From Anaerolineales bacterium (lineage in GTDB: Bacteria; Chloroflexota; Anaerolineae; Anaerolineales; Anaerolineaceae): 64,000 bases of DNA. Below the pieces are notes generated by a model, which was not told the DNA's origin, searched no databases, and saw nothing but the letters and a program-made list of their open reading frames with translations. This document shows positions 1-64,000 of this stretch, piece by piece. The stretch is from contig JAGVAB010000166.1 of the NCBI GenBank assembly GCA_020060485.1, positions 4,099 through 68,098 of the forward strand. The letters are read 5' to 3'. Position 1 is the stretch's first letter. Every line of letters begins with the position of its first letter. The position numbers were made by a program, and so were the translations under genes.

Positions 1-165
1 ACACACCGCTCATTCCCGGAGCAGCCTGGATAGTCACCCTCGTTCGTACCGCTGCCCGCTTTTTCTTTAAACCAACCTTTGCCTTGCCATTGTATTCCAG
101 TATAATTCCCCCGGCGCCAGATCATCAAAACTCACCCTGGCCCGTACCATGAGACGGATCGCCGC

Positions 166-726
166 ATGACATTCATCACTGCATTATTCATCGCCATAAG
201 CCTGGGAATGGACTGCTTCGCTGTTTCGCTGTGTGCCGGTACAAGTCACCATGAAAAGACCTGGCGTTACTCTTTTCGCATTGCCTACCATTTTGGCCTC
301 TTTCAAGGCGGCATGACCTTTTTCGGCTGGCTGGCAGGAACCACCATCGCCCAATTCGTTGCCAACTACGATCACTGGATTGCTTTTGCCCTGCTGGCCT
401 GGATCGGTGTACGGATGATTCGCGAGGGTTTGGACCCCAACCGGGAAACCTGTCCGGCTGACCCATCCCGCGGCATGACCCTGGTCATGCTCTCCCTGGC
501 CACCAGCATTGACGCCCTGGCCATCGGTCTGAGTCTGGCGTTGCTGCAAACCAGCATCCTCCAGGCCAGTCTCCTGATCGGCGCTGTTTCCCTGCTGCTT
601 TCATTGCTGGGGTTGGCCATCGGCAACCGCCTGGGAAGTCTCTTCGGCAAACGCATGGAAATCGTTGGCGGCCTGACCCTCAGTTTCATCGGGTTGCGCA
701 TTCTCCTCTCCCATCTGCTTGCCTGA
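166..726 (+). CDS. mntP: Manganese efflux pump MntP
   Basis: The 186-residue protein is almost entirely hydrophobic with about six membrane segments, the usual size for MntP. Both halves carry the family's acidic signature in a membrane helix: GMDCFAVS near residue 15 and SIDALAIG near residue 118. MntP exports Mn(II) across the cytoplasmic membrane and protects against manganese overload. The gene stands alone ahead of a sensor kinase on the same strand. I looked for a yybP-ykoY manganese riboswitch in the 165 bases upstream and could not recognise one. The family call is firm; the metal is inferred from the family. Confidence 0.9.
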   Translation: MTFITALFIAISLGMDCFAVSLCAGTSHHEKTWRYSFRIAYHFGLFQGGMTFFGWLAGTTIAQFVANYDHWIAFALLAWIGVRMIREGLDPNRETCPADPSRGMTLVMLSLATSIDALAIGLSLALLQTSILQASLLIGAVSLLLSLLGLAIGNRLGSLFGKRMEIVGGLTLSFIGLRILLSHLLA

Positions 727-879
727 TTTCAACAGTCATCATTCCACGCCAAAACACTCATATATCTACCACTCTTCGCGGTTGTTCCCAAAGAACCGCT
801 TAAATTGCAATTTGTCGGGTAAAATTAAGGTGTAACGGGTCAGCTTTTTTCCTTTTCCAAAAAATGTGGGGACCAATTG

Positions 880-3435
880 ATGAAATGGAAACCGGGTTTG
901 TTGTTCATCATGCTGCTCTGCCTTGGAACAGCTTTCCTTTCTGGCTGCCAAACCACACCGCCCGCAGTGCCGACACCACCAGCCACGCAATGGGCAGAGA
1001 TCATTCTTACCCCAGAAGAACAAGCCTGGATTGCAGCTAACCCCAACATTCAAGTCCATATTGAAAACTGGCCGCCCTTCATGGTTTATGAAAACGGCCA
1101 GGCCAGCGGCATCGCCGTTGAAACTGTTGAACTGCTTTTGGTCCAGGTCGGTGTTCAGCCTGTGTATGTGGAAACGCAATGGTCAGACGCGCTGCAAAAC
1201 TTTGTGCAATTAAGAGGTGCCGACATCCTGCCCGTGGTGGCCAGAACCCCGCAGCGCGAAGAGATAATGTACCTGACCAGCGATTACATTTCCTTTCCCC
1301 TGGTGATCTTCACCCAGAACACAGCCCCCTTTGTCGGCAGCATCACCGATTTGAACAATCGCGTTGTCGCAGTTGAAAAAAGCTACGTTACCCAGGGCAT
1401 ATTGACCGAACAATATCCCCAGATCAAATTACTGGAGACCAACACTTCCCTCGAAGCCCTGCAAGCACTCTCTAATGGAAAAGTAGATGCCTATATTGGC
1501 AACCTGGCAGTTGCCAGTTATCTGATCCAGCAAAATGGCCTGGCCAATTTGAAAGTGGCGGCTCCCTCATCCCTGGAAGATCATCGCATGGCCATCGGAA
1601 GCCGCAAAGATCACCCCGAACTGGCCAGCATTTTGCAAAAAGCCCTGGATGCCATGCCGGAAGATGCTGCCAGCCAGATTCGCCAGAACTGGTTGGCGGT
1701 GCGTTATGAATATGGCATCTCGGAACAAGATGTTCTGATGAGAATTTTGACAACCGTACTGGTGTCTGTACTTGTTCTGGGGCTGGTCATCTACTGGAAC
1801 TGGCGCCTGACAACCGAAATTGAACAAAGAAAACAAGCCCAGTCCGCTCTGCAGGAAAGTGAAGACCTGCTGCGCACTGTGATCGACACCTCACCGGACA
1901 TGATCCTGGTCAAAGACCAGGAAGGGAATTTTATTCTGGTCAATCGCGCCGGGGCCGCCATCTATGATCTGACGCCCGAACAAATGCAGGGGCGTAACGA
2001 GCGGGACTTGATTGAACTGGCCAATGCTGACCCAGATGAGGTCAACATGTATCTTAGAAAAGACCGGAGAGTCATTAATGAAAACGCAGCCATCATCTCC
2101 CCCACGGAACCTACCACGCGCCGTGGGAAAGACAAGCGTTGGTTCCACACTTCCAGGATCCCTTTGAAAACCCCGGGGAAACCGACAAACGTGTTGGTGG
2201 TCAGTACCGACGTCACCGAACGCAAACTGGCCCTGGAAGCCTTGCAGCAGGAACGATCCAGTCTGGCACAGCGCGTCGAAGAACGTACCGCTGAACTGAT
2301 GAAACTTAACCTTGAATTGCAGGAAGCCGCCCGTGCCAAGGATGAGTTTCTGGCAACCATGAGTCATGAACTGCGCACGCCGTTGAATGCCATCCTGGGT
2401 ATGTCAGAAATCTTGCTGGAGAACCTGTATGGTGAATTAAACCCCAAACAAACACAATACCTGAAGGTGATCGAAGAAAGCGGCCAGCATTTGCTGGCCC
2501 TGGTCAGCGATATCCTCGACCTGGCCAAGATCGAAGCAGGCGAACGCATACTGGATTACCAGACCATTTCCATTTCCGAAATTTGTGAAGCCAGCCTGGC
2601 CTTCATCAATCCCTTGGCCCTCAAGAAAAGCATCAAGGTTTCTTTTCAAGACTCTCTGCACACCAGCATGATGGAAGCAGACCCGCGTGCCCTGAAACAG
2701 ATCCTGATCAATATGCTGACCAATGCAGTCAAGTTCACCGGTGAAACTGGCCGCATTGGGCTGGAAGTTCGCGGTAACCCTCAAAACAATACCGTGCAAT
2801 TTACCGTCTGGGATAACGGCATTGGCATCACACCGGAACAGAGTCAAAGACTGTTCAAGCCTTTTGTGCAAGTGGATAGCAGCCTCTCACGCAATTATGA
2901 AGGCACCGGGCTGGGGCTTTCGCTCATATTGCGCCTGACCGATATGCACGGCGGCAGTGTCACCCTGGAAAGCAGCGGGGTCAGCGGCGAAGGTTCCCGC
3001 TTCAGCATCCTGCTGCCCGTTCACCCTGCACCAGATACATCCTCCCGGATTGAAATCCCGGAGATCCCCCATGCCCACATTTTGCTGATGGATGATGAGG
3101 TTAACAGCCTCAAACGTATGCAGGCCATGCTTGTCAATCTCCAGTGCCGGGTAATAACTGCGGAAAGCAATCTCAACACTCTCCGGCTGGCAAGCGAAAA
3201 CCCTCCGCATCTGATCCTGCTTGATCTGCAAATCCCGCTGGAAAGCAGCCTGAACATCATCCAGGAGCTGCGCAAACAGCGCCAAACAACCAGAATCCCT
3301 ATTGTCGTGATGACCGCCTTAAGCATGCCGGGAAGCCTGGAATTGTGCCGCCAGTCGGGCGCTGATGAATGCCTGTTGAAACCGGTCAGCCCATCCGAAT
3401 TAGCCGAAACGCTGGAAAAATATCTCCAGAACTGA
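880..3435 (+). CDS. Hybrid sensor histidine kinase with periplasmic solute-binding domain
   Basis: This 851-residue membrane protein starts with a lipoprotein-like signal (LSGC, Cys23). A bacterial SBP_bac_3-type solute-binding domain follows (about 40-270), then a transmembrane helix (about 285-305), a PAS domain (about 330-445), a coiled-coil stretch, HisKA with MSHELRTPLN (His496), a HATPase domain (DNGIGI, GTGLGL) and a C-terminal receiver with LLMDDE and phospho-acceptor Asp782. It probably senses a small extracellular ligand such as an amino acid and passes phosphate internally. No output regulator is adjacent. ATG 880 is preferred over TTG 877, placed behind GTGGGG. The ligand is unknown. 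Confidence 0.85.
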   Translation: MKWKPGLLFIMLLCLGTAFLSGCQTTPPAVPTPPATQWAEIILTPEEQAWIAANPNIQVHIENWPPFMVYENGQASGIAVETVELLLVQVGVQPVYVETQWSDALQNFVQLRGADILPVVARTPQREEIMYLTSDYISFPLVIFTQNTAPFVGSITDLNNRVVAVEKSYVTQGILTEQYPQIKLLETNTSLEALQALSNGKVDAYIGNLAVASYLIQQNGLANLKVAAPSSLEDHRMAIGSRKDHPELASILQKALDAMPEDAASQIRQNWLAVRYEYGISEQDVLMRILTTVLVSVLVLGLVIYWNWRLTTEIEQRKQAQSALQESEDLLRTVIDTSPDMILVKDQEGNFILVNRAGAAIYDLTPEQMQGRNERDLIELANADPDEVNMYLRKDRRVINENAAIISPTEPTTRRGKDKRWFHTSRIPLKTPGKPTNVLVVSTDVTERKLALEALQQERSSLAQRVEERTAELMKLNLELQEAARAKDEFLATMSHELRTPLNAILGMSEILLENLYGELNPKQTQYLKVIEESGQHLLALVSDILDLAKIEAGERILDYQTISISEICEASLAFINPLALKKSIKVSFQDSLHTSMMEADPRALKQILINMLTNAVKFTGETGRIGLEVRGNPQNNTVQFTVWDNGIGITPEQSQRLFKPFVQVDSSLSRNYEGTGLGLSLILRLTDMHGGSVTLESSGVSGEGSRFSILLPVHPAPDTSSRIEIPEIPHAHILLMDDEVNSLKRMQAMLVNLQCRVITAESNLNTLRLASENPPHLILLDLQIPLESSLNIIQELRKQRQTTRIPIVVMTALSMPGSLELCRQSGADECLLKPVSPSELAETLEKYLQN

Positions 3436-3507
3436 GCAAAAAAAGACTATACTTATTCTAACCACCCAACAGTTAACCGTACGCTCATTTCAAAAAACAA
3501 ATGGCTC

Positions 3508-3640
3508 TGTCATTGCGAAGCCCGAGTGCTTTCCTCGGGCCGTGGCGATCTCCAAAACAGAGAGGGAGATTGCTTCAACGGGGCAAACGCTCTGGAAGGT
3601 AATCGAAAAGATGGTTTTTTTGCCCCGTTTCGCAATGACA
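3508..3640. repeat. 133-bp palindromic repeat with 12-bp terminal inverted repeats
   Basis: In the 315-bp gap between the kinase and gnd, TGTCATTGCGAA (3508-3519) is matched exactly by TTCGCAATGACA (3629-3640). Inside are a small hairpin (CCCGAG/CTCGGG, 3521-3539), a second inverted pair (ACGGGGCAAA and TTTGCCCCGT) and the segment GGAGATTGCTTC. Related GATTGCTTC-bearing palindromes occur near 23277 and 23857. This resembles short non-autonomous palindromic elements dispersed in bacterial genomes. The rest of the gap shows no gene. Confidence 0.7.
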
Positions 3641-3750
3641 AAATGTCAGGTGGCTGGCACTTTTTCAAAAGGTAACTTTTCACAATCCCGCATCATCTCT
3701 TTACTGAAAGTCATCACCTTTTTCATCATACCCCTGAAGGAGTATTTATC

Positions 3751-5166
3751 ATGGCATCCTGTGATATTGGTTTGATCGGCCTGGGCGTGATGGGCCAAAA
3801 CCTGGTGCTCAACATGGCACGCAACGGTTTCAAAGTGGCGGTCTATAACCGCACCAGCGAAAAGACAACTGAATTTCTGAATGGAACGGCAGCCAATAAT
3901 GCCAACATTTCTGCGGCATTCTCGCTGGAAGAATTGGCAAACATGCTCGACCGCCCGCGCAAGATCATGCTCATGGTCAAGGCCGGCAAGGCCATTGACG
4001 CTGTGCTGGATGAATTGCAGCCCCTGCTCGAGCCGGGGGACATGGTGATCGATGGCGGGAACTCACTGTTCAGAGACACCGAGGCACGTGTGGCCGCCCT
4101 GTCCGGCACGGACATTCACTTCCTCGGCGTGGGCATCTCCGGCGGTGAAGAAGGCGCGCTATGGGGGCCCAGCATCATGCCCGGCGGCGATATGGCCGCC
4201 TACCAGCAAGTTGCCCCGATCTTCAATGCCATCGCCGCCAAAGTGCAAGGCGATCCCTGTGTGACTCATCTGGGACCGTTGGGAGCCGGCCATTATGTCA
4301 AAATGGTACACAATGGTATCGAATATGGCGTCATGCAGCTCATCGCCGAAACCTACGATGTCCTGCATCGTGGTCTGGGACTGAATGCCAGCCAACTGCA
4401 CGCCATTTTTACAGAATGGAATCAAGCAGAATTAGCATCCTACTTAATGGAAATCACCGCCAGCATCTTCAGCAAAATGGACGAAAAAACCGGCCAGCCG
4501 CTGGTGGAACTGATCCTGGACAAGGCTGGGCAAAAAGGCACCGGCAAATGGACCGGGCAGGACGCCTTCGATATCGGCTATCCCATTCCGACCATCAATG
4601 CTGCGCTGGCGGCGCGCATCCTCTCGGCTTACAAGACCGAACGCCAGCAGGCTGGGATTGTATTGACCGGCCCTCAGCCTGGCAGCGATGTCAATAATCG
4701 CACAGCCTTGCCGGCCAGCGCCAGAGGCGCCCTGTACACCGCCATCCTCATCACCTACGCCCAGGGCTTCGGCATGCTGCGCACTGCCAGCCAGGAATAC
4801 GATTACCACTTCAATTATGGCGACATTGCCCGCATCTGGCGCGGCGGCTGCATTATTCGCGCCGCCTTTCTGGATGACATTCGCGCTGCATTTGCTGCCG
4901 AGCCGGAGCTGCCCAACCTGCTCCTGGCCCCGTTTTTCAAGGAAGCAATTAATAACCATCAGGACGCATTACGCCACATTGTCCAGTTTGCCGCCCGGGT
5001 TGGCATCCCTGTGCCCGCTCTGAGCGCCTCTCTGGCCTGGTATGACGGCTACCGCAGTGCCACCCTGCCCGCCAATCTCATCCAGGCACAGCGCGATTTC
5101 TTTGGGGCACACACCTATGAACGTATTGATCAAGCGGGCATTTTCCACACCCAATGGGAAGAATGA
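3751..5166 (+). CDS. gnd: 6-phosphogluconate dehydrogenase (decarboxylating)
   Basis: The 471-residue protein has the family's full length. The N-terminal Rossmann motif is GLGVMGQNLVLNMARNG, followed by the substrate-binding signature GVGISGGEEGALWGPSIMPGG and the catalytic region HYVKMVHNGIEYGVMQ with its Lys and His-Asn. It converts 6-phosphogluconate to ribulose 5-phosphate with CO2 release and NAD(P)H formation in the oxidative pentose phosphate pathway. GAAGGAG precedes the ATG at a good distance. The next gene follows 41 bases later on the same strand, but no functional link is evident. The long family form suggests NADP use. Confidence 0.95.
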   Translation: MASCDIGLIGLGVMGQNLVLNMARNGFKVAVYNRTSEKTTEFLNGTAANNANISAAFSLEELANMLDRPRKIMLMVKAGKAIDAVLDELQPLLEPGDMVIDGGNSLFRDTEARVAALSGTDIHFLGVGISGGEEGALWGPSIMPGGDMAAYQQVAPIFNAIAAKVQGDPCVTHLGPLGAGHYVKMVHNGIEYGVMQLIAETYDVLHRGLGLNASQLHAIFTEWNQAELASYLMEITASIFSKMDEKTGQPLVELILDKAGQKGTGKWTGQDAFDIGYPIPTINAALAARILSAYKTERQQAGIVLTGPQPGSDVNNRTALPASARGALYTAILITYAQGFGMLRTASQEYDYHFNYGDIARIWRGGCIIRAAFLDDIRAAFAAEPELPNLLLAPFFKEAINNHQDALRHIVQFAARVGIPVPALSASLAWYDGYRSATLPANLIQAQRDFFGAHTYERIDQAGIFHTQWEE

Positions 5167-5207
5167 CCCGTTGATCTTCATTTCACCTCAATTGGAAAGG
5201 GGTAACC

Positions 5208-6089
5208 ATGACCGACCATGAATTAAACCAGGACGTCATCCAGAAATTATTGCTGCTTCAAAAAGACGAGATCAACAGCCACCACACTTATGCCCGTCTG
5301 GCAAAGATCGTCAAGGACGAGAACAACAGCCAGGTGCTGGCCCGCATCTCACAGGAAGAATTGAAGCATTACCAAATCTGGAAGAAATATACCGGCCAGG
5401 AAATTAAACCCGATTCAATCAGGATCAATTTTTTCTTCTGGCTGGCACGCATCTTTGGCCTGACCTTTGGCATCAAATTGATGGAAAAAGGCGAAGAAAA
5501 AGCCCAGGAAGCCTATGCGTCATTGCCCAATGATATTCCCGAAGTGGAGAAAGTCCTGGCAGATGAAGAGACCCACGAGAATGAACTGCTGGAAATGCTG
5601 GATGAGGAAAGCCTGAAGTATGCCGGATCTGTGGTGCTGGGTTTGAATGATGCCCTGGTTGAACTGACCGGTGCTTTGGCAGGCTTCACCCTGGCCTTCC
5701 AGAATACGCGCATCATCGCCCTGGTCGGGCTGATCACCGGCATTTCGGCCTCATTTTCAATGGCCGCCTCTGAATATCTTTCCACCAAATCAGAGGAGAG
5801 CGAGCAAAACCCGCTCAAGGCGGCAGTGTACACCGGCATCGCTTACATCTTCACCGTGCTCATTCTGGTGCTGCCTTTCTTCCTTTTCCAGAATTACCTG
5901 GCCAGCATGGGCATGACCATTCTGAATGCCATCCTGATTATCGCCATCTTCAATTACTATATTTCGGTCGCCAAAGATCTCTCCTTCCGCCGCCGCTTTT
6001 TCGAAATGGCCGGCATCAGCCTCGGCGTGGCGTTGCTATCTTTCGTGATCGGCGACGTCATCCGCCGCGTGCTGGGGATTGATATCTGA
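5208..6089 (+). CDS. Ferritin-like/VIT1 fusion, membrane-bound iron or manganese exporter (MbfA-like)
   Basis: The first about 140 of 293 residues form a rubrerythrin-like four-helix domain with metal-ligand motifs (DEINSHHTYARL, EELKHYQIW, DEETHENEL). The remainder is a VIT1/CCC1-type membrane domain of about five helices beginning GLNDALVELTGALAGFT. Fusions of this kind, such as MbfA, oxidise or sense Fe(II) in the ferritin-like part and export it through the membrane part. In an anaerobe it could limit peroxide damage or metal excess; MntP at the window start is another metal exporter. A strong RBS (GGAAAGGGG) precedes the ATG. Confidence 0.85.
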   Translation: MTDHELNQDVIQKLLLLQKDEINSHHTYARLAKIVKDENNSQVLARISQEELKHYQIWKKYTGQEIKPDSIRINFFFWLARIFGLTFGIKLMEKGEEKAQEAYASLPNDIPEVEKVLADEETHENELLEMLDEESLKYAGSVVLGLNDALVELTGALAGFTLAFQNTRIIALVGLITGISASFSMAASEYLSTKSEESEQNPLKAAVYTGIAYIFTVLILVLPFFLFQNYLASMGMTILNAILIIAIFNYYISVAKDLSFRRRFFEMAGISLGVALLSFVIGDVIRRVLGIDI

Positions 6090-6147
6090 GTTTTGGCCTG
6101 ACTGAGCCTGCTAAAAGTCACAGGCAGGCTCCTTTTCCGGCAGAAAC

Positions 6148-6185
6148 AAAAACCGTACGCTTCGACATGCCAGCGTACGGTTTTT
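6148..6185. terminator. Bidirectional rho-independent terminator
   Basis: A perfect 13-bp inverted repeat, AAAAACCGTACGC (6148-6160) and GCGTACGGTTTTT (6173-6185), has A and T tracts on its flanks. It lies between the convergent ferritin-like/VIT1 gene and the ABC permease gene, so it can stop transcripts from both sides. Confidence 0.85.
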
Positions 6186-6272
6186 CTAAACTCACCTTCC
6201 GCACTTCGTAAACATGCGGGAAGTGATTTATTGACACAAGACACCAATTCTCTTGATGCTCAAAATATTCAG

Positions 6273-8666
6273 CTATTCATATGCCAGCACTTCGCGAATC
6301 GTCATGCGCGAGGCACTGCGTGCCGGCAGGAAACTGGCCACCACCGACAGCAGCACGATCAAACCCAGCCAGATCAAAAAACCCTGTATAGTGAAAGCAA
6401 ACTGGGACGGCGCATTGAAGATTGCCATTGAGACCACATTGGACAACAGACTGGTGATGGGGAAAGACACCACCACCGCCAGCACAAAGCTGATCATGCT
6501 GATCATCAACCCTTCAATGATCACCAGCTTGATCACCACCTGGTCATATGCTCCAATGGCGCGCATCACCCCGATCTCACGCGTGCGCTCCATCACATTC
6601 ATGCTCAAAGTTCCTGCCAGGCCAATGCTGCCCACCAACGCGGTTAACACCGCCAGCAAAAGCAGAAAGACAACCAGAATATTGATGTAGGAAAAGATTG
6701 ATTCATTGAGTGTGTTACCGGCTTCCACCTTGTTCACTTCAAAGCCGCGCTTGCGGAAAACATCGTCCACCTGCTTCGCCACCGATTCTTGAAAGGCAGT
6801 GGTGTGTTCGGTAGTCACAATCCGAAAATTGGTGGCTTCGTTTGTCAAATTTAAATCCCGGGCAAGCACCGGATAATTGGCGTAGGCAAAAAGCTCATCC
6901 ATGCCGGTGTATTGCAGAATACCCACCACCTGCCAGTCCCGCTCGCGCCCGTTGATCTTCATACGCAGCGTATCTCCAGCCCGTAAATTGGGGTTCTGTT
7001 TCCAGATCGCCTCGTTGACCGCCAGAGCATGCTCATCCGTGGGAATCAACCAGCGTCCTTCCAGAAGAATGGGTTCGATCAAAGCAGTGTCCACTGGTGA
7101 GCCAAACAAGGTGACATTATTATTCACCGTGCCATCTGCCTTCAATAATTCGGCACTGGTGATCACCCAGCCTTCCACATGCTCCACGCCAGGCACCCGG
7201 CTGAGGATCGAATTGACAGTGGTCAAGCGGTACGGTTGCTTGAAACCCAGGTTGACATCCGCCTTGAAATATTTGGTGGTCTCCTCAATCTTCCTGTTCA
7301 ATGAGACCTGCACATTGAATACCGAGATGAAGATTGCCCCGCCCAGCATGAGGTTGAACAGGGTCAAAAACAGGCGCCCCTTGCGGCGGAAGGTATTGCG
7401 CAGCGAGATGAGCAGCGGGCGGGAAACGCCTTTGATGCCCTCCAGCTTGCGGTCGATCCAGCCTTTTTTATCGGTGTTCTGGGCCTGTCCGGATCCGCTA
7501 ACTGCCTCCTGCACCGTCTTGCCAGCCCCTTTTAATACCGGCGAGATGCCTGCCAGCAGCGGAACGGCAATGGCAATCACCACCTGCAGAATGATCGCCA
7601 GCGGAATGATGGTATACTGCCGCAGATTGGCATTCAAAAGGTCGGCTGCCAGGCGAGCCGTTGCCAGGGCTGCCCAACTGCCGGTCGGAATGGCGATCAC
7701 CAAAGCGATCAATGAAAAGCTCAGAATCAGCAACATGTACATGGCGATCACCTGCCGCCGCCGGGCGCCGACCAGCTTCATCACCCCGATCTGGCGCAAA
7801 TGCTGCCCCATCAGAGCTGAAAGCGTATTGGTGATCAACGAGCCGCTCAGGAACACTACCAGCACGCCCAGGATGAGCAGAATGCCGATCAAGGCGTTCA
7901 CAATGGATGACAAGGGATGTATATTGGTTTTTGCCAGATTGAAACGGTACACTTCCCAACCACTGCGGTTAAGGTAAGACTCAATCCCTTCTGCGACCGT
8001 CTTCAAATGTTCCCTGTCATCCGGGTTCTCGGAGACAGTGATAACCATACGGTTGTAATACAGCGGTTCGTGCAGCCAGTCCAGCGTCTCTTCCAGAATA
8101 TAGCCAGTGCGGTCGCCCATGAAGGCACCATATCCCAGGGTGCGGTCCATAACAGAACCTGCCGCCTTGATCTCCAGCTTGCTGCCATCCGCCAATTCAA
8201 TCTCCAGCCAGTCGCCCACCTCCGCCCCCAGCGCCTCAAGGGTCTTGATCTCGATGATGGCTTCCTTCCTAGCAGGGGTGGTTTTACCCTCCAGCGGCAG
8301 CAAGCTGTTGATGGTAGTCTTGTTAAAATCCGGGATCACGGTCAGGGTCAAGACATCCCAATCTCCAGAAGCCTTCTTCACGCGCACGTTCACTTCGCGG
8401 CGCGCTTCAACTGCCGCCACCCCCTCCAGGCGCGCTACGGAATTGACAAATTTTTCTTCAAAGGGCTTGGTGAGGATCTCAATATTGGCCGGGTTGGCGC
8501 TGGCATAGCTCAAATCGAGGTCCTGCGAAATGATCACATACGCCCCGGCGATCATGCCCACCGCAAACACCCCGATGGTGATCGAAAGCACCACCAGAAT
8601 GGTACGCGCTTTGTTCTCCCAAAGGTCAGCCAGCACCTTGCGCCAGCGAGGTTTCATGCTCATCAT
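6273..8666 (-). CDS. ABC transporter permease, FtsX/MacB type
   Basis: The 797-residue membrane protein has two FtsX-like permease modules. There is a signal-anchor helix near 20-45, a large extracytoplasmic MacB_PCD-like domain, three helices around 265-385, a second anchor helix (about 430-450), a second external domain, and three C-terminal helices ending before SASRMTIREVL. The EIGVMRAIGA motif near the C-terminus is typical of the family. Such permeases work with LolD/MacB-type ATPases in lipoprotein, peptide or antibiotic export or mechanotransmission. It is the last gene of a minus-strand operon with two ATPases. The substrate is unknown. Confidence 0.85.
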   Translation of the reverse strand: MMSMKPRWRKVLADLWENKARTILVVLSITIGVFAVGMIAGAYVIISQDLDLSYASANPANIEILTKPFEEKFVNSVARLEGVAAVEARREVNVRVKKASGDWDVLTLTVIPDFNKTTINSLLPLEGKTTPARKEAIIEIKTLEALGAEVGDWLEIELADGSKLEIKAAGSVMDRTLGYGAFMGDRTGYILEETLDWLHEPLYYNRMVITVSENPDDREHLKTVAEGIESYLNRSGWEVYRFNLAKTNIHPLSSIVNALIGILLILGVLVVFLSGSLITNTLSALMGQHLRQIGVMKLVGARRRQVIAMYMLLILSFSLIALVIAIPTGSWAALATARLAADLLNANLRQYTIIPLAIILQVVIAIAVPLLAGISPVLKGAGKTVQEAVSGSGQAQNTDKKGWIDRKLEGIKGVSRPLLISLRNTFRRKGRLFLTLFNLMLGGAIFISVFNVQVSLNRKIEETTKYFKADVNLGFKQPYRLTTVNSILSRVPGVEHVEGWVITSAELLKADGTVNNNVTLFGSPVDTALIEPILLEGRWLIPTDEHALAVNEAIWKQNPNLRAGDTLRMKINGRERDWQVVGILQYTGMDELFAYANYPVLARDLNLTNEATNFRIVTTEHTTAFQESVAKQVDDVFRKRGFEVNKVEAGNTLNESIFSYINILVVFLLLLAVLTALVGSIGLAGTLSMNVMERTREIGVMRAIGAYDQVVIKLVIIEGLMISMISFVLAVVVSFPITSLLSNVVSMAIFNAPSQFAFTIQGFLIWLGLIVLLSVVASFLPARSASRMTIREVLAYE

Positions 8667-8681
8667 CTGCTTCCAGGACAG

Positions 8682-9833
8682 CTAAGATTCGCTGCGCGCC
8701 GCATCATTTTCCTGACGCCGGAAGGTGACCACCCGGCTGATGGCCTCATACAGTCCCTTAACCTCATGGATCAATTCCATGATGGTTGCGCGTCTGAGAG
8801 CCACCAATTCCACCGGCGTTTCCAGGGCGGTGCGCACGGTGGCGATCGCCCAGTTCTCTTCCAACAATTCCACCTCGCCGAAATACTCGCCAGCCGAAAG
8901 GCGCGTCACTACCTTATCCTGGCCGCGTTGGTCTTTCACTGCCACCTCAACCTGTCCGCGAGTCAGGATATACAACGCTTCCCCCACTGCGCCTTCCTCA
9001 ATGATGGTTTGTCCAGGCTCATAGTGCATGGACTCCAGATTGTGGGTCAATTTGAGCATTTGCGGGTGGGAAAGCATGGGGAAGGTGCGCCGCACCCATT
9101 CGTTGATGATCTCGCCATCCGAAATGACCACCTGGCGTGACATGCGATCTGCCAGGTTGGGATCATGGGTCACCATGATCACCGTTTTGCCCTGCTGACT
9201 CAACTGCAAAAAAAGCGCAAAGATCTGGTCTGCCGTGCGTGAATCCAGGTTGCCGGTTGGCTCATCGGCAATCAGGTATTGGGGATCGTTGGCCAGGGCG
9301 CGGGCAATGGCGGCCGCCTGCTGCTGGCCGCCGGAAACTGCTGCCGGCATCTTGTTGGCCAGATCGGCCAGGCCGACCATGTCCAGCAATTCCAGCGCCC
9401 GCTTCTCACGCTGCGCAGATGGATAGCAGTTGGCGAAATCCATGGGCAGCATCACATTTTCCACCAGGCTGAGCATGGGCAGCAATTGGTAAAACTGGAA
9501 CACAATACCCAGGTTCTTGCCGCGCCAGCGCGCCATTTGGCTCTCACCCATATTATGAATATAGACATCCCCCACCTTGATCTCGCCAGAGGTAGGCCGG
9601 TCAATGCCGGTGAGCATGTTTGCCAGGGTCGATTTGCCGCTGCCCGATTTTCCGGTCACACCCACAAATTCACCAGGCAAAAAGTTCATGTCCACCCCGC
9701 GCAGGGCAGAAAAATCTCCGGCGCTGGTTTTGAACGTTTTTACGATCTTGTGCATCTCGATCGCCGTACCTTCACCAACGGCACCGGCCAATTGCTCTTC
9801 AATGTCAAGAGTGTTTTGTTGGAGCATGTTCAT
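8682..9833 (-). CDS. ABC ATPase fused to a cyclic-nucleotide-binding domain
   Basis: Residues about 25-245 are a LolD/MacB-like ATPase: Walker [10 protein letters not shown], signature SGGQQQ, Walker [14 protein letters not shown] and the H-loop VTHD. Residues about 250-375 form a CAP_ED/cNMP-type beta-barrel ([35 protein letters not shown]). This extra domain is not normal in this ATPase family and suggests allosteric control by a nucleotide or similar ligand. ATG 9833 overlaps the stop of the upstream ATPase as ATGA, implying translational coupling; an in-frame ATG at 9842 is possible. It probably drives the 6273-8666 permease. Confidence 0.85.
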
Positions 9834-10612
9834 GCCTGCCATCCTGTATTCTCATTGAAAGGGAAAATTTCACCATCAACGATCTGCAACACCCGGCTGA
9901 AGCGGCTGGCCAGGCTTTGGTCGTGAGTTACCATGATGATCGTCTTGCCCTGCTGCACAAGAGATTCAAATAATTGCAAAATGACCTCGGAAGTGTTCGA
10001 ATCGAGATTGCCAGTGGGCTCGTCAGCCACGATCAAGGCAGGGTCATTGGCCAATGAGCGGGCAATGGCAGCGCGCTGCTTTTGCCCGCCGGAAACCGCC
10101 CCTGGCAGTTTGAAATGCTGGTCATCCATTTCCACCATGCGCAACAGATCCATGGCCCGCGACTGGCTGGTGCCCTGCACGAAAAGCCCGCACAGGTCCA
10201 TGGGCAGCATCACATTGTCCAGAACGGTCAGGCTGGGCATCAGTTCAAAGGACTGGTAGATCACACCCACATTCATGCCGCGCCACAAAGCCATGGCATC
10301 CTCATCCAGCTCATGCACCGGCACACCACCCACCCACACCTCACCAGAGGTTGCGTGGTCAACACCGGTGATCATGTTGACCAGGGTTGATTTGCCCGCC
10401 CCCGATTTACCCACTATGCCCACAAACTCGCCCCGCCCGACTTCAAGATGAATGTCTTTCAATGCGGGGAAATCCCCGGCAGCCGTCTGGTACACCTTGA
10501 CCAGGTCCAGCATGCGTACCAAAGGCTGTTCCATTACATTCGGCAACACAGGTTGTCCTTCGTTTTGCAGCAAGCGGTCATTCCTTCCTGTTTCCAATCG
10601 TACCAATTTCAT
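9830..10612 (-). CDS. ABC transporter ATPase, LolD/MacB type
   Basis: The 260-residue ATPase has Walker A GKSGAGKST, a Q-loop (IYQSFELMPS), signature VSGGQKQR, Walker [14 protein letters not shown] and H-loop VTHDQS. It is similar to its downstream partner but lacks the cNMP domain, so the operon may assemble a heterodimeric ATPase on one permease. The start is uncertain: no strong RBS is seen before ATG 10612, and an internal Met at VMEQPLV (about residue 27) is an alternative. It is the first gene of the minus-strand operon facing the padR gene. Confidence 0.85.
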   Translation of the reverse strand: MKLVRLETGRNDRLLQNEGQPVLPNVMEQPLVRMLDLVKVYQTAAGDFPALKDIHLEVGRGEFVGIVGKSGAGKSTLVNMITGVDHATSGEVWVGGVPVHELDEDAMALWRGMNVGVIYQSFELMPSLTVLDNVMLPMDLCGLFVQGTSQSRAMDLLRMVEMDDQHFKLPGAVSGGQKQRAAIARSLANDPALIVADEPTGNLDSNTSEVILQLFESLVQQGKTIIMVTHDQSLASRFSRVLQIVDGEIFPFNENTGWQA

Positions 10613-11153
10613 TTTTAGCTACCAATAATCCTTTGTCCACACAAAAACGGCTGAACGCGCCCGCTCACATCTCGATCAGCCCAGGCTTTTTTCATAATCA
10701 AAACAACCTGCTTTGCAAACCTTGCGGGCTGCATCAGCAGGCAATTCATGCCCCATTTTGTTTCATGGTTTGCCCGGCCAGCGGATAAACCCGCCCCGGT
10801 CAGGTGCAGAGCCATGATAATCATGACAGCCATAATGGCCGTTGTCCATATTGTCAGCATTTTCTAACCTCAGCAGTTTCGTAATTTGCGTATCAACCAA
10901 ATAATCAAATGAACCATTGCTGTCAAAGCTGTAATATTTTCGCAAAATACAAAACGCTTGTGCAAACTACCGAAACCACTGCCTGGTTACAAATAGCCAA
11001 GATCATTATACCCCAGAACCATATATATAAAGTGTATATAGTATGGTTTTTACAAAAAATTAACAATCCTGGCAAAATGCAATATAATACAGTTTCAAGG
11101 TATTCATCTGTCTGTCTTTACACTCAATCCGAACCATAAAAGGGCTGGAAAAC
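10613..11153. promoter_or_regulatory. Divergent control region with padR promoter and AT-rich palindrome
   Basis: This 541-bp gap separates the ABC operon from the PadR gene. An imperfect 32-bp palindrome, AACCATATATATA to TATATAGTATGGTT (11017-11048), is a likely PadR-type operator. Directly downstream is a good sigma-70-like promoter, TTAACA (11060-11065), 17 bases, TATAAT (11083-11088), reading toward padR. The arrangement suggests PadR regulates itself and perhaps the ABC operon. The part nearest the ABC operon contains only a weak 81-codon minus-strand ORF that I do not accept as a gene. Confidence 0.55.
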
Positions 11154-11714
11154 ATGGCAGTTCAACACATTTTACTTGGCATGTTGTGTCTCAAACCCAG
11201 CACAGGCTATGATCTGAAGAAGATGTTCGATGCAGGCGACCGCCTGGCCCGCGCCCATATCCCCCTCAGCCGCATTTATCCTGTGTTAAAGACCATGTGT
11301 GAACAAGGTCAGGTCACTTTCGAAGAAGTGAATCGCACCGGCAGCCCGGATCTGAAGATCTATACCATCACCCCCGAAGGCAAGCAGATCTTTCTGGAAT
11401 GGCTGCGCGAACCGATCAGCGGCGACCGCTATCGATTTACCCATTTTTTGGAAAAATTCTCTTTCTCCCCCCTGCTGGAGAAAGATGAAACGCTGTCCAT
11501 GATTGATGATGAATTGGCTTTCCGCCGCCAGCAGTTTGAAAAAGCGCGCACAACCTCCATCGTGCCCTTTGAAGAATACAACCCGGACGACATTTTCCAA
11601 TTCCAACGATTCGCCCAGATCAGCACCATCCTGGAAGATTTCAGCAACGCCAACCTGGAGAATTTCATCCGCTGGCTGGAGAGAACCCGCCAGCAGATTG
11701 CGGACCAATGGTGA
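11154..11714 (+). CDS. PadR-family transcriptional regulator
   Basis: The 186-residue protein begins with the PadR winged-helix domain (HILLGMLCLKPSTGYDLKK, then SRIYPVLKTMCEQGQV and a wing with IYTITPEGKQ). A C-terminal alpha-helical dimerisation region matches Vir_C-type PadR proteins. PadR repressors usually respond to small hydrophobic ligands and control exporters or detoxification genes. The divergent ABC export operon and the palindrome at 11017-11048 fit that role. The GH3 gene follows 84 bases downstream on the same strand and could be co-transcribed. Confidence 0.88.
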   Translation: MAVQHILLGMLCLKPSTGYDLKKMFDAGDRLARAHIPLSRIYPVLKTMCEQGQVTFEEVNRTGSPDLKIYTITPEGKQIFLEWLREPISGDRYRFTHFLEKFSFSPLLEKDETLSMIDDELAFRRQQFEKARTTSIVPFEEYNPDDIFQFQRFAQISTILEDFSNANLENFIRWLERTRQQIADQW

Positions 11715-11798
11715 AAACCGGACAAGCCGGCTGAACGCAGCACTGTCCAAACTTCGCAAAGATCAGTCCAATCACTCTCTCGTCAAAGGAAGCAAGTC

Positions 11799-14054
11799 AT
11801 GAAAGACAAAATAGAATCGCTGCTGCAAAAAATGAGCCTCAAAGAAAAAGTATTCATGTTCCTGGGCGCAGACAACTGGCACTCGCGGCCCCTGCCCCGC
11901 CTGGGCATTCCTTCCCTGAAGATGACAGACGGCCCGCACGGCACACGCACCATCACCAGTCTGGAGGACGACCACACCGGGCTGCCCGCCACCTGTTTCC
12001 CTACCGCCACAGCCATGGCCGCCACCTTTGATCCGGCCCTGGTGGAAAAGGTCGGCAAAGCCCTGGGTATCGAGACCCGCGCCAAAGGCTGCGACATCCT
12101 GCTGGGGCCGGCGGTCAACATCCACCGCACACCGCTTTGCGGGCGCAATTTCGAATATTTTTCCGAAGACCCATACCTGGCCGGGCGCATGGCCGTAGCC
12201 TACATAAAAGGGGTGCAAAGCGAAGGTATAGGCACATCCCTCAAGCATTTTGCTGCCAACAATTCAGAGTTTGAACGCATGACGATCAGCTCAGAGATTG
12301 ACGAGCGCACCCTGCACGAGATCTATCTGCCAGCCTTCAAGTCCGCCGTGCAGGAAGCCGAACCCTGGACGGTGATGTGCTCCTATAATCGCATCAATGG
12401 CATCTACGCCTCGGAACATCATCAACTTTTGACCAAAATACTCAAGGAGGATTGGGGTTTCAAAGGCTTTGTCGTTTCGGACTGGGGCGCCGTGCACAAC
12501 CGCCCGCGGGCCGCAGCCGCCGGGCTGGACCTGGAAATGCCGGGCAGTGACACCTTCCCGCAAGAACTGTTAAAGGCCGTGCGCCGCGGCAAGGTCAGCC
12601 GCAAGGTCATTGACGACAAGGTACGCCGCATCCTGACCATCACTGAAAAAGCGGATGCTTTTGAACAATCCAAAACTATCCTGCCGGAGACCACCGACAC
12701 CCCACAAATGCGCCAACTGGCATTGGAAGCCGCCTGTGAAGCCATTGTGCTGCTTAAGAACAAGGACAATCTGCTTCCGCTGCTCCCAAACAAGGTGCGT
12801 ACCATTGCGGTGATTGGCGCCTTTGCAGAGCAAGCCGTCATCCAGGGCGATGGCAGCTCCCGTGTCACCCCTTATCATGCCACCACACCTCTCGAAGGAT
12901 TGCGCGTGCGCCTGCCCGCTTCGATCGAACTGGTCTTTGCCCCCGGATGCCGCATTGACAACAAGCAGCCTGTGCTGCACGAAGTAGAAGAAGCCCTGGC
13001 TGCCGCCAAGAAATGTGATGTTGCCCTGGTTTTTGCCGGTCTGCCGGACAAAACCGAATCCGAGGGTTTCGACCGCGAGAACCTCGACCTGCCCGGCGAT
13101 CAGAATACCCTGATCGCAAAGGTGGCCGCTGCCAACCCGCACACTGTGGTTGTACTGCAAAACGGTGCACCAGTCGCCATGCCCTGGATCGATCAGGTAC
13201 AGGCTGTCGTTGAAGGCTGGTACACCGGCCAGGAGAGTGGCGAGGCAATTGCCGCAGTGCTGTTCGGGGACGTCAACCCTTCCGGCAGATTGCCCATGAC
13301 CTTCCCCGTGCGTCTGGAAGACACCCCGGCCTACATCAATTACCCCGGTGAGAATAGCCAGGTGCGCTATGGCGAGGGCCTGTTTGTGGGCTACCGCTAT
13401 TACGACAAGAAGCGCATACAGCCGCTGTTCCCCTTTGGGCATGGCCTGTCTTATACCAGCTTTGCCTACCGCGATCTGGCCTTCAATGCCCGCGAGCTCA
13501 ATCACGATGGCACCCTCGAGATCAGCCTGGAGCTTGAAAACACCGGCAGCCTGTCCGGCAAGGAAACGGTGCAGGTTTATGTGCGCGATATTGAATCCAG
13601 CCTGGTGCGCCCGGTGAAAGAGCTGAAAGCCTTTCAAAAAGTGGAACTGCAAGCCGGCGAAAAACGCAACCTGCGCTTTACCCTGACCACACAAGACTTT
13701 TCCTTTTACTCACCCGCCAGAAATGGTTGGGTTGCCGAGCCTGGTGAATTCGAGATCCAGGTGGGCAGCTCATCCGGCGATATCCGCCTGCAGGACACTT
13801 TCACATTATTGTTCACCGATGGCAGCGGCAATCCCCTGTTGAGCCGTTTCGATGTGGATACCAAGCTGAACAAGATATTTAAAGACCCGCAGGCCAAGAA
13901 TGTGCTGTTCCAGTTTGCCGGGGAAAAGATGCATGACCCGCGTATCCATATGGCGATGGGCATGACCCTGCGTCAGATCGCCAAGATCATGCCCAATGAT
14001 CTGCCGCAGCATGCTTTGGATGCCCTGGATCAAAAGCTGCGCGAGATCGTGTAA
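11799..14054 (+). CDS. Beta-glucosidase, glycoside hydrolase family 3
   Basis: The 751-residue protein has the classic GH3 order: an N-terminal TIM barrel (TDGPHGTRT near 45, KHFAANNSE near 150), the nucleophile motif GFVVSDWGA with Asp228, the alpha/beta sandwich domain (EAIVLLKNKDNLLPL from about 315), and a C-terminal FnIII-like domain (about 570-680). No signal peptide is present, so it should act in the cytoplasm on imported beta-glucosides such as cellobiose. An RBS (AAAGGAAG) precedes the ATG. The exact substrate cannot be read from sequence; other beta-glycosidases share the family. Confidence 0.92.
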   Translation: MKDKIESLLQKMSLKEKVFMFLGADNWHSRPLPRLGIPSLKMTDGPHGTRTITSLEDDHTGLPATCFPTATAMAATFDPALVEKVGKALGIETRAKGCDILLGPAVNIHRTPLCGRNFEYFSEDPYLAGRMAVAYIKGVQSEGIGTSLKHFAANNSEFERMTISSEIDERTLHEIYLPAFKSAVQEAEPWTVMCSYNRINGIYASEHHQLLTKILKEDWGFKGFVVSDWGAVHNRPRAAAAGLDLEMPGSDTFPQELLKAVRRGKVSRKVIDDKVRRILTITEKADAFEQSKTILPETTDTPQMRQLALEAACEAIVLLKNKDNLLPLLPNKVRTIAVIGAFAEQAVIQGDGSSRVTPYHATTPLEGLRVRLPASIELVFAPGCRIDNKQPVLHEVEEALAAAKKCDVALVFAGLPDKTESEGFDRENLDLPGDQNTLIAKVAAANPHTVVVLQNGAPVAMPWIDQVQAVVEGWYTGQESGEAIAAVLFGDVNPSGRLPMTFPVRLEDTPAYINYPGENSQVRYGEGLFVGYRYYDKKRIQPLFPFGHGLSYTSFAYRDLAFNARELNHDGTLEISLELENTGSLSGKETVQVYVRDIESSLVRPVKELKAFQKVELQAGEKRNLRFTLTTQDFSFYSPARNGWVAEPGEFEIQVGSSSGDIRLQDTFTLLFTDGSGNPLLSRFDVDTKLNKIFKDPQAKNVLFQFAGEKMHDPRIHMAMGMTLRQIAKIMPNDLPQHALDALDQKLREIV

Positions 14055-14117
14055 ATTTCGCTGAAACGGCAAACGACACCAGCTGATCAAATACTGGTAT
14101 CAAGAAAGGTGGAAAAC

Positions 14118-15020
14118 ATGAAAACCGTTGGTTATATTGGCCTGGGATTGATGGGCAAAAGCATGGCCCGCAATATCCTCAAAGCTGGATTCCCGCTGGT
14201 GGTGCATAACCGCAGCCGGGGCAGCGTGCAGGAACTGGTGGCAGAAGGTGCAAAAGAAGCGTTCAATCCGGCGGAAGTTGCCGCCCAATGCGACGTGGTC
14301 TTCACCAATCTGCCCGACTCGCCGGACGTGGAACTGGTCGCCCTGGGCGAAAATGGCGTCATTGAAAGCGCACGGCCAGGGCTGATCTTTGTGGACAACT
14401 CCACTATTAAGCCTGCCACCGCCCGCCTGATCGCTGAAAAGCTGGGCGAAAAAGGCGTGCGCTGTCTGGATGCCCCGGTCAGCGGTGGCGACATCGGCGC
14501 GAAGAACGGCACATTGACCATCATGGTTGGCGGACCAGCCGATGCCCTCGAAGAGATATACTCGATCCTGGAGGCAATGGGCAAGAGTATCACCCATGTC
14601 GGCGAAGCCGGTGCAGGCCAGATCGCCAAAGCCGCCAACCAGATCATGGTCGCCGCCCAGATGGTGGCCATGGGCGAGTTGCTGGTCTTTGCCCAGAAAG
14701 CTGGCGCCGATCCGCAAAAGGTGATCCAGGCCATCCGCGGCGGCGCCGCCCAATGCTGGACCCTGGACACCAAACCGCCGCGCCTTTTCGCTGGAAACCG
14801 CCAGCCCGGTTTCAAAGCCTACATGCAAGCCAAAGACATGAACATCGTCATGGAGACTGCCCGCGCCTATGGCGTACCTGTCCCGGCCGCGGCGGTGCAT
14901 ACCCAACTTTTCAACGCCATGCTGGAAAATGGCATGGCCGAGCTGGACAATTCGGCGGTGCTGGGCATCCTTGAAAAGCTGGCCGGTATCACCTTGCAGG
15001 AAGGCGCACCCCAGGAGTGA
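14118..15020 (+). CDS. NAD(P)-dependent beta-hydroxyacid dehydrogenase (GarR/MmsB family)
   Basis: The 300-residue protein shows the Rossmann motif GYIGLGLMGKSMARN, the substrate-binding segment LDAPVSGGDIGAKNGTLTIMVGG, and catalytic Lys in GAGQIAKAANQIMVA. This family reduces tartronate semialdehyde or oxidises 3-hydroxyisobutyrate and related acids. The 300-aa length fits. ATG 14118 is chosen over GTG 14109, behind AAGAAAGGTGG. It follows the GH3 gene by 63 bases and may be in the same operon, so sugar-acid metabolism is plausible; the precise substrate is open. Confidence 0.85.
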   Translation: MKTVGYIGLGLMGKSMARNILKAGFPLVVHNRSRGSVQELVAEGAKEAFNPAEVAAQCDVVFTNLPDSPDVELVALGENGVIESARPGLIFVDNSTIKPATARLIAEKLGEKGVRCLDAPVSGGDIGAKNGTLTIMVGGPADALEEIYSILEAMGKSITHVGEAGAGQIAKAANQIMVAAQMVAMGELLVFAQKAGADPQKVIQAIRGGAAQCWTLDTKPPRLFAGNRQPGFKAYMQAKDMNIVMETARAYGVPVPAAAVHTQLFNAMLENGMAELDNSAVLGILEKLAGITLQEGAPQE

Positions 15021-15101
15021 ATTTCCCGGGCAGCACATCGGATTGAAAACGATACAGGACCTGTTGCGGGCATCCTTCCGCCAAGAATGATTCACCTATC
15101 T

Positions 15102-15137
15102 GACGCCTTGCGAATCTTCAAAGATTCGCAAGGCGTC
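15102..15137. terminator. Strong stem-loop downstream of the hydroxyacid dehydrogenase
   Basis: GACGCCTTGCGAATCTT (15102-15118) is repeated inverted at 15121-15137 with almost no spacer, giving a long stem with a tight loop. Only a weak T-rich stretch (GTTTCTATT) follows. It lies 80 bases after the stop codon and likely ends that transcript. Confidence 0.65.
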
Positions 15138-15167
15138 GTTTCTATTGACTTGACGCGCCGGGTTATT

Positions 15168-15193
15168 TAGATAAATAATATATAATTTATCTA
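15168..15193. promoter_or_regulatory. Operator-like palindrome before the small membrane protein gene
   Basis: TAGATAAAT (15168-15176) and ATTTATCTA (15185-15193) form a perfect 9-bp inverted repeat around an AT-rich 8-bp centre, 80-100 bases before the next gene. This is the usual form of a dimeric repressor site. No cognate regulator gene is next to it. Confidence 0.45.
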
Positions 15194-15274
15194 TTAATTG
15201 TGACAAAAGTAGCAGACTCTCCCTGCTGAAACGGGTATTCTATAAACATTCCCATTTCATGAAGAGGAGTAAAT

Positions 15275-15760
15275 ATGCAAATCTATATCCGTACCCTGAT
15301 CACATTTTTCCACGATCTGCTGAGCGCAGTGTGGATCGGTGGACTGTTCACCCTGACCCTGACCGTGATGCCCGCCGCCCGCAACGTGCTGGGCATGGGA
15401 CCGCAAACCATGCAACTCATCGAAAAGGTCAAGCATCACCAACGCAGGTTCGTATACGTCGCCATTCCTGGTCTGTTTTTGACCGGCTTGTTCCTGGGAC
15501 GCAGCAACTCCATCCCAAAAAGCCTGTTCACTTTCCAGAACCCATATGATAGTGCCATGACCATCAAGTTGATCCTGCTGATCGTAATGACGGCCATTGC
15601 CATCATCCGCAGCCGGCGCAGCGACAAGCCAAAAGAACCCGGAAAACCGGACAAGACCAATATGGTATTGATGTTGATCAATCTGGCGTTGGGCCTCACG
15701 GTGCTGTTATTGAGTGGTTACATGGATTCGGTAGCTGCCGTGATGCTGGCAGGCAAATAA
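15275..15760 (+). CDS. Small integral membrane protein, CopD/DUF-like
   Basis: The 161-residue protein has four predicted membrane helices (about 8-30, 58-75, 95-112, 133-152). The N-terminal helix carries FHDLLSAVWIGG, with a histidine and a WxGG pattern reminiscent of CopD and YndJ/DUF2269-like membrane proteins. A basic loop, RSRRSDKPKEPGKPDK, sits between helices three and four. I do not recognise a precise function. It is monocistronic, with an RBS (AAGAGGAG) before ATG and a bidirectional terminator after it. Confidence 0.7.
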   Translation: MQIYIRTLITFFHDLLSAVWIGGLFTLTLTVMPAARNVLGMGPQTMQLIEKVKHHQRRFVYVAIPGLFLTGLFLGRSNSIPKSLFTFQNPYDSAMTIKLILLIVMTAIAIIRSRRSDKPKEPGKPDKTNMVLMLINLALGLTVLLLSGYMDSVAAVMLAGK

Positions 15761-15873
15761 CGCCAGCATTTCATCCGGCACAGAATACACCTGGCGGCTT
15801 TTCATCCTCCAGACAGGCGCGAGGCACAGAAAGCCGGCCCTACGATAAATCTGATTGCCGGCCCTCAGACAAA

Positions 15874-15912
15874 AATAGCTGCCCGTGCCATATGAATGCA
15901 CGGGCAGCTATT
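15874..15912. terminator. Bidirectional terminator
   Basis: AATAGCTGCCCGTGC (15874-15888) is perfectly inverted at 15898-15912 with a 9-base loop, and an A5 tract precedes the left arm. It lies between convergent genes (15275-15760 plus, 15944-17281 minus). Confidence 0.8.
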
Positions 15913-15943
15913 CCTGCTCCCCAAGAACTATGTCCTGATCCCT

Positions 15944-17281
15944 TTAAAACGCGAACTTCTCAAAGTGGATGCGCTCTTTGCGCACGCCCTGCGCGCCCAG
16001 CGTGCCAGCCACCAAATCCATCATGATACGCGGGCCGCAAGTGTAAAAGCCTGTAGTCTGAGGATCGCGCCCGTCCAGGGCCAGTCGTTGCAGCTTCTCC
16101 AGATCAAAGAAACCTTTTTCTCCCGGCCAGTCTGGCTCGTGCGAAAGCACCGGCACCCATTGAAAATGAGGCATGGCTTGGGCAATCTCGTCCAGATCGT
16201 CCCGGCGGATCAGGTCCTCCTGTGTGCGCGCCCCCCACAGCAGGGTCACTTTGCGCTGGGGATCCCGGTCACATAGATAGAGCAGCATGCTCAACAGCGG
16301 GGTGACGCCAATCCCGCCGGCGATGAAAACCAGCTCCTGCTCCTGCGGGAAGTTCACATGAGAGAAAATGCCATACGGCGCATCAATGCGTACCTCATCG
16401 CCGACCGCCACCTGCTCCAGCTTGCTGGTGAAATCCCCGGAGGCCTTGATCGAAAAACTGACCGAATCCGGGCGGGTTGGGCTGGCTGCGATGGTGAAGG
16501 GATGCGATTCTTTTTCCACGCGCCCATTCACTACCGTGATCAGTGCGAACTGCCCCGGCTTGTAATCAAAGACCTTGCCCGCCTGCGGAGCAATGGTCAG
16601 GGTGCGTACGTCTTTTGCTTCCGGCCGATTCTCAATCACATGATAGGCGTTCTTTTTCAAGATCCAGCGGCGGATGACCTGATGATACACATAAAAAGCC
16701 ATGCCCAATGCAAAATACGCGAAGTAAGCCCCTTTCACCAGCGGAGAAAGAAAGGCCGCAGCCGTATTCAAAACATGCAGCAGTACCAGGGCAATGGCGA
16801 CCAGGCTGAAGTTGTGCAGCAAAACAGAAACCTTGCGCTTGAACCCCCAGCGTTCAGCCAGATATTTACGGAAGTCCTCGATCGGCTTGATGCGCCGCAG
16901 GAAAGAGTCGACCAGGAAAATGCCACCGGCCACAACCAACAGACCAAACAGGATCAATGCAATTTGCGCCGGCTGCGGGGTAATACCGGTCAAGGCAACC
17001 TTGAAGCGGCTGTGAATGAATGCCAGTGAGAAGCTGACGGTAGCCATGATGCCATGAAAGCGGTAAAGATTGTCCATGCCAAAATGACGCTCGATGAATT
17101 TTGGGCGGGCGCTGATCACAAACTGGTTCACCAGCCACACAAAAGGCGCCGCCCCCAACAGCACCGAAATAACATAGGCAGGATCGCCCAGTGCGCCCGG
17201 CCGCGCTGCCAGAATCAATCCGGCAACCACCAGAGGACTTAAGAAATACACACACATCCAGATTATACGCTTTGCCTTCAT
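15944..17281 (-). CDS. Ferric-reductase-like transmembrane flavoprotein
   Basis: The 445-residue protein has an N-terminal six-helix ferric-reductase-type membrane domain (about 1-215, with candidate haem histidines in RFHGIM, LAFIHSR, LLHNFSLV and LLHVLN). A FAD-binding domain follows (SHPFTIAASPT, near 265-275), then an NAD(P)-binding domain (FIAGGIGVTPLLSML, and YTCGPRIMM near the C-terminus). It should move electrons from NAD(P)H through FAD and haem across the membrane to Fe(III) or another acceptor. It is monocistronic and divergent from an MFS carrier. The acceptor is not determinable. Confidence 0.83.
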   Translation of the reverse strand: MKAKRIIWMCVYFLSPLVVAGLILAARPGALGDPAYVISVLLGAAPFVWLVNQFVISARPKFIERHFGMDNLYRFHGIMATVSFSLAFIHSRFKVALTGITPQPAQIALILFGLLVVAGGIFLVDSFLRRIKPIEDFRKYLAERWGFKRKVSVLLHNFSLVAIALVLLHVLNTAAAFLSPLVKGAYFAYFALGMAFYVYHQVIRRWILKKNAYHVIENRPEAKDVRTLTIAPQAGKVFDYKPGQFALITVVNGRVEKESHPFTIAASPTRPDSVSFSIKASGDFTSKLEQVAVGDEVRIDAPYGIFSHVNFPQEQELVFIAGGIGVTPLLSMLLYLCDRDPQRKVTLLWGARTQEDLIRRDDLDEIAQAMPHFQWVPVLSHEPDWPGEKGFFDLEKLQRLALDGRDPQTTGFYTCGPRIMMDLVAGTLGAQGVRKERIHFEKFAF

Positions 17282-17475
17282 GCTTTCCTCCTTACAAGAA
17301 ACCTGCCAGCAAAACTCTTGAGTGGATTTTTACTATTTTATACCAGAATAGGCTGGTTTATTCATCTGCCTTCCCGGCCTGCAATTTAAGACACAGGCGG
17401 GCATTTTCGGGTATAGTTAAGCCGCCCTCCATCCCAGGTGTCTGCAAACCCCAGATGCCCAGCCCAGGAGCATCA

Positions 17476-18906
17476 GTGAAACGCACATTCCACTGGTACG
17501 ACAACCTCACTATCAACAGCTTCTGGTTTGCGCTCACGGCCCGCTCGCAAATGCTCAGCGCCCTGCTCGTGCCCCTGCTGGTGCAGCGTTATCTGGGCGA
17601 GACCGCCAAAGGCGCCTATCTCGGCCAAATGCGCCTGTGGGTGTTGATGATCGCCATCCTCGTCCAGGCGCTGATGGGCATGCTCTCCGACCGCTGCACT
17701 TCCCGCTGGGGACGCCGGCGTCCCTTCATCGTGGCAGGCGCTCTCGGTGAAGCCCTGGTGCTGCTCCTGATGGGCTTTGTTGCGGGCTTGCAGGGCATGC
17801 ACGGCTATATCATTCTGTTCCTATTGTACATTTTTTCCGCCATTTTCTCCAATAGTGCCCAAAGCGCCCTGCAAGCCCTCATCCCGGATGTTGTGCCGCC
17901 TGAAAAACGGGGCATTGCTTCGGGGGTCAAAGCCCTGTTTGAAGTTCCCCTGCCGATGATCTTCGTCTCGCTGGTAATCGGCAAAATGGTCAGCCAGGGC
18001 AATCTCAGCGGCGCCATCGCCGCCATCATCGCCACCCTGATCGTGTGCATGCTGATCACCCTGCTGACCCCCGAAGAACGCCTGGCAAATCAGCCGCCGG
18101 CCTTCAACTGGCAGCCCCTGATACGCATGCTGCTGATGACTGCCTGCTTCACCCTGATCATCGCCGGCACTGGCACACTGGTCAAGTGGGCAGCCCAGAC
18201 CGTGCAGACCTTCCTCTTTCTGCCGCATATCGTCCTCATTTCCATTATTGCCACGCTGGGCATGATGGCCGCCGTGGTGCTGGGAGTGTGGTTCAGTGTG
18301 CGCATCAGCCTCGACAAATCCATTCCGCAGCGCAAGGCATTCACCTGGTGGGTCACCAACCGTCTGGCCTTTCTGGTGGGGGCAACCAACCTGGGCGGCT
18401 TCATCCTCTACTTTCTGCAGGAGCGCTTCCCGGAATTGCAGGGCGAAAAAGCTGCCGGGCCGGCCTCGACCCTGATCATGTTCGTTGGGGTTACCATCCT
18501 GATCTCTGCCCTGCCCAGCGGCTGGTTAAGCGACCGCATCGGCAAGAAGAACGTTCTCATGCTCAGCTCCCTGCTGGCCGCGGCCGGCACGGCAGTGGTC
18601 ATCACCGGCCCCACCCTGACCGCCTTCTACATTGGCGGCGCACTGGCCGGGATCGGCATCGGCACTTTTTATTCTGCCAACTGGGCTCTCGGCACCGAGA
18701 TCGTCCCGCAAGAAGAAGCCGGGCGCTTTTTGGGCCTGGCCAACCTGGCCGGGGCAGGCGCGGGCGCCATCGGCGCTTACATCGGCGGCCCCATCGGCGA
18801 CCAGCTTGGCTACAGCTTCCTGCTGGGCATCTACGGCGCCATGTTCCTCCTCTCTCTGCTGGCCCTGAAAGGCATCCCCCAACAGGAAAAACTGCCTGCC
18901 CGGTAA
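17476..18906 (+). CDS. MFS transporter, sugar-carrier-like
   Basis: The 476-residue protein has about 12 membrane helices. The loop motif SDRCTSRWGRRRPFIVAG between helices 2 and 3 is the MFS signature and resembles the disaccharide/H+ SLC45-like group. The second half repeats it as SDRIGKKNVL. GTG 17476 is chosen because CAGGAG precedes it by five bases; the reading frame is open far upstream, but that part overlaps the divergent ferric-reductase gene. It may import the oligosaccharides cleaved by the GH3 enzyme encoded nearby, which is inference from context only. Confidence 0.8.
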   Translation: MKRTFHWYDNLTINSFWFALTARSQMLSALLVPLLVQRYLGETAKGAYLGQMRLWVLMIAILVQALMGMLSDRCTSRWGRRRPFIVAGALGEALVLLLMGFVAGLQGMHGYIILFLLYIFSAIFSNSAQSALQALIPDVVPPEKRGIASGVKALFEVPLPMIFVSLVIGKMVSQGNLSGAIAAIIATLIVCMLITLLTPEERLANQPPAFNWQPLIRMLLMTACFTLIIAGTGTLVKWAAQTVQTFLFLPHIVLISIIATLGMMAAVVLGVWFSVRISLDKSIPQRKAFTWWVTNRLAFLVGATNLGGFILYFLQERFPELQGEKAAGPASTLIMFVGVTILISALPSGWLSDRIGKKNVLMLSSLLAAAGTAVVITGPTLTAFYIGGALAGIGIGTFYSANWALGTEIVPQEEAGRFLGLANLAGAGAGAIGAYIGGPIGDQLGYSFLLGIYGAMFLLSLLALKGIPQQEKLPAR

Positions 18907-18926
18907 GTGATTTTTGTCATATTTTC

Positions 18927-18955
18927 TTGCAGTTTTTCCCCACCCTCTCTATACT
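18927..18955 (+). promoter_or_regulatory. Sigma-70-like promoter ahead of the UGA-containing small ORF
   Basis: TTGCAG (18927-18932) and TATACT (18950-18955) are spaced by 17 bases, a near-consensus housekeeping promoter. Transcription would begin around 18962, about 36 bases before the small ORF's ATG at 18998. It probably serves the small ORF and, if the hairpin at 19148 is passed, the selenium genes behind it. Confidence 0.55.
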
Positions 18956-18997
18956 ATTCAACAGATGATACACTGATCAACCGCAGGAAAAGAAACC

Positions 18998-19120
18998 ATG
19001 TCCAAATTATTCCTCATCCAGAATCGCTACTGAGCTGTTCAAACAAAGCACTGGTCAGTGCTTGCAGGCTTCAGCTTCAGCCCCGGCTTCCTGGAAGAGG
19101 ATGGGGACAAGCTGACATAA
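18998..19120 (+). CDS. Candidate 40-residue selenoprotein or selenocysteine leader peptide
   Basis: An ATG at 18998, preceded by AGGAAAAG, opens 11 codons, then an in-frame TGA (19031-19033), then 28 further sense codons to TAA (19118-19120). If UGA is read as selenocysteine, the peptide is MSKLFLIQNRY-U-AVQTKHW... ending LEEDGDKLT. A 7-bp hairpin with a GGUC loop starts 12 bases after the UGA, as in bacterial SECIS elements. The ORF has its own promoter and lies directly upstream of the selenium genes yedE-yedF-selD. It has no cysteine, so a redox enzyme is unlikely and a regulatory leader is attractive. I know no homologue. An ordinary 11-codon ORF ended by a normal UGA remains possible. 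Confidence 0.45.
19046..19063 (+). promoter_or_regulatory. Putative bacterial SECIS hairpin after UGA 19031
   Basis: AAGCACT (19046-19052) pairs with AGTGCTT (19057-19063) around the loop GGTC (19053-19056). Nineteen bases separate the UGA from the loop. In E. coli fdhF the SelB-binding loop also contains GGUC and is about 18 bases after the UGA. The bulged U of the E. coli element is not present here; SelB proteins of other lineages differ in what they need. Confidence 0.5.
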
Positions 19121-19147
19121 TGCCGCATGTTTGCTATGCGCATTAAG

Positions 19148-19169
19148 GCCGCCTGCCAGCACGGGCGGC
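19148..19169 (+). terminator. Terminator- or attenuator-like hairpin before yedE
   Basis: GCCGCC (19148-19153) pairs with GGCGGC (19164-19169), followed by TTTGTCATTT. It sits 27 bases after the small ORF's TAA and 40 bases before yedE's ATG. It could end the small transcript or act as an attenuator whose formation depends on ribosome position at the UGA codon. The stem is short and the T-tract imperfect. Confidence 0.5.
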
Positions 19170-19209
19170 TTTGTCATTTAACCCCATTTTCTATCAGGAG
19201 GTAATTTGC

Positions 19210-20328
19210 ATGTCTGAATTCAAACCACGTTTCTCTGCTTCACGCGCCGGGATCATCACCGCCGGCGCCGCCATTGGTATTCTGGCGCCCTTGCTGCAAA
19301 AGCTGGGCAACCCGCCCAACATGGGCATCTGTGTGGCCTGCTTTGAACGCGACATCGCCGGGGCGCTGGGCCTGCACCGCGCCGCCGTGGTGCAGTACAT
19401 CCGCCCCGAGATCATTGGCTTCGTGCTGGGTGCCCTGATCGCCGCCCTCATCTTCGGCGAGTTCAAAGCCCGCAGCGGCTCGTCGCCTGTGCTGCGCTTC
19501 ATCCTGGGCAACTTTGCCATGATTGGGGCGCTGGTGTTCCTGGGCTGCCCGTGGCGCGCCTTGCTGCGCCTGGCTGGCGGTGACCTGAACGCCATCACCG
19601 GTCTGCTCGGTCTGGCCGCTGGCATCGCCATCGGTGTTCTGTTCCTCAAGAATGGCTATTCTCTGGGACGTTCCCACCGCAGCCGGGCTGCCGCAGGCTG
19701 GGCCATGCCGGCGCTGATGGCCGGGCTGCTCCTGCTGCTGATCCTTGCGCCCCAATTTAGCGAGGGCGGGCCGATCTTTTTCAGCGCTTCCGGCCCGGGC
19801 TCCATGCATGCTCCCCTGCTCATCTCGCTGGTCGCCGGATTGTTGATCGGTGTGCTGGCCCAGCGCACCCGTTTCTGCACCATGGGCTCGCTGCGGGATG
19901 TGATCCTGATGGGTGACACCCACCTGATCAGCGGCATCGGTGCCCTGGTGGTGACTGCGTTCGCCACCAATTTGATCCTGGGGCAGGTCAGGTTCGGCTT
20001 CGCCCCCCAGCCGGTAGCCCATTCCAGCCACCTGTGGAACTTCATGGGCATGGTGCTGGCCGGTCTGGCCTTTGCCCTGGCTGGCGGCTGCCCGGGACGC
20101 CAGTTGATCCTCTCCGGTGAAGGCGATGGAGACGCAGCCATCTTCGTGCTGGGCATGATCAGCGGGGCAGCCTTTGCCCACAATTTCAATCTGGCTGGCA
20201 AGCCGGACGCCCTTGTGGATGGCGTTCTGACTGTGGGCGGCATCTCTCCCTTTGGCGTGACGGCTGTCATCCTGGGGCTGATCGTCTGCCTCGCAATCGG
20301 CTTCAGCATGCGCGAGAAGCTGGCGTAA
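19210..20328 (+). CDS. yedE: YedE-family putative selenium transporter
   Basis: The 372-residue protein has about ten membrane helices and the conserved cysteine motifs of the YedE/YeeE (sulf_transp) family: MGICVACFERD near residue 40, FLGCPWR near 112, RFCTMGSLRD near 225 and GGCPGRQL near 295. YeeE relatives import thiosulfate; YedE proteins next to selD, as here, are assigned to selenium compounds. ATG 19210 follows CAGGAGG. It is the first full-length gene of the cluster with yedF, a desulfurase-like gene, DUF3343 and selD. The substrate is inferred from the neighbours. Confidence 0.88.
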   Translation: MSEFKPRFSASRAGIITAGAAIGILAPLLQKLGNPPNMGICVACFERDIAGALGLHRAAVVQYIRPEIIGFVLGALIAALIFGEFKARSGSSPVLRFILGNFAMIGALVFLGCPWRALLRLAGGDLNAITGLLGLAAGIAIGVLFLKNGYSLGRSHRSRAAAGWAMPALMAGLLLLLILAPQFSEGGPIFFSASGPGSMHAPLLISLVAGLLIGVLAQRTRFCTMGSLRDVILMGDTHLISGIGALVVTAFATNLILGQVRFGFAPQPVAHSSHLWNFMGMVLAGLAFALAGGCPGRQLILSGEGDGDAAIFVLGMISGAAFAHNFNLAGKPDALVDGVLTVGGISPFGVTAVILGLIVCLAIGFSMREKLA

Positions 20329-20382
20329 GGTTTGCCAAAAACTTTGAATGATCCTATAATCTATGAGGAAAGTGAGTTTAAG

Positions 20383-20598
20383 ATGACCAAATTGGTGGAT
20401 GCCCGCGGTTTCTCCTGCCCGCAGCCGGTGATCATGGCCCACAAAGCCATTCAGGAAGGCCAATTTCCCTTCGACCTGCTGGTGGAAACGGTCACCTCGC
20501 GTGACAATGTCTGCCGCATGGCAGAGAAGACTGGCTGCACGGTCAGCGTGGCTGCTGTGGCAGATGACGAATTCAAACTGACCATCACAAGACCTTGA
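20383..20598 (+). CDS. yedF: YedF/TusA-like sulfurtransferase (selenium or sulfur carrier)
   Basis: The 71-residue protein has the TusA fold signature VDARGFSCPQPVIMAHKAI near the N-terminus, with the sulfur- or selenium-carrying Cys in CPxP. It lacks the extra C-terminal DsrE-like domain found in longer YedF proteins. ATG 20383 follows GAGGAAAGTGAG. Placed between yedE and a cysteine-desulfurase-like gene, it probably relays persulfide or selenopersulfide from import or desulfuration to SelD. Confidence 0.85.
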   Translation: MTKLVDARGFSCPQPVIMAHKAIQEGQFPFDLLVETVTSRDNVCRMAEKTGCTVSVAAVADDEFKLTITRP

Positions 20599-20610
20599 TC
20601 GATTTCAGCA

Positions 20611-20643
20611 GGCCTGCACACTCTTTCGTAGCGTGTGCAGGCC
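20611..20643. other. Intercistronic stem-loop between yedF and the desulfurase gene
   Basis: GGCCTGCACAC (20611-20621) is perfectly inverted at 20633-20643 with an 11-base loop. It sits 12 bases after yedF and 18 before the next ATG, without a T-tract. It may tune mRNA stability or partially terminate within the operon. Confidence 0.55.
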
Positions 20644-20661
20644 GTAAAGAAAGACTGGCCA

Positions 20662-21816
20662 ATGATCTATTTTGATAATGCCGCCACCTCCTGGCCCAAA
20701 CCTGCCGCCGTCCCGCAGGCCATGACTGCATTCCTGGAACAGGTGGGCGCCAACCCCGGCCGTTCCGGGCACCGCCTTTCGGTGACGGCAGCCCGCACCA
20801 TCTACGATACCCGCCAGGCGCTGGCCGACCTGTTCAACGCCCCCGACCCGATGCGGGTAGTCTTTGGCCACAACATCACCGAAGCCCTTAACCTGGCCCT
20901 GCGCGGCTTGCTGCATCCCGGCGACCATGTCATCACCAGCAGCATGGAACACAATTCCGTCATGCGCCCGCTGCGCTGGCTGGAACAGCAAGGCGTGGCG
21001 CTCAGTGTGCTGCCCTGTTCGCCGCAGGGCTTCCTCGACCCGGATGACATTGAAGCCGCCATCCGCCCGCACACGAAACTGATCGTCCTCAACCATGCCT
21101 CCAATGTGGCAGGTGGACTGCTGCCGGTGGCCGAGGCGGGGCGCATCGCCCGCCAGCATGGCCTGCTGCTGCTGGTGGACACTGCCCAAACGGCCGGCGC
21201 TTATCCCATTGACATGCAGCAGGACAATATCGACCTGCTGGCCTTCACCGGTCACAAGTCACTCTACGGCCCAACCGGAACGGGCGGCCTGATCTTCGGC
21301 GAGCGGGTGGCGGCTGAGGGCATCCTGCCCCTGCATCTGGGCGGCACCGGCAGCCGCTCCGAAGCCGAATTCCAGCCAGATTTCCTGCCAGACCGCTTTG
21401 AAAGCGGCACACCCAATGCCGTCGGGCTGGCCGGTCTGCTGGCCGCACTGCACTGGCTGCAAGACAAAAGCGTGGATGCCATTCGCCAACACGAAACCAC
21501 TCTTGCCCGGCAATTGATCAGCGGGCTGCAGCAAATCCCTGGGGTGATCCTGTTTGGCGGGCAGGACGCCAGCCGCCAAACAGCCACTGTCTCCTTCAAC
21601 ATCGCCAGTCTGGAGCCCTCCACAGTCGGCCAGCGCCTTGATGCAGAATATGGTATTCTTTGCCGGGTGGGACTGCACTGCGCCCCGGCGGCCCACCGCA
21701 CCCTGGGAACATTTCCCGATGGAACCGTGCGCTTTGGCATGGGCGCTTTCAACACCATTGAAGAAGTGCACCAGGCCTTGCAAGCCGTTGAACATCTTGC
21801 CGGAGAGGTCAAATGA
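20662..21816 (+). CDS. Class V aminotransferase: cysteine desulfurase/selenocysteine lyase-like
   Basis: The 384-residue PLP enzyme begins YFDNAATSWPKP, carries the PLP-lysine motif TGHKSLYGPTGTGGL near residue 200 and the C-terminal RVGLHCAPAAHRTLG with the likely persulfide-forming Cys. Proteins of this subfamily are found with SelD and DUF3343. It should remove S or Se from (seleno)cysteine and hand it to YedF or DUF3343. ATG 20662 starts the conserved N-terminus, behind an RBS-like GTAAAGAAAG. It overlaps the next gene by 4 bases. Confidence 0.88.
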   Translation: MIYFDNAATSWPKPAAVPQAMTAFLEQVGANPGRSGHRLSVTAARTIYDTRQALADLFNAPDPMRVVFGHNITEALNLALRGLLHPGDHVITSSMEHNSVMRPLRWLEQQGVALSVLPCSPQGFLDPDDIEAAIRPHTKLIVLNHASNVAGGLLPVAEAGRIARQHGLLLLVDTAQTAGAYPIDMQQDNIDLLAFTGHKSLYGPTGTGGLIFGERVAAEGILPLHLGGTGSRSEAEFQPDFLPDRFESGTPNAVGLAGLLAALHWLQDKSVDAIRQHETTLARQLISGLQQIPGVILFGGQDASRQTATVSFNIASLEPSTVGQRLDAEYGILCRVGLHCAPAAHRTLGTFPDGTVRFGMGAFNTIEEVHQALQAVEHLAGEVK

Positions 21817-22037
21817 AACAATATACAGTCATCCTGGTACATTCCAGCAGCCATGCCATGCGCATTGAACATATGTTGAACCAGAAAGGCGTTACCTGCA
21901 AGCTGATCCCGGTGCCGCGCCACCTCAGCTCGGATTGCGGCCTATGCGTGCAGATCGAAAAGCAGCATGTGCCCATCGCTGAGGAAGTGGTCAAGGCATC
22001 CAGGCTGGACATCCAGGGCTTTTTCGATCTCTGGTAA
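21813..22037 (+). CDS. DUF3343 protein, putative Se/S carrier
   Basis: The 74-residue protein matches the small DUF3343 family: an N-terminal beta strand (YTVILVHSSSHAMRIEHML), a Cys in VTCKLIP and the conserved SSDCGLCVQIE motif with two more cysteines. Family members often sit beside SelD and are called putative Se/S carriers. Its ATG overlaps the previous stop codon (ATGA), showing translational coupling to the desulfurase-like enzyme. The biochemical role is unproven. Confidence 0.82.
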   Translation: MKQYTVILVHSSSHAMRIEHMLNQKGVTCKLIPVPRHLSSDCGLCVQIEKQHVPIAEEVVKASRLDIQGFFDLW

Positions 22038-22068
22038 CTCCCGAATATAAGGAAGAAAACAGAAAGCC

Positions 22069-23142
22069 ATGTCCACGCAACCAGCAGAACTCCCACCCGA
22101 CAAGGAACTGCGCCTGACCGCCCTGGCCTCCTGCTCCGGCTGAGCGTCGAAATTCAGCGCCGAAGCGCTGGCGCAGGTGCTGCGCCCTGTCAAGGACATC
22201 TTTAATATCGAAGACTATCCCAACCTGCTGGCCGGGCTGCGCGAACCGGACGATGCCGCCGTGTGGAAGCTCGACGAAGACCGCGCCCTGGTGGTCACCA
22301 CTGACTTCTTCACCCCGGTGGTGGATGATCCCTATCTCTACGGCGCCATTGCCGCGGCCAACAGCCTGTCGGACATCTATGCCATGGGCGGTCACCCCTT
22401 CCTGGCGCTCAACATTGCCGCTCTGCCGCCCAATCTGCCGCCAGAAGTAAATGGCGAGATTCTGCGCGGCGGAGCCAAGACCGCCCGCCAGGCAGGCGTG
22501 GTCATCGCTGGCGGCCACACCGTGCAAGACAAGGAACCCAAATACGGCCTGGTGGTGCTGGGTTTCTGCCACCCGCAGCACATGCTGACCAAAGGCGGCG
22601 CGCAGCCAGGCGACATGCTGGTATTAAGCAAACCGCTGGGTTTTGGCGTGTTGACCACCGCCATCAAAACCGGCAAGGCCGCCGAGGCCGAGATCACGGA
22701 AGTAACCAACTGGATGCTGCGCCTGAACAAAGCCGCCAGTGAGCTGGCTCTGGCGCATGGCGTGCGGGCTGCCACCGACATCACCGGCTTCAGCTTCCTG
22801 GGTCACAGCTGGGAAATGGCAGCCGCTTCTCAAACCGGGCTGTGCTTTCATTTGGCACAAATCCCGCTGGTCAGCGGCGCACAGCGGCTGGCCCAGGAAT
22901 GGGTCTTCCCCGGCGGAGCCTTCAACAATGAACAATATTACGGCAAGCATGTGCGGTTTGATGAGTCAATTGGCGAAGAAACCCGCATGCTGCTCTTTGA
23001 CCCGCAAACCAGCGGCGGTCTGTTGATGGCCGTCCCGCCCCAAAACCTGGATGCCATGCTGCACCAGGCAAACCAAATGCAGCAGCCGTTGTGGGTGGTC
23101 GGCGAAGTCTGTGAGGGTGAAGGCATCACCGTCCTGCCATAA
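22069..23142 (+). CDS. selD: Selenide, water dikinase SelD, selenocysteine-containing
   Basis: SelD makes selenophosphate from selenide and ATP, the selenium donor for Sec-tRNA. The true ORF begins at ATG 22069 behind GGAAG and runs through an in-frame TGA (22141-22143, codon 25) to TAA, giving 357 residues. The TGA falls at the catalytic position, reading ALASCSG-U-ASKFSAEALAQVL, matching the family's C/U-G-x-K segment. The AIRS-type ATP-binding part (VVTTDFFTPVVDDPYLYG, AANSLSDIYAMGG) and C-terminal DPQTSGGLLMAV follow. Standard ORF calling would start at 22177 and lose the active site. A functional SelB and Sec-tRNA must exist elsewhere in the genome. Confidence 0.95.
22155..22186 (+). promoter_or_regulatory. 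Putative SECIS region within selD
   Basis: Two adjacent hairpins follow UGA 22141. CAGCGC/GCGCTG (22155-22160, 22165-22170) has loop CGAA, 17 bases after the UGA. GGCGCA/TGCGCC (22170-22175, 22181-22186) has loop GGTGC, 32 bases after it. They share base 22170, so they compete at that position. Both distances fall in the range used for bacterial SECIS prediction; which is recognised by SelB cannot be told. Confidence 0.5.
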
Positions 23143-23276
23143 TCTTAAAGGACCTCTGGGGTTTGTCGTGAAAGCACACACCAGGTATTGTCCAAAGTGC
23201 ACTCACATTCAGCAATATCGTGAATTGAATTGAAACGGGTACACGAAAAGCATGTAGAAAATCACGCCCTATTTGC

Positions 23277-23428
23277 TGCCGTTGTGAAAGAGCGACAATC
23301 GCACCGCACGCAGGGCTTGCTCTGGAGGCAATGCCAGGGAGTACAGGTGAGCGACTGTAGCTGCGAAGCGTCCAGGCCGTGATGGGGATTGCTTCAGTCG
23401 CCGCTTTGCGGCTTCCTTCGCAACGACA
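23277..23428. repeat. Degenerate copy of the GATTGCTTC palindromic repeat
   Basis: The left end TGCCGTTGTGAAAG (23277-23290) is an imperfect inverse of the right end CTTCGCAACGACA (23416-23428). The inner segment GGGATTGCTTCAGTCG matches the core of the 3508-3640 element. It is about 150 bp and has diverged from that copy. Confidence 0.5.
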
Positions 23429-23510
23429 AAATCTACAACATTTTAGTGCTCCCAATTGAAACCAGTGTAATCGCATTTGAGCTTTCAACACTTGCCTCAG
23501 CCGAAAAGTA

Positions 23511-23557
23511 AGGGGGTGTGAATAAAATTTGCTGCGCAAATTTTATTCACACCCCCT
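23511..23557. terminator. Perfect 22-bp inverted repeat followed by T7
   Basis: The arm at 23511-23532 (begins AGGGGGTGTGAATAA, ends TTTGC) is exactly inverted at 23536-23557 with a 3-base spacer. A T7 tract follows at 23564-23570. It works as a terminator on paper, but it lies 370 bases after selD, and its perfect length is unusual for a terminator; it could be a mobile-element end or a structured RNA. Confidence 0.55.
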
Positions 23558-23856
23558 GTTCAGTTTTTTTGCACGTCACGTCGTCATTGTGGCGGCAAAA
23601 AGAGTGGAACAACTGAAATTTTCGCTCTTATCGTTGGTCACTATTTCTAATGCGATTGCCTAGAATCGGGTTAGGGTCTTGAGGGGGGGCAGACCAACCT
23701 GGGGTACAATACTTGCACCACAAAGTTGAACCTTGCCTGCTTGACAAGCAGCCTGAATTCCTGTACTTTGGAAACATACTGGTATTCACTGAACCGCTTT
23801 TCTGTTATTCTTTACCGTACAACTTGAAAACAGGCTGTTGTTGGAGCGATTTTTTG

Positions 23857-23915
23857 CGAAGCAATCTCCTGTTTTAAAGCAAATTCAAGGCGAAAACAGC
23901 CGGCAGATTGCTTCG
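23857..23915. repeat. Short inverted repeat of the GATTGCTTC family
   Basis: CGAAGCAATCT (23857-23867) is perfectly inverted as AGATTGCTTCG (23905-23915) with 37 bases between. The arms share the GATTGCTTC core of the elements at 3508 and 23277. Confidence 0.5.
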
Positions 23916-23990
23916 TCAGAAAGAACACCTCCTCAATGCAATGTACGGTAGAGAATTCTGTTATTGATATGGAATATAAAATGGAGGCAA

Positions 23991-26084
23991 ATGACCGCAC
24001 ACCGACTCCGTAAAGTTTTCATACTGACCGTGCTGCTGGCCATCCTGATCAGCGCTAGCGGTTCGCCCGGCGCCGCAGCCGCCGCCCCACCCCAGAGCGC
24101 GCCGGCAGACTGGCTGCTCTTCCAGAACAACACCTGGAAATACAGCATCAATTACCCGCCCAACTGGACGGCCGCCGCAGAATTCACCAACAGCAGCAGC
24201 CGCCCATTGGATGTGATCCGTCAGCGTGATGTGTTAACCGGCATTTCCGGCGCTTCGGTATCGATTGACGTCTGGCAAAAATCACCGGCCACCAACCTGA
24301 TCGCCTGGCTGAATGCCAACCAGCGCCAGATGCTGGAATTTGCCGCAGTCACCATCCCCTCCGCCCCCAACGCAGTCATCGCCGGGCAGCCGGCCGTCAT
24401 CGTGGCACAGGCGGAAAGCGGCATGTCACCCGGTATGATGATGGCCTATATCAACGCAGCCGACCGGGTGCTGCTGGTGCAGTACATCGCCGGAGATTAT
24501 GGAAGCGCTCTGCCCGTATTTGAAACCATGCTGGACAGCATCACCATCTCACCTCTGGGCGCCACTCTCGACAACCAGCCTAAAAATATTCCACCCTTGC
24601 AAATGCCGCCTTCCGAGGCCGGGCATAAAGGCAGCACCTGTGTGCTGGCCCCCAACAGTGAAGGCTGCTGCGGCCACCCGCGCATCACCCATTGGCGCTG
24701 TGCCGCCGACAGTGTGACCGGCAACCATAAAAGCAACTGTGTCTACTGGGCTGCCCTCATGCGCCCGGACGTGGGCAAGGCAGTCGGCTCCGGCAATGCC
24801 AACCAGTGGGCGATCAAGGCCAAAGCTGCCGGACTGGACGTGGACACCACCCCCCGCCTGGGCGACATCATGGTCGCCGAGAGCTTGTCCGTCTATGGTC
24901 ATGTGGCCTATGTCATTGCTGTCGGCAGCACCACAGTTACCGTCACCGAAATGAACTGGTGTTCCACCTGCCCCGAACGCACCCATGTGTATGCCATCAG
25001 CGGCAAGAAGTTCATCCATGGCGAACCGATCGCCGGCGCCAACCTGATCGCCCCCACCGGCCAGATCGCAGTCAACCAACCCGCTTATTCCTGGAACGCA
25101 GTGGAAAAAACCGAAGATTACATCATCAATGTCTTCAATTCTTCGGGAACATTGATCTTCGACAAACGCTATGATGAACATCAGATCTGCAATCAGGGCA
25201 TATGCAGCATCACCCCGCCCTTGCTGCTGGTCAATGACATTTACGTCTGGAAAGTGCAGGCCATCCGCACCGACAACACGGCCCCCTGGAGCCCTGCCAA
25301 AGCCTTTTCTGTGGGTATTCCCACAGTGCCCATCTCACCCAATGCCACTGTTTACAGTGCCAAACCAACCTTTACCTGGCAAAATGTAACCGGCGCCGTC
25401 AGTTTTAACCTGCAAATCAACCTGCCCGATCAGATCATCTTCGAAAGAAAATACCAGGCCGCCGGGCTGTGTACCGGAAGCACCTGCGCCGTCACCCCGG
25501 AAGACCTGGCACTTGAATCCGGAACCTACACCTGGCGGGTCGAGACTCTGGACAGCAATGGCATTGGCCCGTGGAGTGAAGATCTTGCCTTCCAGGTCAT
25601 CACCTCCAGCGGCGGCGGCCTGGTTGCGCTGCAGGGCAGCCTGACCTTGCCTGGCCGTCCGCAGCCACCCAATCCGTCCTGGGTCACCGCGTTGGCCGTT
25701 CAGGTCATTAGCATAGGCAGCCCGCCCCCTGGACAAAGTTTCAACCTGACCACCGATGCCAACGGCGCATTCACCATTTTCGATCTGCCCGCCGGGGAAT
25801 ATGACCTGCTGGTCAAACCTGCCGGGGCATTGCAAAAAGCCTTCCGGGCAGTCAGCCTGCAAAGCGGCGAAAACCAGATCAATTTTGCCAACTTCAAGTT
25901 TGGCGATGCCAATGGAGATAACTACGTCAATGCCACCGATTTCTCGCTGCTCAGCGCAGCCTACAGCGCCTGCCAGGGAGATGCCAAATACAACCTGGCT
26001 GCCAACTTCAACGGGGATGACTGTGTGACTGCTGCCGATTTTTCGCTGCTTTCCGCCAGTTATGGCGCAGCCGGCGAACAATAA
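23991..26084 (+). CDS. Secreted CHAP-domain protein with C-terminal dockerin type I
   Basis: The 697-residue protein starts with a Sec signal peptide (KVFILTVLLAILISASG, then an alanine-rich cleavage region). A PsbP-like domain (about 40-190) is followed by a CHAP-type cysteine amidase/peptidase region: catalytic Cys in KSNCVYWA near 250 and His in YGHVAYV near 305. Two Ig/FnIII-like modules (about 350-540) and a carboxypeptidase-like beta domain follow. The C-terminus is a dockerin type I pair (GDANGDNYVNATDFSLL and FNGDDCVTAADFSLL, both Ca-binding-like). CHAP enzymes cut peptidoglycan or peptides; the dockerin suggests anchoring to a cohesin scaffold. It is monocistronic with a terminator. 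Confidence 0.82.
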   Translation: MTAHRLRKVFILTVLLAILISASGSPGAAAAAPPQSAPADWLLFQNNTWKYSINYPPNWTAAAEFTNSSSRPLDVIRQRDVLTGISGASVSIDVWQKSPATNLIAWLNANQRQMLEFAAVTIPSAPNAVIAGQPAVIVAQAESGMSPGMMMAYINAADRVLLVQYIAGDYGSALPVFETMLDSITISPLGATLDNQPKNIPPLQMPPSEAGHKGSTCVLAPNSEGCCGHPRITHWRCAADSVTGNHKSNCVYWAALMRPDVGKAVGSGNANQWAIKAKAAGLDVDTTPRLGDIMVAESLSVYGHVAYVIAVGSTTVTVTEMNWCSTCPERTHVYAISGKKFIHGEPIAGANLIAPTGQIAVNQPAYSWNAVEKTEDYIINVFNSSGTLIFDKRYDEHQICNQGICSITPPLLLVNDIYVWKVQAIRTDNTAPWSPAKAFSVGIPTVPISPNATVYSAKPTFTWQNVTGAVSFNLQINLPDQIIFERKYQAAGLCTGSTCAVTPEDLALESGTYTWRVETLDSNGIGPWSEDLAFQVITSSGGGLVALQGSLTLPGRPQPPNPSWVTALAVQVISIGSPPPGQSFNLTTDANGAFTIFDLPAGEYDLLVKPAGALQKAFRAVSLQSGENQINFANFKFGDANGDNYVNATDFSLLSAAYSACQGDAKYNLAANFNGDDCVTAADFSLLSASYGAAGEQ

Positions 26085-26172
26085 ACAAGCCCTTCACGGA
26101 ATGGAAAACGGGCCTGTGCAGGAATGCAGGCCTGTTCTGTTTGCAGATTTTTTTGCTAACCCATCGATGAAA

Positions 26173-26204
26173 AAAATGGAGCAGTCCCTCTCCTGCTCCA
26201 TTTT
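26173..26204 (+). terminator. Terminator of the CHAP-dockerin gene
   Basis: AAAATGGAGCAG (26173-26184) is perfectly inverted as CTGCTCCATTTT (26193-26204) with an 8-base loop. A weaker GGCCTG hairpin precedes it near 26110-26135, followed by a T-run. The rest of the 26085-26473 gap shows no gene. Confidence 0.75.
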
Positions 26205-26473
26205 CACAAAGGGCTCCCCTGTTGCCCTTTCGGAGGGTGTCGCCACCCTCCTGCGAAATATCAGTAATAATTTCTAACTGTATGTACTATAAAGCATTTA
26301 CCGTCATAGTTCAATAGACGCAGCACGAGTTTGACTAGACATTTGTACTAACCCTCCATAAAAACCGTCTTTTTTGAATAACAGGCTCTTTTCTCTGCAT
26401 ATCAGACTGGTGTACAATGGATTCACAACACAGCCAATAACACAACACTGAAATGCAAAGGGGTCACAAGCTC

Positions 26474-27208
26474 ATGAGAGCAATCAACCACTCACGACAA
26501 CCCAAACATATCCGCGTGGCAATTCTGGATGACCACCAGCCGATCATCGATGGCTATCTGTATCGCCTTGTCAACATTCCCAACATCGAAGTAGTGGCCA
26601 CCATGCACTATGGCGAAGAACTGGAACCCACCCTGGCCAAATTGCCCGTTGATGTACTTTTGCTGGACATCGGCGTGCCGACCAGTCCCAACAACAGCAA
26701 CCCCTACCCCATTCACTTCTCCATTTCCAGCCTGTTGCAGCGCTATCCCGACCTGACCATTCTGGTCATATCCATGTATGCCCAGCGCGCCATGATCAAA
26801 TCCGTCATGGAGTCTGGCGCCAGCGGATACATCCTCAAGGATGATCAGGCCGCCATCAAGGAATTGTCCGTCATCATTCAAACTGTAGACAGCGGCGGCA
26901 TCTATCTCAGCCAGACAGCCGCCAAAGAGATCTACAAACACCGCACCGGCCAGTTGGAACAGCCGCTCACCCAGCGCCAGGTGGAAGTGCTGTCACTGTG
27001 CGCTTCCTACCCGGATGCCAGCACCGCCGACCTGGCCCAGGCCATGAACATTGCCAATTCCACCGTGCGCAATCTGCTCTCCAGCGCCTACATCAAGCTT
27101 AAGGTGCGTAATCGCGCCGCCGCCATCGCCAAAGCCCGCAGTATGAATTTCCTGAAACCCGAAGACACCCTCCCCGCAGTTCATCCTTCAGAGGAAAGCA
27201 ACTTCTGA
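26474..27208 (+). CDS. Response regulator, NarL/LuxR family
   Basis: The 244-residue protein has an N-terminal receiver domain (RVAILDDHQPIIDGY, phospho-acceptor Asp65 in LLLDIGVP, Lys in GYILKDD) and a C-terminal LuxR-type HTH (LTQRQVEVLSLCASYPDASTADLAQ, about 170-230). It should bind DNA when phosphorylated by the HisKA_3-type kinase encoded 136 bases downstream. ATG 26474 is preferred to 26453 because AAAGGGG precedes it by ten bases. The target genes are unknown. Confidence 0.88.
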   Translation: MRAINHSRQPKHIRVAILDDHQPIIDGYLYRLVNIPNIEVVATMHYGEELEPTLAKLPVDVLLLDIGVPTSPNNSNPYPIHFSISSLLQRYPDLTILVISMYAQRAMIKSVMESGASGYILKDDQAAIKELSVIIQTVDSGGIYLSQTAAKEIYKHRTGQLEQPLTQRQVEVLSLCASYPDASTADLAQAMNIANSTVRNLLSSAYIKLKVRNRAAAIAKARSMNFLKPEDTLPAVHPSEESNF

Positions 27209-27344
27209 TAAAATCATACTACCAAGCCGGTATTTGTTTGACAGCCTCCATTAAAACCACTCAATGATCCTGGCCCTGGATTGGCGCGATTGCAGGTGCA
27301 GTTCAGCGTTTCTGCCCTGATCTGGTGTTTAAGGATTGATACCC

Positions 27345-30300
27345 ATGCCCAAAAAGCCATTGATAAAACTATTTGCCACCATCAGAGCTTTTTTCGTGAA
27401 GATCTCGCCAAAAGGGATCTACACACCTGATGACGGCATCCATTACTGGCGCGAAAAAATTTTCATGCGGATCGCTCTCATCACGTTTTTGGCCGCCACC
27501 CTGGCGCTGGTCGGCATGGCGTTTGTGACCATAAAGACCCGCTATTGGTCCGTCCTGGTTGTAGACATTCTTGCCTATCTGATCGCCATCCTGGCCGCCT
27601 TCGGAAAAAAAATCTCCCTGAAAAACCGCTCCTATCTGTTTATTGGCATGGTATTCATCATGGGCGTTGCCCTGCAGGTCATCGGCGGCCCGATCAGCAA
27701 TGGCACCTTGCTGCTTTTCATTTTTCCCATCCTGGCTGCTGTCTTTCTGGGTGCCCAAGCCGCTGCGCTGTGTATCGGGGTGAATATTCTGGTCATGATC
27801 ATCCTGGGGAGCTTGCTGCAATCCAGTATGTTGCAGCACACTGGCATGGCAGCCTATTCCCTGATGGACTGGGCCGGGGTCAGCATTGGTTTTACAACCT
27901 TCAGCATACTCATCACCTTTTCGGTTTCGGTGCTGCTGGAAAACGTGGTTGAAAGTTTCGAAAGCAAGAAGAAAATGGAAGCCGCCCTGCGGGAAAGTGA
28001 AACCCGCTACCGGGCCATCGTTGAAGATCAACTGGAATTGATCGACCGCTGGCTGCCCGACGGCACACTGACCTTCGTCAATCAAGCCTGCGCCGATTAT
28101 GTGAACACCTCACCTGAAAAACTGCTTGGCATGAATTTTTTTGACTTCCTTTCAGAAGACCAGCAAATCTTCCTCAAGCAAAATCTTAAAAATTTGACAC
28201 CCGAAAGCCCAGCCATTACCACCGAAGAGATCATCACTGTGAATGGCAATCAACGCTGGATGCGTTGGACCAACCGGGCATTGTTCGATGACAACGGAGA
28301 ACTGCTGGAATATCAGTCGGTGGGCAGTGATATCACTGATCAAAAAATCGTTGAAGATGAACTGGCGCAAAGTGAAAGACGCTACCGCACCATCGTTGAT
28401 ACCCAGAAAGAATTGATTGATCGCTGGAATCCGGATGGTATCCTGACCTTCGTCAATGCTTCATGTTGCCAGTACTACAACATGTCGCGGGAGGAGCTGC
28501 TGGGCACTTCCATTGTCGACCTGGCGTCAGACCACGAAAAACAAAGGCTTCAAGATTATATGCTGACCTTCAATATCGAACAGCCCAGCCAGATCTACCA
28601 AACCTTCCGGCCGGATGCGGCCGGCAATATGCGCTGGGTGGAATGGCAGGACGCTGCTATTTTTGACGATAAAGGGCAGATCGTGGAATTTCAATCCGTC
28701 GGCCGCGATATCACCGAAGAAAAACGCGCAAAAGATGAATTGCAGAAAAGTGAAGCTCGCTACCGGGCTGTTGTGGACGACCAGGTGGAATTGATCTCCC
28801 GCTGGCTGCCTGATTCCACGCTTACGTTTCTGAATGATTCAGCCTGCCGGTTCTTCAATAAACCGCGCAAAGAACTCCTCGGCACCAGCATGATTGATCT
28901 GGCGCCAGATCGCGAAAAACAAAGGCTGCGTGACTATATCGCCTCCTTCAACGCGGACAATCCCAACCAGTCCATCCAGATCACCGGCATGGACAAGAAT
29001 GGCAGCCTGCGCTGGTTTGAATGGCATGACCGTGCCATTTTCGATGAACGCGGAAAAATTGTCGAATTTCAATCCATCGGGCGCGATATCACCGAAGAGA
29101 AACGGGCCAAAGAAGAATTGCTGATCAGCGAAGCCCGCTACCGGGCAGTGGTGGAAGACCAGATGGAACTGGTCTGCCGCATGCTGCCAGACACCACTCT
29201 CACCTTCATCAACAATGCCTATGCCCATTTTTTTGGAAGAACAACTGAAGACTTGACTGGCTGCAAGCTGTCGGACGTGGCCAGCCCGGAATTGACGAGG
29301 CTGCTTCAGGCTGTCTTTGACCAAATTACCGTCGAAAATCCTGTGATCCGCAGTTCTCATGAAGAGATCAACGCCCAGGGTGAAACGCGCTGGTTTGCCT
29401 GGACAGACCGCGGCATCTTTGATGCCCAGGGGAATTTGGTCGAAATTCAATCCATCGGGCATGACATTCATGAGCGCAAACTAACCGAACAGGCCTTGCG
29501 GGAAAGTGAGGCCCGCTATCGTGCCATTGTGGAAGACCAGACAGAACTGATCTGCCGCTTCCTGCCGGATGCCACCCTGACCTTTGTCAACCATGCATAT
29601 TGCCGTTTTTCTGGAAAATCAGCTCAAGAATTGCTGGGCTCAACCGTTTTCGCGCTGCTCCTGGAAGAAACCAAACCCCTGTTCACGGAAGTCATCTCCA
29701 GCCTGACCCCGGATCACCCGGTTGCTTCGGCTGAAATGCGGCGGCGCGCCGGCAGCGGAGAGATCCGCTGGCTAAGCTGGTCTTACCACGGCATCTTTGA
29801 GGGACACCGCCTGATAGAAATACAGGCCATCGGCCGCGACATTCATGATCGCAAACTGGCTGAGCAAGCCCTGCAGGAAAGCGAAACGCGCTACCGGGCA
29901 ATTGTCGAAGGCCAGATCGAGCCTGTCTGCCGTTGGAAACCGGATTTCACCCTCAACTTTGTCAATGATGCCTACTGTAATTTGTTTGGCAAAACGCGCG
30001 AGGAATTGCTCTGGCATTCCTTTCAGGACCAGGTGCCCGCTGAAGATTGGAATATCGTGGTTAACATCGCAGAAGAACTTTCACAGGCGGGGCCGCACGG
30101 TGTCAGCATCAACCGGGTCATCACCCCTGCTGGCGAGCGCTGGCTGCAATGGGCTGTGTCTGTCATCCGTTCCGAAAATGGCAGCATCATCGAATTCCAG
30201 TCTGTCGGTCACGATATCAGCGAACAAAAAGAAACCCAGCAAATGCTGCAGGCATTCCTGAGTGAACAGATCAAACTGACCGAAGCCAATCGCGAGCTTG

Positions 30301-30989
30301 TCCAACGGCTTGAAGCCCTGTATCTGACGGATGTGAACCGCCATGAAGCACAATTGAGCCTGTTGGCCAATGAATTGCATGACGATGTGTTGAATGCCCT
30401 GGCTGTGGTCAGCGCCAACCTCGACCCGGAGGAAACCCCGCCCCATGTGATTGAAGCCTACGAGCAAGCCATCTACCGCACACGCGAGATTGTCAATGGT
30501 CTGCGCACCACCATGCTCAATTATGGCCTGTATATCGGGCTGGAAACCCTGGCAGACGAATTCTCCGACCAATTTCCCAAGGGCCCAGCCTTTTTCGTTG
30601 ACGTACCCCGCATCGATACCCGCTACGACCCCAACGTGGAACTGCATCTCTTCCGCATTGCCCAGGAAGCCTGCAACAATGCCATCAAACACGCCAACGC
30701 CACAGAAATTCACATTGATGGCATACTTGAGACCGACAAAGTGTCTTTGGAGATCATTGACAACGGTTGCGGCTTCACCGCCGATGAAAGGCTTGACCTG
30801 CCCGCTCTGTTGCGTGAAAAACACTTTGGCCTGGCAGGGATGTTCGAACGAGCCGAATTGATCCATGCCGAGCTGCGCATCGACTCTGTCCCTCAACAAG
30901 GCAGCCGCGTGCGCATCCTCTGGCAGGCTCACAACGACCAATTATCGCCCATCACCCAGGCTGAGGATTTTTACAGAAATAACCCTTAA
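27345..30989 (+). CDS. Sensor histidine kinase with six tandem PAS domains
   Basis: The 1214-residue kinase has about six N-terminal membrane helices (about 40-200), then six consecutive PAS domains starting near residues 220, 345, 471, 597, 723 and 848, each opening with a variant of SExRYRAIVEDQ and spaced 125-126 residues. A HisKA_3 domain follows with His1012 in NELHDDVLN, then a HATPase (EACNNAIKHA, DNGCGF, GLAGM). The architecture matches NarL-type partners, and the regulator is encoded just upstream. AAGGA precedes ATG 27345. The near-identical period suggests recent tandem duplication. The signals sensed are unknown. Confidence 0.88.
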   Translation: MPKKPLIKLFATIRAFFVKISPKGIYTPDDGIHYWREKIFMRIALITFLAATLALVGMAFVTIKTRYWSVLVVDILAYLIAILAAFGKKISLKNRSYLFIGMVFIMGVALQVIGGPISNGTLLLFIFPILAAVFLGAQAAALCIGVNILVMIILGSLLQSSMLQHTGMAAYSLMDWAGVSIGFTTFSILITFSVSVLLENVVESFESKKKMEAALRESETRYRAIVEDQLELIDRWLPDGTLTFVNQACADYVNTSPEKLLGMNFFDFLSEDQQIFLKQNLKNLTPESPAITTEEIITVNGNQRWMRWTNRALFDDNGELLEYQSVGSDITDQKIVEDELAQSERRYRTIVDTQKELIDRWNPDGILTFVNASCCQYYNMSREELLGTSIVDLASDHEKQRLQDYMLTFNIEQPSQIYQTFRPDAAGNMRWVEWQDAAIFDDKGQIVEFQSVGRDITEEKRAKDELQKSEARYRAVVDDQVELISRWLPDSTLTFLNDSACRFFNKPRKELLGTSMIDLAPDREKQRLRDYIASFNADNPNQSIQITGMDKNGSLRWFEWHDRAIFDERGKIVEFQSIGRDITEEKRAKEELLISEARYRAVVEDQMELVCRMLPDTTLTFINNAYAHFFGRTTEDLTGCKLSDVASPELTRLLQAVFDQITVENPVIRSSHEEINAQGETRWFAWTDRGIFDAQGNLVEIQSIGHDIHERKLTEQALRESEARYRAIVEDQTELICRFLPDATLTFVNHAYCRFSGKSAQELLGSTVFALLLEETKPLFTEVISSLTPDHPVASAEMRRRAGSGEIRWLSWSYHGIFEGHRLIEIQAIGRDIHDRKLAEQALQESETRYRAIVEGQIEPVCRWKPDFTLNFVNDAYCNLFGKTREELLWHSFQDQVPAEDWNIVVNIAEELSQAGPHGVSINRVITPAGERWLQWAVSVIRSENGSIIEFQSVGHDISEQKETQQMLQAFLSEQIKLTEANRELVQRLEALYLTDVNRHEAQLSLLANELHDDVLNALAVVSANLDPEETPPHVIEAYEQAIYRTREIVNGLRTTMLNYGLYIGLETLADEFSDQFPKGPAFFVDVPRIDTRYDPNVELHLFRIAQEACNNAIKHANATEIHIDGILETDKVSLEIIDNGCGFTADERLDLPALLREKHFGLAGMFERAELIHAELRIDSVPQQGSRVRILWQAHNDQLSPITQAEDFYRNNP

Positions 30990-31029
30990 AAGGTCTTGAC
31001 AATCCCCAAAATATGGTTACAATAAAAAA

Positions 31030-31077
31030 TGATCCTCTATCGGTTGCCCCCCTCAATCGGTAGGGGATCACTTTTTT
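31030..31077 (+). terminator. Rho-independent terminator of the two-component operon
   Basis: A 16-bp stem, partly G-U paired, forms between 31030-31045 and 31055-31070 with a C-rich loop, followed by CTTTTTT. It ends the sensor kinase transcript just before the convergent lysO genes. Confidence 0.85.
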
Positions 31078-31092
31078 AACATCGGGGAAAGA

Positions 31093-31689
31093 CTACACCA
31101 GGAACGAAACCAGGATCGGCACCAGAAGTGTCAAGACCAGACCGTTCACCACCGCCACCAGCGTGGTGGCGTGGTCTGTGAATTGTTGAATGACAGGCAG
31201 CGTGGTATCCGAGCTGGTAGCGCCGGCACTGGCCACCGCTGCCAGTTTGCCAAAGGTACGCACCAGCAGCGGGGCCAGCAGCAAGGTGGAAACCTCGCGC
31301 AGGATGTTGGCGATCAAAGCCACCACCCCCAGCTGCGGGCCGCGGGCTTGACTGATCATAATGCTGGACAGGCTGTAATACCCCAATCCGGCGCCCACCG
31401 AGACCCCATCCCGCACACTGATCCCTGGCAGCACCAACGCCACCATACCCGCCCCAGCCAGCGATCCGATCACAATACCTGCCGGCACAAGCAACATGCG
31501 ACCATTCACCTGACGTAGATGGACAAAGAATTGCGGGTCAAGCCCCATTCCCACACCCACCAACAGCAACAAGATGCGCACCAGTTGCATGGAGACCGAA
31601 TCGGATAAAAGCGCTTGCGGCGCCACGCCTCCTGCCCCAACAGCCACACCCAGAACGAATAAAGCCAGTAAGACAAGACTGAATTTCAT
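31093..31689 (-). CDS. LysO-like lysine exporter, C-terminal (large) part
   Basis: The 198-residue, about six-helix protein matches the C-terminal Lys_export domain of LysO/YbjE: GMGLDPQFFVHLRQV, VSVGAGLGYYSLSSIMISQ, LIANILREV and ASAGATSSDTTLPVI. LysO exports L-lysine in E. coli as one polypeptide of about 300 residues. Here the N-terminal part is a separate gene five bases upstream. ATG 31689 follows AAGGAAGG, so the split looks genuine and not a frameshift. The two products should assemble into one carrier. Confidence 0.82.
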   Translation of the reverse strand: MKFSLVLLALFVLGVAVGAGGVAPQALLSDSVSMQLVRILLLLVGVGMGLDPQFFVHLRQVNGRMLLVPAGIVIGSLAGAGMVALVLPGISVRDGVSVGAGLGYYSLSSIMISQARGPQLGVVALIANILREVSTLLLAPLLVRTFGKLAAVASAGATSSDTTLPVIQQFTDHATTLVAVVNGLVLTLLVPILVSFLV

Positions 31690-31694
31690 TGGCA

Positions 31695-31964
31695 CTACCT
31701 TCCTTCGGCCATCAGGCGCACAGCCAGGATGCTCCCGGCCACCGCGCCCACTGTCAACACCAGCGCCTGAAGCCCCAACCCGGCCAGGTTTTGCATCACC
31801 TGGGGATTGCTCCCCACAGATATACCCAGCACCACCATCAAGGCACACACTACCCCGCGGGTCAAACCTTCCACCCACGGGCGCAATACTTGTCTGCGGC
31901 GCAAAGCCGCCCCCAGGCCAATCCCGATCATGAACAACAATATCAAAATCAGCATACTTGACAC
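31695..31964 (-). CDS. LysO-like lysine exporter, N-terminal (small) part
   Basis: The 89-residue protein has three helices and corresponds to the N-terminal DUF340-like part of LysO (IGIGLGAALRRRQ, then RGVVCALMVVLGISVGSNPQVM). Together with the following 198-residue gene it makes up one LysO equivalent. It is divergent from the TatB-like gene, with about 165 bases of shared upstream region in which I see no lysine riboswitch. Confidence 0.75.
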   Translation of the reverse strand: MSSMLILILLFMIGIGLGAALRRRQVLRPWVEGLTRGVVCALMVVLGISVGSNPQVMQNLAGLGLQALVLTVGAVAGSILAVRLMAEGR

Positions 31965-32129
31965 TCCGTCTTAAAATAAAAGTGTCGCAAAGATACCATA
32001 AATTGGAACATTCGGGATAAAATCGGTTCTTTGGTTCCTGTAAACCGCCTGGCTGAATCCCAATCCAATGATACAATTAATCCGCCCCAGCCAATCGAAG
32101 GTAATGTTGCGCACAGAAACTGAAACGAG

Positions 32130-32510
32130 ATGAAACTTTTTAATGTTGGCCCACTTGAATTATTGTTGATCGTGATCCTGGCCCTGGTTGTCTTTGGGCC
32201 GAAACGATTGGTGGCCGGAATGCACGACATCGGCCAATGGCTGCGCACTGCCGCCAAATCTCCGCTGTGGCGGGACATCATCCGCACCACGCAGGATGTG
32301 CGCAACCTGCCCAATGAACTGCTGCGCGAAACCGGCCTGGACCAGGAATTGCAGGAAATAAGCCGCATGACCCAGGAATCGATCCGCATCGATGAACTGG
32401 ATGCCGAGCGTAAAAAGCGGTCTTCTCTTGAAGAAAATGCTGCTGAAAACGAAACAAATATTCTTCCCCCCAAACCACCAGCAGAAGAAACACCGAAACA
32501 TTCCACGTAG
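32130..32510 (+). CDS. TatA/TatB-like twin-arginine translocase subunit
   Basis: The 126-residue protein starts with a short helix and the family motif: FNVGPLELLLIVILALVVFGPKRL, with the Phe-Gly-Pro hinge at about residues 22-24. An amphipathic helix and a long charged tail follow. Length and the GPKRL hinge favour TatB. It would help transport folded proteins across the membrane. No TatC is in the window. The MFS gene follows 57 bases later. Confidence 0.82.
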   Translation: MKLFNVGPLELLLIVILALVVFGPKRLVAGMHDIGQWLRTAAKSPLWRDIIRTTQDVRNLPNELLRETGLDQELQEISRMTQESIRIDELDAERKKRSSLEENAAENETNILPPKPPAEETPKHST

Positions 32511-32567
32511 ATCGCAACGCGGCCGAGCTTTTGCTGCCCGGCCTACATTTATGCACTTCGAGGCGCA

Positions 32568-33749
32568 ATGCAAACCAAACCAACATCCCTGAAATTGCAG
32601 ATCTTTCTGCTGACCATCATGCGCGGCATGATGAACATCAACACACGCATGGTCTACCCCTTTCTAATGGTGTTTGCGCGTGGCCTGGGCGTTGACCTGA
32701 AAACCATTTCCGGCACGCTCACCATCCGTGCTGTTTTCGGCATGTTGACCCCCTTCCTGGCGCCCCTGGCCGAAAAGCACAGCCGCCGGGCTGGCATGTT
32801 GCTGGGCATGGCCATGTTCGCCCTGGGCAGCGGCCTGGTTGTACTTTGGCCTTCTTTGATCACCTTTGCCATTGCCATGTCAATCACCTTTCTGGGCATG
32901 TATGTTTATATGTCTGCGGTGCAGGCCTACCTGGGTGACCACGTGCCCTATGCCCAGCGCGGCCGGGCCATGGGCACCTTTGAACTGGCCTGGTCTTTTT
33001 CTTTCATCGTTGGCATGCCGCTGCTGGGATTTCTGATTGGCCGCTATGGCTGGCAGGCGCCCTTCCCCATCCTGGCCATTTTTGGGCTGATCGCGTTGAT
33101 CATTATCCGGGTCTTCATCCCCAACAGTCTGCCAGAAGGCAACGGCCAGGGCAGCCAAATGCTCTCAAGCCTGAAAAATGTCCTCGCCGCACCCGCAGCC
33201 CGGGCCAGTCTGCTGCTGATCTTCACCTTCCTGTTGGGCAATGAAATGATCAACCTCATGTTCGGCGTATGGCTGGAAGACACCTTTGCCCTGAAGATCA
33301 CCGGCCTGGGCGCAGCCTCGATCATCCTGGGTCTGGCAGACTTGAGCGGTGAAGGCTTGTCCACTGTCATCATTGATAAATTGGGCAAAGAACGGACGAT
33401 ACGCATTGCGCTGGCGGCATCTGCAGCCGCATCGCTTTCCATGCCCTTCGCCAGGAACAGCCTGGCATTGACCCTGGCAGCCCTGTTTCTGATCTACTTG
33501 AGCTTTGAGGTGGCCTTCATCAGCATGATGACCCTCTCCAGCGAGATCATGCCCAAAGCACGCGCCACCCTGATGGCTTCCAATGTGGCCGCCGTCTCGC
33601 TGGGCCGCGGGGTTGGCGCCATCATTTCCCCCATGCTGTACGGCGTCGGCTTCATCGCCAACGCTGGTGCGGCAGTATTATTTGCCGCCATTGCTTTCTG
33701 GCTGGTCAGTAAGGTGAAAGTGAAAGAACAACCCCTCCCGCACCTTTAA
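32568..33749 (+). CDS. MFS transporter
   Basis: The 393-residue protein has 12 predicted helices and the MFS loop motif in the form APLAEKHSRRAGMLLG. The central loop lies near residue 195 (GNGQGSQMLSS). It resembles drug- or sugar-phosphate-type MFS carriers, but I cannot assign a substrate. It ends at a bidirectional terminator and stands between the TatB-like gene and convergent DUF3592 genes. Confidence 0.8.
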   Translation: MQTKPTSLKLQIFLLTIMRGMMNINTRMVYPFLMVFARGLGVDLKTISGTLTIRAVFGMLTPFLAPLAEKHSRRAGMLLGMAMFALGSGLVVLWPSLITFAIAMSITFLGMYVYMSAVQAYLGDHVPYAQRGRAMGTFELAWSFSFIVGMPLLGFLIGRYGWQAPFPILAIFGLIALIIIRVFIPNSLPEGNGQGSQMLSSLKNVLAAPAARASLLLIFTFLLGNEMINLMFGVWLEDTFALKITGLGAASIILGLADLSGEGLSTVIIDKLGKERTIRIALAASAAASLSMPFARNSLALTLAALFLIYLSFEVAFISMMTLSSEIMPKARATLMASNVAAVSLGRGVGAIISPMLYGVGFIANAGAAVLFAAIAFWLVSKVKVKEQPLPHL

Positions 33750-33777
33750 TTCGATCCCTCCTCTCCACTGCTGGAAA

Positions 33778-33809
33778 AAAGAGACAAGTGCGCTTGCACC
33801 TGTCTCTTT
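33778..33809. terminator. Bidirectional terminator
   Basis: AAAGAGACA (33778-33786) and TGTCTCTTT (33801-33809) pair, with an inner GTGC/GCAC stem extending the hairpin. A and T tracts flank it between convergent genes. Confidence 0.8.
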
Positions 33810-33831
33810 ATAAATTGACTACACGCAGCAT

Positions 33832-34257
33832 TTATCCCAAAAATCCCAGTAACCCGATCACGCCTATACCAATCACAAGCAGCCCCAGCGCCAGGAACAA
33901 AAACGACACAATGTTGGCGCCAGGCTCCAGCACTGCATCTTCCGGGTCATCGGGATGATAATACACTCGTACAACGCTCCCCGGTAGATATTTGGCAAGG
34001 ACACGATACGCCCGTTGTCCATCACTTGAATTGTAATCAAAGAAAGAGCGCCTGGCGCCAAGATATTCCAGACCATTCACACAGTAACGATATTGGAAGT
34101 TACGGCTGATGCCTTGACTATTCGTCTGGGTTCCAATCACCGTCCCCTCCACAAATGGCCAATTACGCGCCCGCATGCCCCGGACCATATTCCAAATAGC
34201 CGTTCCCCCTATTGCAACTCCCAAACACAACACAAGTTCAGCAATAATAACTGGCAT
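33832..34257 (-). CDS. DUF3592 membrane protein (copy 1)
   Basis: The 141-residue protein has one helix at each end (about 5-25 and 115-138) and between them a beta-rich external domain typical of DUF3592: RARNWPFVEGTV, YRYCVNGLEY, then VRVYYHPDDPEDAVLEPG. The function of the family is unknown. It is a paralogue of the neighbouring 34306-34758 gene with the same layout and is probably co-transcribed. Confidence 0.75.
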   Translation of the reverse strand: MPVIIAELVLCLGVAIGGTAIWNMVRGMRARNWPFVEGTVIGTQTNSQGISRNFQYRYCVNGLEYLGARRSFFDYNSSDGQRAYRVLAKYLPGSVVRVYYHPDDPEDAVLEPGANIVSFLFLALGLLVIGIGVIGLLGFLG

Positions 34258-34305
34258 TTCTTCACCGTTTCGAAGTTATCGGGAGAAGACATTAAGTATC
34301 TCTTG

Positions 34306-34758
34306 TTACATCAGTCCCAGTAAGCCGGCAACGCCTATCGCCATGAAGGTCAATGGCAGGATGAGAAACAGGAAGAATCCGGCACTCATCCCCGGTTCCA
34401 GCACCGATTCGTCCGGCTGGTCCGGGCGGTAATACACCATGATCACCGCTCCGGGCGCGTAGCGGGCAACGATTTTTACTGCCCGCCGCCGGTTACTGGA
34501 GCGGTAATCGGCAAACGAACGCCGCTTGCCGCTGTATTCTTCACCATCCACTTCGTAGCGGTAGGTGATCTCTGCACCATAAGTGGTGGAACTGCTGCCA
34601 TCATCATAGCTGGTCTCTTTAGTCACCTGCGACTCCAGAACCCGTCCTTCTGTCGTGGGCCATTTGCGCGCCCGCACGCCCTTGACCAATTGCCACACAA
34701 AAAAAGCGGCGAGCAAAACACCCAACACAAAGAAAACCTCGGCCACAATCTTCGACAT
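34306..34758 (-). CDS. DUF3592 membrane protein (copy 2)
   Basis: The 150-residue protein parallels the previous gene: N-terminal helix, RARKWPTTEGRVLES, a central YRYEVDGEEYSGKRRSF segment, VIMVYYRPDQPDESVLEPG and a C-terminal helix. A strong RBS (AAGGAGGGG) precedes the ATG. Tandem duplication followed by divergence is evident at protein level. Function unknown. Confidence 0.75.
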   Translation of the reverse strand: MSKIVAEVFFVLGVLLAAFFVWQLVKGVRARKWPTTEGRVLESQVTKETSYDDGSSSTTYGAEITYRYEVDGEEYSGKRRSFADYRSSNRRRAVKIVARYAPGAVIMVYYRPDQPDESVLEPGMSAGFFLFLILPLTFMAIGVAGLLGLM

Positions 34759-34806
34759 TTGCCCCTCCTTATTCCATACCGATCCAGGAAGAAAAAAGCA
34801 ATTCCC

Positions 34807-35577
34807 TTAGCCGGCCACCACCTGTAAACCGGTCAGGCGGCTGACCAGGTGGCGCAGCCCCCACACTGGCAAAGCCAGCGCCAGGTGCAGCGCCAGACTG
34901 ATGCCAAACACCAGCGCCAGCCCCAGCAGGGCCTGGTTGACCCACGGGCCAAGGGTATCCACCATCCACGGCCCGGCCCCGGCGATGACCATCACCAACA
35001 GCGCCAGCCCCAAACCAATCCCGACCGGCAGCCAGGCATGCCGGTCGGAAGCCGAGGGCAGCATGGTACTGCTGATGGTAAAAGCCAGATAGAACCACAA
35101 CCAGAAATCATTCTGGCGGGGAACAGCCAGCAGCCCTTGAAAGAAAGACGGCCAATCTCCCTGACGCATGAAAGCCGCCAGCGGCACCATCCCCAGGCAG
35201 ACGCTGCCCAGAAATGCAATCACTGCCCCGCCAACCAACAGCGGGGCAGTGCCAATGAACGCATCTGTGACCGCACCGGCTTGCTCGGTCTCCACATATC
35301 CCAGGCGCAGCTTGCCTTCGTCCGTCAACTTGGGCAGCAGGGAAAAGCGGCCTGTTTTCACACCCAGCAGGCGCGCCGCCAAGTAATGGCTGGATTCATG
35401 CAGCAAAACGCCAGGGAAGAAGAACAACGAGAACAACCCCATGGAAAGGCCGGGGCGGCGGGTGATTAATAGCAGCAAAGCCTGTATCTCGCGGTGCAGC
35501 CAGCGCTGCACCAGCAGGAAAGGCCCCAGGCAAACCACCAGCCACAACAACCCGTCCAGAGCGATGTCGAAGATCAC
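34807..35577 (-). CDS. M50-like site-2 protease family membrane protein
   Basis: The 256-residue, about six-helix protein contains HESSH (HExxH zinc motif) at about residues 60-64 in the context GVLLHESSHYLAARLLGVKTG, as in intramembrane metalloproteases of the M50 group. A second-ligand motif of the NxxPxxxxDG type is not evident, so activity is uncertain. Its start overlaps the end of tpiA by four bases (35574-35577), so the two are translationally coupled. The target is unknown. Confidence 0.72.
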   Translation of the reverse strand: MIFDIALDGLLWLVVCLGPFLLVQRWLHREIQALLLLITRRPGLSMGLFSLFFFPGVLLHESSHYLAARLLGVKTGRFSLLPKLTDEGKLRLGYVETEQAGAVTDAFIGTAPLLVGGAVIAFLGSVCLGMVPLAAFMRQGDWPSFFQGLLAVPRQNDFWLWFYLAFTISSTMLPSASDRHAWLPVGIGLGLALLVMVIAGAGPWMVDTLGPWVNQALLGLALVFGISLALHLALALPVWGLRHLVSRLTGLQVVAG

Positions 35578-36344
35578 TTCTTCAAGCTGTCAGCTGCCGC
35601 CTGCACAATGCCGGGGAAATCATCCACTTTGAGGCTGGCCCCGCCCACCAGAGCGCCGTCAATATCCGGCTGGTCAAAGAATTCCGCCGCATTGGAGGCT
35701 TTCACCGAGCCGCCATACAGCACCCGCACTGCCTGGGCAACCGTCTCGCCAAACATGCGCTTGAGCGTGGGGCGGATGTAATCCGCCACGACCAGATTGG
35801 CATCTTCGCCGCTGGCCGCCCGGCCTGTACCAATCGCCCAGATCGGTTCATAGGCAATGACCACTTTCCCGGCCTGATCGGCGCTCAAACCAGCCATGCC
35901 TTCGCTCACCTGACGGGTCACAACCTCGGCAGTCTGCCCGGCTTCGTTCTCTTCGAGAGTTTCGCCCACGCACATGATCGGGGTCAGCCCGGCGGCCAGG
36001 GCAGCCTTGACCTTGGCGTTCACGGTTTCATCGGTGTCGGCAAAAAAAGCCCGCCGTTCGGAATGTCCCAGAATCACATAAGCGCAAAATTCCTTGACCA
36101 TTTCCGGCGAAAGCTCGCCAGTAAATGCCCCGGAGGCTTCCCAGTGCATATTCTGCGCTCCCAGGCCTATCCCGGTGCCAGCCAGCATTTCTGCCAGGCT
36201 CAACAGGGAAGTGGCCGGCGGGCAAATGACCTGCTCCACAGTTGTGATGGGCTGCATTGCAGGCAAAAGCGCTGCCGCCAGCTTACGGGCCTCTGCCACG
36301 GTTTTGTTCATCTTCCAGTTTCCAGCTACCATTGGTTTTCGCAT
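35574..36344 (-). CDS. tpiA: Triosephosphate isomerase
   Basis: The 256-residue protein has all catalytic motifs: GNWKMNK (substrate Lys), GHSERR (His electrophile), [11 protein letters not shown] (Glu base) and the phosphate-binding VLYGGSVK near the C-terminus. It interconverts dihydroxyacetone phosphate and glyceraldehyde 3-phosphate in glycolysis. It is first in a two-gene minus-strand unit with the M50-like gene. Confidence 0.97.
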
Positions 36345-36746
36345 CGTCTTACCTCACATAAAAATGATTTATTGTCACAGGATCCTGGCTGTCCGGATTC
36401 ATCGCCGACAAGCCAACCCATGAAATATTGACCCTATTCCTGGGGTTTTGGCACTTGCAGATCATATTGTTCGCCAAGTTTGAACTTCATCGCCTCCCGG
36501 TTGAAACACGCCGGGCAGGTGTGGCGACCCAAGAATACTATTGCTATGCCCTCCCCGCCCAAGTTGTTACAGCATGCAATCAATGCCCACTCGATTCGTC
36601 AATAACAATCGCCATCTTGTAAAAATGATAACAATTGATATTTTACCAGAAAGCCTTTTAAAAATTCTTTTGTATAATAAACTTATGGCATAATAGCCGG
36701 AGTGCCGCCAAACAATAAGGTATCTGGATTTGCAAAGGGTGAAACC
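36345..36746. other. Intergenic region with a possible 49-aa zinc-ribbon-like mini-ORF
   Basis: This 402-bp gap separates divergent tpiA and SDR genes. On the minus strand, 36583-36434 can encode 49 residues from a TTG codon, ending HTCPACFNREAMKFKLGEQYDLQVPKPQE, with CxxC and an upstream CC pair. No good RBS is seen, so it may be a remnant. The AT-rich part (36640-36700) probably carries the SDR promoter. Confidence 0.3.
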
Positions 36747-37514
36747 ATGGAATTTACAAAGAACGCTGAACAATCAGTTGTCCTGGTAACCGGGGCAGGG
36801 CGCGGCCTTGGTCTGGGCATTGGCCGGGCATTTGCCGCGGCGGGAGCAAAGGTGATCTTCCATTACAACACCAGCCGCCAGACAGCCGAAGAAACCGTGA
36901 GTGAGATATTGCAGCGCGGCGGGCAGGCGCTGGCCTGCCAGGCAGATGTCAGCGCACCGCAGGAAGTGGAACGTCTGTTTGCTGCCGCCCAGGCAGAATT
37001 TGGGCAGCTGGACGTTCTGGTCAACAATGCCGGAACCTATCCAACCTCCCCGCTGCTCGAGCTTGATCCCGAAGAATGGGATGCGGTCATCAACTCGAAT
37101 TTGCGCAGCACCTTTCTCTGCACCCAGGCCGCGGCGCAGATCATGAAAAACCGCATGAGCGGAGCGATCATCAACATCGCTTCCATCGAGGGCAATTTTC
37201 CTGCCGTCAATCACGCACATTACAATGCTGCCAAAGCAGGCGTGATCCAGTTCACCAAATCCGCGGCTCGCGAACTGGGCTGCTACAACATCCGCGTCAA
37301 CGCCATTTCTCCCGGGTTGATCAACCGCCCCGGTCTGGAAAAGGACTGGCCGGAAGGTGTGGCGCGCTGGTGCAGCAGCGCCCCTCTGGGACGCGTAGGA
37401 ACACCCCGGGACATCGCCAACGCCTGCCTGTTTCTGGCTTCGCCTGCCGCCAGCTGGATCACTGGCGTCAACCTGCCGGTGGATGGCGGCGCTTCCACTA
37501 CGCCTGCCTTTTAA
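36747..37514 (+). CDS. Short-chain dehydrogenase/reductase
   Basis: The 255-residue classical SDR has the cofactor motif TGAGRGLGLGIG, NNAG at about residue 90, the catalytic Ser in INIASIEG, and YNAAK (Tyr and Lys). The ending GVNLPVDGGAST is typical of FabG-like enzymes. It uses NAD(P)H to reduce a carbonyl or the reverse. ATG 36747 follows AAAGGGTG. The cupin gene follows 26 bases later and may be co-transcribed. The substrate is unknown. Confidence 0.88.
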   Translation: MEFTKNAEQSVVLVTGAGRGLGLGIGRAFAAAGAKVIFHYNTSRQTAEETVSEILQRGGQALACQADVSAPQEVERLFAAAQAEFGQLDVLVNNAGTYPTSPLLELDPEEWDAVINSNLRSTFLCTQAAAQIMKNRMSGAIINIASIEGNFPAVNHAHYNAAKAGVIQFTKSAARELGCYNIRVNAISPGLINRPGLEKDWPEGVARWCSSAPLGRVGTPRDIANACLFLASPAASWITGVNLPVDGGASTTPAF

Positions 37515-37540
37515 AAACATTTTCACTTAAAGGTTAAATC

Positions 37541-38065
37541 ATGACACTTTCAAACCTGGAAATCGAGCAAATCATTGCACAGTTGAACCTGCAACCGCTG
37601 CCTTTCGAAGGCGGCTGGTTTGCCCAGACCTATAAATCCAGAGACATCCTCAGCGGGCCAACCCTGCCGCAACGCTATCCCGGCCCGCGTGCAGCAGGCA
37701 CAGCCATCCATTACCTGATGACCTCTGCACAGCAAGGCTTCTCTGCCCTGCACAGGCTGCGCGGCGATGAGATCCTGCATTATCATCTGGGAGACCCGGT
37801 GGAATCCCTCTTGCTCTATGCCGATGGCTCTTTCCAAAGATTTGTTATCGGGCCGGACATCCTGCACGGCCAGGTGGTGCAGTTGGTAATCCCGGCCGGA
37901 ACCTGGCAGGGGCATCGTGTTTGCAAGGAAGGACGCTACACCCTGATCAGTTCGACCATGGCCCCCGGCTATGAAGATGAAGATTTCGAGCTGGGCAACC
38001 GCCGCGTGCTGTGCCAGCAATACCCTGAACTCAGGGATGAGATCATCGGCCTGACCAGGGAATAG
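37541..38065 (+). CDS. Cupin, DUF985 (Cupin_5) family
   Basis: The 174-residue protein matches DUF985 cupins: LPFEGGWFAQTYKS near the start, TAIHYLMTSAQQGFSALHRLRGDEILHYHLGDP with clustered His/Glu ligands, and VIPAGTWQGHRV. This is a single-domain beta-barrel that may bind a sugar or metal. Its position behind an SDR suggests a small-molecule metabolic pair, but no reaction is known. Confidence 0.82.
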   Translation: MTLSNLEIEQIIAQLNLQPLPFEGGWFAQTYKSRDILSGPTLPQRYPGPRAAGTAIHYLMTSAQQGFSALHRLRGDEILHYHLGDPVESLLLYADGSFQRFVIGPDILHGQVVQLVIPAGTWQGHRVCKEGRYTLISSTMAPGYEDEDFELGNRRVLCQQYPELRDEIIGLTRE

Positions 38066-38199
38066 AAACAGCGGCCCGATACCCGAAATACAGAAAGGCC
38101 CCAAACTACATCGACTCAAATCGGGGTATTTAAAAAACTGCTCCCCTTTTCAGGGGGCATATGGTGGAGTAAAGAGCATTCCCAAAGGAAGGTATTGAT

Positions 38200-38841
38200 T
38201 CATAGAATATAAAGCACCGCCCCAAAATGGGCTGCCGCCCCCAGCAGTACAAACAGATGCCAAAGTTCATGAAAACCAAACACGCCTGGGAAGAAATTAC
38301 CTTTCTTGGTGATGTAGATTACCGCACCCAGTGTGTACAAAATACCGCCCGCCAGAAGCCAGCCAAAAGAGGCAGCAGGCAGCCGGCGCAGGAACTCACC
38401 CCCCGCAAACACACTCAGCCAACCCATGACCACATACACGCCAGCCGTCAGCCATCGCGGCGTATTGAGAATGACAAGCTTCATCACCACCCCCACCACA
38501 GCCAGTGCCCAAATGACAGCCAGCATACCCCACTGCCAGAAACCCGAAAAAACGATCACACAAAACGGCGTATAGGTTCCAGCGATCAAAAGATAGATAG
38601 CGGAATGGTCAATCGTACGCAGGATCTCCAGCGTCCTGGGGGCAGCGATCACTGAATGATAAAGGCCGCTGGCGAAGAACATGCCAAACAGGCTGAACCC
38701 GTAGATAACAAACGAGATCATCCTGGCAGGGGTGCTGCCACCCCACACCAGCAACAGGCAGGAACCCAGCAGGGCAGCAATTGAACCGCCAAAATGTGAA
38801 ATAGCGTTGAAAGGTTCACGGATTTTCTGGAGCACAGGCAC
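38200..38841 (-). CDS. Hemolysin III/PAQR-family membrane protein
   Basis: The 213-residue protein has seven predicted helices and the family's conserved residues: EPFNAISHFGG at the start, SGLYHSV near 60, LRTIDHSAIYLLIAGTYTPF near 77 and FGFHELWHLFVLLGAAAH at the end. These Ser/His/Asp positions are the metal site of PAQR proteins, often linked to membrane lipid homeostasis. It is a single gene; the true function is not established. Confidence 0.88.
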   Translation of the reverse strand: MPVLQKIREPFNAISHFGGSIAALLGSCLLLVWGGSTPARMISFVIYGFSLFGMFFASGLYHSVIAAPRTLEILRTIDHSAIYLLIAGTYTPFCVIVFSGFWQWGMLAVIWALAVVGVVMKLVILNTPRWLTAGVYVVMGWLSVFAGGEFLRRLPAASFGWLLAGGILYTLGAVIYITKKGNFFPGVFGFHELWHLFVLLGAAAHFGAVLYIL

Positions 38842-39026
38842 CTCACAATGGAATGTTTGATAACGCTACCCCAGTATAACCAGCCGCCTCCCTGGGTGGA
38901 CGTGCCCTGAGTCATAATGTCATTCCTATTCCACCCAATGTTTGGATGTGAACAGGTAATGCAGGAGCCGTGCAACAAAATGGTGGCACTTAAACCTCAA
39001 ACCTTCGTCCTCCATGTGAATCAAAT

Positions 39027-39057
39027 GCAGGGCTGGCCCGGTCTGGGTCAGCCCTGC
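39027..39057 (-). terminator. Stem-loop downstream of nifJ
   Basis: GCAGGGCTGGCCC (39027-39039) pairs with GGGTCAGCCCTGC (39045-39057) over 13 bp with one G-U pair, about 20 bases past the nifJ stop. No strong T-tract follows on the minus strand. Confidence 0.6.
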
Positions 39058-39078
39058 AAAAATTCAGGATATGATCGT

Positions 39079-42000
39079 CTACTCTTGCGGGCCGCGCAGT
39101 TGTTCTTCCATCTCTGCCAGACGCTGCAATCTTGCCCAGCGTAGACGGGCATCATCATTTGCTTCCGACATCAGCCGCTCTGCGCGGCCTTCATCACTGT
39201 TGACCAGCATGCGGTAACGGGTTTCATTGTAAGCATAATCTTCAACTGCAATGCTGGGCGCCTTGGAATCGATCACCAGCGGGCTTTTACCTTCCTTTGC
39301 CAGTCCAGGGTTGTAGCGGTAGAGAGACCACGCCCCGGATTGTACTGCCAGGCGCTGCTGCTCCAGGCCCTGTTCCATTGAGATGCCGTGGGCAATGCAG
39401 TGGCTGTAAGCGATGACCAGCGAAGGCCCATCGTAAGCGTCAGCTTCCAGCAAGGCGCGCAGGGTCTGCACGTCAGAATAACCCATCGCCACCCGCGCCA
39501 CATAGATATTGCCGTAAGTCATGGCAATCATGCCCAGGTCCTTCTTCGCCAGACCCTTGCCGTTGGCAGCAAACTTGGCTACAGCCGCCCGCGGGGTGGC
39601 CTTGGAAGCCTGCCCGCCAGTGTTGGAATACACTTCGGTGTCCAGCACCAGCACGTTCACGTTACGCCCGCTGGCCAGCACATGATCCAGGCCGCCATAG
39701 CCGATGTCATATGCCCAGCCATCGCCGCCCATGATCCACACACTTTTGCAGATCAAGTCATCCGCCAAACTGAAGAGCTGCTGCGCCTCCGGCGCAGGGT
39801 CGCCTTGCAAGATAGTCTTGAGAGCCGCCACACGTTCGCGCTGCTGGCGGAGGCCCGTCTCGCTGGTCTGGTCAGCTTCCAGCAAACCGCTTGCCAGGCT
39901 TTCGCCAATCTTTCCAGCCAATTGGCGCACCAATTCGCAGGCATATTCGTGCTTCTTGTCGGCTGCCAGGCGCATACCCATGCCAAACTCGGCATTATCT
40001 TCAAACAGCGAGTTGGACCAGGCCGGGCCGCGTCCGTCCTTGTTCACTGACCATGGTGTCGTCGGCAAACTGCCGCCATACACCGAAGAGCAGCCAGTGG
40101 CATTGGCAACGATCGCCCGGTCGCCAAACAACTGCGAAACCAGCTTTACGTAAGGCGTCTCACCGCAGCCGGCACATGCGCCAGAAAATTCGAACAATGG
40201 CTGCAACAACTGGGAATTTTTGATCGAGGTCACCGCGAGAGCGCTGCGGTCCACATCCGGAATATTCATAAAGAAGTCCCAGTTGGAGCGTTCCTGCTCG
40301 CGCAGCGGCGGCTGCGGAGCCATGTTGATGGCCTTCATTCCAACCTGTGCTTTGTTTTTGGCCGGGCAGGCCGAAACACACAGCGAGCAACCGGTGCAAT
40401 CTTCCGGCGCTACCTGGATCGTAAACAGGGTATTGGGGAATTCAGAGAACTTGGCCGGAATGCTCTTGAAAGATTGCGGGGCGCCTTCCTTGATCGCCGG
40501 GTCATACACTTTCATGCGAATGGCCGCATGCGGGCAAACCAGGGCACACTTGCCGCACTGGATGCAAAGCTCCGCCTCCCAAACCGGGATTTCGAGGGCG
40601 ATGTTGCGTTTCTCCCACTTGGCTGTACCGGAGGGATAGGTGCCATCCGGTGACATGGCTGAAACCGGCAGTGCATCGCCATCGAAGACCAGGATGCGTT
40701 CCACCACATCGTGGACGTACGCCGGTGCTTCAGCCGGCATGCCCAGGCGCATGGACAGACTGCCGCTGACGGCTGCTGGCAGCTTGACCTGGAAAAGATT
40801 AGCCAGAGTCTCATCCACAGCGCGGAAGTTTTGCTGCACAACAGCCTCACCGCGTTTGCCATACGTCTTTTCAATGGTCTTCTTGATGTGGGCAATGGCC
40901 TCATCCCGCGGCAGGATGCCGCTGATGGCAAAGAAACAGGTCTGCATGATGGTATTGATCCGCCCGCCCATGCCAGCCTTGTGGGCAACCTCATACGCAT
41001 CAATCACATAGAAACTGAGTTTTTTATCAAGGATCTGCTGCTGAACTTCCACAGGCAAGTGCTCCCAGACTTCTTGCGGCCCATAGAGGCTGTTGATCAG
41101 GAACACCCCGCCCGGTTTGGCAAATTTGAGAATATCCAGCCGCTCCAGGAATGAGAATTGGTGACAGGCCACAAACGAAGCCCGGTCATCACCAATCAGA
41201 TAGGGAGCCCGGATCGGCTGCGGCCCAAAGCGCAAATGTGATATGGTTACCGAACCAGATTTCTTGGAATCGTAGACGAAATAACCCTGGGCGTAATTGT
41301 CCGTATCCTCGCCGATGATCTTGATCGAATTCTTGTTGGCGCCCACCGTGCCGTCTGCACCCAGGCCAAAAAAGACGCATTCCACGGTATCCTCAGTCAA
41401 GATGGCAAAGCCAGGATCGTACTCCAGGCTGGTATGGGTCACATCATCCACAATGCCCACTGTAAAGTGATTCTTGGGTTTGTCTTTCGAAAGCTCATCA
41501 AAGACCGCCTTGACCATGGCCGGGGTAAATTCCTTGGAAGCCAAACCATAGCGTCCGCCGATCACCCGCGGTGCAGTCTGGAAAGGCGCCAGATCACTGC
41601 TCAAGCCCTCATTTAATGCAGCCAGCACGTCCAGATATAGCGGCTCACCCAACGAACCGGCTTCTTTGATGCGGTCCAGCACAGCAATAGATTTGACCGT
41701 GGCCGGCAAAACCTTCATCAAATGTTCCACCGAGAAGGGGCGGAACAAGCGCACCACAACCACACCAACCTTCTCCCCCTGTTGGGCCAGATACTTGGCC
41801 GTTTCAGCTGCCGTTTGTGCACCGGAGCTCATCAAAACAACCACCCGCTCCGCATCTGGTGCGCCTGCATAATCAAACAGATGATACTCGCGGCCGGTGA
41901 TTTCCTTGAAATGCTGCATCGTCTTTTCAACGATCCCCGGGCAGGCCAGATAATAGGGATTGACCGCTTCACGCCCCTGGAAATAGACATCCCAGTTCTG

Positions 42001-42657
42001 CAGGGTGCCGCGAATGAAAGGCCGTTCAGGCTCCAAACCGCGGGCGCGGTGGGCAAAAATCAACTCCGGCGGAATCATTTCTACCAGCTGTGCGTCAGTC
42101 AGATACTCAATCTTGTTAACCTCATGCGAGGTGCGAAAACCATCAAAGAAATGCAGGAAAGGAACTCTGGACTCAAGGGTTGCGGCCTGACTGATCACCG
42201 CCATATCATGCGCCTCTTGCACAGAACAGGAAGGCATCAGGGCAAACCCGGTAGAGCGGGTAGCCATCACATCCGAATGATCGCCATAAATGGAAATTGC
42301 CTGGTAGGAAAGCGCCCTGGCCGAAACATGGAAAACGGTCGATGTCAATTCACCGGCGATCTTGTACATATTTGGGATCATCAGCAGCAGCCCCTGCGAG
42401 GCTGTGAAGGTGGTGGTCAGTGCGCCTGCTTGCAGTGAACCATGCACCGCGCCGGCTGCCCCGCCTTCCGACTGCAATTCCGCCACCAGGGGAACTGTGC
42501 CCCAGATGTTTTTCTTGCCCGCTGCCGCCCATTCATCCGAAAGCTCGCCCATACCAGATGAAGGAGTGATCGGGTAAATGGCGATCACTTCATTAGAGCG
42601 AAAAGCTGCATTTGCAGTTGCTTCATTTGCATCCACCGTGATGATTTGCGAATTCAT
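39079..42657 (-). CDS. nifJ: Pyruvate:ferredoxin (flavodoxin) oxidoreductase
   Basis: This 1192-residue single-chain PFOR decarboxylates pyruvate to acetyl-CoA, CO2 and reduced ferredoxin. Domain order is standard: N-terminal IYPITPSSGMGELSDEW, the gamma and linker regions, two ferredoxin-type clusters (CIQCGKCALVCPHA and CTGCSLCVSACPAK, about 690-770), the proximal cluster (CAGCGETPYVK) and TPP site (GGDGWAYDIGYGGLDHVL). ATG 42657 follows GAGGCAGG. It diverges from a GntR gene across a control region with two AT-rich palindromes, so it may be part of that regulon and drain pyruvate from the pathway on the other side. Confidence 0.96.
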   Translation of the reverse strand: MNSQIITVDANEATANAAFRSNEVIAIYPITPSSGMGELSDEWAAAGKKNIWGTVPLVAELQSEGGAAGAVHGSLQAGALTTTFTASQGLLLMIPNMYKIAGELTSTVFHVSARALSYQAISIYGDHSDVMATRSTGFALMPSCSVQEAHDMAVISQAATLESRVPFLHFFDGFRTSHEVNKIEYLTDAQLVEMIPPELIFAHRARGLEPERPFIRGTLQNWDVYFQGREAVNPYYLACPGIVEKTMQHFKEITGREYHLFDYAGAPDAERVVVLMSSGAQTAAETAKYLAQQGEKVGVVVVRLFRPFSVEHLMKVLPATVKSIAVLDRIKEAGSLGEPLYLDVLAALNEGLSSDLAPFQTAPRVIGGRYGLASKEFTPAMVKAVFDELSKDKPKNHFTVGIVDDVTHTSLEYDPGFAILTEDTVECVFFGLGADGTVGANKNSIKIIGEDTDNYAQGYFVYDSKKSGSVTISHLRFGPQPIRAPYLIGDDRASFVACHQFSFLERLDILKFAKPGGVFLINSLYGPQEVWEHLPVEVQQQILDKKLSFYVIDAYEVAHKAGMGGRINTIMQTCFFAISGILPRDEAIAHIKKTIEKTYGKRGEAVVQQNFRAVDETLANLFQVKLPAAVSGSLSMRLGMPAEAPAYVHDVVERILVFDGDALPVSAMSPDGTYPSGTAKWEKRNIALEIPVWEAELCIQCGKCALVCPHAAIRMKVYDPAIKEGAPQSFKSIPAKFSEFPNTLFTIQVAPEDCTGCSLCVSACPAKNKAQVGMKAINMAPQPPLREQERSNWDFFMNIPDVDRSALAVTSIKNSQLLQPLFEFSGACAGCGETPYVKLVSQLFGDRAIVANATGCSSVYGGSLPTTPWSVNKDGRGPAWSNSLFEDNAEFGMGMRLAADKKHEYACELVRQLAGKIGESLASGLLEADQTSETGLRQQRERVAALKTILQGDPAPEAQQLFSLADDLICKSVWIMGGDGWAYDIGYGGLDHVLASGRNVNVLVLDTEVYSNTGGQASKATPRAAVAKFAANGKGLAKKDLGMIAMTYGNIYVARVAMGYSDVQTLRALLEADAYDGPSLVIAYSHCIAHGISMEQGLEQQRLAVQSGAWSLYRYNPGLAKEGKSPLVIDSKAPSIAVEDYAYNETRYRMLVNSDEGRAERLMSEANDDARLRWARLQRLAEMEEQLRGPQE

Positions 42658-42708
42658 TACCTGCCTCACTTTGGGAAAATACTGAAAGAGATCAGTTGGC
42701 TTAAGGTT

Positions 42709-42769
42709 GTATAATATATATTATAACATATACCATGTTCGGCATTTCTTAAGAAATATGATATATCTT
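42709..42769. promoter_or_regulatory. Two AT-rich palindromes between nifJ and gntR
   Basis: TATAATATATATTATA (42710-42725) is a perfect 16-bp palindrome. AAGAAATATGATATATCTT (42751-42769) is a 19-bp palindrome around a central G with one mismatched pair. Its core AAGA[A/T]ATATGATATA recurs before the PLP-enzyme gene (48385-48399). These are plausible operators for the adjacent GntR regulator and are placed to control both divergent genes. Confidence 0.5.
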
Positions 42770-42829
42770 AAAGGAAAGATGATATAATTTTATTATTCCT
42801 CTCATTTCAGGTAATCGTTGGGAGTTGCC

Positions 42830-43522
42830 ATGCCAAACCTTGCCCCGCTGAAAGATTCGCCATCTTTAGACAAACTGGCCTACGAAAAGATCAAGGAAGC
42901 CATCCTGAATTTCCAGTTCTTGCCCAACCAGGCGCTGGTTGAAGGCGACCTGGCTTCACAATTGGGCATCAGCAAAACCCCGGTGCGGGACGCCCTCATG
43001 CGGCTTGAAAAAGAAGGCCTGGTCACCCGCATTGCCTACAAGGGCACTTATGTATCAGATGTCAATAATCAGGATATGGCCAATATTTTTGACATTCGGA
43101 TCGTGCTGGAAGGACTGGCGATCCGCCTGGCAACCGAAGCCATATGCGAAGATGACCTTAACTATATGGATATCTTGATCCACAAACATGAAACCGCCCT
43201 GAAAAACCACGACGTGAGCAGCGCCTCTGCCATCAACAACGAATTCCACAACCTGATTGTAGACCACTGTTCAAATCCCCTCTTGCAGCAAATGCTGCAC
43301 AACCTGGACGATCACCTCAAGCGCTACCGCCTGCTCTCCGTCTCTCAGGGCATGCGCTACGACAAATCCATCCCGGAACACAGGGCCATCTACGATGCAT
43401 TGAAAGAACGCGACCCCGACAAAGCCGAGAAGGCCATGCAGCAGCACCTGCAAAGCGCAAAATACGATCTTTATGACCAGGATTTTGAAGAATTGCAGCA
43501 CAATCTTTCCATAAATGCGTGA
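42830..43522 (+). CDS. GntR-family regulator, FadR/FCD subgroup
   Basis: The 230-residue protein has the GntR winged helix (YEKIKEAILNFQFLPNQALVEGDLASQLGISKTPVRDALMRLEKEGLV, about 18-75) and a helical FCD ligand domain (about 90-220) with metal-site-like Asp and His residues (FDIRIVLEG, NEFHNLIVDHC, EHRAIYDAL). FCD regulators usually sense an organic acid and repress its catabolic genes. ATG 42830 follows GGGAG. It is ended by a clear terminator, and the presumed target operon starts next to it. The effector is unknown. Confidence 0.88.
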   Translation: MPNLAPLKDSPSLDKLAYEKIKEAILNFQFLPNQALVEGDLASQLGISKTPVRDALMRLEKEGLVTRIAYKGTYVSDVNNQDMANIFDIRIVLEGLAIRLATEAICEDDLNYMDILIHKHETALKNHDVSSASAINNEFHNLIVDHCSNPLLQQMLHNLDDHLKRYRLLSVSQGMRYDKSIPEHRAIYDALKERDPDKAEKAMQQHLQSAKYDLYDQDFEELQHNLSINA

Positions 43523-43541
43523 GGACGGATTCCCTCAAACC

Positions 43542-43570
43542 AAAAGAGCAGCCTGTGCTGCTCTTTTTTT
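43542..43570 (+). terminator. Terminator of the GntR gene
   Basis: AAAAGAGCAGC (43542-43552) is perfectly inverted at 43557-43567 with a CTGT loop, and T residues run on to 43570. This is a textbook rho-independent terminator 20 bases after the stop. Confidence 0.9.
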
Positions 43571-43643
43571 ATGGCAAACCGTTCTGAAAAACTTGTACCA
43601 CTTTCTTAAAAACTGTTGACAAAACATGTTTAATTTTGTATCA

Positions 43644-43667
43644 TACATCATATAACATATATATTAT
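43644..43667. promoter_or_regulatory. AT-rich operator-like site before the FAD oxidoreductase gene
   Basis: ATAACATATATATTAT (43652-43667) is palindromic except for one pair. The overlapping minus-strand ATATGATGTA (43644-43653) is one base from the ATATGATATA core at 42756 and 48390. It lies 75-100 bases before the oxidoreductase start. Confidence 0.4.
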
Positions 43668-43740
43668 AAATCCCCTTATTTATGCTCATTATTAATATTC
43701 AGCTCCAATTTCACATCGCTTACTGAATTCAGGAGGAAAC

Positions 43741-45021
43741 ATGCCTAAGGTAGTGGTTGTTGGCGGTGGCTGGGCTGGCTGTGCAGCAGCACTTGCAGCA
43801 AAAGCAGCTGGTGCGGATGTTACAGTCCTTGAGCGGACGGATTGTCTGCTGGGTACTGGCCTGGTGGGTGGCATCTTTCGCAATAATGGACGTTATACGG
43901 CAACAGAAGAAATGATCGCCATGGGTGCTGGCGATCTTTTCCATTTAATGGATCAGGTAGCACGGCACAAAGACATTGAATTCCCTGGTCACAAACATGC
44001 CAGCCTGTATGATGTCAGTTTGATGGAACCCCTGGTCAAAAGGTATATGCTTGCCAAAGGCATTGTGCTGAAAATGCAGCACCGCGCCAAAGATGTCCGG
44101 CTCATGAATGGCAAAATAGAAGCCATCGTGATTGAAAACCACGCGGACGAAGAGGGCGATACCTTCATTGAGACTACCGGCACAGCCGGGCCGCAAAACA
44201 ACTGTACCAAATACGGCAATGGCTGCGCCATGTGCGTCCTGCGCTGCCCAAGTTTTGGCGGGCGGGTCAGCATCGCTGCCAAAGCAGGCGTCGCTGAAAA
44301 GATGGGCGGTAAACCGGATGGCAGCATTGGCGCCATGTCTGGATCGTGCAAGCTGCATTTTGATTCAGTCTCACCTGAAATTGCCGAACAACTGCGCAAA
44401 ACCGGCGTGGCAGTAGTGCCCGTTCCCCAGGAACTGGTACACACCGACAAACTGGCCTCCAAAGCCTGCCAGCAATATGCCCTGCCCGAATTCGCCGAGA
44501 ATGTCGTCCTGCTCGATACAGGTCATGTCAAACTAATGACCCCCTACTTCCCGTTGGAAGAGCTGCGCCTGGTTCCAGGCATGGAAAACGCCCGTTATGA
44601 GGACCCCTACTCCGGCGGCCTGGGCAACTCCATGCGCTACCTGGCCCTTTCCCCACGCGACGACAACCTGAAAGTGGCCGGCCTGAAAAATCTGTTCTGT
44701 GCCGGAGAAAAAGCCGGCCTGCTGGTTGGGCACACCGAGGCCATCGTAACCGGTGTATTGGCCGGTCACAATGCTGTGCGCCAGGCTCTCGGCATGCCGC
44801 TGGTCACCATCCCCACCAGCACCGCCATTGGAGACTCGATCACTTTCGTGCGTGAACAAATGGAAACCGAAGAAGGCATGTCACAGAAATTCACCTTCTC
44901 TGGCGCAACCTATTTCAAACGCATGAAAGATTTGAGCCTGTACACTACCGATATCGCCGAGATACAGAAACGCATTGATGCCGCAGATATGACCAATTTC
45001 TTTTCCCAATCTATTGTCTGA
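43741..45021 (+). CDS. FAD-dependent oxidoreductase with a cysteine-rich insert
   Basis: The 426-residue protein begins with the FAD motif VVVGGGWAGCAAALAAKAAG and an acidic end (TVLER). It ends with the second flavin contact NLFCAGEKAGLLVGHTEA. The fold resembles GidA/TrmFO or FAD-binding-2 oxidoreductases. Near residues 155-175 it has NNCTKYGNGCAMCVLRCPSF, four cysteines that could form a redox centre or metal site. CAGGAGG precedes the ATG. As first gene after the GntR regulator it may oxidise an amino or hydroxy acid; I know of no assigned reaction. Confidence 0.7.
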   Translation: MPKVVVVGGGWAGCAAALAAKAAGADVTVLERTDCLLGTGLVGGIFRNNGRYTATEEMIAMGAGDLFHLMDQVARHKDIEFPGHKHASLYDVSLMEPLVKRYMLAKGIVLKMQHRAKDVRLMNGKIEAIVIENHADEEGDTFIETTGTAGPQNNCTKYGNGCAMCVLRCPSFGGRVSIAAKAGVAEKMGGKPDGSIGAMSGSCKLHFDSVSPEIAEQLRKTGVAVVPVPQELVHTDKLASKACQQYALPEFAENVVLLDTGHVKLMTPYFPLEELRLVPGMENARYEDPYSGGLGNSMRYLALSPRDDNLKVAGLKNLFCAGEKAGLLVGHTEAIVTGVLAGHNAVRQALGMPLVTIPTSTAIGDSITFVREQMETEEGMSQKFTFSGATYFKRMKDLSLYTTDIAEIQKRIDAADMTNFFSQSIV

Positions 45022-45136
45022 ACCAACAGACAGGACTAAAGGAGGTAACCAAAAAACAACACAGCGTTTACCAGCCAATCGTTCTATTTTGTCAATCAGA
45101 ATGCCATCTCTAGATCTGTTTTTTTAGGAGGCCGTA

Positions 45137-46531
45137 ATGGATTCCGTTCCAATTTTGAATGCTGCACACTGGGTATATGCTGCTTTTGTCATCCTCATCT
45201 TTGTGTTCCTTGCCATGAAGCGGGACACCTCAATCATCGCCATCATTGGCTTGTTCCTCATCGGCTGGATCAGCCTGGGAACGCCAATTGGCGGTTTGCA
45301 AACCATCTTCAACGGCATGGTGCGGGCTGGTATCGTCCTGCTGGATGTAGTCTTCATCATTTCTGTAGTGGTGGCATTGGCAAAGGGCCTCGAAAAGATT
45401 GGCGCCCTGCAACTGATGGTCACCCCGTTCAAGAAACTGATGCGCGGCCCGAACGTCGCCTTTTGGGTGGTCGGTTTTGTCATGCTCGCCTTTTCCCTGT
45501 TCATCTGGCCCTCGCCTGCCACTGCGCTGGTAGGCTCAGTGCTCTTCCCGGCTGCCCGCGCCGTTGGCCTGCCGGCCATCTCGGCCGCCCAGGCCATGAA
45601 CCTGTTTGGGCATGGCGTTGGCCTTGCCGGCGACTATGTCATCCAGGCTGCTCCCAGGCTGACTGCTGAAGCTGCCGGTATTCCAGTCAAGGATGTGGTA
45701 GCTGCCTCGGTGCCTTTGAATCTGGCCGCCTCGATCGTTGCCATCACTGTCGCCTGGTTCTTCGTGGTACGCAAAGACATCAAAAACAATACCGAGACCG
45801 ACACCGAATACCTGAAATTCAAGGAACAATCGGAAACTGCGGTAGAATATTGCAAGACAGCCAAGGCAGCCGCCGTTGTAGTGCCGCTGGTCTTCCTCGC
45901 AGCAGTAGTGCTCTTCATTGTCTTTGAGATTCGCGGCGGCGACGCCACAGCAGTATTGGGTGGCATCTCGCTCATCATGCTGGCCATCTTCTGCATGGTG
46001 GATTGTCAGGGCAATTTCTCTGAGGGTATGGAACGCATCACTGATCACGTTCGCGATGGTTTCCAGTTTGGCATGAAGGTCTTCTCACCAGTATTTCTGG
46101 TGGCTGGTTTTTACCTGGTCGGCGTTCCAGAACACTGCACCGCCATTCTGGGCGACAAAGGCGCTCCCTTGATCCTGGACATCATCAAGAACCTGACAAC
46201 TGTCATTCCGGTCAACAAAGTAGTGGTAGGCTTTATGCACACCATTCTGGCCGGCCTGACCGGCCTGGATGGCTCCGGCTTCAATGATCTGCCCTTGATG
46301 GGTGCCCTCGCCCAATCCTGGAGCCAGGCATTGGGCCTGAAAACCGCTTACCTGGCAGCCCTGGGCCAGATCTCCATGATCTGGATCGGCGGCGGCACCA
46401 TCATCCCCTGGGCACTGCTGCCGGTCTCGGCCATCACTGGCGTGCCCGCCATGGAATTGGCTCGCAAGAACTTTTGGCCCTGCATCTTGGGTGTGCTGGC
46501 AGCGACCATTCTCGCCATCATCCTGATGTAA
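45137..46531 (+). CDS. Ion-transporter-superfamily permease (organic-acid type)
   Basis: The 464-residue protein has about 12 membrane helices in two halves, with glycine-rich re-entrant-like segments (WPSPATALVG near 117 and LTGLDGSGFNDLPLMGALAQS near 380). This resembles GntP/DcuC/CitM-like carriers of the IT superfamily. It likely imports a carboxylate or amino acid for the surrounding catabolic genes. A strong RBS (AGGAGG) precedes the ATG. A 13-bp hairpin follows its stop. Exact family and substrate are not certain. Confidence 0.7.
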   Translation: MDSVPILNAAHWVYAAFVILIFVFLAMKRDTSIIAIIGLFLIGWISLGTPIGGLQTIFNGMVRAGIVLLDVVFIISVVVALAKGLEKIGALQLMVTPFKKLMRGPNVAFWVVGFVMLAFSLFIWPSPATALVGSVLFPAARAVGLPAISAAQAMNLFGHGVGLAGDYVIQAAPRLTAEAAGIPVKDVVAASVPLNLAASIVAITVAWFFVVRKDIKNNTETDTEYLKFKEQSETAVEYCKTAKAAAVVVPLVFLAAVVLFIVFEIRGGDATAVLGGISLIMLAIFCMVDCQGNFSEGMERITDHVRDGFQFGMKVFSPVFLVAGFYLVGVPEHCTAILGDKGAPLILDIIKNLTTVIPVNKVVVGFMHTILAGLTGLDGSGFNDLPLMGALAQSWSQALGLKTAYLAALGQISMIWIGGGTIIPWALLPVSAITGVPAMELARKNFWPCILGVLAATILAIILM

Positions 46532-46559
46532 GCCCGGAACCCTTCGTGTTCAGTTGAAC

Positions 46560-46594
46560 GCGGCGCTTCCGGTACACATTGCCGGAAGCGCCGC
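46560..46594. terminator. 13-bp perfect hairpin after the permease gene
   Basis: GCGGCGCTTCCGG (46560-46572) is perfectly inverted at 46582-46594 with a 9-base loop. Only a short T-run follows (TTCTTTT near 46608). It may partly terminate or protect the upstream mRNA. Confidence 0.65.
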
Positions 46595-46614
46595 TTCACC
46601 AAAAAGGTTCTTTT

Positions 46615-46806
46615 GTGAAACCAAACGCAAATCGAGACCGCAAGAAACTATTTTCCGCAAAAAAAGTGCAAGATAAAACCAAAGAGCAGTTTGTTTGTTC
46701 AGGCTGTCTTGCCGAGTTTTCAAAGCGGAACGCCAGACTGTATGACAACCTGTGCCCTGAATGCGGGGGCAAGATGATCTTAAAAAATGGTGTTGAAGAC
46801 CACTGA
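46615..46806 (+). CDS. Small zinc-ribbon protein
   Basis: Starting at GTG 46615, 63 residues are encoded: a basic N-terminus (KPNANRDRKKLF), then two CxxC pairs, FVCSGCLAEF and DNLCPECGGKM, which should bind one zinc. An earlier TTG start (46579) lies inside the hairpin and is less likely; AAAGG precedes the GTG. Small zinc ribbons serve many roles; none can be assigned here. It lies between the two transporter genes. Confidence 0.6.
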   Translation: MKPNANRDRKKLFSAKKVQDKTKEQFVCSGCLAEFSKRNARLYDNLCPECGGKMILKNGVEDH

Positions 46807-46921
46807 GCAAGCGAACAAGCTTGCCGGGATGCAAGCAACAACGATCTCTTTGATAACCTTAATAAACCCTAAACATCGATCCATCATGCTTATCGTATAC
46901 CGATAAAACGAAACAACTGAC

Positions 46922-48325
46922 ATGACAACTCCTGCAATCAAGATATCTTCTCTCTGGGCAACGCTTTCAGCCCTGCTCCTCGGCACATTGATCGGCACGA
47001 TGGGCAACAGCATCGTTTCCATCGCGCTGCCTTCATTGATGGAATACTACAGCATCACCCTTTCCACAGCCGTCTGGTCGATCACCCTGTATACGCTGAC
47101 CTTCTCAGTGCTCATCCCGGTATTTGGCAGTCTCAGCGGGGCAATAGGGTTCCGGCGCTTGTTCATCAGCGGCATGCTGTTGACCATCCTCAGCTCTCTG
47201 ATGTGCATTCTGGCACGTAATTATCTGACATTTCTGATCGCCCGCATTTTCATCGGAGTGGGCGTAGCCACCATTCTGCCCACCATCATGGGAGTCATCT
47301 CCCATTATTTCCCATCAGAAAAGCAGGGGCAGGCAACAGGTTATTGGGCATTGGTGAACAGCCTGGGGCACGCGCTTGGCCCCAGCATCGGCGGTTTTCT
47401 CATCAACCGTTTTTCCTGGCAGTCGATCTTCTGGATCAATATACCTCTGGCCCTGATCAGCGTCGTCATGGCAGTCAAGGTCTTCCCGCCAGACAGGCGC
47501 ATCCCCAACCATCATTTTGACTGGATTGGCGCCGGGTTGATGACGGTCTTCGTCTTTTCGGGCATGATGGGCATTTCCCAGGCCGGGCAGAACGGCCTGC
47601 AAGCCAGCAACACGATCATCCTCTTTACGGTAACCCTGGTCTCTTTCTCGATCCTGCTCTGGCATGAAAAGCGAACCAGCCAGCCCTTCCTGAACTTGAA
47701 CTTGTTCACCAAGCGCGACTATATTGCCTCCATCATTCCCATTTCTCTGCAAGCCTTCACCCAGTTCGGTCTGCTGGTTTCTCTGCCAATCTTTCTGATT
47801 GAGATGAACAAGGTGGAAAAACAATTCGCCGGACTGGTCATTATGACCATGACCATGACCATGGCGATCACCAGCCCGTTTGCCGGGCGATTGACAGACA
47901 GACTTTCCGCCAAATGGGTATGCCTGACAGGTGCAGCTTTGATCGGCACCGGCGCGCTTTTGATGTTTGTGCTGCGTTCGGAGATCAATTCATTGCTGAG
48001 CTGGATCTTCTTCATCTTTTGCCTTGTTGTTTTTGGCGCCGGATTTGGCGCCATCCAGTCCGGTTCCACTGTGGCTGCCATCCAGGCCTCACCCAAAGAG
48101 ATTGCCGGGGTATCCACCGGTTTCTTCCACATGATCCGCTTCATCAACGCCTCATTGGGCTCGACTGTCTTTGGAATCCTGTTTGAAAATGCACCACAAA
48201 ACACAGCCGGGAGTTTCTACAACTCTTTCCTTCTCATCATTGCCCTGGCTCTGGTTACCATACCCTTTACCTTCTGGATCAAAGCCGGGTACAAGAATGC
48301 CGTCGCAGCCCGACAGGCTGGATAG
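46922..48325 (+). CDS. MFS transporter, DHA2-like (14 helices)
   Basis: The 467-residue protein has about 14 membrane helices. It starts with LGTLIGTMGNSIVSIALPSL, the DHA2 drug:H+ antiporter signature around helix 1, and has a loop-2/3 motif GSLSGAIGFRRLF. The group exports drugs or metabolites. Within this cluster it might export a product or substrate analogue. ATG 46922 has no strong RBS. It ends 146 bases before the PLP gene, whose own promoter-like site lies in between. Confidence 0.82.
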   Translation: MTTPAIKISSLWATLSALLLGTLIGTMGNSIVSIALPSLMEYYSITLSTAVWSITLYTLTFSVLIPVFGSLSGAIGFRRLFISGMLLTILSSLMCILARNYLTFLIARIFIGVGVATILPTIMGVISHYFPSEKQGQATGYWALVNSLGHALGPSIGGFLINRFSWQSIFWINIPLALISVVMAVKVFPPDRRIPNHHFDWIGAGLMTVFVFSGMMGISQAGQNGLQASNTIILFTVTLVSFSILLWHEKRTSQPFLNLNLFTKRDYIASIIPISLQAFTQFGLLVSLPIFLIEMNKVEKQFAGLVIMTMTMTMAITSPFAGRLTDRLSAKWVCLTGAALIGTGALLMFVLRSEINSLLSWIFFIFCLVVFGAGFGAIQSGSTVAAIQASPKEIAGVSTGFFHMIRFINASLGSTVFGILFENAPQNTAGSFYNSFLLIIALALVTIPFTFWIKAGYKNAVAARQAG

Positions 48326-48380
48326 ATGATGCCTGTTCTTTTCAAACAAACTTGACTTTTGCAAAGAACGGAGTAGAATA

Positions 48381-48400
48381 GTATAAGATATATGATATAC
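48381..48400. promoter_or_regulatory. AT-rich operator-like site before the PLP-enzyme gene
   Basis: GTATAAGATATATGATATAC reads GTATA-nn-ATATAT-nn-TATAC, an interrupted palindrome. It contains AAGATATATGATATA, one base different from the nifJ/gntR site at 42751. It lies 72 bases before the ATG and suggests control by the same GntR regulator. Confidence 0.45.
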
Positions 48401-48471
48401 GATATTTACTCAATTTAGCCAAATTGTATTCCACCTGTTACAGGATATTTCACACATAAGGAGCGTTCCAA

Positions 48472-49935
48472 ATGACAAAAAAATGGGATTTCAGATATCA
48501 AGTTTACAAGCACTTGCAAGCCAATCAAGGCGCCATCTATGCCGAAGTAAAACAAATCGCTGAAGAGATTGGCATTACCCCAGAACTCAAAGGCAACATC
48601 GGCTTAACCGGTGCCGTTTCCGGCTGTCACGGTTTACTCAGCCGGGAAGTGGATGAAGCTCTTGCGGCAGTTTCCCGGCGGGTCATCCCCTCGGCAGTCT
48701 TTGACGAAAAGATCCGCGACCTGGTTAAATCCCACTACGGCGATGAATACGATGCGGCTCTGGTCAGCACCTGTGAGGCTGCTCTGGCAATCTCTTTCGA
48801 TGTGCTGTGCATGCCCCCCACCCTTGGAAAGGGTGATTCCTACCGCGCCCGCTACCTGGCCCCCTACGAGCGCCACATGCACCACCAGGGCGCCTATGGC
48901 AAACCCTTCCCGCCACACTACAAGGAAATCAACTCCGAACGCGGTGAAGCGGCGGGCGAGTATGGCGTGCAGGGCAAACGTGCCTACAACCTGGACACCG
49001 TTTTTGTGAAGCCGGTTGGCGCTGACTATGAATGCCACGGTATCAAATACTGCCCCTGCCCGGACATGATGCATGTAGAAGGCGAAGCCAGTGTGCGCAA
49101 ATTTGATGAAGTTGCCAGCCGCCATGCAGACACCCTGGCCGGGTTTGCCTCCCTGGGCTATGATACCCCCGGTTATGGCTATGGCGACAAGAAAGACGGC
49201 GTTCCGATCCTGCAAACCGGCCTGGCATCCCTGGCCGAAAAATATGACGTGCCCTACATCATCGACAACGCCTGGGGAGCGCCTTTTATTGGCACCGATA
49301 TCCGCAAGGTCGGCTGCGATGTTATCATGTACAGCATGGACAAGGCTTCCGGCGCTCCCACCTGCGGCCTGATCATCGGCAAGGAAGAATCGATGGTGCC
49401 GATCCGCCGCTCGATGGGCATCCATGGCGCACGCTATGGCACTCTGTCCTCCCACGGCAAGGCCGTCTTCGTTGGCTACGATCCCGGCAAGGAAGCCCTG
49501 GCTGGCGCCTATGCAGCCATGAAGATCCTCAAAGACAAACCCGAAATCTCGCTCACGGCTCTGGATGATCTCTACAAGATCTGCCTCGAAGAATTTGAAC
49601 TGCTGCCCCAGGAACTGAAAACCAACTGGAGCATTTACAAATCGGTCAACTCAATGGCAGTGGAATTGAATTACGCCGACACCTGGCACAATGGCAATGC
49701 CGGAATTCCCATCTTCTCAATGGAAGACATGTATGCCGGCACGCAGATCTTGCAAAACTGCATGTCGCAAATGGGTCTCATTCCCACGATTGCATACGAT
49801 GGCAATATCTACATTTCCAATGGCATTGGCAACCTGGACGAAGAAGGCAAGCTGATCGAGCTGCCCACCCGCCTGTCGGTGAAAGCCTGCTTCAAATCAG
49901 TCGAGGTGATCTGCCGCCATGTCGGTTTGATCTAA
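48472..49935 (+). CDS. Unrecognised fold-type-I PLP-dependent enzyme
   Basis: The 487-residue protein has fold-I PLP features: VSTCEAALAISFDV near 100, the Asp-containing strand VPYIIDNAWGAPF near 260 and MYSMDKASGAPTCGL with Lys291 as likely Schiff base. The NAWG...S-x-D-K layout recalls SepSecS-like and group-II decarboxylase-like enzymes, but I cannot place it in a named family. YCPCPDMMHVEGE near 190 is unusual. AAGGAG precedes the ATG. Three genes for a small protein, a B12 mutase-like enzyme and a P-loop protein follow, so it probably acts on the mutase's substrate or product. Confidence 0.65.
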   Translation: MTKKWDFRYQVYKHLQANQGAIYAEVKQIAEEIGITPELKGNIGLTGAVSGCHGLLSREVDEALAAVSRRVIPSAVFDEKIRDLVKSHYGDEYDAALVSTCEAALAISFDVLCMPPTLGKGDSYRARYLAPYERHMHHQGAYGKPFPPHYKEINSERGEAAGEYGVQGKRAYNLDTVFVKPVGADYECHGIKYCPCPDMMHVEGEASVRKFDEVASRHADTLAGFASLGYDTPGYGYGDKKDGVPILQTGLASLAEKYDVPYIIDNAWGAPFIGTDIRKVGCDVIMYSMDKASGAPTCGLIIGKEESMVPIRRSMGIHGARYGTLSSHGKAVFVGYDPGKEALAGAYAAMKILKDKPEISLTALDDLYKICLEEFELLPQELKTNWSIYKSVNSMAVELNYADTWHNGNAGIPIFSMEDMYAGTQILQNCMSQMGLIPTIAYDGNIYISNGIGNLDEEGKLIELPTRLSVKACFKSVEVICRHVGLI

Positions 49936-49983
49936 AACGCACATGCTTATCCCCGGGTTTCTGATCTTGCCCCGGAGAGCAAA

Positions 49984-50050
49984 CAAGGCAGGGTGACATG
50001 AAATTCTGGCGAGTTTAACCACGCTTTGAAGATCATCACACCCTGCCTTG
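49984..50050 (+). other. Long-range inverted repeat between PLP and small-protein genes
   Basis: CAAGGCAGGGTG (49984-49995) is perfectly inverted as CACCCTGCCTTG (50039-50050), enclosing 43 bases. It fills much of the 175-bp gap. It may be an mRNA structure balancing expression of the enzyme and the downstream mutase genes. I found no B12 riboswitch features. Confidence 0.45.
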
Positions 50051-50110
50051 AGCATTCTTTCTGATATGATTGCCTGAATGAAAGTCGGATAAAGTAAAGG
50101 ACAGTACCCC

Positions 50111-50347
50111 ATGAAAAAAGCCCTGGATCAGGTTGTTGACGCAATTGATATTGAAACTTTCCTGTATTGCAAATCGGAAGAAGAAGCCAAAGAGCTGGCC
50201 GAGCAGCTGGCTCTTGAACTGAACCTGCCGCATGGCGATATTGTCTTTCTGGAACATAAAGTTTGGGGCGCCCGCGTTCGCATTCGCAGTTATATCCATC
50301 ATCCAGGCGATCATTATCTCTGGCTGCAAGCCGAGGAGGAAGCATGA
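50111..50347 (+). CDS. Small protein, possible mutase S-like subunit
   Basis: The 78-residue acidic protein (KALDQVVDAIDIETFLYCKSEEEAKELAEQL at the start; VWGARVRIRSYIH near the end) has a predicted alpha/beta fold and no motif I recognise. Its stop overlaps the start of the mutase-like gene (ATGA), a strong sign that the two products are made together. By analogy with D-ornithine 4,5-aminomutase, where a small S subunit pairs with a large E subunit, it may be an accessory subunit; this is inference, and it is shorter than OraS. Confidence 0.6.
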   Translation: MKKALDQVVDAIDIETFLYCKSEEEAKELAEQLALELNLPHGDIVFLEHKVWGARVRIRSYIHHPGDHYLWLQAEEEA

Positions 50348-52173
50348 AAAAGATCCTCCTGGCTCCGCTTGACCCCGTACACGACAACGCCATCAAATTG
50401 CTGAAGAGAAAACTATCTGAAAGCGGTTATGAAGCCGTTTCCATGCCGCCCGGCACCACCACCGAAGAAGTCGTCCAGCAAGCGCTGGTATTGCAGCCGG
50501 CGGTCATCCTGGTCAGCCGCACCCTGGGTTACAAAGTGGCCGAGATCCTCAGCCAACTGGTGGATCTGGCCGAAGCCGCCGGCCTGCGCGATCAAACCCG
50601 CATTGGAGTGGGCGGCATGGCCATCACCAAAGAGATCGGCACCGAGCTGGGATTCGACGGCTGCTTTGTGGGCGAACTGAAGATCGGCGAGGTGATCGAC
50701 TTCATCGAAGACCGTATTTCTGTCGATGCCATACTGACCACTCAAAAAACTACCCGCGCCCGCCCGGACATCACTGCCGGGTATACCTACCAATTCTTCG
50801 ACCCGCAGATTGAAAACCACCTCAACCGCATTGTGGACCAAATTCTTGCCTGGACGGGTGACAAAACCACTGACGGTATTGAGCGCGCCAAAGTGCGCGC
50901 CGAGATGATTGAACACCAGGCCGCCGAGCGGGAAAACCACGCTAACCCGCAGACCCGCGACCGCCTGGTGCAACGCTATGTGGCCCTGTGCGATCCCGAC
51001 ATCCAGGCCTTCTACCGGGATGGTCAACTGCCTTCCGGCGTGCGCTGGTTGGGAAAATCGGAAATCGAGCGTGTGCCCGGTTTGTTCGAGGTCGCGCACG
51101 GCGAATTCACTCCTCTGCGCCACACGGGAGACAGGCCGCTCTTCTTTTCACAATACGGCACCGGTTGCCCGGTGATGGATGTGATGCACATCAAGGTGGC
51201 CGAAGCCTGGGGCATTGACGGCGTCTTTCATTTTGACCCCTCCTGGAACGCCCAACGCGAAGGCTTGCTGGAAGGCTACCTGACCCACGAACACGACGGC
51301 ACCATCCTGACCCTGGAGAACCTGAAATTTATCCGTCATTTCATGGAGCCTTACACCCTGTGGAATGTACGCGGCCACCGCGGCCTGAACACGCCCGAAA
51401 CCCAGGTTCTGGGCCACGCCGCCGGAGCCGACCTGTTCAAGATCAACATCCCCTACGGCAGCACAGCTGGCGGCACCGATCCACAGCGCCTGACCGTAGA
51501 CGGTGTTTACTCCCTCATGCTGGCTGCGCAATACGGCATCCCCTTTGATATTCCCGGCAACGACGAACTGAGCGGCGTGCCGCCTTTTAAGACCTTTGCC
51601 GGCATCCTGATCATGATGGCCCTGGGCCTCCGATTGGGTGCCCGCCCCATCCCCAAGCCATTGCTGTGCTTGTCACCTTACATGACCATCAACGGCCTCA
51701 TGGACGATAACATGATCGAAATGAATGTCGCCAAACTTGCCGTGTGGCGGGATATCGTGGATACGCCGCTCTGGCCAGGCGAACCGGTGGGCTTCATGAC
51801 CCACACCCCCGACCGGGTACAGTCATCCCTGCAAACCTCGCTGCATGCCACCCTGGCCGCCACAATGGGGGTGGATGCAGTCACCATTGCCTCATCCGAT
51901 GAAGCCTACTCCAAAGGCCCCATCTCGGTGCAGGCCCGCGTCGACACGCTGCGCGCCGTGCGTGATCAACTGCGCTTCCAGGGCAGCCTGAAGACCTCCC
52001 TTACCCCGGCCACCGAGGCCATCAAGGATGAGATTCATCAAAAGATCACCGAAACCCTGACCCAGGTGGCCGAGCGCGGCGACTTTGTGGCTTCCATCTA
52101 CGAAGGGCTTCTCGGCAGCCAGGAAGACGGCCTGTACCCGGGGCGGGTCGGCAGCGGCACAGTGCGCGGGTGA
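50344..52173 (+). CDS. B12-domain/TIM-barrel mutase-like enzyme (glutamate-mutase-like fusion)
   Basis: The 609-residue protein joins a B12-binding-type Rossmann domain (1-140: LLAPLDPVHDNAIKLLKRKL, ILVSRTLGYKVAE, IGVGGMAITKEIG) to a catalytic TIM-barrel (about 230-570). Segments such as VRGHRGLNTPETQVL and FKINIPYGSTAGG recall glutamate mutase GlmE. GlmS plus GlmE totals about 620 residues, so this looks like their fusion. The usual DxHxxG is altered: His13 is present, but the Asp and Gly positions are Pro11 and Ala16. It probably performs an adenosylcobalamin radical rearrangement on an amino or carboxylic acid. The substrate is unknown. Confidence 0.65.
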   Translation: MKKILLAPLDPVHDNAIKLLKRKLSESGYEAVSMPPGTTTEEVVQQALVLQPAVILVSRTLGYKVAEILSQLVDLAEAAGLRDQTRIGVGGMAITKEIGTELGFDGCFVGELKIGEVIDFIEDRISVDAILTTQKTTRARPDITAGYTYQFFDPQIENHLNRIVDQILAWTGDKTTDGIERAKVRAEMIEHQAAERENHANPQTRDRLVQRYVALCDPDIQAFYRDGQLPSGVRWLGKSEIERVPGLFEVAHGEFTPLRHTGDRPLFFSQYGTGCPVMDVMHIKVAEAWGIDGVFHFDPSWNAQREGLLEGYLTHEHDGTILTLENLKFIRHFMEPYTLWNVRGHRGLNTPETQVLGHAAGADLFKINIPYGSTAGGTDPQRLTVDGVYSLMLAAQYGIPFDIPGNDELSGVPPFKTFAGILIMMALGLRLGARPIPKPLLCLSPYMTINGLMDDNMIEMNVAKLAVWRDIVDTPLWPGEPVGFMTHTPDRVQSSLQTSLHATLAATMGVDAVTIASSDEAYSKGPISVQARVDTLRAVRDQLRFQGSLKTSLTPATEAIKDEIHQKITETLTQVAERGDFVASIYEGLLGSQEDGLYPGRVGSGTVRG

Positions 52174-52179
52174 TCCTTG

Positions 52180-53247
52180 ATGAAAACACTGGGTTTTGTT
52201 GGCACAGCGAAAAACACCGGTAAAACCACAACCGCCCTGCACATTCTCGATCTGGTCAATGCAGCCGGCATCGGCACCGCGTTGACCAGCATCGGCTATG
52301 ACGGTGAGAATACCGACCATGTCACCGGTCTGCCCAAGCCGCGTTATTTCGCCGGGCAGGGTATCATCATCGCCACCGCCCGCCGCTGCCTGGACTTTGG
52401 CACCGCCCGGTATACGGATGTGCAACCCACCGGGCTGAAGACCATTCTGGGCGAGATCGTCATCGCCAGGGTGGCCGAGGCGGGATATGTCGTCCTGGCC
52501 GGCCCCAATCGCAAAACAGACATCCATACCCTGTTGGGGTACTTGAAAAGCCAGGCCGTTGAACTGACCATGCTGGACGGTGCGCTTAATCGCCTGGCGG
52601 CCATGGTGCTGGCAGATGGCATGGTACTGTCCACCGGCGCCGCCTTTGATGAAAGGGTAGAGGTAGTCGCCAGCCATGCCGCCGCCATGGAAAGCCTTTT
52701 CCACTACCCGCAGTACAACTTCGCAGACTACACAGATGTCCGCGTGGTAACCTGCAACAGCCCGAATGCACAAACACGTCAATTGAAGATCAGTTCTGTG
52801 CTGGAAGAAAGCGCCTTGCAGCAACTGGCCGGCTGGCTGACCCCGGAAGAAACAGGCACCTGCCTGATCCCTGGCGTGTTCAGTCCGCAGCTTTTCCAGC
52901 AACTGGTTGCCGAACATCCTGCCCGGCTGGGCGGCAAGACCTTCGTCTTTACCAGTCCGCTCAACCTGCTGGCGGCTGGCAGCCCGCAAACCTGGCAAGC
53001 CAGCTTTGCCCGTCTGGATCAGCTCGGTGCACGCATTGCCTATCTGACCCCCATCCCCCTGCATTTCCTGACCGTCAACCCTTTCTACCCGCAATACCTG
53101 CAAAAAACCGGTCAATATGTGGCAGCCTACGTGGACAAGCATGCCTTGCTGCGCCAAACCCGCGCCGCCATCCGCACCGCGCCAGTCATTGATATCTTGC
53201 AGCCGCCCCACCCCGACCTGCTGGCCTTGTGCAGCCTCAAAACCTGA
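52180..53247 (+). CDS. P-loop (BioD/MobB-like) protein, possible mutase reactivase
   Basis: The 355-residue protein begins MKTLGFVGTAKNTGKTTTALHIL, a P-loop of the GxxxxxGKT form used by BioD-like enzymes (residues 8-16), followed by TSIGYDGENTD, which fits a Mg-binding or switch segment. The remainder has no domain I recognise. It starts 6 bases after the mutase-like gene, in the same operon. Because B12 mutases inactivate and often have a dedicated NTPase reactivase (MutL, MeaB, KamBC), that role is plausible. It is inferred from position and P-loop only. Confidence 0.6.
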   Translation: MKTLGFVGTAKNTGKTTTALHILDLVNAAGIGTALTSIGYDGENTDHVTGLPKPRYFAGQGIIIATARRCLDFGTARYTDVQPTGLKTILGEIVIARVAEAGYVVLAGPNRKTDIHTLLGYLKSQAVELTMLDGALNRLAAMVLADGMVLSTGAAFDERVEVVASHAAAMESLFHYPQYNFADYTDVRVVTCNSPNAQTRQLKISSVLEESALQQLAGWLTPEETGTCLIPGVFSPQLFQQLVAEHPARLGGKTFVFTSPLNLLAAGSPQTWQASFARLDQLGARIAYLTPIPLHFLTVNPFYPQYLQKTGQYVAAYVDKHALLRQTRAAIRTAPVIDILQPPHPDLLALCSLKT

Positions 53248-53254
53248 AACCGCT

Positions 53255-54742
53255 CTATTCCTCCAGATGATAAGCCGTCAGAAAGCCATTCTCGCAGAGG
53301 AAGACAAAGCGCCCATCCGGGCTGACGGCGATCGAAACCGGGAACAGGAATACCCCCTCCCCCCAGCCCTCGCCGTCATAGGTTAATTGCCCCAGCCGCC
53401 AAAGCAGCTCCCCCCGCGCGTCCAGAATATACACGGCACTATCATCCTGACTGGATGACATCAGCACATAAAAATTGCCGGCATCGTCCAGGGCGAAATC
53501 ATACACCCCGTTTCGATACAAGGCAGCATGGCCCAATTCATCCAGCACAGCTCCAGTTGCCACATCCATTTGCAGAATGGCCATCCGCTCCTGGTCGATG
53601 GTGTACAGATATCCTTCCCGGTCAAAAGCCAGCCCTTTGTAGCGCCAGGATTCCCCTGCTTCCAGCGGCAGATCGCGCATCCATTCGGCAGTTTCAAAAC
53701 CATACACGCGGATGCGGGGCGTGTCTTCGCGCTTATCCAGCAAATAGACATTGCCATCGTAAGGGCTGATCGCCACCTCTCCCAGTGCCCGCCAGCCAAA
53801 ATCTTCCCCGCCAGCCGTCATCTGGCTGCCATCATATCCCAGGGGGATGTACCAGCCATAGCTCATATCCGTAACCACCAGGGTTTCATAAAGGTCCACT
53901 GCCACATCCCGCACATTGGCTTCCATTGGCACGGAATAGGATTTGATCAAATTCCCCTCAAAATCATAACGATGCAAGCCGTTCCGGCCATTCGCCAGAA
54001 AGAGAGACCCCAAATGATCAGCCGCCATGCCGCCGGGCAGCTCGCCGTCCGGGTCAGAAAGCTGGTCCGCTGAAATGGGAATACGCCAGAACACAGGCAA
54101 GTCAAGATACCCGGGCAAAACCCCCGCCAGTTCCACGGCATCAATGAACACTGGCGCTTCCCGGCTGTCAAAAGACAGAATGACCATGTCCACCTCGATC
54201 TCCTCTGTCACCGGCACGCGGATAGTCAGCGGGCAATCATCAGCTGCTTCTACACGCACTTCATACAGCTGGCTGCCCAACCCCGAGCGGCTGTTCAATA
54301 ATTCCATGCGGATGGTGCTGCCCAATTGGTCACTGCCCCATCGGCCGCTGACCACAATATTCACCTCTTGGGGGATCACCCCAAACCCGTATTCCAGAAC
54401 CAGGCTGTACTGGATCGGGCTGGATTCTGGCTGGTTGTTGAACCAGGCGGTGTATGCATCTGCACAGAAAGGTGCGTCAGGAACCCCCAAAGCCAGCTCC
54501 GGCTCGCCGATGCCCGAATCGGATCTGGCCTCCAGCGCCCACTGGCGGCGGATATTCTGCAGCTCTTGCGGCACAGCGCTGGCTTCAGCCGCCACAGGCT
54601 GGCCATCGATCCGGGTTTCCACGGTGGCAGAGGCCACCGGGCTGGGACTGGCAGCTGGCGGCTGGCTGGCAGGTGTTAATGCCCGGCAGGCTGTGGTACA
54701 CAGCAGGACAATAAATAACACAAAGATCAAGTTTCGTTTCAT
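53255..54742 (-). CDS. Lipoprotein with NHL/beta-propeller-like domain
   Basis: The 495-residue protein starts MKRNLIFVLFIVLLCTTAC, a lipoprotein signal with the lipid-modified Cys at 19; an upstream ATG would add ten residues before it. Residues about 70-210 form a beta-sandwich-like domain. Residues about 215-490 hold repeated strands (GGMAADHLGSLFLANG, DVAVDLYETLVVTD, GNVYLLDK, EGYLYTID, GNFYVLMSS, VSPDGRFVFL) of a six-bladed NHL/SGL-type propeller. It should sit on the outer face of the membrane and bind an unknown ligand or polymer. It is convergent with the P-loop gene. Confidence 0.75.
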   Translation of the reverse strand: MKRNLIFVLFIVLLCTTACRALTPASQPPAASPSPVASATVETRIDGQPVAAEASAVPQELQNIRRQWALEARSDSGIGEPELALGVPDAPFCADAYTAWFNNQPESSPIQYSLVLEYGFGVIPQEVNIVVSGRWGSDQLGSTIRMELLNSRSGLGSQLYEVRVEAADDCPLTIRVPVTEEIEVDMVILSFDSREAPVFIDAVELAGVLPGYLDLPVFWRIPISADQLSDPDGELPGGMAADHLGSLFLANGRNGLHRYDFEGNLIKSYSVPMEANVRDVAVDLYETLVVTDMSYGWYIPLGYDGSQMTAGGEDFGWRALGEVAISPYDGNVYLLDKREDTPRIRVYGFETAEWMRDLPLEAGESWRYKGLAFDREGYLYTIDQERMAILQMDVATGAVLDELGHAALYRNGVYDFALDDAGNFYVLMSSSQDDSAVYILDARGELLWRLGQLTYDGEGWGEGVFLFPVSIAVSPDGRFVFLCENGFLTAYHLEE

Positions 54743-54879
54743 GGCATGCACCCCGTGAACAATCTTCGGCATCAGATCATTTCATTATGACAGAAGTGCG
54801 TCACAAGTCCGTCAAAGCCGGAAAAACCGCCTCGAAGAAAACCTGTCACAGCTTGACAAGAGACAATCCATAAATATAC

Positions 54880-54918
54880 GTACAAATAATGACACATTCG
54901 AGGATTTTGTACTATAAT
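54880..54918 (+). promoter_or_regulatory. Promoter with overlapping operator-like repeat before the XRE-cupin-NifX gene
   Basis: TGACAC (54890-54895), 17 bases, TATAAT (54913-54918) form a good promoter. GTACAAA (54880-54886) and TTTGTAC (54906-54912) make a 7-bp inverted repeat covering it, so a dimer bound there would block RNA polymerase. The XRE-type product of the gene is the natural candidate for autoregulation. Confidence 0.55.
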
Positions 54919-54964
54919 ACCAGTACATTCTTTCATAAAAACCCGACAAACAGGAAACATACCA

Positions 54965-56011
54965 ATGGATCAGATTGATCCCGACCTTAAACCGGATTCT
55001 ACCGCAGCCCCCGAAGAGTTGGTAGGCCGCAAGCTGCGCCAATTGCGCAGCCAGCGCGGTCTTTCGCTGCGGGCACTGGCTGACCGCAGCGGTCTGAACG
55101 TCAACACCCTCAGCCTGCTGGAGAACGGTAAATCCTCACCTTCAGTCAGCACCCTGCACCAACTGGCCCTGGCCCTGGATGTTCCCCTCGGCAGCTTTTT
55201 TGAAACCCAACCACAGACAAAACGGGTGGTCTTTACCCCGCGCAGAGACCAGCCGCCCAACGCGGCAGAAAACACCCACATCCAGAACCTGGGCAAGGAG
55301 CTGGCAGGCAACGGCCTCCAGCTTTTTCTGGTAACCCTCAAACCCGGTGCAGGCAGCGGCGATCAGCGCATCGTTCACACCGGGCAAGAATTCGTTCACT
55401 GTCTATCAGGCCGTGTCCACTACCGCATTGAAGACAAGGAATATCTGCTGCAGGCTGGCGACAGCCTGGCCTTTGAAGCCCACCTGCCTCATTGCTGGCA
55501 GAACGATAACGACAATGTTTCACAAATCATTCTGGTGTTCAACCCGGCCGATGGGCGCGATGAGCCTGGCGGCCGGCATTTCTCTCTTGAATTTATGAAA
55601 AAGGAGTTGACCATGAAAATTGCATTGATCACAGACGACGGAAAAACCATCAGTCAGCATTTTGGCCGGGCGTCCCACTACCTGGTGTTAACCATTGAGG
55701 ACGGTCAAATAACCGGACGCGAAATGCGCGCCAAGCTGGGGCACAACCAGTTCCAGACCGCCGGCCATGTGGAAGAAGTGCACGGCGCCGGTCACGGACA
55801 GGATCCTGCCTCTCATGACAAGCATGTCAGCATGGCAGAAACCATCGCCGATTGCAAATACCTGCTGTGCGGTGGAATGGGACGCGGCGCTTACGACAGC
55901 ATGCGCCGCCTGAACATCACCCCCGTGGTGACCGAGTACCGCGACGTGGAAGAAGCCGCTCAGGCCTTCATTAACGGCGAAGTGGTTGACCACACCGAAT
56001 TGCTGCACTAA
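54965..56011 (+). CDS. XRE-cupin regulator fused to a NifX/NifB-type cofactor domain
   Basis: The 348-residue protein has an XRE helix-turn-helix (LRQLRSQRGLSLRALADRSGLN, about 25-80), a cupin (about 110-195, HTGQEFVHCLSGRVHY) and, from residue 217, a dinitrogenase iron-molybdenum cofactor domain (MKIALITDDGKTISQHFGRASHY). XRE-cupins are common repressors; NifX-type domains bind metal-sulfur cofactors. The fused domain could let the regulator sense a Mo-Fe or Mo-Cu cluster. An AAGGAG at 55601-55606 precedes an in-frame ATG at 55613 exactly where the NifX domain begins, so a separate short protein may also be made. Confidence 0.85.
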   Translation: MDQIDPDLKPDSTAAPEELVGRKLRQLRSQRGLSLRALADRSGLNVNTLSLLENGKSSPSVSTLHQLALALDVPLGSFFETQPQTKRVVFTPRRDQPPNAAENTHIQNLGKELAGNGLQLFLVTLKPGAGSGDQRIVHTGQEFVHCLSGRVHYRIEDKEYLLQAGDSLAFEAHLPHCWQNDNDNVSQIILVFNPADGRDEPGGRHFSLEFMKKELTMKIALITDDGKTISQHFGRASHYLVLTIEDGQITGREMRAKLGHNQFQTAGHVEEVHGAGHGQDPASHDKHVSMAETIADCKYLLCGGMGRGAYDSMRRLNITPVVTEYRDVEEAAQAFINGEVVDHTELLH

Positions 56012-56032
56012 CCCTGTCAGCAGGAGAAAACA

Positions 56033-56371
56033 ATGATTCTTCTTATCTCAAGCTTGCAGCCAAAAGCGCAAAGCCCCATTGACGAACGTTTTGGCCGCGC
56101 CAAATGGTTTATGCAACTGGACACAGAAACCAACCAATGGCTTGCCCTGACCAATCCAGGCAGTGAAAACCTGGGCGGGTCTGGTGTGGCCGCAGCCCAA
56201 TTTGCCATCGACCACAAAACCCAGGTCATCATCAGTGGCAGCTTTGGCCCAAACGCTGCCAAAGCATTGAGAGCTGCCAATATCCGCATGGTACTTTTTT
56301 CCGAAGAAGTAACCACTGTCCAACAAGCCGCCGATTATTTTCTACAAGGCAAATTGCAGGATTTTGCCTGA
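56033..56371 (+). CDS. NifX/NafY-like iron-molybdenum cofactor domain protein
   Basis: The 112-residue single-domain protein matches the Nitro_FeMo-Co family (ISSLQPKAQSPIDERFGRAKWFMQL, NPGSENLGGSGVAAAQF, ISGSFGPNAAKALRAANI). The ORP protein of Desulfovibrio belongs here and carries a Mo-Cu cluster. It starts 21 bases after the fused regulator, with AGGAGAA before the ATG, and leads an operon of two cluster-binding ATPases. Confidence 0.83.
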   Translation: MILLISSLQPKAQSPIDERFGRAKWFMQLDTETNQWLALTNPGSENLGGSGVAAAQFAIDHKTQVIISGSFGPNAAKALRAANIRMVLFSEEVTTVQQAADYFLQGKLQDFA

Positions 56372-56393
56372 TGCCGAAAAATTCAGGAAGGCT

Positions 56394-57281
56394 ATGCGAA
56401 TAGCGGTTGCCAGCGGCAAAGGCGGTACCGGAAAGACGACAGTCGCCACCAGCCTGGCACTCAGTTGTGCCAGCCAGGCGGTGGTGACTCTTTTCGATTG
56501 CGATGTTGAAGCCCCCAATGCTCATCTTTTTTTGCATCCGGTGTTGGACAATCAGCAAAATGCCTTCATCCCCGTACCGCATATTGATGCTTCCCTGTGT
56601 ACCGTATGTGGAAAATGCGTTGAGGTTTGCCAGTTCCATGCCTTGGCCAAGATCGGCAGTTCCATACTTACCTTCGACCAGCTTTGCCACGGCTGCGGGA
56701 GCTGCACCTGGAACTGCCCAACTGGTGCGATCACCGAGACGCCCAATACCATCGGCCTACTGGAAGCAGGCCACACCCCGCAAGGCATTGGCTTCGCACA
56801 GGGCACATTAACCATCAGCGAACCCATGCCCACCCCGCTCATCCGCCAGTTGAAGCAATGGGAACAACCCCGCCCCGCCCAGATCACCATCCTTGACTCG
56901 CCGCCAGGTGCCTCCTGCTCAGTGGTGGAAACCTTGCGCGGAGCAGACTTTGCACTGCTGGTTACCGAACCTACTCCCTTTGGACTGCACGACCTGAAAC
57001 AGATCATCGGCATCGTCCAGGAATTCAACATCCCGGCCGGAGTAATCATCAACCGCGATGGATGGGAAGACGGCTCGCTGGAAGCTTTTTTGGCGCAGAA
57101 CGCCATTCCGGTGCTGATGCGCATTCCCTTCTCCGCCAGGATCGCTGCCGGATTATCTGCTGGACAACCATTGGTGGACATCAACCCGGATTTGCGTGCC
57201 CAATTCTTGCAAGTGTTTGTGCAAATACAGTCCATCATCACAGACCAACAACCAGCCGGTCAAAGAGGGGCAGCATGCTGA
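56394..57281 (+). CDS. MinD-family ATPase with ferredoxin insert (first copy)
   Basis: The 295-residue P-loop ATPase has VASGKGGTGKTTVATSL, a deviant Walker A, then two [4Fe-4S] motifs inserted at about 65-125 (CTVCGKCVEVC and CHGCGSCTWNC), and the later ITILDSPPGASCSVV. The architecture equals the paired MinD-like ATPases of ORP loci. It may load or transfer a metal-sulfur cofactor. ATG 56394 starts the conserved N-terminus; TTG 56364 is also open but overlaps the previous gene. It overlaps the next gene by 7 bases. Confidence 0.87.
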   Translation: MRIAVASGKGGTGKTTVATSLALSCASQAVVTLFDCDVEAPNAHLFLHPVLDNQQNAFIPVPHIDASLCTVCGKCVEVCQFHALAKIGSSILTFDQLCHGCGSCTWNCPTGAITETPNTIGLLEAGHTPQGIGFAQGTLTISEPMPTPLIRQLKQWEQPRPAQITILDSPPGASCSVVETLRGADFALLVTEPTPFGLHDLKQIIGIVQEFNIPAGVIINRDGWEDGSLEAFLAQNAIPVLMRIPFSARIAAGLSAGQPLVDINPDLRAQFLQVFVQIQSIITDQQPAGQRGAAC

Positions 57282-58210
57282 AGACGATTTTTCAAACCAA
57301 ACAGTTGATCCTCTTGAGCGGCAAAGGCGGCACAGGTAAAACGAGCCTGAGCGCCGCCTTTGCCCACCTGGCATTTGAATCAGAAGACCCCATTCCGGCT
57401 GTGCTGGTGGATGCCGATGTAGATGCCGCCAACCTGGGCCTGGTACTCCAGCCGGACGGTGCCCAGCAGAACGAATTCTGGGGCGGTGCCATCGCCCAGA
57501 TTGATCCGCTTAACTGCAATAACTGCGGCCGCTGCGCCCAGGTTTGCCGTTATGATGCCGTTCTGCCAGTGGAGGATGCCAGTCTGTACAGTATTGATCC
57601 CCTGGCTTGCGATGGCTGCGCCGCTTGTGTCTACGCCTGCCCTCAAGATGCCATCCGCATGGTGCCGCAGCAGGAGGGGCTGTGGTTTCATTCCCATTCA
57701 AGATATGGCGATTTGTTCCACGCCGAACTGTTTCCCGGCAAAGAAAATTCCGGCAAACTGGTCACACGCATCAAACAACAGGCCCGCCTGACCGCAGAAG
57801 ACAAACACATCCCTCTGATCCTCATTGACGGCCCACCAGGCATCGGCTGTCCGGTCATTTCGGCCAGCGCCGGCGCCGATCTGGCCCTGATGGTCACTGA
57901 GCCGAGTGTGGCTGGCATTCATGATCTAAAACGGATCATGACAACCCTCCAGCATTTTCGCATTCCGGCGCTGATCTGCATCAACAAAGCAGATCTATAC
58001 CCTCCTGGAGCGCAGGAAATCTGCAACTATGCACAGGAGCAAGGCGTGGAACTTGTCACTTCCATTCCCTTCGATACGGCCATCACCCGCGCCATGCTGC
58101 ATGCACAACCAGTGACTGCTTATGCCCCCGATTCAGCTGCGGCCCAGGCTATTCGCCAACTATGGCAGACAATGGCAAAACACCTGAAAAGCATGGAAGG
58201 AAATGAATGA
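57275..58210 (+). CDS. MinD-family ATPase with ferredoxin insert (second copy)
   Basis: The 311-residue paralogue of the preceding gene has Walker A LSGKGGTGKTSLSAAF, ferredoxin motifs CNNCGRCAQVC and CDGCAACVYAC (about 78-125), and ILIDGPPGIGCPVISAS. The two overlap by 7 bases and probably form a heterodimer, as in ORP clusters. The first copy and this one differ enough that the duplication is old. Confidence 0.87.
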   Translation: MLKTIFQTKQLILLSGKGGTGKTSLSAAFAHLAFESEDPIPAVLVDADVDAANLGLVLQPDGAQQNEFWGGAIAQIDPLNCNNCGRCAQVCRYDAVLPVEDASLYSIDPLACDGCAACVYACPQDAIRMVPQQEGLWFHSHSRYGDLFHAELFPGKENSGKLVTRIKQQARLTAEDKHIPLILIDGPPGIGCPVISASAGADLALMVTEPSVAGIHDLKRIMTTLQHFRIPALICINKADLYPPGAQEICNYAQEQGVELVTSIPFDTAITRAMLHAQPVTAYAPDSAAAQAIRQLWQTMAKHLKSMEGNE

Positions 58211-58524
58211 AAGACCACGAGAAAATCGTCGAAGCGGTACAATCCCGCCTGGAGACCGTCATCGACCCCGAAACCGGAACCAATGTCGTTCACATGCGTC
58301 TTGTGCGCGACTTGCAGGTCGATGCAAACGGTAAGGTGACTTATCTTTTCCAACCCTCATCACCATTATGCCCAATTGCTGCCTCGCTGGCAATGAGCAT
58401 CATTGAAGCCATCCATGAAGTACCTGGTGTGAGTGAACAGGACATGCAGGTGATTGGCTACGTATATGCCGATGAGTTGAACGCCTTGCTTAAACCGCTC
58501 TTTTCAAAAACGCCAGACAAATAA
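58207..58524 (+). CDS. DUF59/MIP18-type metal-sulfur assembly protein
   Basis: The 105-residue protein matches the DUF59 family (IVEAVQSRLETVIDPETGTNVVHMRLVRDLQV, then PSSPLCPIAASLAMSIIEAI with a conserved Cys). Family members help Fe-S cluster assembly or transfer, often with Mrp/MinD-type ATPases. Its start overlaps the stop of the second ATPase (ATGA), so it is coupled to it. Confidence 0.85.
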   Translation: MKDHEKIVEAVQSRLETVIDPETGTNVVHMRLVRDLQVDANGKVTYLFQPSSPLCPIAASLAMSIIEAIHEVPGVSEQDMQVIGYVYADELNALLKPLFSKTPDK

Positions 58525-58614
58525 ACGTGAAATACCTTGCCGACGACAGAGCGCAAACCGGATACTGCATCCAGCGCAGCGACCGGTTCACTCACAAAAA
58601 AACAGGAGGCCAGA

Positions 58615-59565
58615 ATGATCGCTTTCGGACCAGTTCCATCCCGGCGGCTTGGTTTCAGTCTTGGCATTAACCACATTCCCCCAAAGTGTTGCTCTTATGC
58701 CTGTGTGTATTGTCAGGTAGGGCGCACTTCCTCCCTGATGATCGAACCACGCACTTTCTACACCGTTGATGAAGTCGTCAGCGCTGTACAACAAAAAGTA
58801 TATGATTGTGCACAAACAGGGCAGAAAATTGATTACCTGACCTTCGTGCCCGATGGCGAACCTGCGCTCGATCAAAACCTGGCAGAAGAGATACGCTCAC
58901 TGCGAAGATTTTCCATCCCCATTGCCGTCATCAGCAATGCAACCTTGCTGACGAACACCACCGTAGTTGAGGCCCTGAAACTGGCCGATTGGGTTTCCTT
59001 GAAGGTCGACAGCGTGAACGAAAACATTTGGCGCAAGATCAACCGGCCGCATGGCCATTTGCGCCTGGAAAAAATACTTGAAGCCATGCTGCGTTTTTCC
59101 GGCGACTACCGGGGAAAACTGGTTACAGAGACGATGCTGGTGAAAAATCTGAATGACAGCCACACCGAATTGGAAGAAATCGCCGCCTTTCTGGAGACCC
59201 TTTCCCCTGACACTGCCTGCCTGTCTTCTCCCATCCGCCCGCCAGCCGAAAAGTGGGTATTGCCTCCCAACCCGCAAACCATCAACAGCGCCTACCAAAT
59301 CTTCTCGGCCCGCCTGCCGAAGGTGGAATTGATCACCACTCCGGAGAAGAACTCTTTTCCATTGACCAGCCAACTGGAAAACGATCTTCTGAGCATTACA
59401 GCTGTACACCCTCTGCGAGAGGACGCAGTGCGCAGACTGGTGGAGCAATCAGGCGGATCCTGGTGCCAGGTGGAAGAACTGATCACTGCTGGTGATCTGC
59501 TGCGGCTGGAATACCAAGGGGACACCTTTTACCTGCGCAATTTCAATGCCCCGCCATCCAACTGA
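58615..59565 (+). CDS. Radical SAM protein
   Basis: The 316-residue protein has the radical SAM cluster motif in CCSYACVYC (about residues 23-31) after FGPVPSRRLGFSLGIN, the hallmark of a small radical SAM group often found beside MinD/NifX genes. SAM-binding FVPDGEPAL follows near 82. A winged-helix-like C-terminus (REDAVRRLVEQSGGSW) lies near 285. ATG 58615 follows GGAGG; an earlier in-frame start is less likely. It is last in the cofactor-type operon. Its substrate is not known. Confidence 0.83.
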   Translation: MIAFGPVPSRRLGFSLGINHIPPKCCSYACVYCQVGRTSSLMIEPRTFYTVDEVVSAVQQKVYDCAQTGQKIDYLTFVPDGEPALDQNLAEEIRSLRRFSIPIAVISNATLLTNTTVVEALKLADWVSLKVDSVNENIWRKINRPHGHLRLEKILEAMLRFSGDYRGKLVTETMLVKNLNDSHTELEEIAAFLETLSPDTACLSSPIRPPAEKWVLPPNPQTINSAYQIFSARLPKVELITTPEKNSFPLTSQLENDLLSITAVHPLREDAVRRLVEQSGGSWCQVEELITAGDLLRLEYQGDTFYLRNFNAPPSN

Positions 59566-59582
59566 CATGCGGCACACCGTTT

Positions 59583-60305
59583 CTATCCTTCAGGTAATTG
59601 TTGTGCAGAGACCATCCCATTTTCCCGCCAGATTTGGATCACTCCCGCAAACTGCTCTGGGTTTTTCACGACCAGACGCACAATAAAATACCGCCACAAC
59701 AGATTGATCCAGCGCATCTTCAAACTTTTTCTGCGAACATGTACCGGTAATCGTACCCTGTCTGCCAGCTTTCGCCCCATACGGATCGCAGCTTGTTTCT
59801 GCTTTGGATAATTCTCATTATCCAACGGCGCATAAGCGGCGTTCAGGCTGGCCGTATTCACCCCTACAATGCCAATCTTGTTGCCAAAGAAATCCGCCAG
59901 TTCCCTGGCAGTGCCTCTTGTGGGCGCCACACCGCTGGTGGCAGCCCCCACCACAAGCATGCTACCAAAAGAGCGCGTATAAAGGTTCAACAAGGTTAAA
60001 CGATCCATCAAAGATTTCATCTGCGCCGTTGGCCGGCTGGCATACACCGGTGAACCAACAACCAGGCCATCCGCTGCCAACAGGCGTTCTTTGAGCATTT
60101 CCAAATCGTCCTGAATAGGGCATACGCCTGTGCGCAAGCAGGTATGACAACCGCGGCAGTATTCAACAGAATAATCACCAATATGGAGCAGTTCTGTCTC
60201 GACCCCTCTTTGTTCGCAACCCTGCAAGATCCAGCACAAAAGCAGCGCAGTATTGCCGTTGCGCTTTGGGCTGCCGTTCAAAGCAATGATCTTTTTCATT
60301 TCCAT
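59583..60305 (-). CDS. Flavodoxin-like NADPH-dependent FMN reductase family protein
   Basis: The 240-residue protein has KKIIALNGSPKRNGNTALLL (FMN phosphate binding), then CRGCHTCLRTGVCPIQDDLE with four cysteines, and VVGSPVYASRPTAQMKSLMDR. Iron-sulfur flavoproteins of this group reduce small molecules or quinones in anaerobes. It lies 16 bases downstream of a TetR-type gene on the same strand, and is probably regulated by it. Confidence 0.83.
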   Translation of the reverse strand: MEMKKIIALNGSPKRNGNTALLLCWILQGCEQRGVETELLHIGDYSVEYCRGCHTCLRTGVCPIQDDLEMLKERLLAADGLVVGSPVYASRPTAQMKSLMDRLTLLNLYTRSFGSMLVVGAATSGVAPTRGTARELADFFGNKIGIVGVNTASLNAAYAPLDNENYPKQKQAAIRMGRKLADRVRLPVHVRRKSLKMRWINLLWRYFIVRLVVKNPEQFAGVIQIWRENGMVSAQQLPEG

Positions 60306-60321
60306 TTGATTCTCTCATCCT

Positions 60322-60930
60322 TCACAGTTTTTTCCCCAGCATACCCATTGTTGACCGGTACAACTGTTCTTTTGCCAGCAAATCCCAATTCTCCCCATAG
60401 GTCAACAGCAGGCCATTGAAAATCGAGAAGTACAGCATCACCAACTGGTCAGGGTCCGCTTTTTCCAAAATGCCCTCCTGAACGGCTTCGGCGAAAACCG
60501 GTCGGAGCGCAGCATGGAAAATTGCGCCAATTTGTGGCAAATCAAACCCCAAACCTTCCACACCCTTAGTGCCGCTATGCAGCATCAAGGAAACCAGCAA
60601 ACGCATGAAATGTTGCTGCTGGTCATACAAGGCAATCGATTCATCAAAAAGGGCATCCAGCTTGTCAACGCTGCTGCCAGTAAAAGCAGCAACTGACGTT
60701 AGCATGATTTCCACAGCATTAAACCCGTCTTTCAGAATGGCTTTCAGTAAATCTTCCTTGCCGCTAAAATACCAGTAAACATTTCCCTGGCTCATATCTG
60801 CGGCTTTGGCGATATCGGAAACCTTGCAATGAAAATACCCCCGCTCCGCAAATAATTTGCGCGCGGTCTGCAAGATCTTTTTCTGGCTTTCTTCACGCAT
60901 CTGCACATTGAGTTTTTTACTTCGCGGCAT
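60322..60930 (-). CDS. TetR-family transcriptional regulator
   Basis: The 202-residue protein has the TetR helix-turn-helix (KKILQTARKLFAERGYFHCKVSDIAKAADMSQGNVYWYFSGKEDLLKAI, about 14-62) and a helical ligand domain. An almost perfect 22-bp palindrome lies upstream (60975-60996), a likely autoregulatory operator. It forms an operon with the flavodoxin-like gene. The ligand is unknown. Confidence 0.9.
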   Translation of the reverse strand: MPRSKKLNVQMREESQKKILQTARKLFAERGYFHCKVSDIAKAADMSQGNVYWYFSGKEDLLKAILKDGFNAVEIMLTSVAAFTGSSVDKLDALFDESIALYDQQQHFMRLLVSLMLHSGTKGVEGLGFDLPQIGAIFHAALRPVFAEAVQEGILEKADPDQLVMLYFSIFNGLLLTYGENWDLLAKEQLYRSTMGMLGKKL

Positions 60931-60974
60931 ATCCTCTCTCCTTTAGCAACCCGTTTGTCACTGCTCATTTTATC

Positions 60975-60996
60975 ATTGACTGAATATTAAGTCAAT
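60975..60996 (-). promoter_or_regulatory. TetR operator-like palindrome
   Basis: ATTGACT (60975-60981) and AGTCAAT (60990-60996) are inverted around GAATATTA, giving a 22-bp palindrome with only one central mismatch pair. It lies 45 bases before the TetR start, the usual place for an autoregulated TetR operator. Confidence 0.65.
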
Positions 60997-61010
60997 CAAC
61001 AAGACAAAGA

Positions 61011-61038
61011 ATTGGCCTCCGATTTTGCGGAGGCCAAT
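61011..61038 (-). terminator. Terminator of the sugar ABC operon
   Basis: ATTGGCCTCCG (61011-61021) is perfectly inverted at 61028-61038 with a 6-base loop, and T-rich DNA follows on the minus strand. It lies about 45 bases after the permease stop. Confidence 0.75.
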
Positions 61039-61083
61039 CAGGATTATGTAAACAACGTCACCCTGCTGCGAACGAGAGTGCGA

Positions 61084-62271
61084 TTACTTTGCCCGATTGC
61101 GGGTGATCACATCAAAGATCACTGCCGCCGCCAGCACTGCCCCTCTCACAATATACTGGTAAGAAATATCAATGCTCATCAGGTTCATGCCGCTGGTCAA
61201 AGATGTCATCACCAGTGCGCCGATGATCGAGCCCATCACCTTGCCAACGCCGCCAGCGGCAGAAACACCGCCCACATAGGCTGCCGCAATGGCGTCCAGT
61301 TCAAACAGCGTGCCGGCAGTGGTTGTGGCAGATTGCAAACGGGAGGTGAAGAGAATGCCGGACAAAGCTGAAAGCATGCCCATCGAACCAAACACCACAT
61401 AGGTCAGTTTTTTGACACTGATACCGCTCAACTCGGCCGCCTCGGGATTGCCGCCAATGGCGTAAATATGGCGTCCCAAGACCATTTTTGAGGCAACATA
61501 ATTGTAAACTGCCACCACGATCAGCACCACCACCACCGTCCAGGATAAGCCACGGTAACCAGCCAGTACCCAGGTGATGTACCCCACCAGCGCAGAAATG
61601 AATACCATCTTGAGAATGAAAATGGATTTTGTCAGAACTTCAAAGTTATAAGCCTGTTTCTTGCGGCGGTCATTGATCTCGCTGAAAATGAACATCACGA
61701 TTGCAACCAGACCCAGCAACAGCGTCACTTTATGCACCCCCGGCAGGAAACTCATTTCCGGAAAATCGGGAATAAAGCCGTTGCCGATGGCATTGAAAGA
61801 AGGGTTGGGAACAATGATCGTGCCCGTGCCCGCCGTAACCATTTGCAGTGCCCCACGGTAGATCAGCCACCCGGCCAGCGATGCAACGAACGAAGGGATC
61901 TTCATCTGCGCTACCAGGAAAGCAGTTGCCATACCGGCCACAACCCCCAATGCCAGCACCATCGGAATAACGGCAAAGACTGGCATCTTGAATTGCACCA
62001 GCGCAATGGCCGCCACCGCCCCCAGAAAACCGGCCAGGAAACCCACCGAAAGGTCAATGTGGCGGATGACGATCACCAAAGTCATACCCACAGCCAGAAC
62101 GGCAATGTAGCCGGTTTGATTCATCAGGTTGCTGATATTACGGGAAGAAATGAAAATACCCTTGGTCATAACAGTAAAGATCGCCATGATCACGAACAGG
62201 GCAATATACATGCCGTATTCCCGAATATTCTGGCTAAGTACTTTTTGCATATCTTTTAAAAATGATGACAT
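61084..62271 (-). CDS. Monosaccharide ABC transporter permease (GguB/MmsB/XylH type)
   Basis: The 395-residue membrane protein has about ten helices and the BPD_transp_2 features of sugar permeases (NLMNQTGYIAVLAVGMTLVIVIRHIDLSVG, then DAIAAAYVGGVSAAGGVGKVMGSIIG). The GguB/MmsB subgroup has this length and forms a complex with GguA/MmsA and ChvE. ATG 62271 follows AGGAGGT, so it is preferred to the upstream ATG at 62286 inside the ATPase gene. It transports xylose, glucose, galactose or arabinose in relatives. Confidence 0.88.
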   Translation of the reverse strand: MSSFLKDMQKVLSQNIREYGMYIALFVIMAIFTVMTKGIFISSRNISNLMNQTGYIAVLAVGMTLVIVIRHIDLSVGFLAGFLGAVAAIALVQFKMPVFAVIPMVLALGVVAGMATAFLVAQMKIPSFVASLAGWLIYRGALQMVTAGTGTIIVPNPSFNAIGNGFIPDFPEMSFLPGVHKVTLLLGLVAIVMFIFSEINDRRKKQAYNFEVLTKSIFILKMVFISALVGYITWVLAGYRGLSWTVVVVLIVVAVYNYVASKMVLGRHIYAIGGNPEAAELSGISVKKLTYVVFGSMGMLSALSGILFTSRLQSATTTAGTLFELDAIAAAYVGGVSAAGGVGKVMGSIIGALVMTSLTSGMNLMSIDISYQYIVRGAVLAAAVIFDVITRNRAK

Positions 62272-62282
62272 CTTTGACCTCC

Positions 62283-63803
62283 TCAATTCGTTGCCAATTT
62301 CATAATTGCTTCTTGAGAAGCTTCCTCGATCGGCAGTTCACCGCTGATCCTGCCCGAGGAAACAATATAAACCCTGTCGCTCATTCCCAAAATCTCGGGT
62401 AATTCGGACGATATCATAATGATGCTCATTCCCTGCTGAACCAGATCCTTCATGATGGTATAAATCTCATACTTGGCGCCCACATCAATACCGCGGGTCG
62501 GTTCATCCAGGATCAAAACATCAGGCCGCACAAACAACCACTTTCCCAGCGAGACTTTCTGTTGATTTCCGCCGCTGAGATTGGAAACTTTTTGTTCCAC
62601 AGTCGGGGTTTTAATATTCAGTGAATCTCGGTATTCATTGGCAACTTTCACTTCCGCATTGTTGTTGACCACGCCGCGCCTGGCAATCTCCTGCAAATTC
62701 GCCAGAGTGATATTCTGCTTGACATCCTGGATCAGGATCAAGCCATCATGCTTCCTGTCCTCGGTCACATAAGCCATCCCGGCCTTGATCGCTTCTTCCG
62801 GATGCCTGAAGTTTTTCTTGTGACCTTTGATAAACATTTCCCCATCAACCCTGAAGCCACCCGGATTGCCGAAAATGCTCAGGGCCAGTTCTGTACGGCC
62901 GGAGCCCATCAAACCGGCAAAGCCAACAATCTCGCCTTTGCGGATATTAAAATTAACATCCTTGAGAATACTCCTGCCCAACGTCGGGTTGTAAGCATTC
63001 CAGTTCTTCACTTCCAACACCACGTCACCCAGTTGTTTTCGTTCTCGTTTCGGATAGATGTTTTCGATTTCACGGCCTACCATGTGCTTGATGAGCACAT
63101 TTTCGGATACTTCACCCTTATGAGCATCCAGTGTGCAAATCGTTTTGCCGTCCCGCAAAACTGTAACCGTATCCGCAATCTCAATCACTTCCTTGAGCTT
63201 ATGCGAGATCATGATACAGGTAACGCCTTGCTGTTTCAGGTCGCGCAGCAGATCCAAAAGGTTGGCACTATCATCCTCGTTCAAGGCTGCCGTGGGTTCG
63301 TCCAGGATCAGCAGCTTGACATTCTTGCTCAACGCTTTGGCAATTTCTACCAATTGCTGCTTGCCAACGCCCAGATTTTTAACCTTCATCGCCGGGTTGA
63401 GGTCCAGGCGTACTTTGCGCAGCAATTCCCCGGAGCGTTTGATGGTTTCGTTCCAGTCAACCACGTAATTCTTCTTGAGTTCATGACCAAGGAAGATGTT
63501 CTCAAACACCGTCATTTCAGACACCAGAGCCAATTCCTGATAAATGATGGCGATTCCGGCTTTCTCGCTGTCGCTGATGCCCTTGAACTTTTGCTCCTGA
63601 CCTTCAAAAAGAATATCCCCGCTGTAATCGCCAAAGGGATATACGCCGCTGAGCACCTTCATCAGGGTGGATTTCCCCGCACCATTTTCGCCTACCAGAC
63701 AGTGAATTTCGTTTTTGGCTACACGAAACCCAACGTCTTTCAACGCCATCACGCCAGGAAATTCCTTGGTGATATTTTTCATTTCCAGGATTGGAACACT
63801 CAT
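62283..63803 (-). CDS. Sugar ABC transporter ATPase (GguA/MmsA/XylG type)
   Basis: The 506-residue protein contains two ABC modules: Walker A GENGAGKST near 37 with Walker B LLILDEPTAALNE, and a second module with degenerate P-loop GLMGSGRTELAL near 290 and LSGGNQQKVSLGKWL then LILDEPTRGIDVG. This double-module form is typical of monosaccharide ABC importers. ATG 63803 follows GGAG. The upstream gene is the sugar-binding protein, so the operon order is SBP-ATPase-permease. Confidence 0.92.
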   Translation of the reverse strand: MSVPILEMKNITKEFPGVMALKDVGFRVAKNEIHCLVGENGAGKSTLMKVLSGVYPFGDYSGDILFEGQEQKFKGISDSEKAGIAIIYQELALVSEMTVFENIFLGHELKKNYVVDWNETIKRSGELLRKVRLDLNPAMKVKNLGVGKQQLVEIAKALSKNVKLLILDEPTAALNEDDSANLLDLLRDLKQQGVTCIMISHKLKEVIEIADTVTVLRDGKTICTLDAHKGEVSENVLIKHMVGREIENIYPKRERKQLGDVVLEVKNWNAYNPTLGRSILKDVNFNIRKGEIVGFAGLMGSGRTELALSIFGNPGGFRVDGEMFIKGHKKNFRHPEEAIKAGMAYVTEDRKHDGLILIQDVKQNITLANLQEIARRGVVNNNAEVKVANEYRDSLNIKTPTVEQKVSNLSGGNQQKVSLGKWLFVRPDVLILDEPTRGIDVGAKYEIYTIMKDLVQQGMSIIMISSELPEILGMSDRVYIVSSGRISGELPIEEASQEAIMKLATN

Positions 63804-63836
63804 AACAGCTCCGTCTATAAACTTTAATGATTTTTC

Positions 63837-63870
63837 AGGAATAGTGATGGCCGAAACCACCACTATTCCT
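63837..63870 (-). other. Intercistronic stem-loop between sugar-binding protein and ATPase genes
   Basis: AGGAATAGTG (63837-63846) is inverted as CACTATTCCT (63861-63870). In the minus direction no T-tract follows, so it is more likely an mRNA-stabilising or partial-termination hairpin that keeps the binding protein in excess. Confidence 0.6.
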
Positions 63871-63891
63871 GTTTTTACGAACTGCTATTGG

Positions 63892-64000
63892 TTACTGGAT
63901 TCCGGTGAAATCGCCGGCTTCGTAGTAACCCGAATCGATCAAGGCAGCCTTCACATTGTCCTTGTCCACTGCAATCACTTCGGACTGCTTGGCAGGAACG
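63892..64000 (-). CDS. Multiple-sugar-binding protein (ChvE/XylF type), C-terminal end, partial
   Basis: The minus strand encodes the last 35 residues before a TAA at 63894-63892, reading VPAKQSEVIAVDKDNVKAAL and ending IDSGYYEAGDFTGIQ. The DNVKAALIDSGYY segment is typical of ChvE/XylF-type periplasmic or lipoprotein sugar-binding proteins. The gene continues past the window edge and is first in the operon with the ATPase and permease genes. Confidence 0.75.
   Translation of the reverse strand, partial: VPAKQSEVIAVDKDNVKAALIDSGYYEAGDFTGIQ

Follow-up and report, generated by a model that had tools for sequence, protein, structure and literature searches.

A candidate transcription attenuator with a recoded UGA in the leader of yedE in an Anaerolineales bacterium and its relatives

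Background

The trp, his and leu operons are controlled by leader-peptide transcription attenuators, in which a short leader ORF containing the sensed codon is followed by alternative antiterminator and terminator structures, and in which a stop codon parks the ribosome near the antiterminator strand. The leader described here lies directly before the yedE gene, in a stretch of 64,000 nucleotides from an Anaerolineales bacterium (hereafter the window), and appears to share this organization; it differs in that the sensed codon would be a stop codon recoded to selenocysteine (Sec) by means of a SECIS hairpin, and in that a single UGA takes the place of a run of sense codons. The use of UGA decoding or termination as a sensor is also shared with the autoregulation of RF2 (prfB) and with tnaC, although these sense the RF2 level or free tryptophan and not Sec-tRNA. 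Among selenium genes, the leader of the Escherichia coli selAB operon reportedly carries a SECIS-like element that controls translation through SelB binding, a finding said to go back to work of Thanbichler and Boeck in 2002. A SECIS-type hairpin that regulates selenium genes is common to both cases; the selAB element is not known to have a UGA leader ORF, terminator or antiterminator, unlike the leader in the window. The hairpin also resembles the bacterial SECIS of the fdhF type, where the UGA is followed about 18 nt on by a stem with a GGUC-type loop, whereas in the present family the frame past the UGA is mostly 18-34 codons long, encodes an unconserved peptide and ends before the terminator.

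We know of no other attenuator in which a recoded stop serves as the regulatory codon. In a full-text search of the open literature no description of selenium genes controlled by a leader or attenuator with a UGA was found, and none is given in the available portions of PMC13188914, PMC5322559, PMC8124441, PMC11097638, PMC3834832, PMC2432076, PMC11124144 and PMC6239172. A 2015 survey of selenium genes proposes a LysR regulator instead (PMC5322559).

The leader and its neighbourhood in the window

All features of the window given below lie on the forward strand. The leader ORF (MSKLFLIQNRY, 11 codons, 18998..19030) begins at an ATG at 18998-19000, with AGGA located 9 nt 5' of it, and runs into an in-frame UGA at codon 12 (19031..19033), which is the proposed sensed selenocysteine codon. 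The frame past the UGA (19034..19120) comprises 28 sense codons and closes at a TAA, the second stop, at 19118-19120. Within it lies a SECIS-like hairpin (19046..19063), predicted by folding and supported by covariation in relatives, with a perfect 7-bp stem and a GGUC loop at 19053-19056 that starts 19 nt past the UGA; the corresponding distance is 18 nt in most leaders of the 37-leader set defined below. These elements had been pointed out in an earlier sequence-only reading, which took the ORF for a candidate small selenoprotein, and direct inspection confirms the ATG, the AGGA before it, the UGA at codon 12, the 28 further open codons and the GGUC loop on its stem. The promoter proposed in the same reading, TTGCAG-17-TATACT, could not be confirmed: the -10-like TATACT is present (18950..18955) in what can be regarded as a weak candidate promoter, whereas TTGCAG (18927..18932), the candidate -35, has 3/6 matches to the TTGACA consensus, and a consensus scan detected no promoter. 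The SECIS hairpin region alone is unremarkable in its folding, since 66 of 200 shuffles fold equally well; when the terminator is included, none of 200 shuffles folds as well as the resulting 236-nt leader (z -3.58).

Downstream of the leader, yedE (19210..20328), the proposed regulated gene, encodes a putative selenium transporter matched by TIGR04112 with 494 bits. It is followed by genes for a TusA/YedF-like protein (20383..20598; PF01206, with TIGR03527 under its cut-off), a cysteine desulfurase or selenocysteine-lyase-like enzyme (20662..21816; TIGR01977 over its cut-off, SclA under its own) and a Se/S carrier protein-like product (21813..22037; DUF3343, Se_S_carrier, PF11823), and by selD (22069..23142), which is matched by TIGR00476 on the part past an in-frame UGA that can be read directly at 22141-22143. 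The claim that the neighbours are selenium genes is thereby borne out by family profile matches, and the UGA noted earlier in selD is indeed there.

The sequence-only reading had overlooked three features, namely a terminator-like hairpin, its pairing with the stretch past the SECIS, and a long outer stem. The hairpin, GGCCGCC..GGGCGGC (19147-19169), sits between the leader ORF and yedE and is followed by a weak T-rich tail, CTTTGTCATTT, the whole spanning 19147..19179; its 5' arm and loop constitute segment 3. The putative antiterminator strand (segment 2, 19057..19069) would pair with 19151-19162 in a duplex of -24.4 kcal/mol, which is matched by 15% of cross-species pairings, and it overlaps the 3' arm of the SECIS. 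With this overlap and the weak T-tract, the window is a divergent member of the family. The outer stem, P1, is predicted by the MFE fold and by duplex calculation between a 5' strand within the leader codons (segment 1, 19011..19021) and a 3' strand at 19091..19108. As a general part of the element P1 was rejected, two registers having been tested with no covariation support across the whole set, and it is retained solely for the window and for certain GC-rich relatives. The predicted fold of the window also contains a second small hairpin, at 19115-19143, between the second stop and the terminator.

Relatives of the leader

The loci used for comparison are the best 80 of 295 obtained with a YedE protein query; two of them (L052, L072) hold almost no DNA 5' of yedE. 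Among the loci listed, a common layout is seen before yedE, consisting of a Shine-Dalgarno motif, a short ORF ending in UGA, a hairpin whose loop is of the GG(U/C)N type, a spacer and a terminator. The 37-leader set is what passed out of 45 candidates, namely the window together with 44 loci selected by eye from the 80; the eight with no match were L003, L016, L021, L028, L029, L030, L032 and L034. Pairing tests were carried out on 32 leaders, L005, L007, L037, L011 and L024 having been dropped for want of a clean terminator, and alignment A1 holds 30 of the 32, L002 (near-identical to L001) and L035 (its terminator misread) being omitted. A covariance model of 30 leaders, R1, matched 36 of the 80 yedE loci and the window at E <= 4e-6, always directly before yedE; the training rows of R1 include the window and 29 of these 36 loci. 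A further model, R2, was derived from alignment A3, which comprises 42 hand-chosen loci, excludes the window and leaves out L002, L003, L007, L024, L035, L086, L087, L099, L105, L107, L109 and L117. The best place for R2 in the 64-kb window is this leader, with 21.6 bits (E 5.5e-4), the next place reaching 7.3 bits. Judged by these model matches, the element is conserved before yedE. Searches with Rfam 15 at curated thresholds gave no match in the window or in nine loci, and at E <= 5 the leader gave only three chance-level matches.

When the start codon with the best Shine-Dalgarno-like motif is chosen, the leader measures 7-10 codons in 44 of 53 leaders, and a loose motif of this kind accompanies a start codon in 42 of the 53, L049 not being counted; L028, L099 and L117 were assigned no leader start because another UGA lies just upstream. 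At the UGA position, 19 of the 20 model matches that are not identical to leaders of the 37-leader set have TGA and one has TCA, and none has a Cys codon, counts obtained with a model trained on TGA only. The TCA belongs to L107 (1501-1669, reverse strand), an otherwise well-matched leader that could be a decayed copy or contain a sequencing error.

Several further variations were observed. The codon two positions before the main UGA is a second UGA in L028 (5768-5941) and L099 (1501-1674, reverse strand), Cys in L019 and L109 and Arg in many others; L117 contains two consecutive UGAs. A different leader was recognized by eye in L021, L029 and L030, two of which are Desulfobulbaceae, and also in L034, where M-x-x-R precedes a UGA and a GGU-loop hairpin. 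The first three of these loci have UGA-x-UGA, and no T-tract terminator is visible by eye; in this Desulfobulbaceae-type variant a stretch near yedE seems complementary to the ribosome-binding site, so that control may be translational.

Distribution and downstream genes

Genome-wide searches with R1 were performed with strict filters, at which weak matches are lost. In the class of the L018 genome (Anaerolineae), 28 of 249 genomes were matched; a YedE of the TIGR04112 family is encoded in 44 of the 249, and 24 of these 44 have no R1 match. The gene that follows the leader is yedE in 20 of the 28 class loci, and class leaders without yedE precede selD (L093) or a member of the cysteine desulfurase family (L097, L107). 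The L109 leader precedes the C-terminal part of YedF, slightly under the family cut-off, and that of L110 a putative selenate ABC transporter substrate-binding protein (TIGR04553). The leader of L105 lies at a contig end, and L112 is a partial match in repetitive DNA, probably due to chance. In L089 (1714-3174) the leader is followed by a xylose-isomerase-like TIM-barrel protein (a weak CbiR match) and next by an ABC substrate-binding protein of the 2-aminoethylphosphonate type, both being candidates for selenium genes not recognized so far.

Of the 22 genomes from which the fetched loci come, 17 had a match, with 20 matches in total; three were extra copies, two of them before YedF-C proteins under the family cut-off (L085, L087) and one with no clear gene behind it (L086). 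In the phylum of the L011 genome (G010; Deltaproteobacteria), 4 of 247 genomes had an R1 match, and the leader stands before yedE in L113, in L115 (with a score equal to that of L011) and in L116 (identical to L024). The leader of L114 precedes a cysteine desulfurase gene and that of L117 a gene for a C_GCAxxG_C_C protein. In the phylum of G001, 6 of 301 genomes were matched at E <= 0.01, three of which are sound (G001, G030, G057), the other three, with E between 0.004 and 0.007, being judged chance on their E-values. Because the leader precedes varied selenium genes, its constant partner is selenium metabolism and not YedE alone. A test of association with the Sec machinery was tried and set aside as having no power, with SelB over its cut-off in 202 and tRNA-Sec over its own in 212 of the 249 class genomes; at the E-value used, the SelB profile was positive in 11 of 14 control genomes and over its cut-off in two.

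Covariation and competing folds

For the SECIS and the terminator taken together, double changes are present in 15 of 17 pairs. The terminator stem by itself is 94.0% paired in the 30 leaders, with double changes in 10 of 10 pairs, a count from which leaders without a clean terminator had been dropped beforehand. The stretch that follows the SECIS pairs with the loop and 5' arm of the terminator, and the core of this antiterminator has double changes in 7 of 7 pairs, 89.0% of its cells being paired against 74.0% in shuffled and at most 57.5% in slid alignments. Since the 3' partners of the core lie in the terminator loop, the terminator stem cannot account for this covariation. The part of the antiterminator located in the terminator 5' arm, on which the mutual exclusion of the two folds depends, is less well kept, with helices in which 75.0% and 63.2% of the cells are paired and with alignment slips. 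In each of the 32 leaders the best duplex nevertheless takes in five or more bases of this arm, and the antiterminator and terminator folds therefore compete. When a leader's own strands were compared with strands exchanged between species, the mean duplex z was -1.1, against -0.6 for P1 and +0.2 for a control pairing, and in the median leader 13% of the cross-species pairings equal the own duplex.

The effect of a bound ribosome was modelled by masking, a calculation that concerns folding only. Moving the mask from the UGA to the second stop shifts the balance towards the terminator, as predicted, in 25 of 32 leaders and does not do so in the other 7. Averaged over the leaders, the terminator is preferred by 0.2 kcal/mol when the UGA is masked, by 4.7 when the second stop is masked and by 2.0 in free RNA, and the values for the window are -1.9, +9.2 and 3.6, respectively. 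Across 31 leaders (L035 dropped), the mean difference between the UGA and second-stop states is 4.69 kcal/mol, compared with 0.26 when segment 2, the stretch between SECIS and terminator, is shuffled in a way that keeps base composition and not dinucleotides (P 1.4e-5). In 30 of the 31, a ribosome at the UGA leaves the terminator weaker than it is in shuffled leaders, and in 6 of the 31 the real difference does not exceed the shuffled one. Some AT-rich relatives (L006, L027, L049 and L050) have a free RNA that comes close to the UGA state, so that, by the mask model, release at the UGA would also antiterminate; in the window and in the GC-rich L001, L043 and L048 the terminator is the default fold without a ribosome, and according to the same model a ribosome waiting at the UGA would therefore be needed. 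L040 and L044 are intermediate between the two, and L010 and L039 fit neither.

The frame past the UGA and the rival explanations

The first in-frame stop past the UGA falls 57-105 nt on in 52 of the 53 leaders and is never closer; the exception, L105, has its stop at 153 nt. The other two frames stop within the same 57-105 nt in 9 and 17 of the 53, and closer in 22 and 16. When the set is reduced to 30 representatives below 70% identity, the first stop falls in this range in 30/30, against 6/30 and 8/30 for the other frames (Fisher P 1.7e-13). The count of 53 leaves out L107 (TCA), L112 (partial), L005, L007, L037 and duplicates; added leaders came from a model scan of 29 sources, in which 28 of 34 matches were examined and partial ones and those with a wrong-strand terminator were excluded. 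Other class loci were left aside as having bit scores equal to those of loci already included and being taken as the same genomes, a sameness confirmed by sequence for L088, L091, L094, L096 and L116 only. The second stop is TGA in 24, TAG in 15 and TAA in 14 of the 53 leaders. Because the frame past the UGA stays open and its distance to the stop is kept, unlike in the other frames, read-through of the UGA and a stop at a set place seem to be under selection. Loss of the ORF behind the UGA in homologous loci, which the sequence-only reading had held to speak against a coding function, is not seen, as every one of the 53 leaders has a frame that runs on for 57 nt or more.

That the product is a genuine small selenoprotein, a Sec peptide with its own function that perhaps acts with YedE, is very improbable in our assessment. 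The conserved UGA, SECIS and open frame would fit such a protein, as would the Cys and the second UGA found two codons before the UGA, and in the 24 nt before the UGA the substitutions at codon positions 1, 2 and 3 number 10/10/16, a mild third-position excess based on too few changes to decide; some constraint on the peptide may act there. A coding-type pattern is absent past the UGA, however, where 11 hand-picked pairs, which overlap (L039 is in four), show 53/56/50 substitutions; 41/42/40 remain once the L010/L089 pair, whose members differ in length, is removed, and 7 non-overlapping pairs give 32/32/32. With the three codon positions equally substituted in both samples, no protein-level conservation was found after the Sec. 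Within pairs such as L113/L114 and L011/L024 the tails disagree at numerous residues; the GAGWRP that the peptides share is encoded by the SECIS itself; the downstream genes differ among loci; and behind the UGA come a terminator and an antiterminator core that covaries. What is conserved is an RNA architecture made of UGA, SECIS, second stop, antiterminator and terminator, placed before different selenium genes. Because this architecture is kept, the product is unconserved and the downstream selenium genes differ, the comparison strongly favours a regulatory leader peptide over a new family of selenoproteins. The earlier selenoprotein proposal thus stands in so far as the UGA/SECIS frame looks translated and is tied to selenium, and falls on the product, which is not conserved as a protein.

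It is likewise highly unlikely that SelB with Sec-tRNA bound to the SECIS controls the downstream gene directly, with no need for translation past the UGA, in the manner reported for the E. coli selAB leader. SelB is a natural selenium sensor, and the SECIS hairpin is conserved with strong covariation; yet direct control of this kind leaves unexplained the start codon with its Shine-Dalgarno-like motif, the narrow leader length, the in-frame UGA and the frame kept up to a second stop. A riboswitch for a selenium compound, or an ordinary terminator accompanied by a chance ORF, would account for a structured 5' region with a terminator, and we give it hardly any credence: the alignment has no well-conserved core beyond the UGA, the SECIS and the switch strands, the frame statistics given above are at odds with a chance ORF, and no Rfam family matches the window or the nine loci at the curated thresholds.

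Proposed mechanism

Very probably, the leader is a trp-type transcription attenuator that senses a UGA read as selenocysteine and would act as a feedback switch on selenium uptake. The comparison of loci shows a conserved UGA and SECIS, a kept frame with its second stop, a covarying antiterminator core, a terminator and a selenium context; from it we infer that the leader is translated, that Sec is inserted, where the ribosome would stand, in which direction control would run and that termination takes place in vivo. A ribosome would initiate at 18998 and arrive at the UGA. In selenium-replete cells, with Sec-tRNA and SelB plentiful, the SECIS would enable decoding of the UGA, and the decoding ribosome would pass the SECIS and the antiterminator strand and halt at the ordinary second stop. 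With the ribosome there, no antiterminator would form, the terminator would fold, and yedE and the genes behind it would be turned down. When Sec is scarce, the ribosome would pause or be released at the UGA; with the ribosome held or lost at that point, the stretch past the SECIS could pair with the 5' arm and loop of the terminator, transcription would continue, and the importer and the selenium-handling genes would be produced. The peptide itself would be disposable. In Methanococcus maripaludis, yedE mRNA is reported to rise on selenium starvation (PMC11097638); this organism is an archaeon, and the rise is therefore consistent with the proposed attenuator in direction only.

Significance

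Taken together, these observations make it likely that the leader represents a family of attenuators whose members occur chiefly in Anaerolineae-type genomes, with others in Deltaproteobacteria and further groups. They would sense whether a recoded stop is decoded as Sec and would thereby control a selenium regulon that includes yedE, selD, a putative selenate ABC transporter and genes of the selenocysteine-lyase-like and yedF-like kinds; in the Desulfobulbaceae variant, sequestration of the ribosome-binding site may take the place of a terminator. UGA-SECIS frames returned by scans need not be selenoproteins, which calls for caution, and the leader offers a sequence signature for finding selenium genes that have gone unrecognized. 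If the proposal is true, it would explain how bacteria adjust their selenium uptake, and the cell would gauge its 21st amino acid by attempting to decode it.
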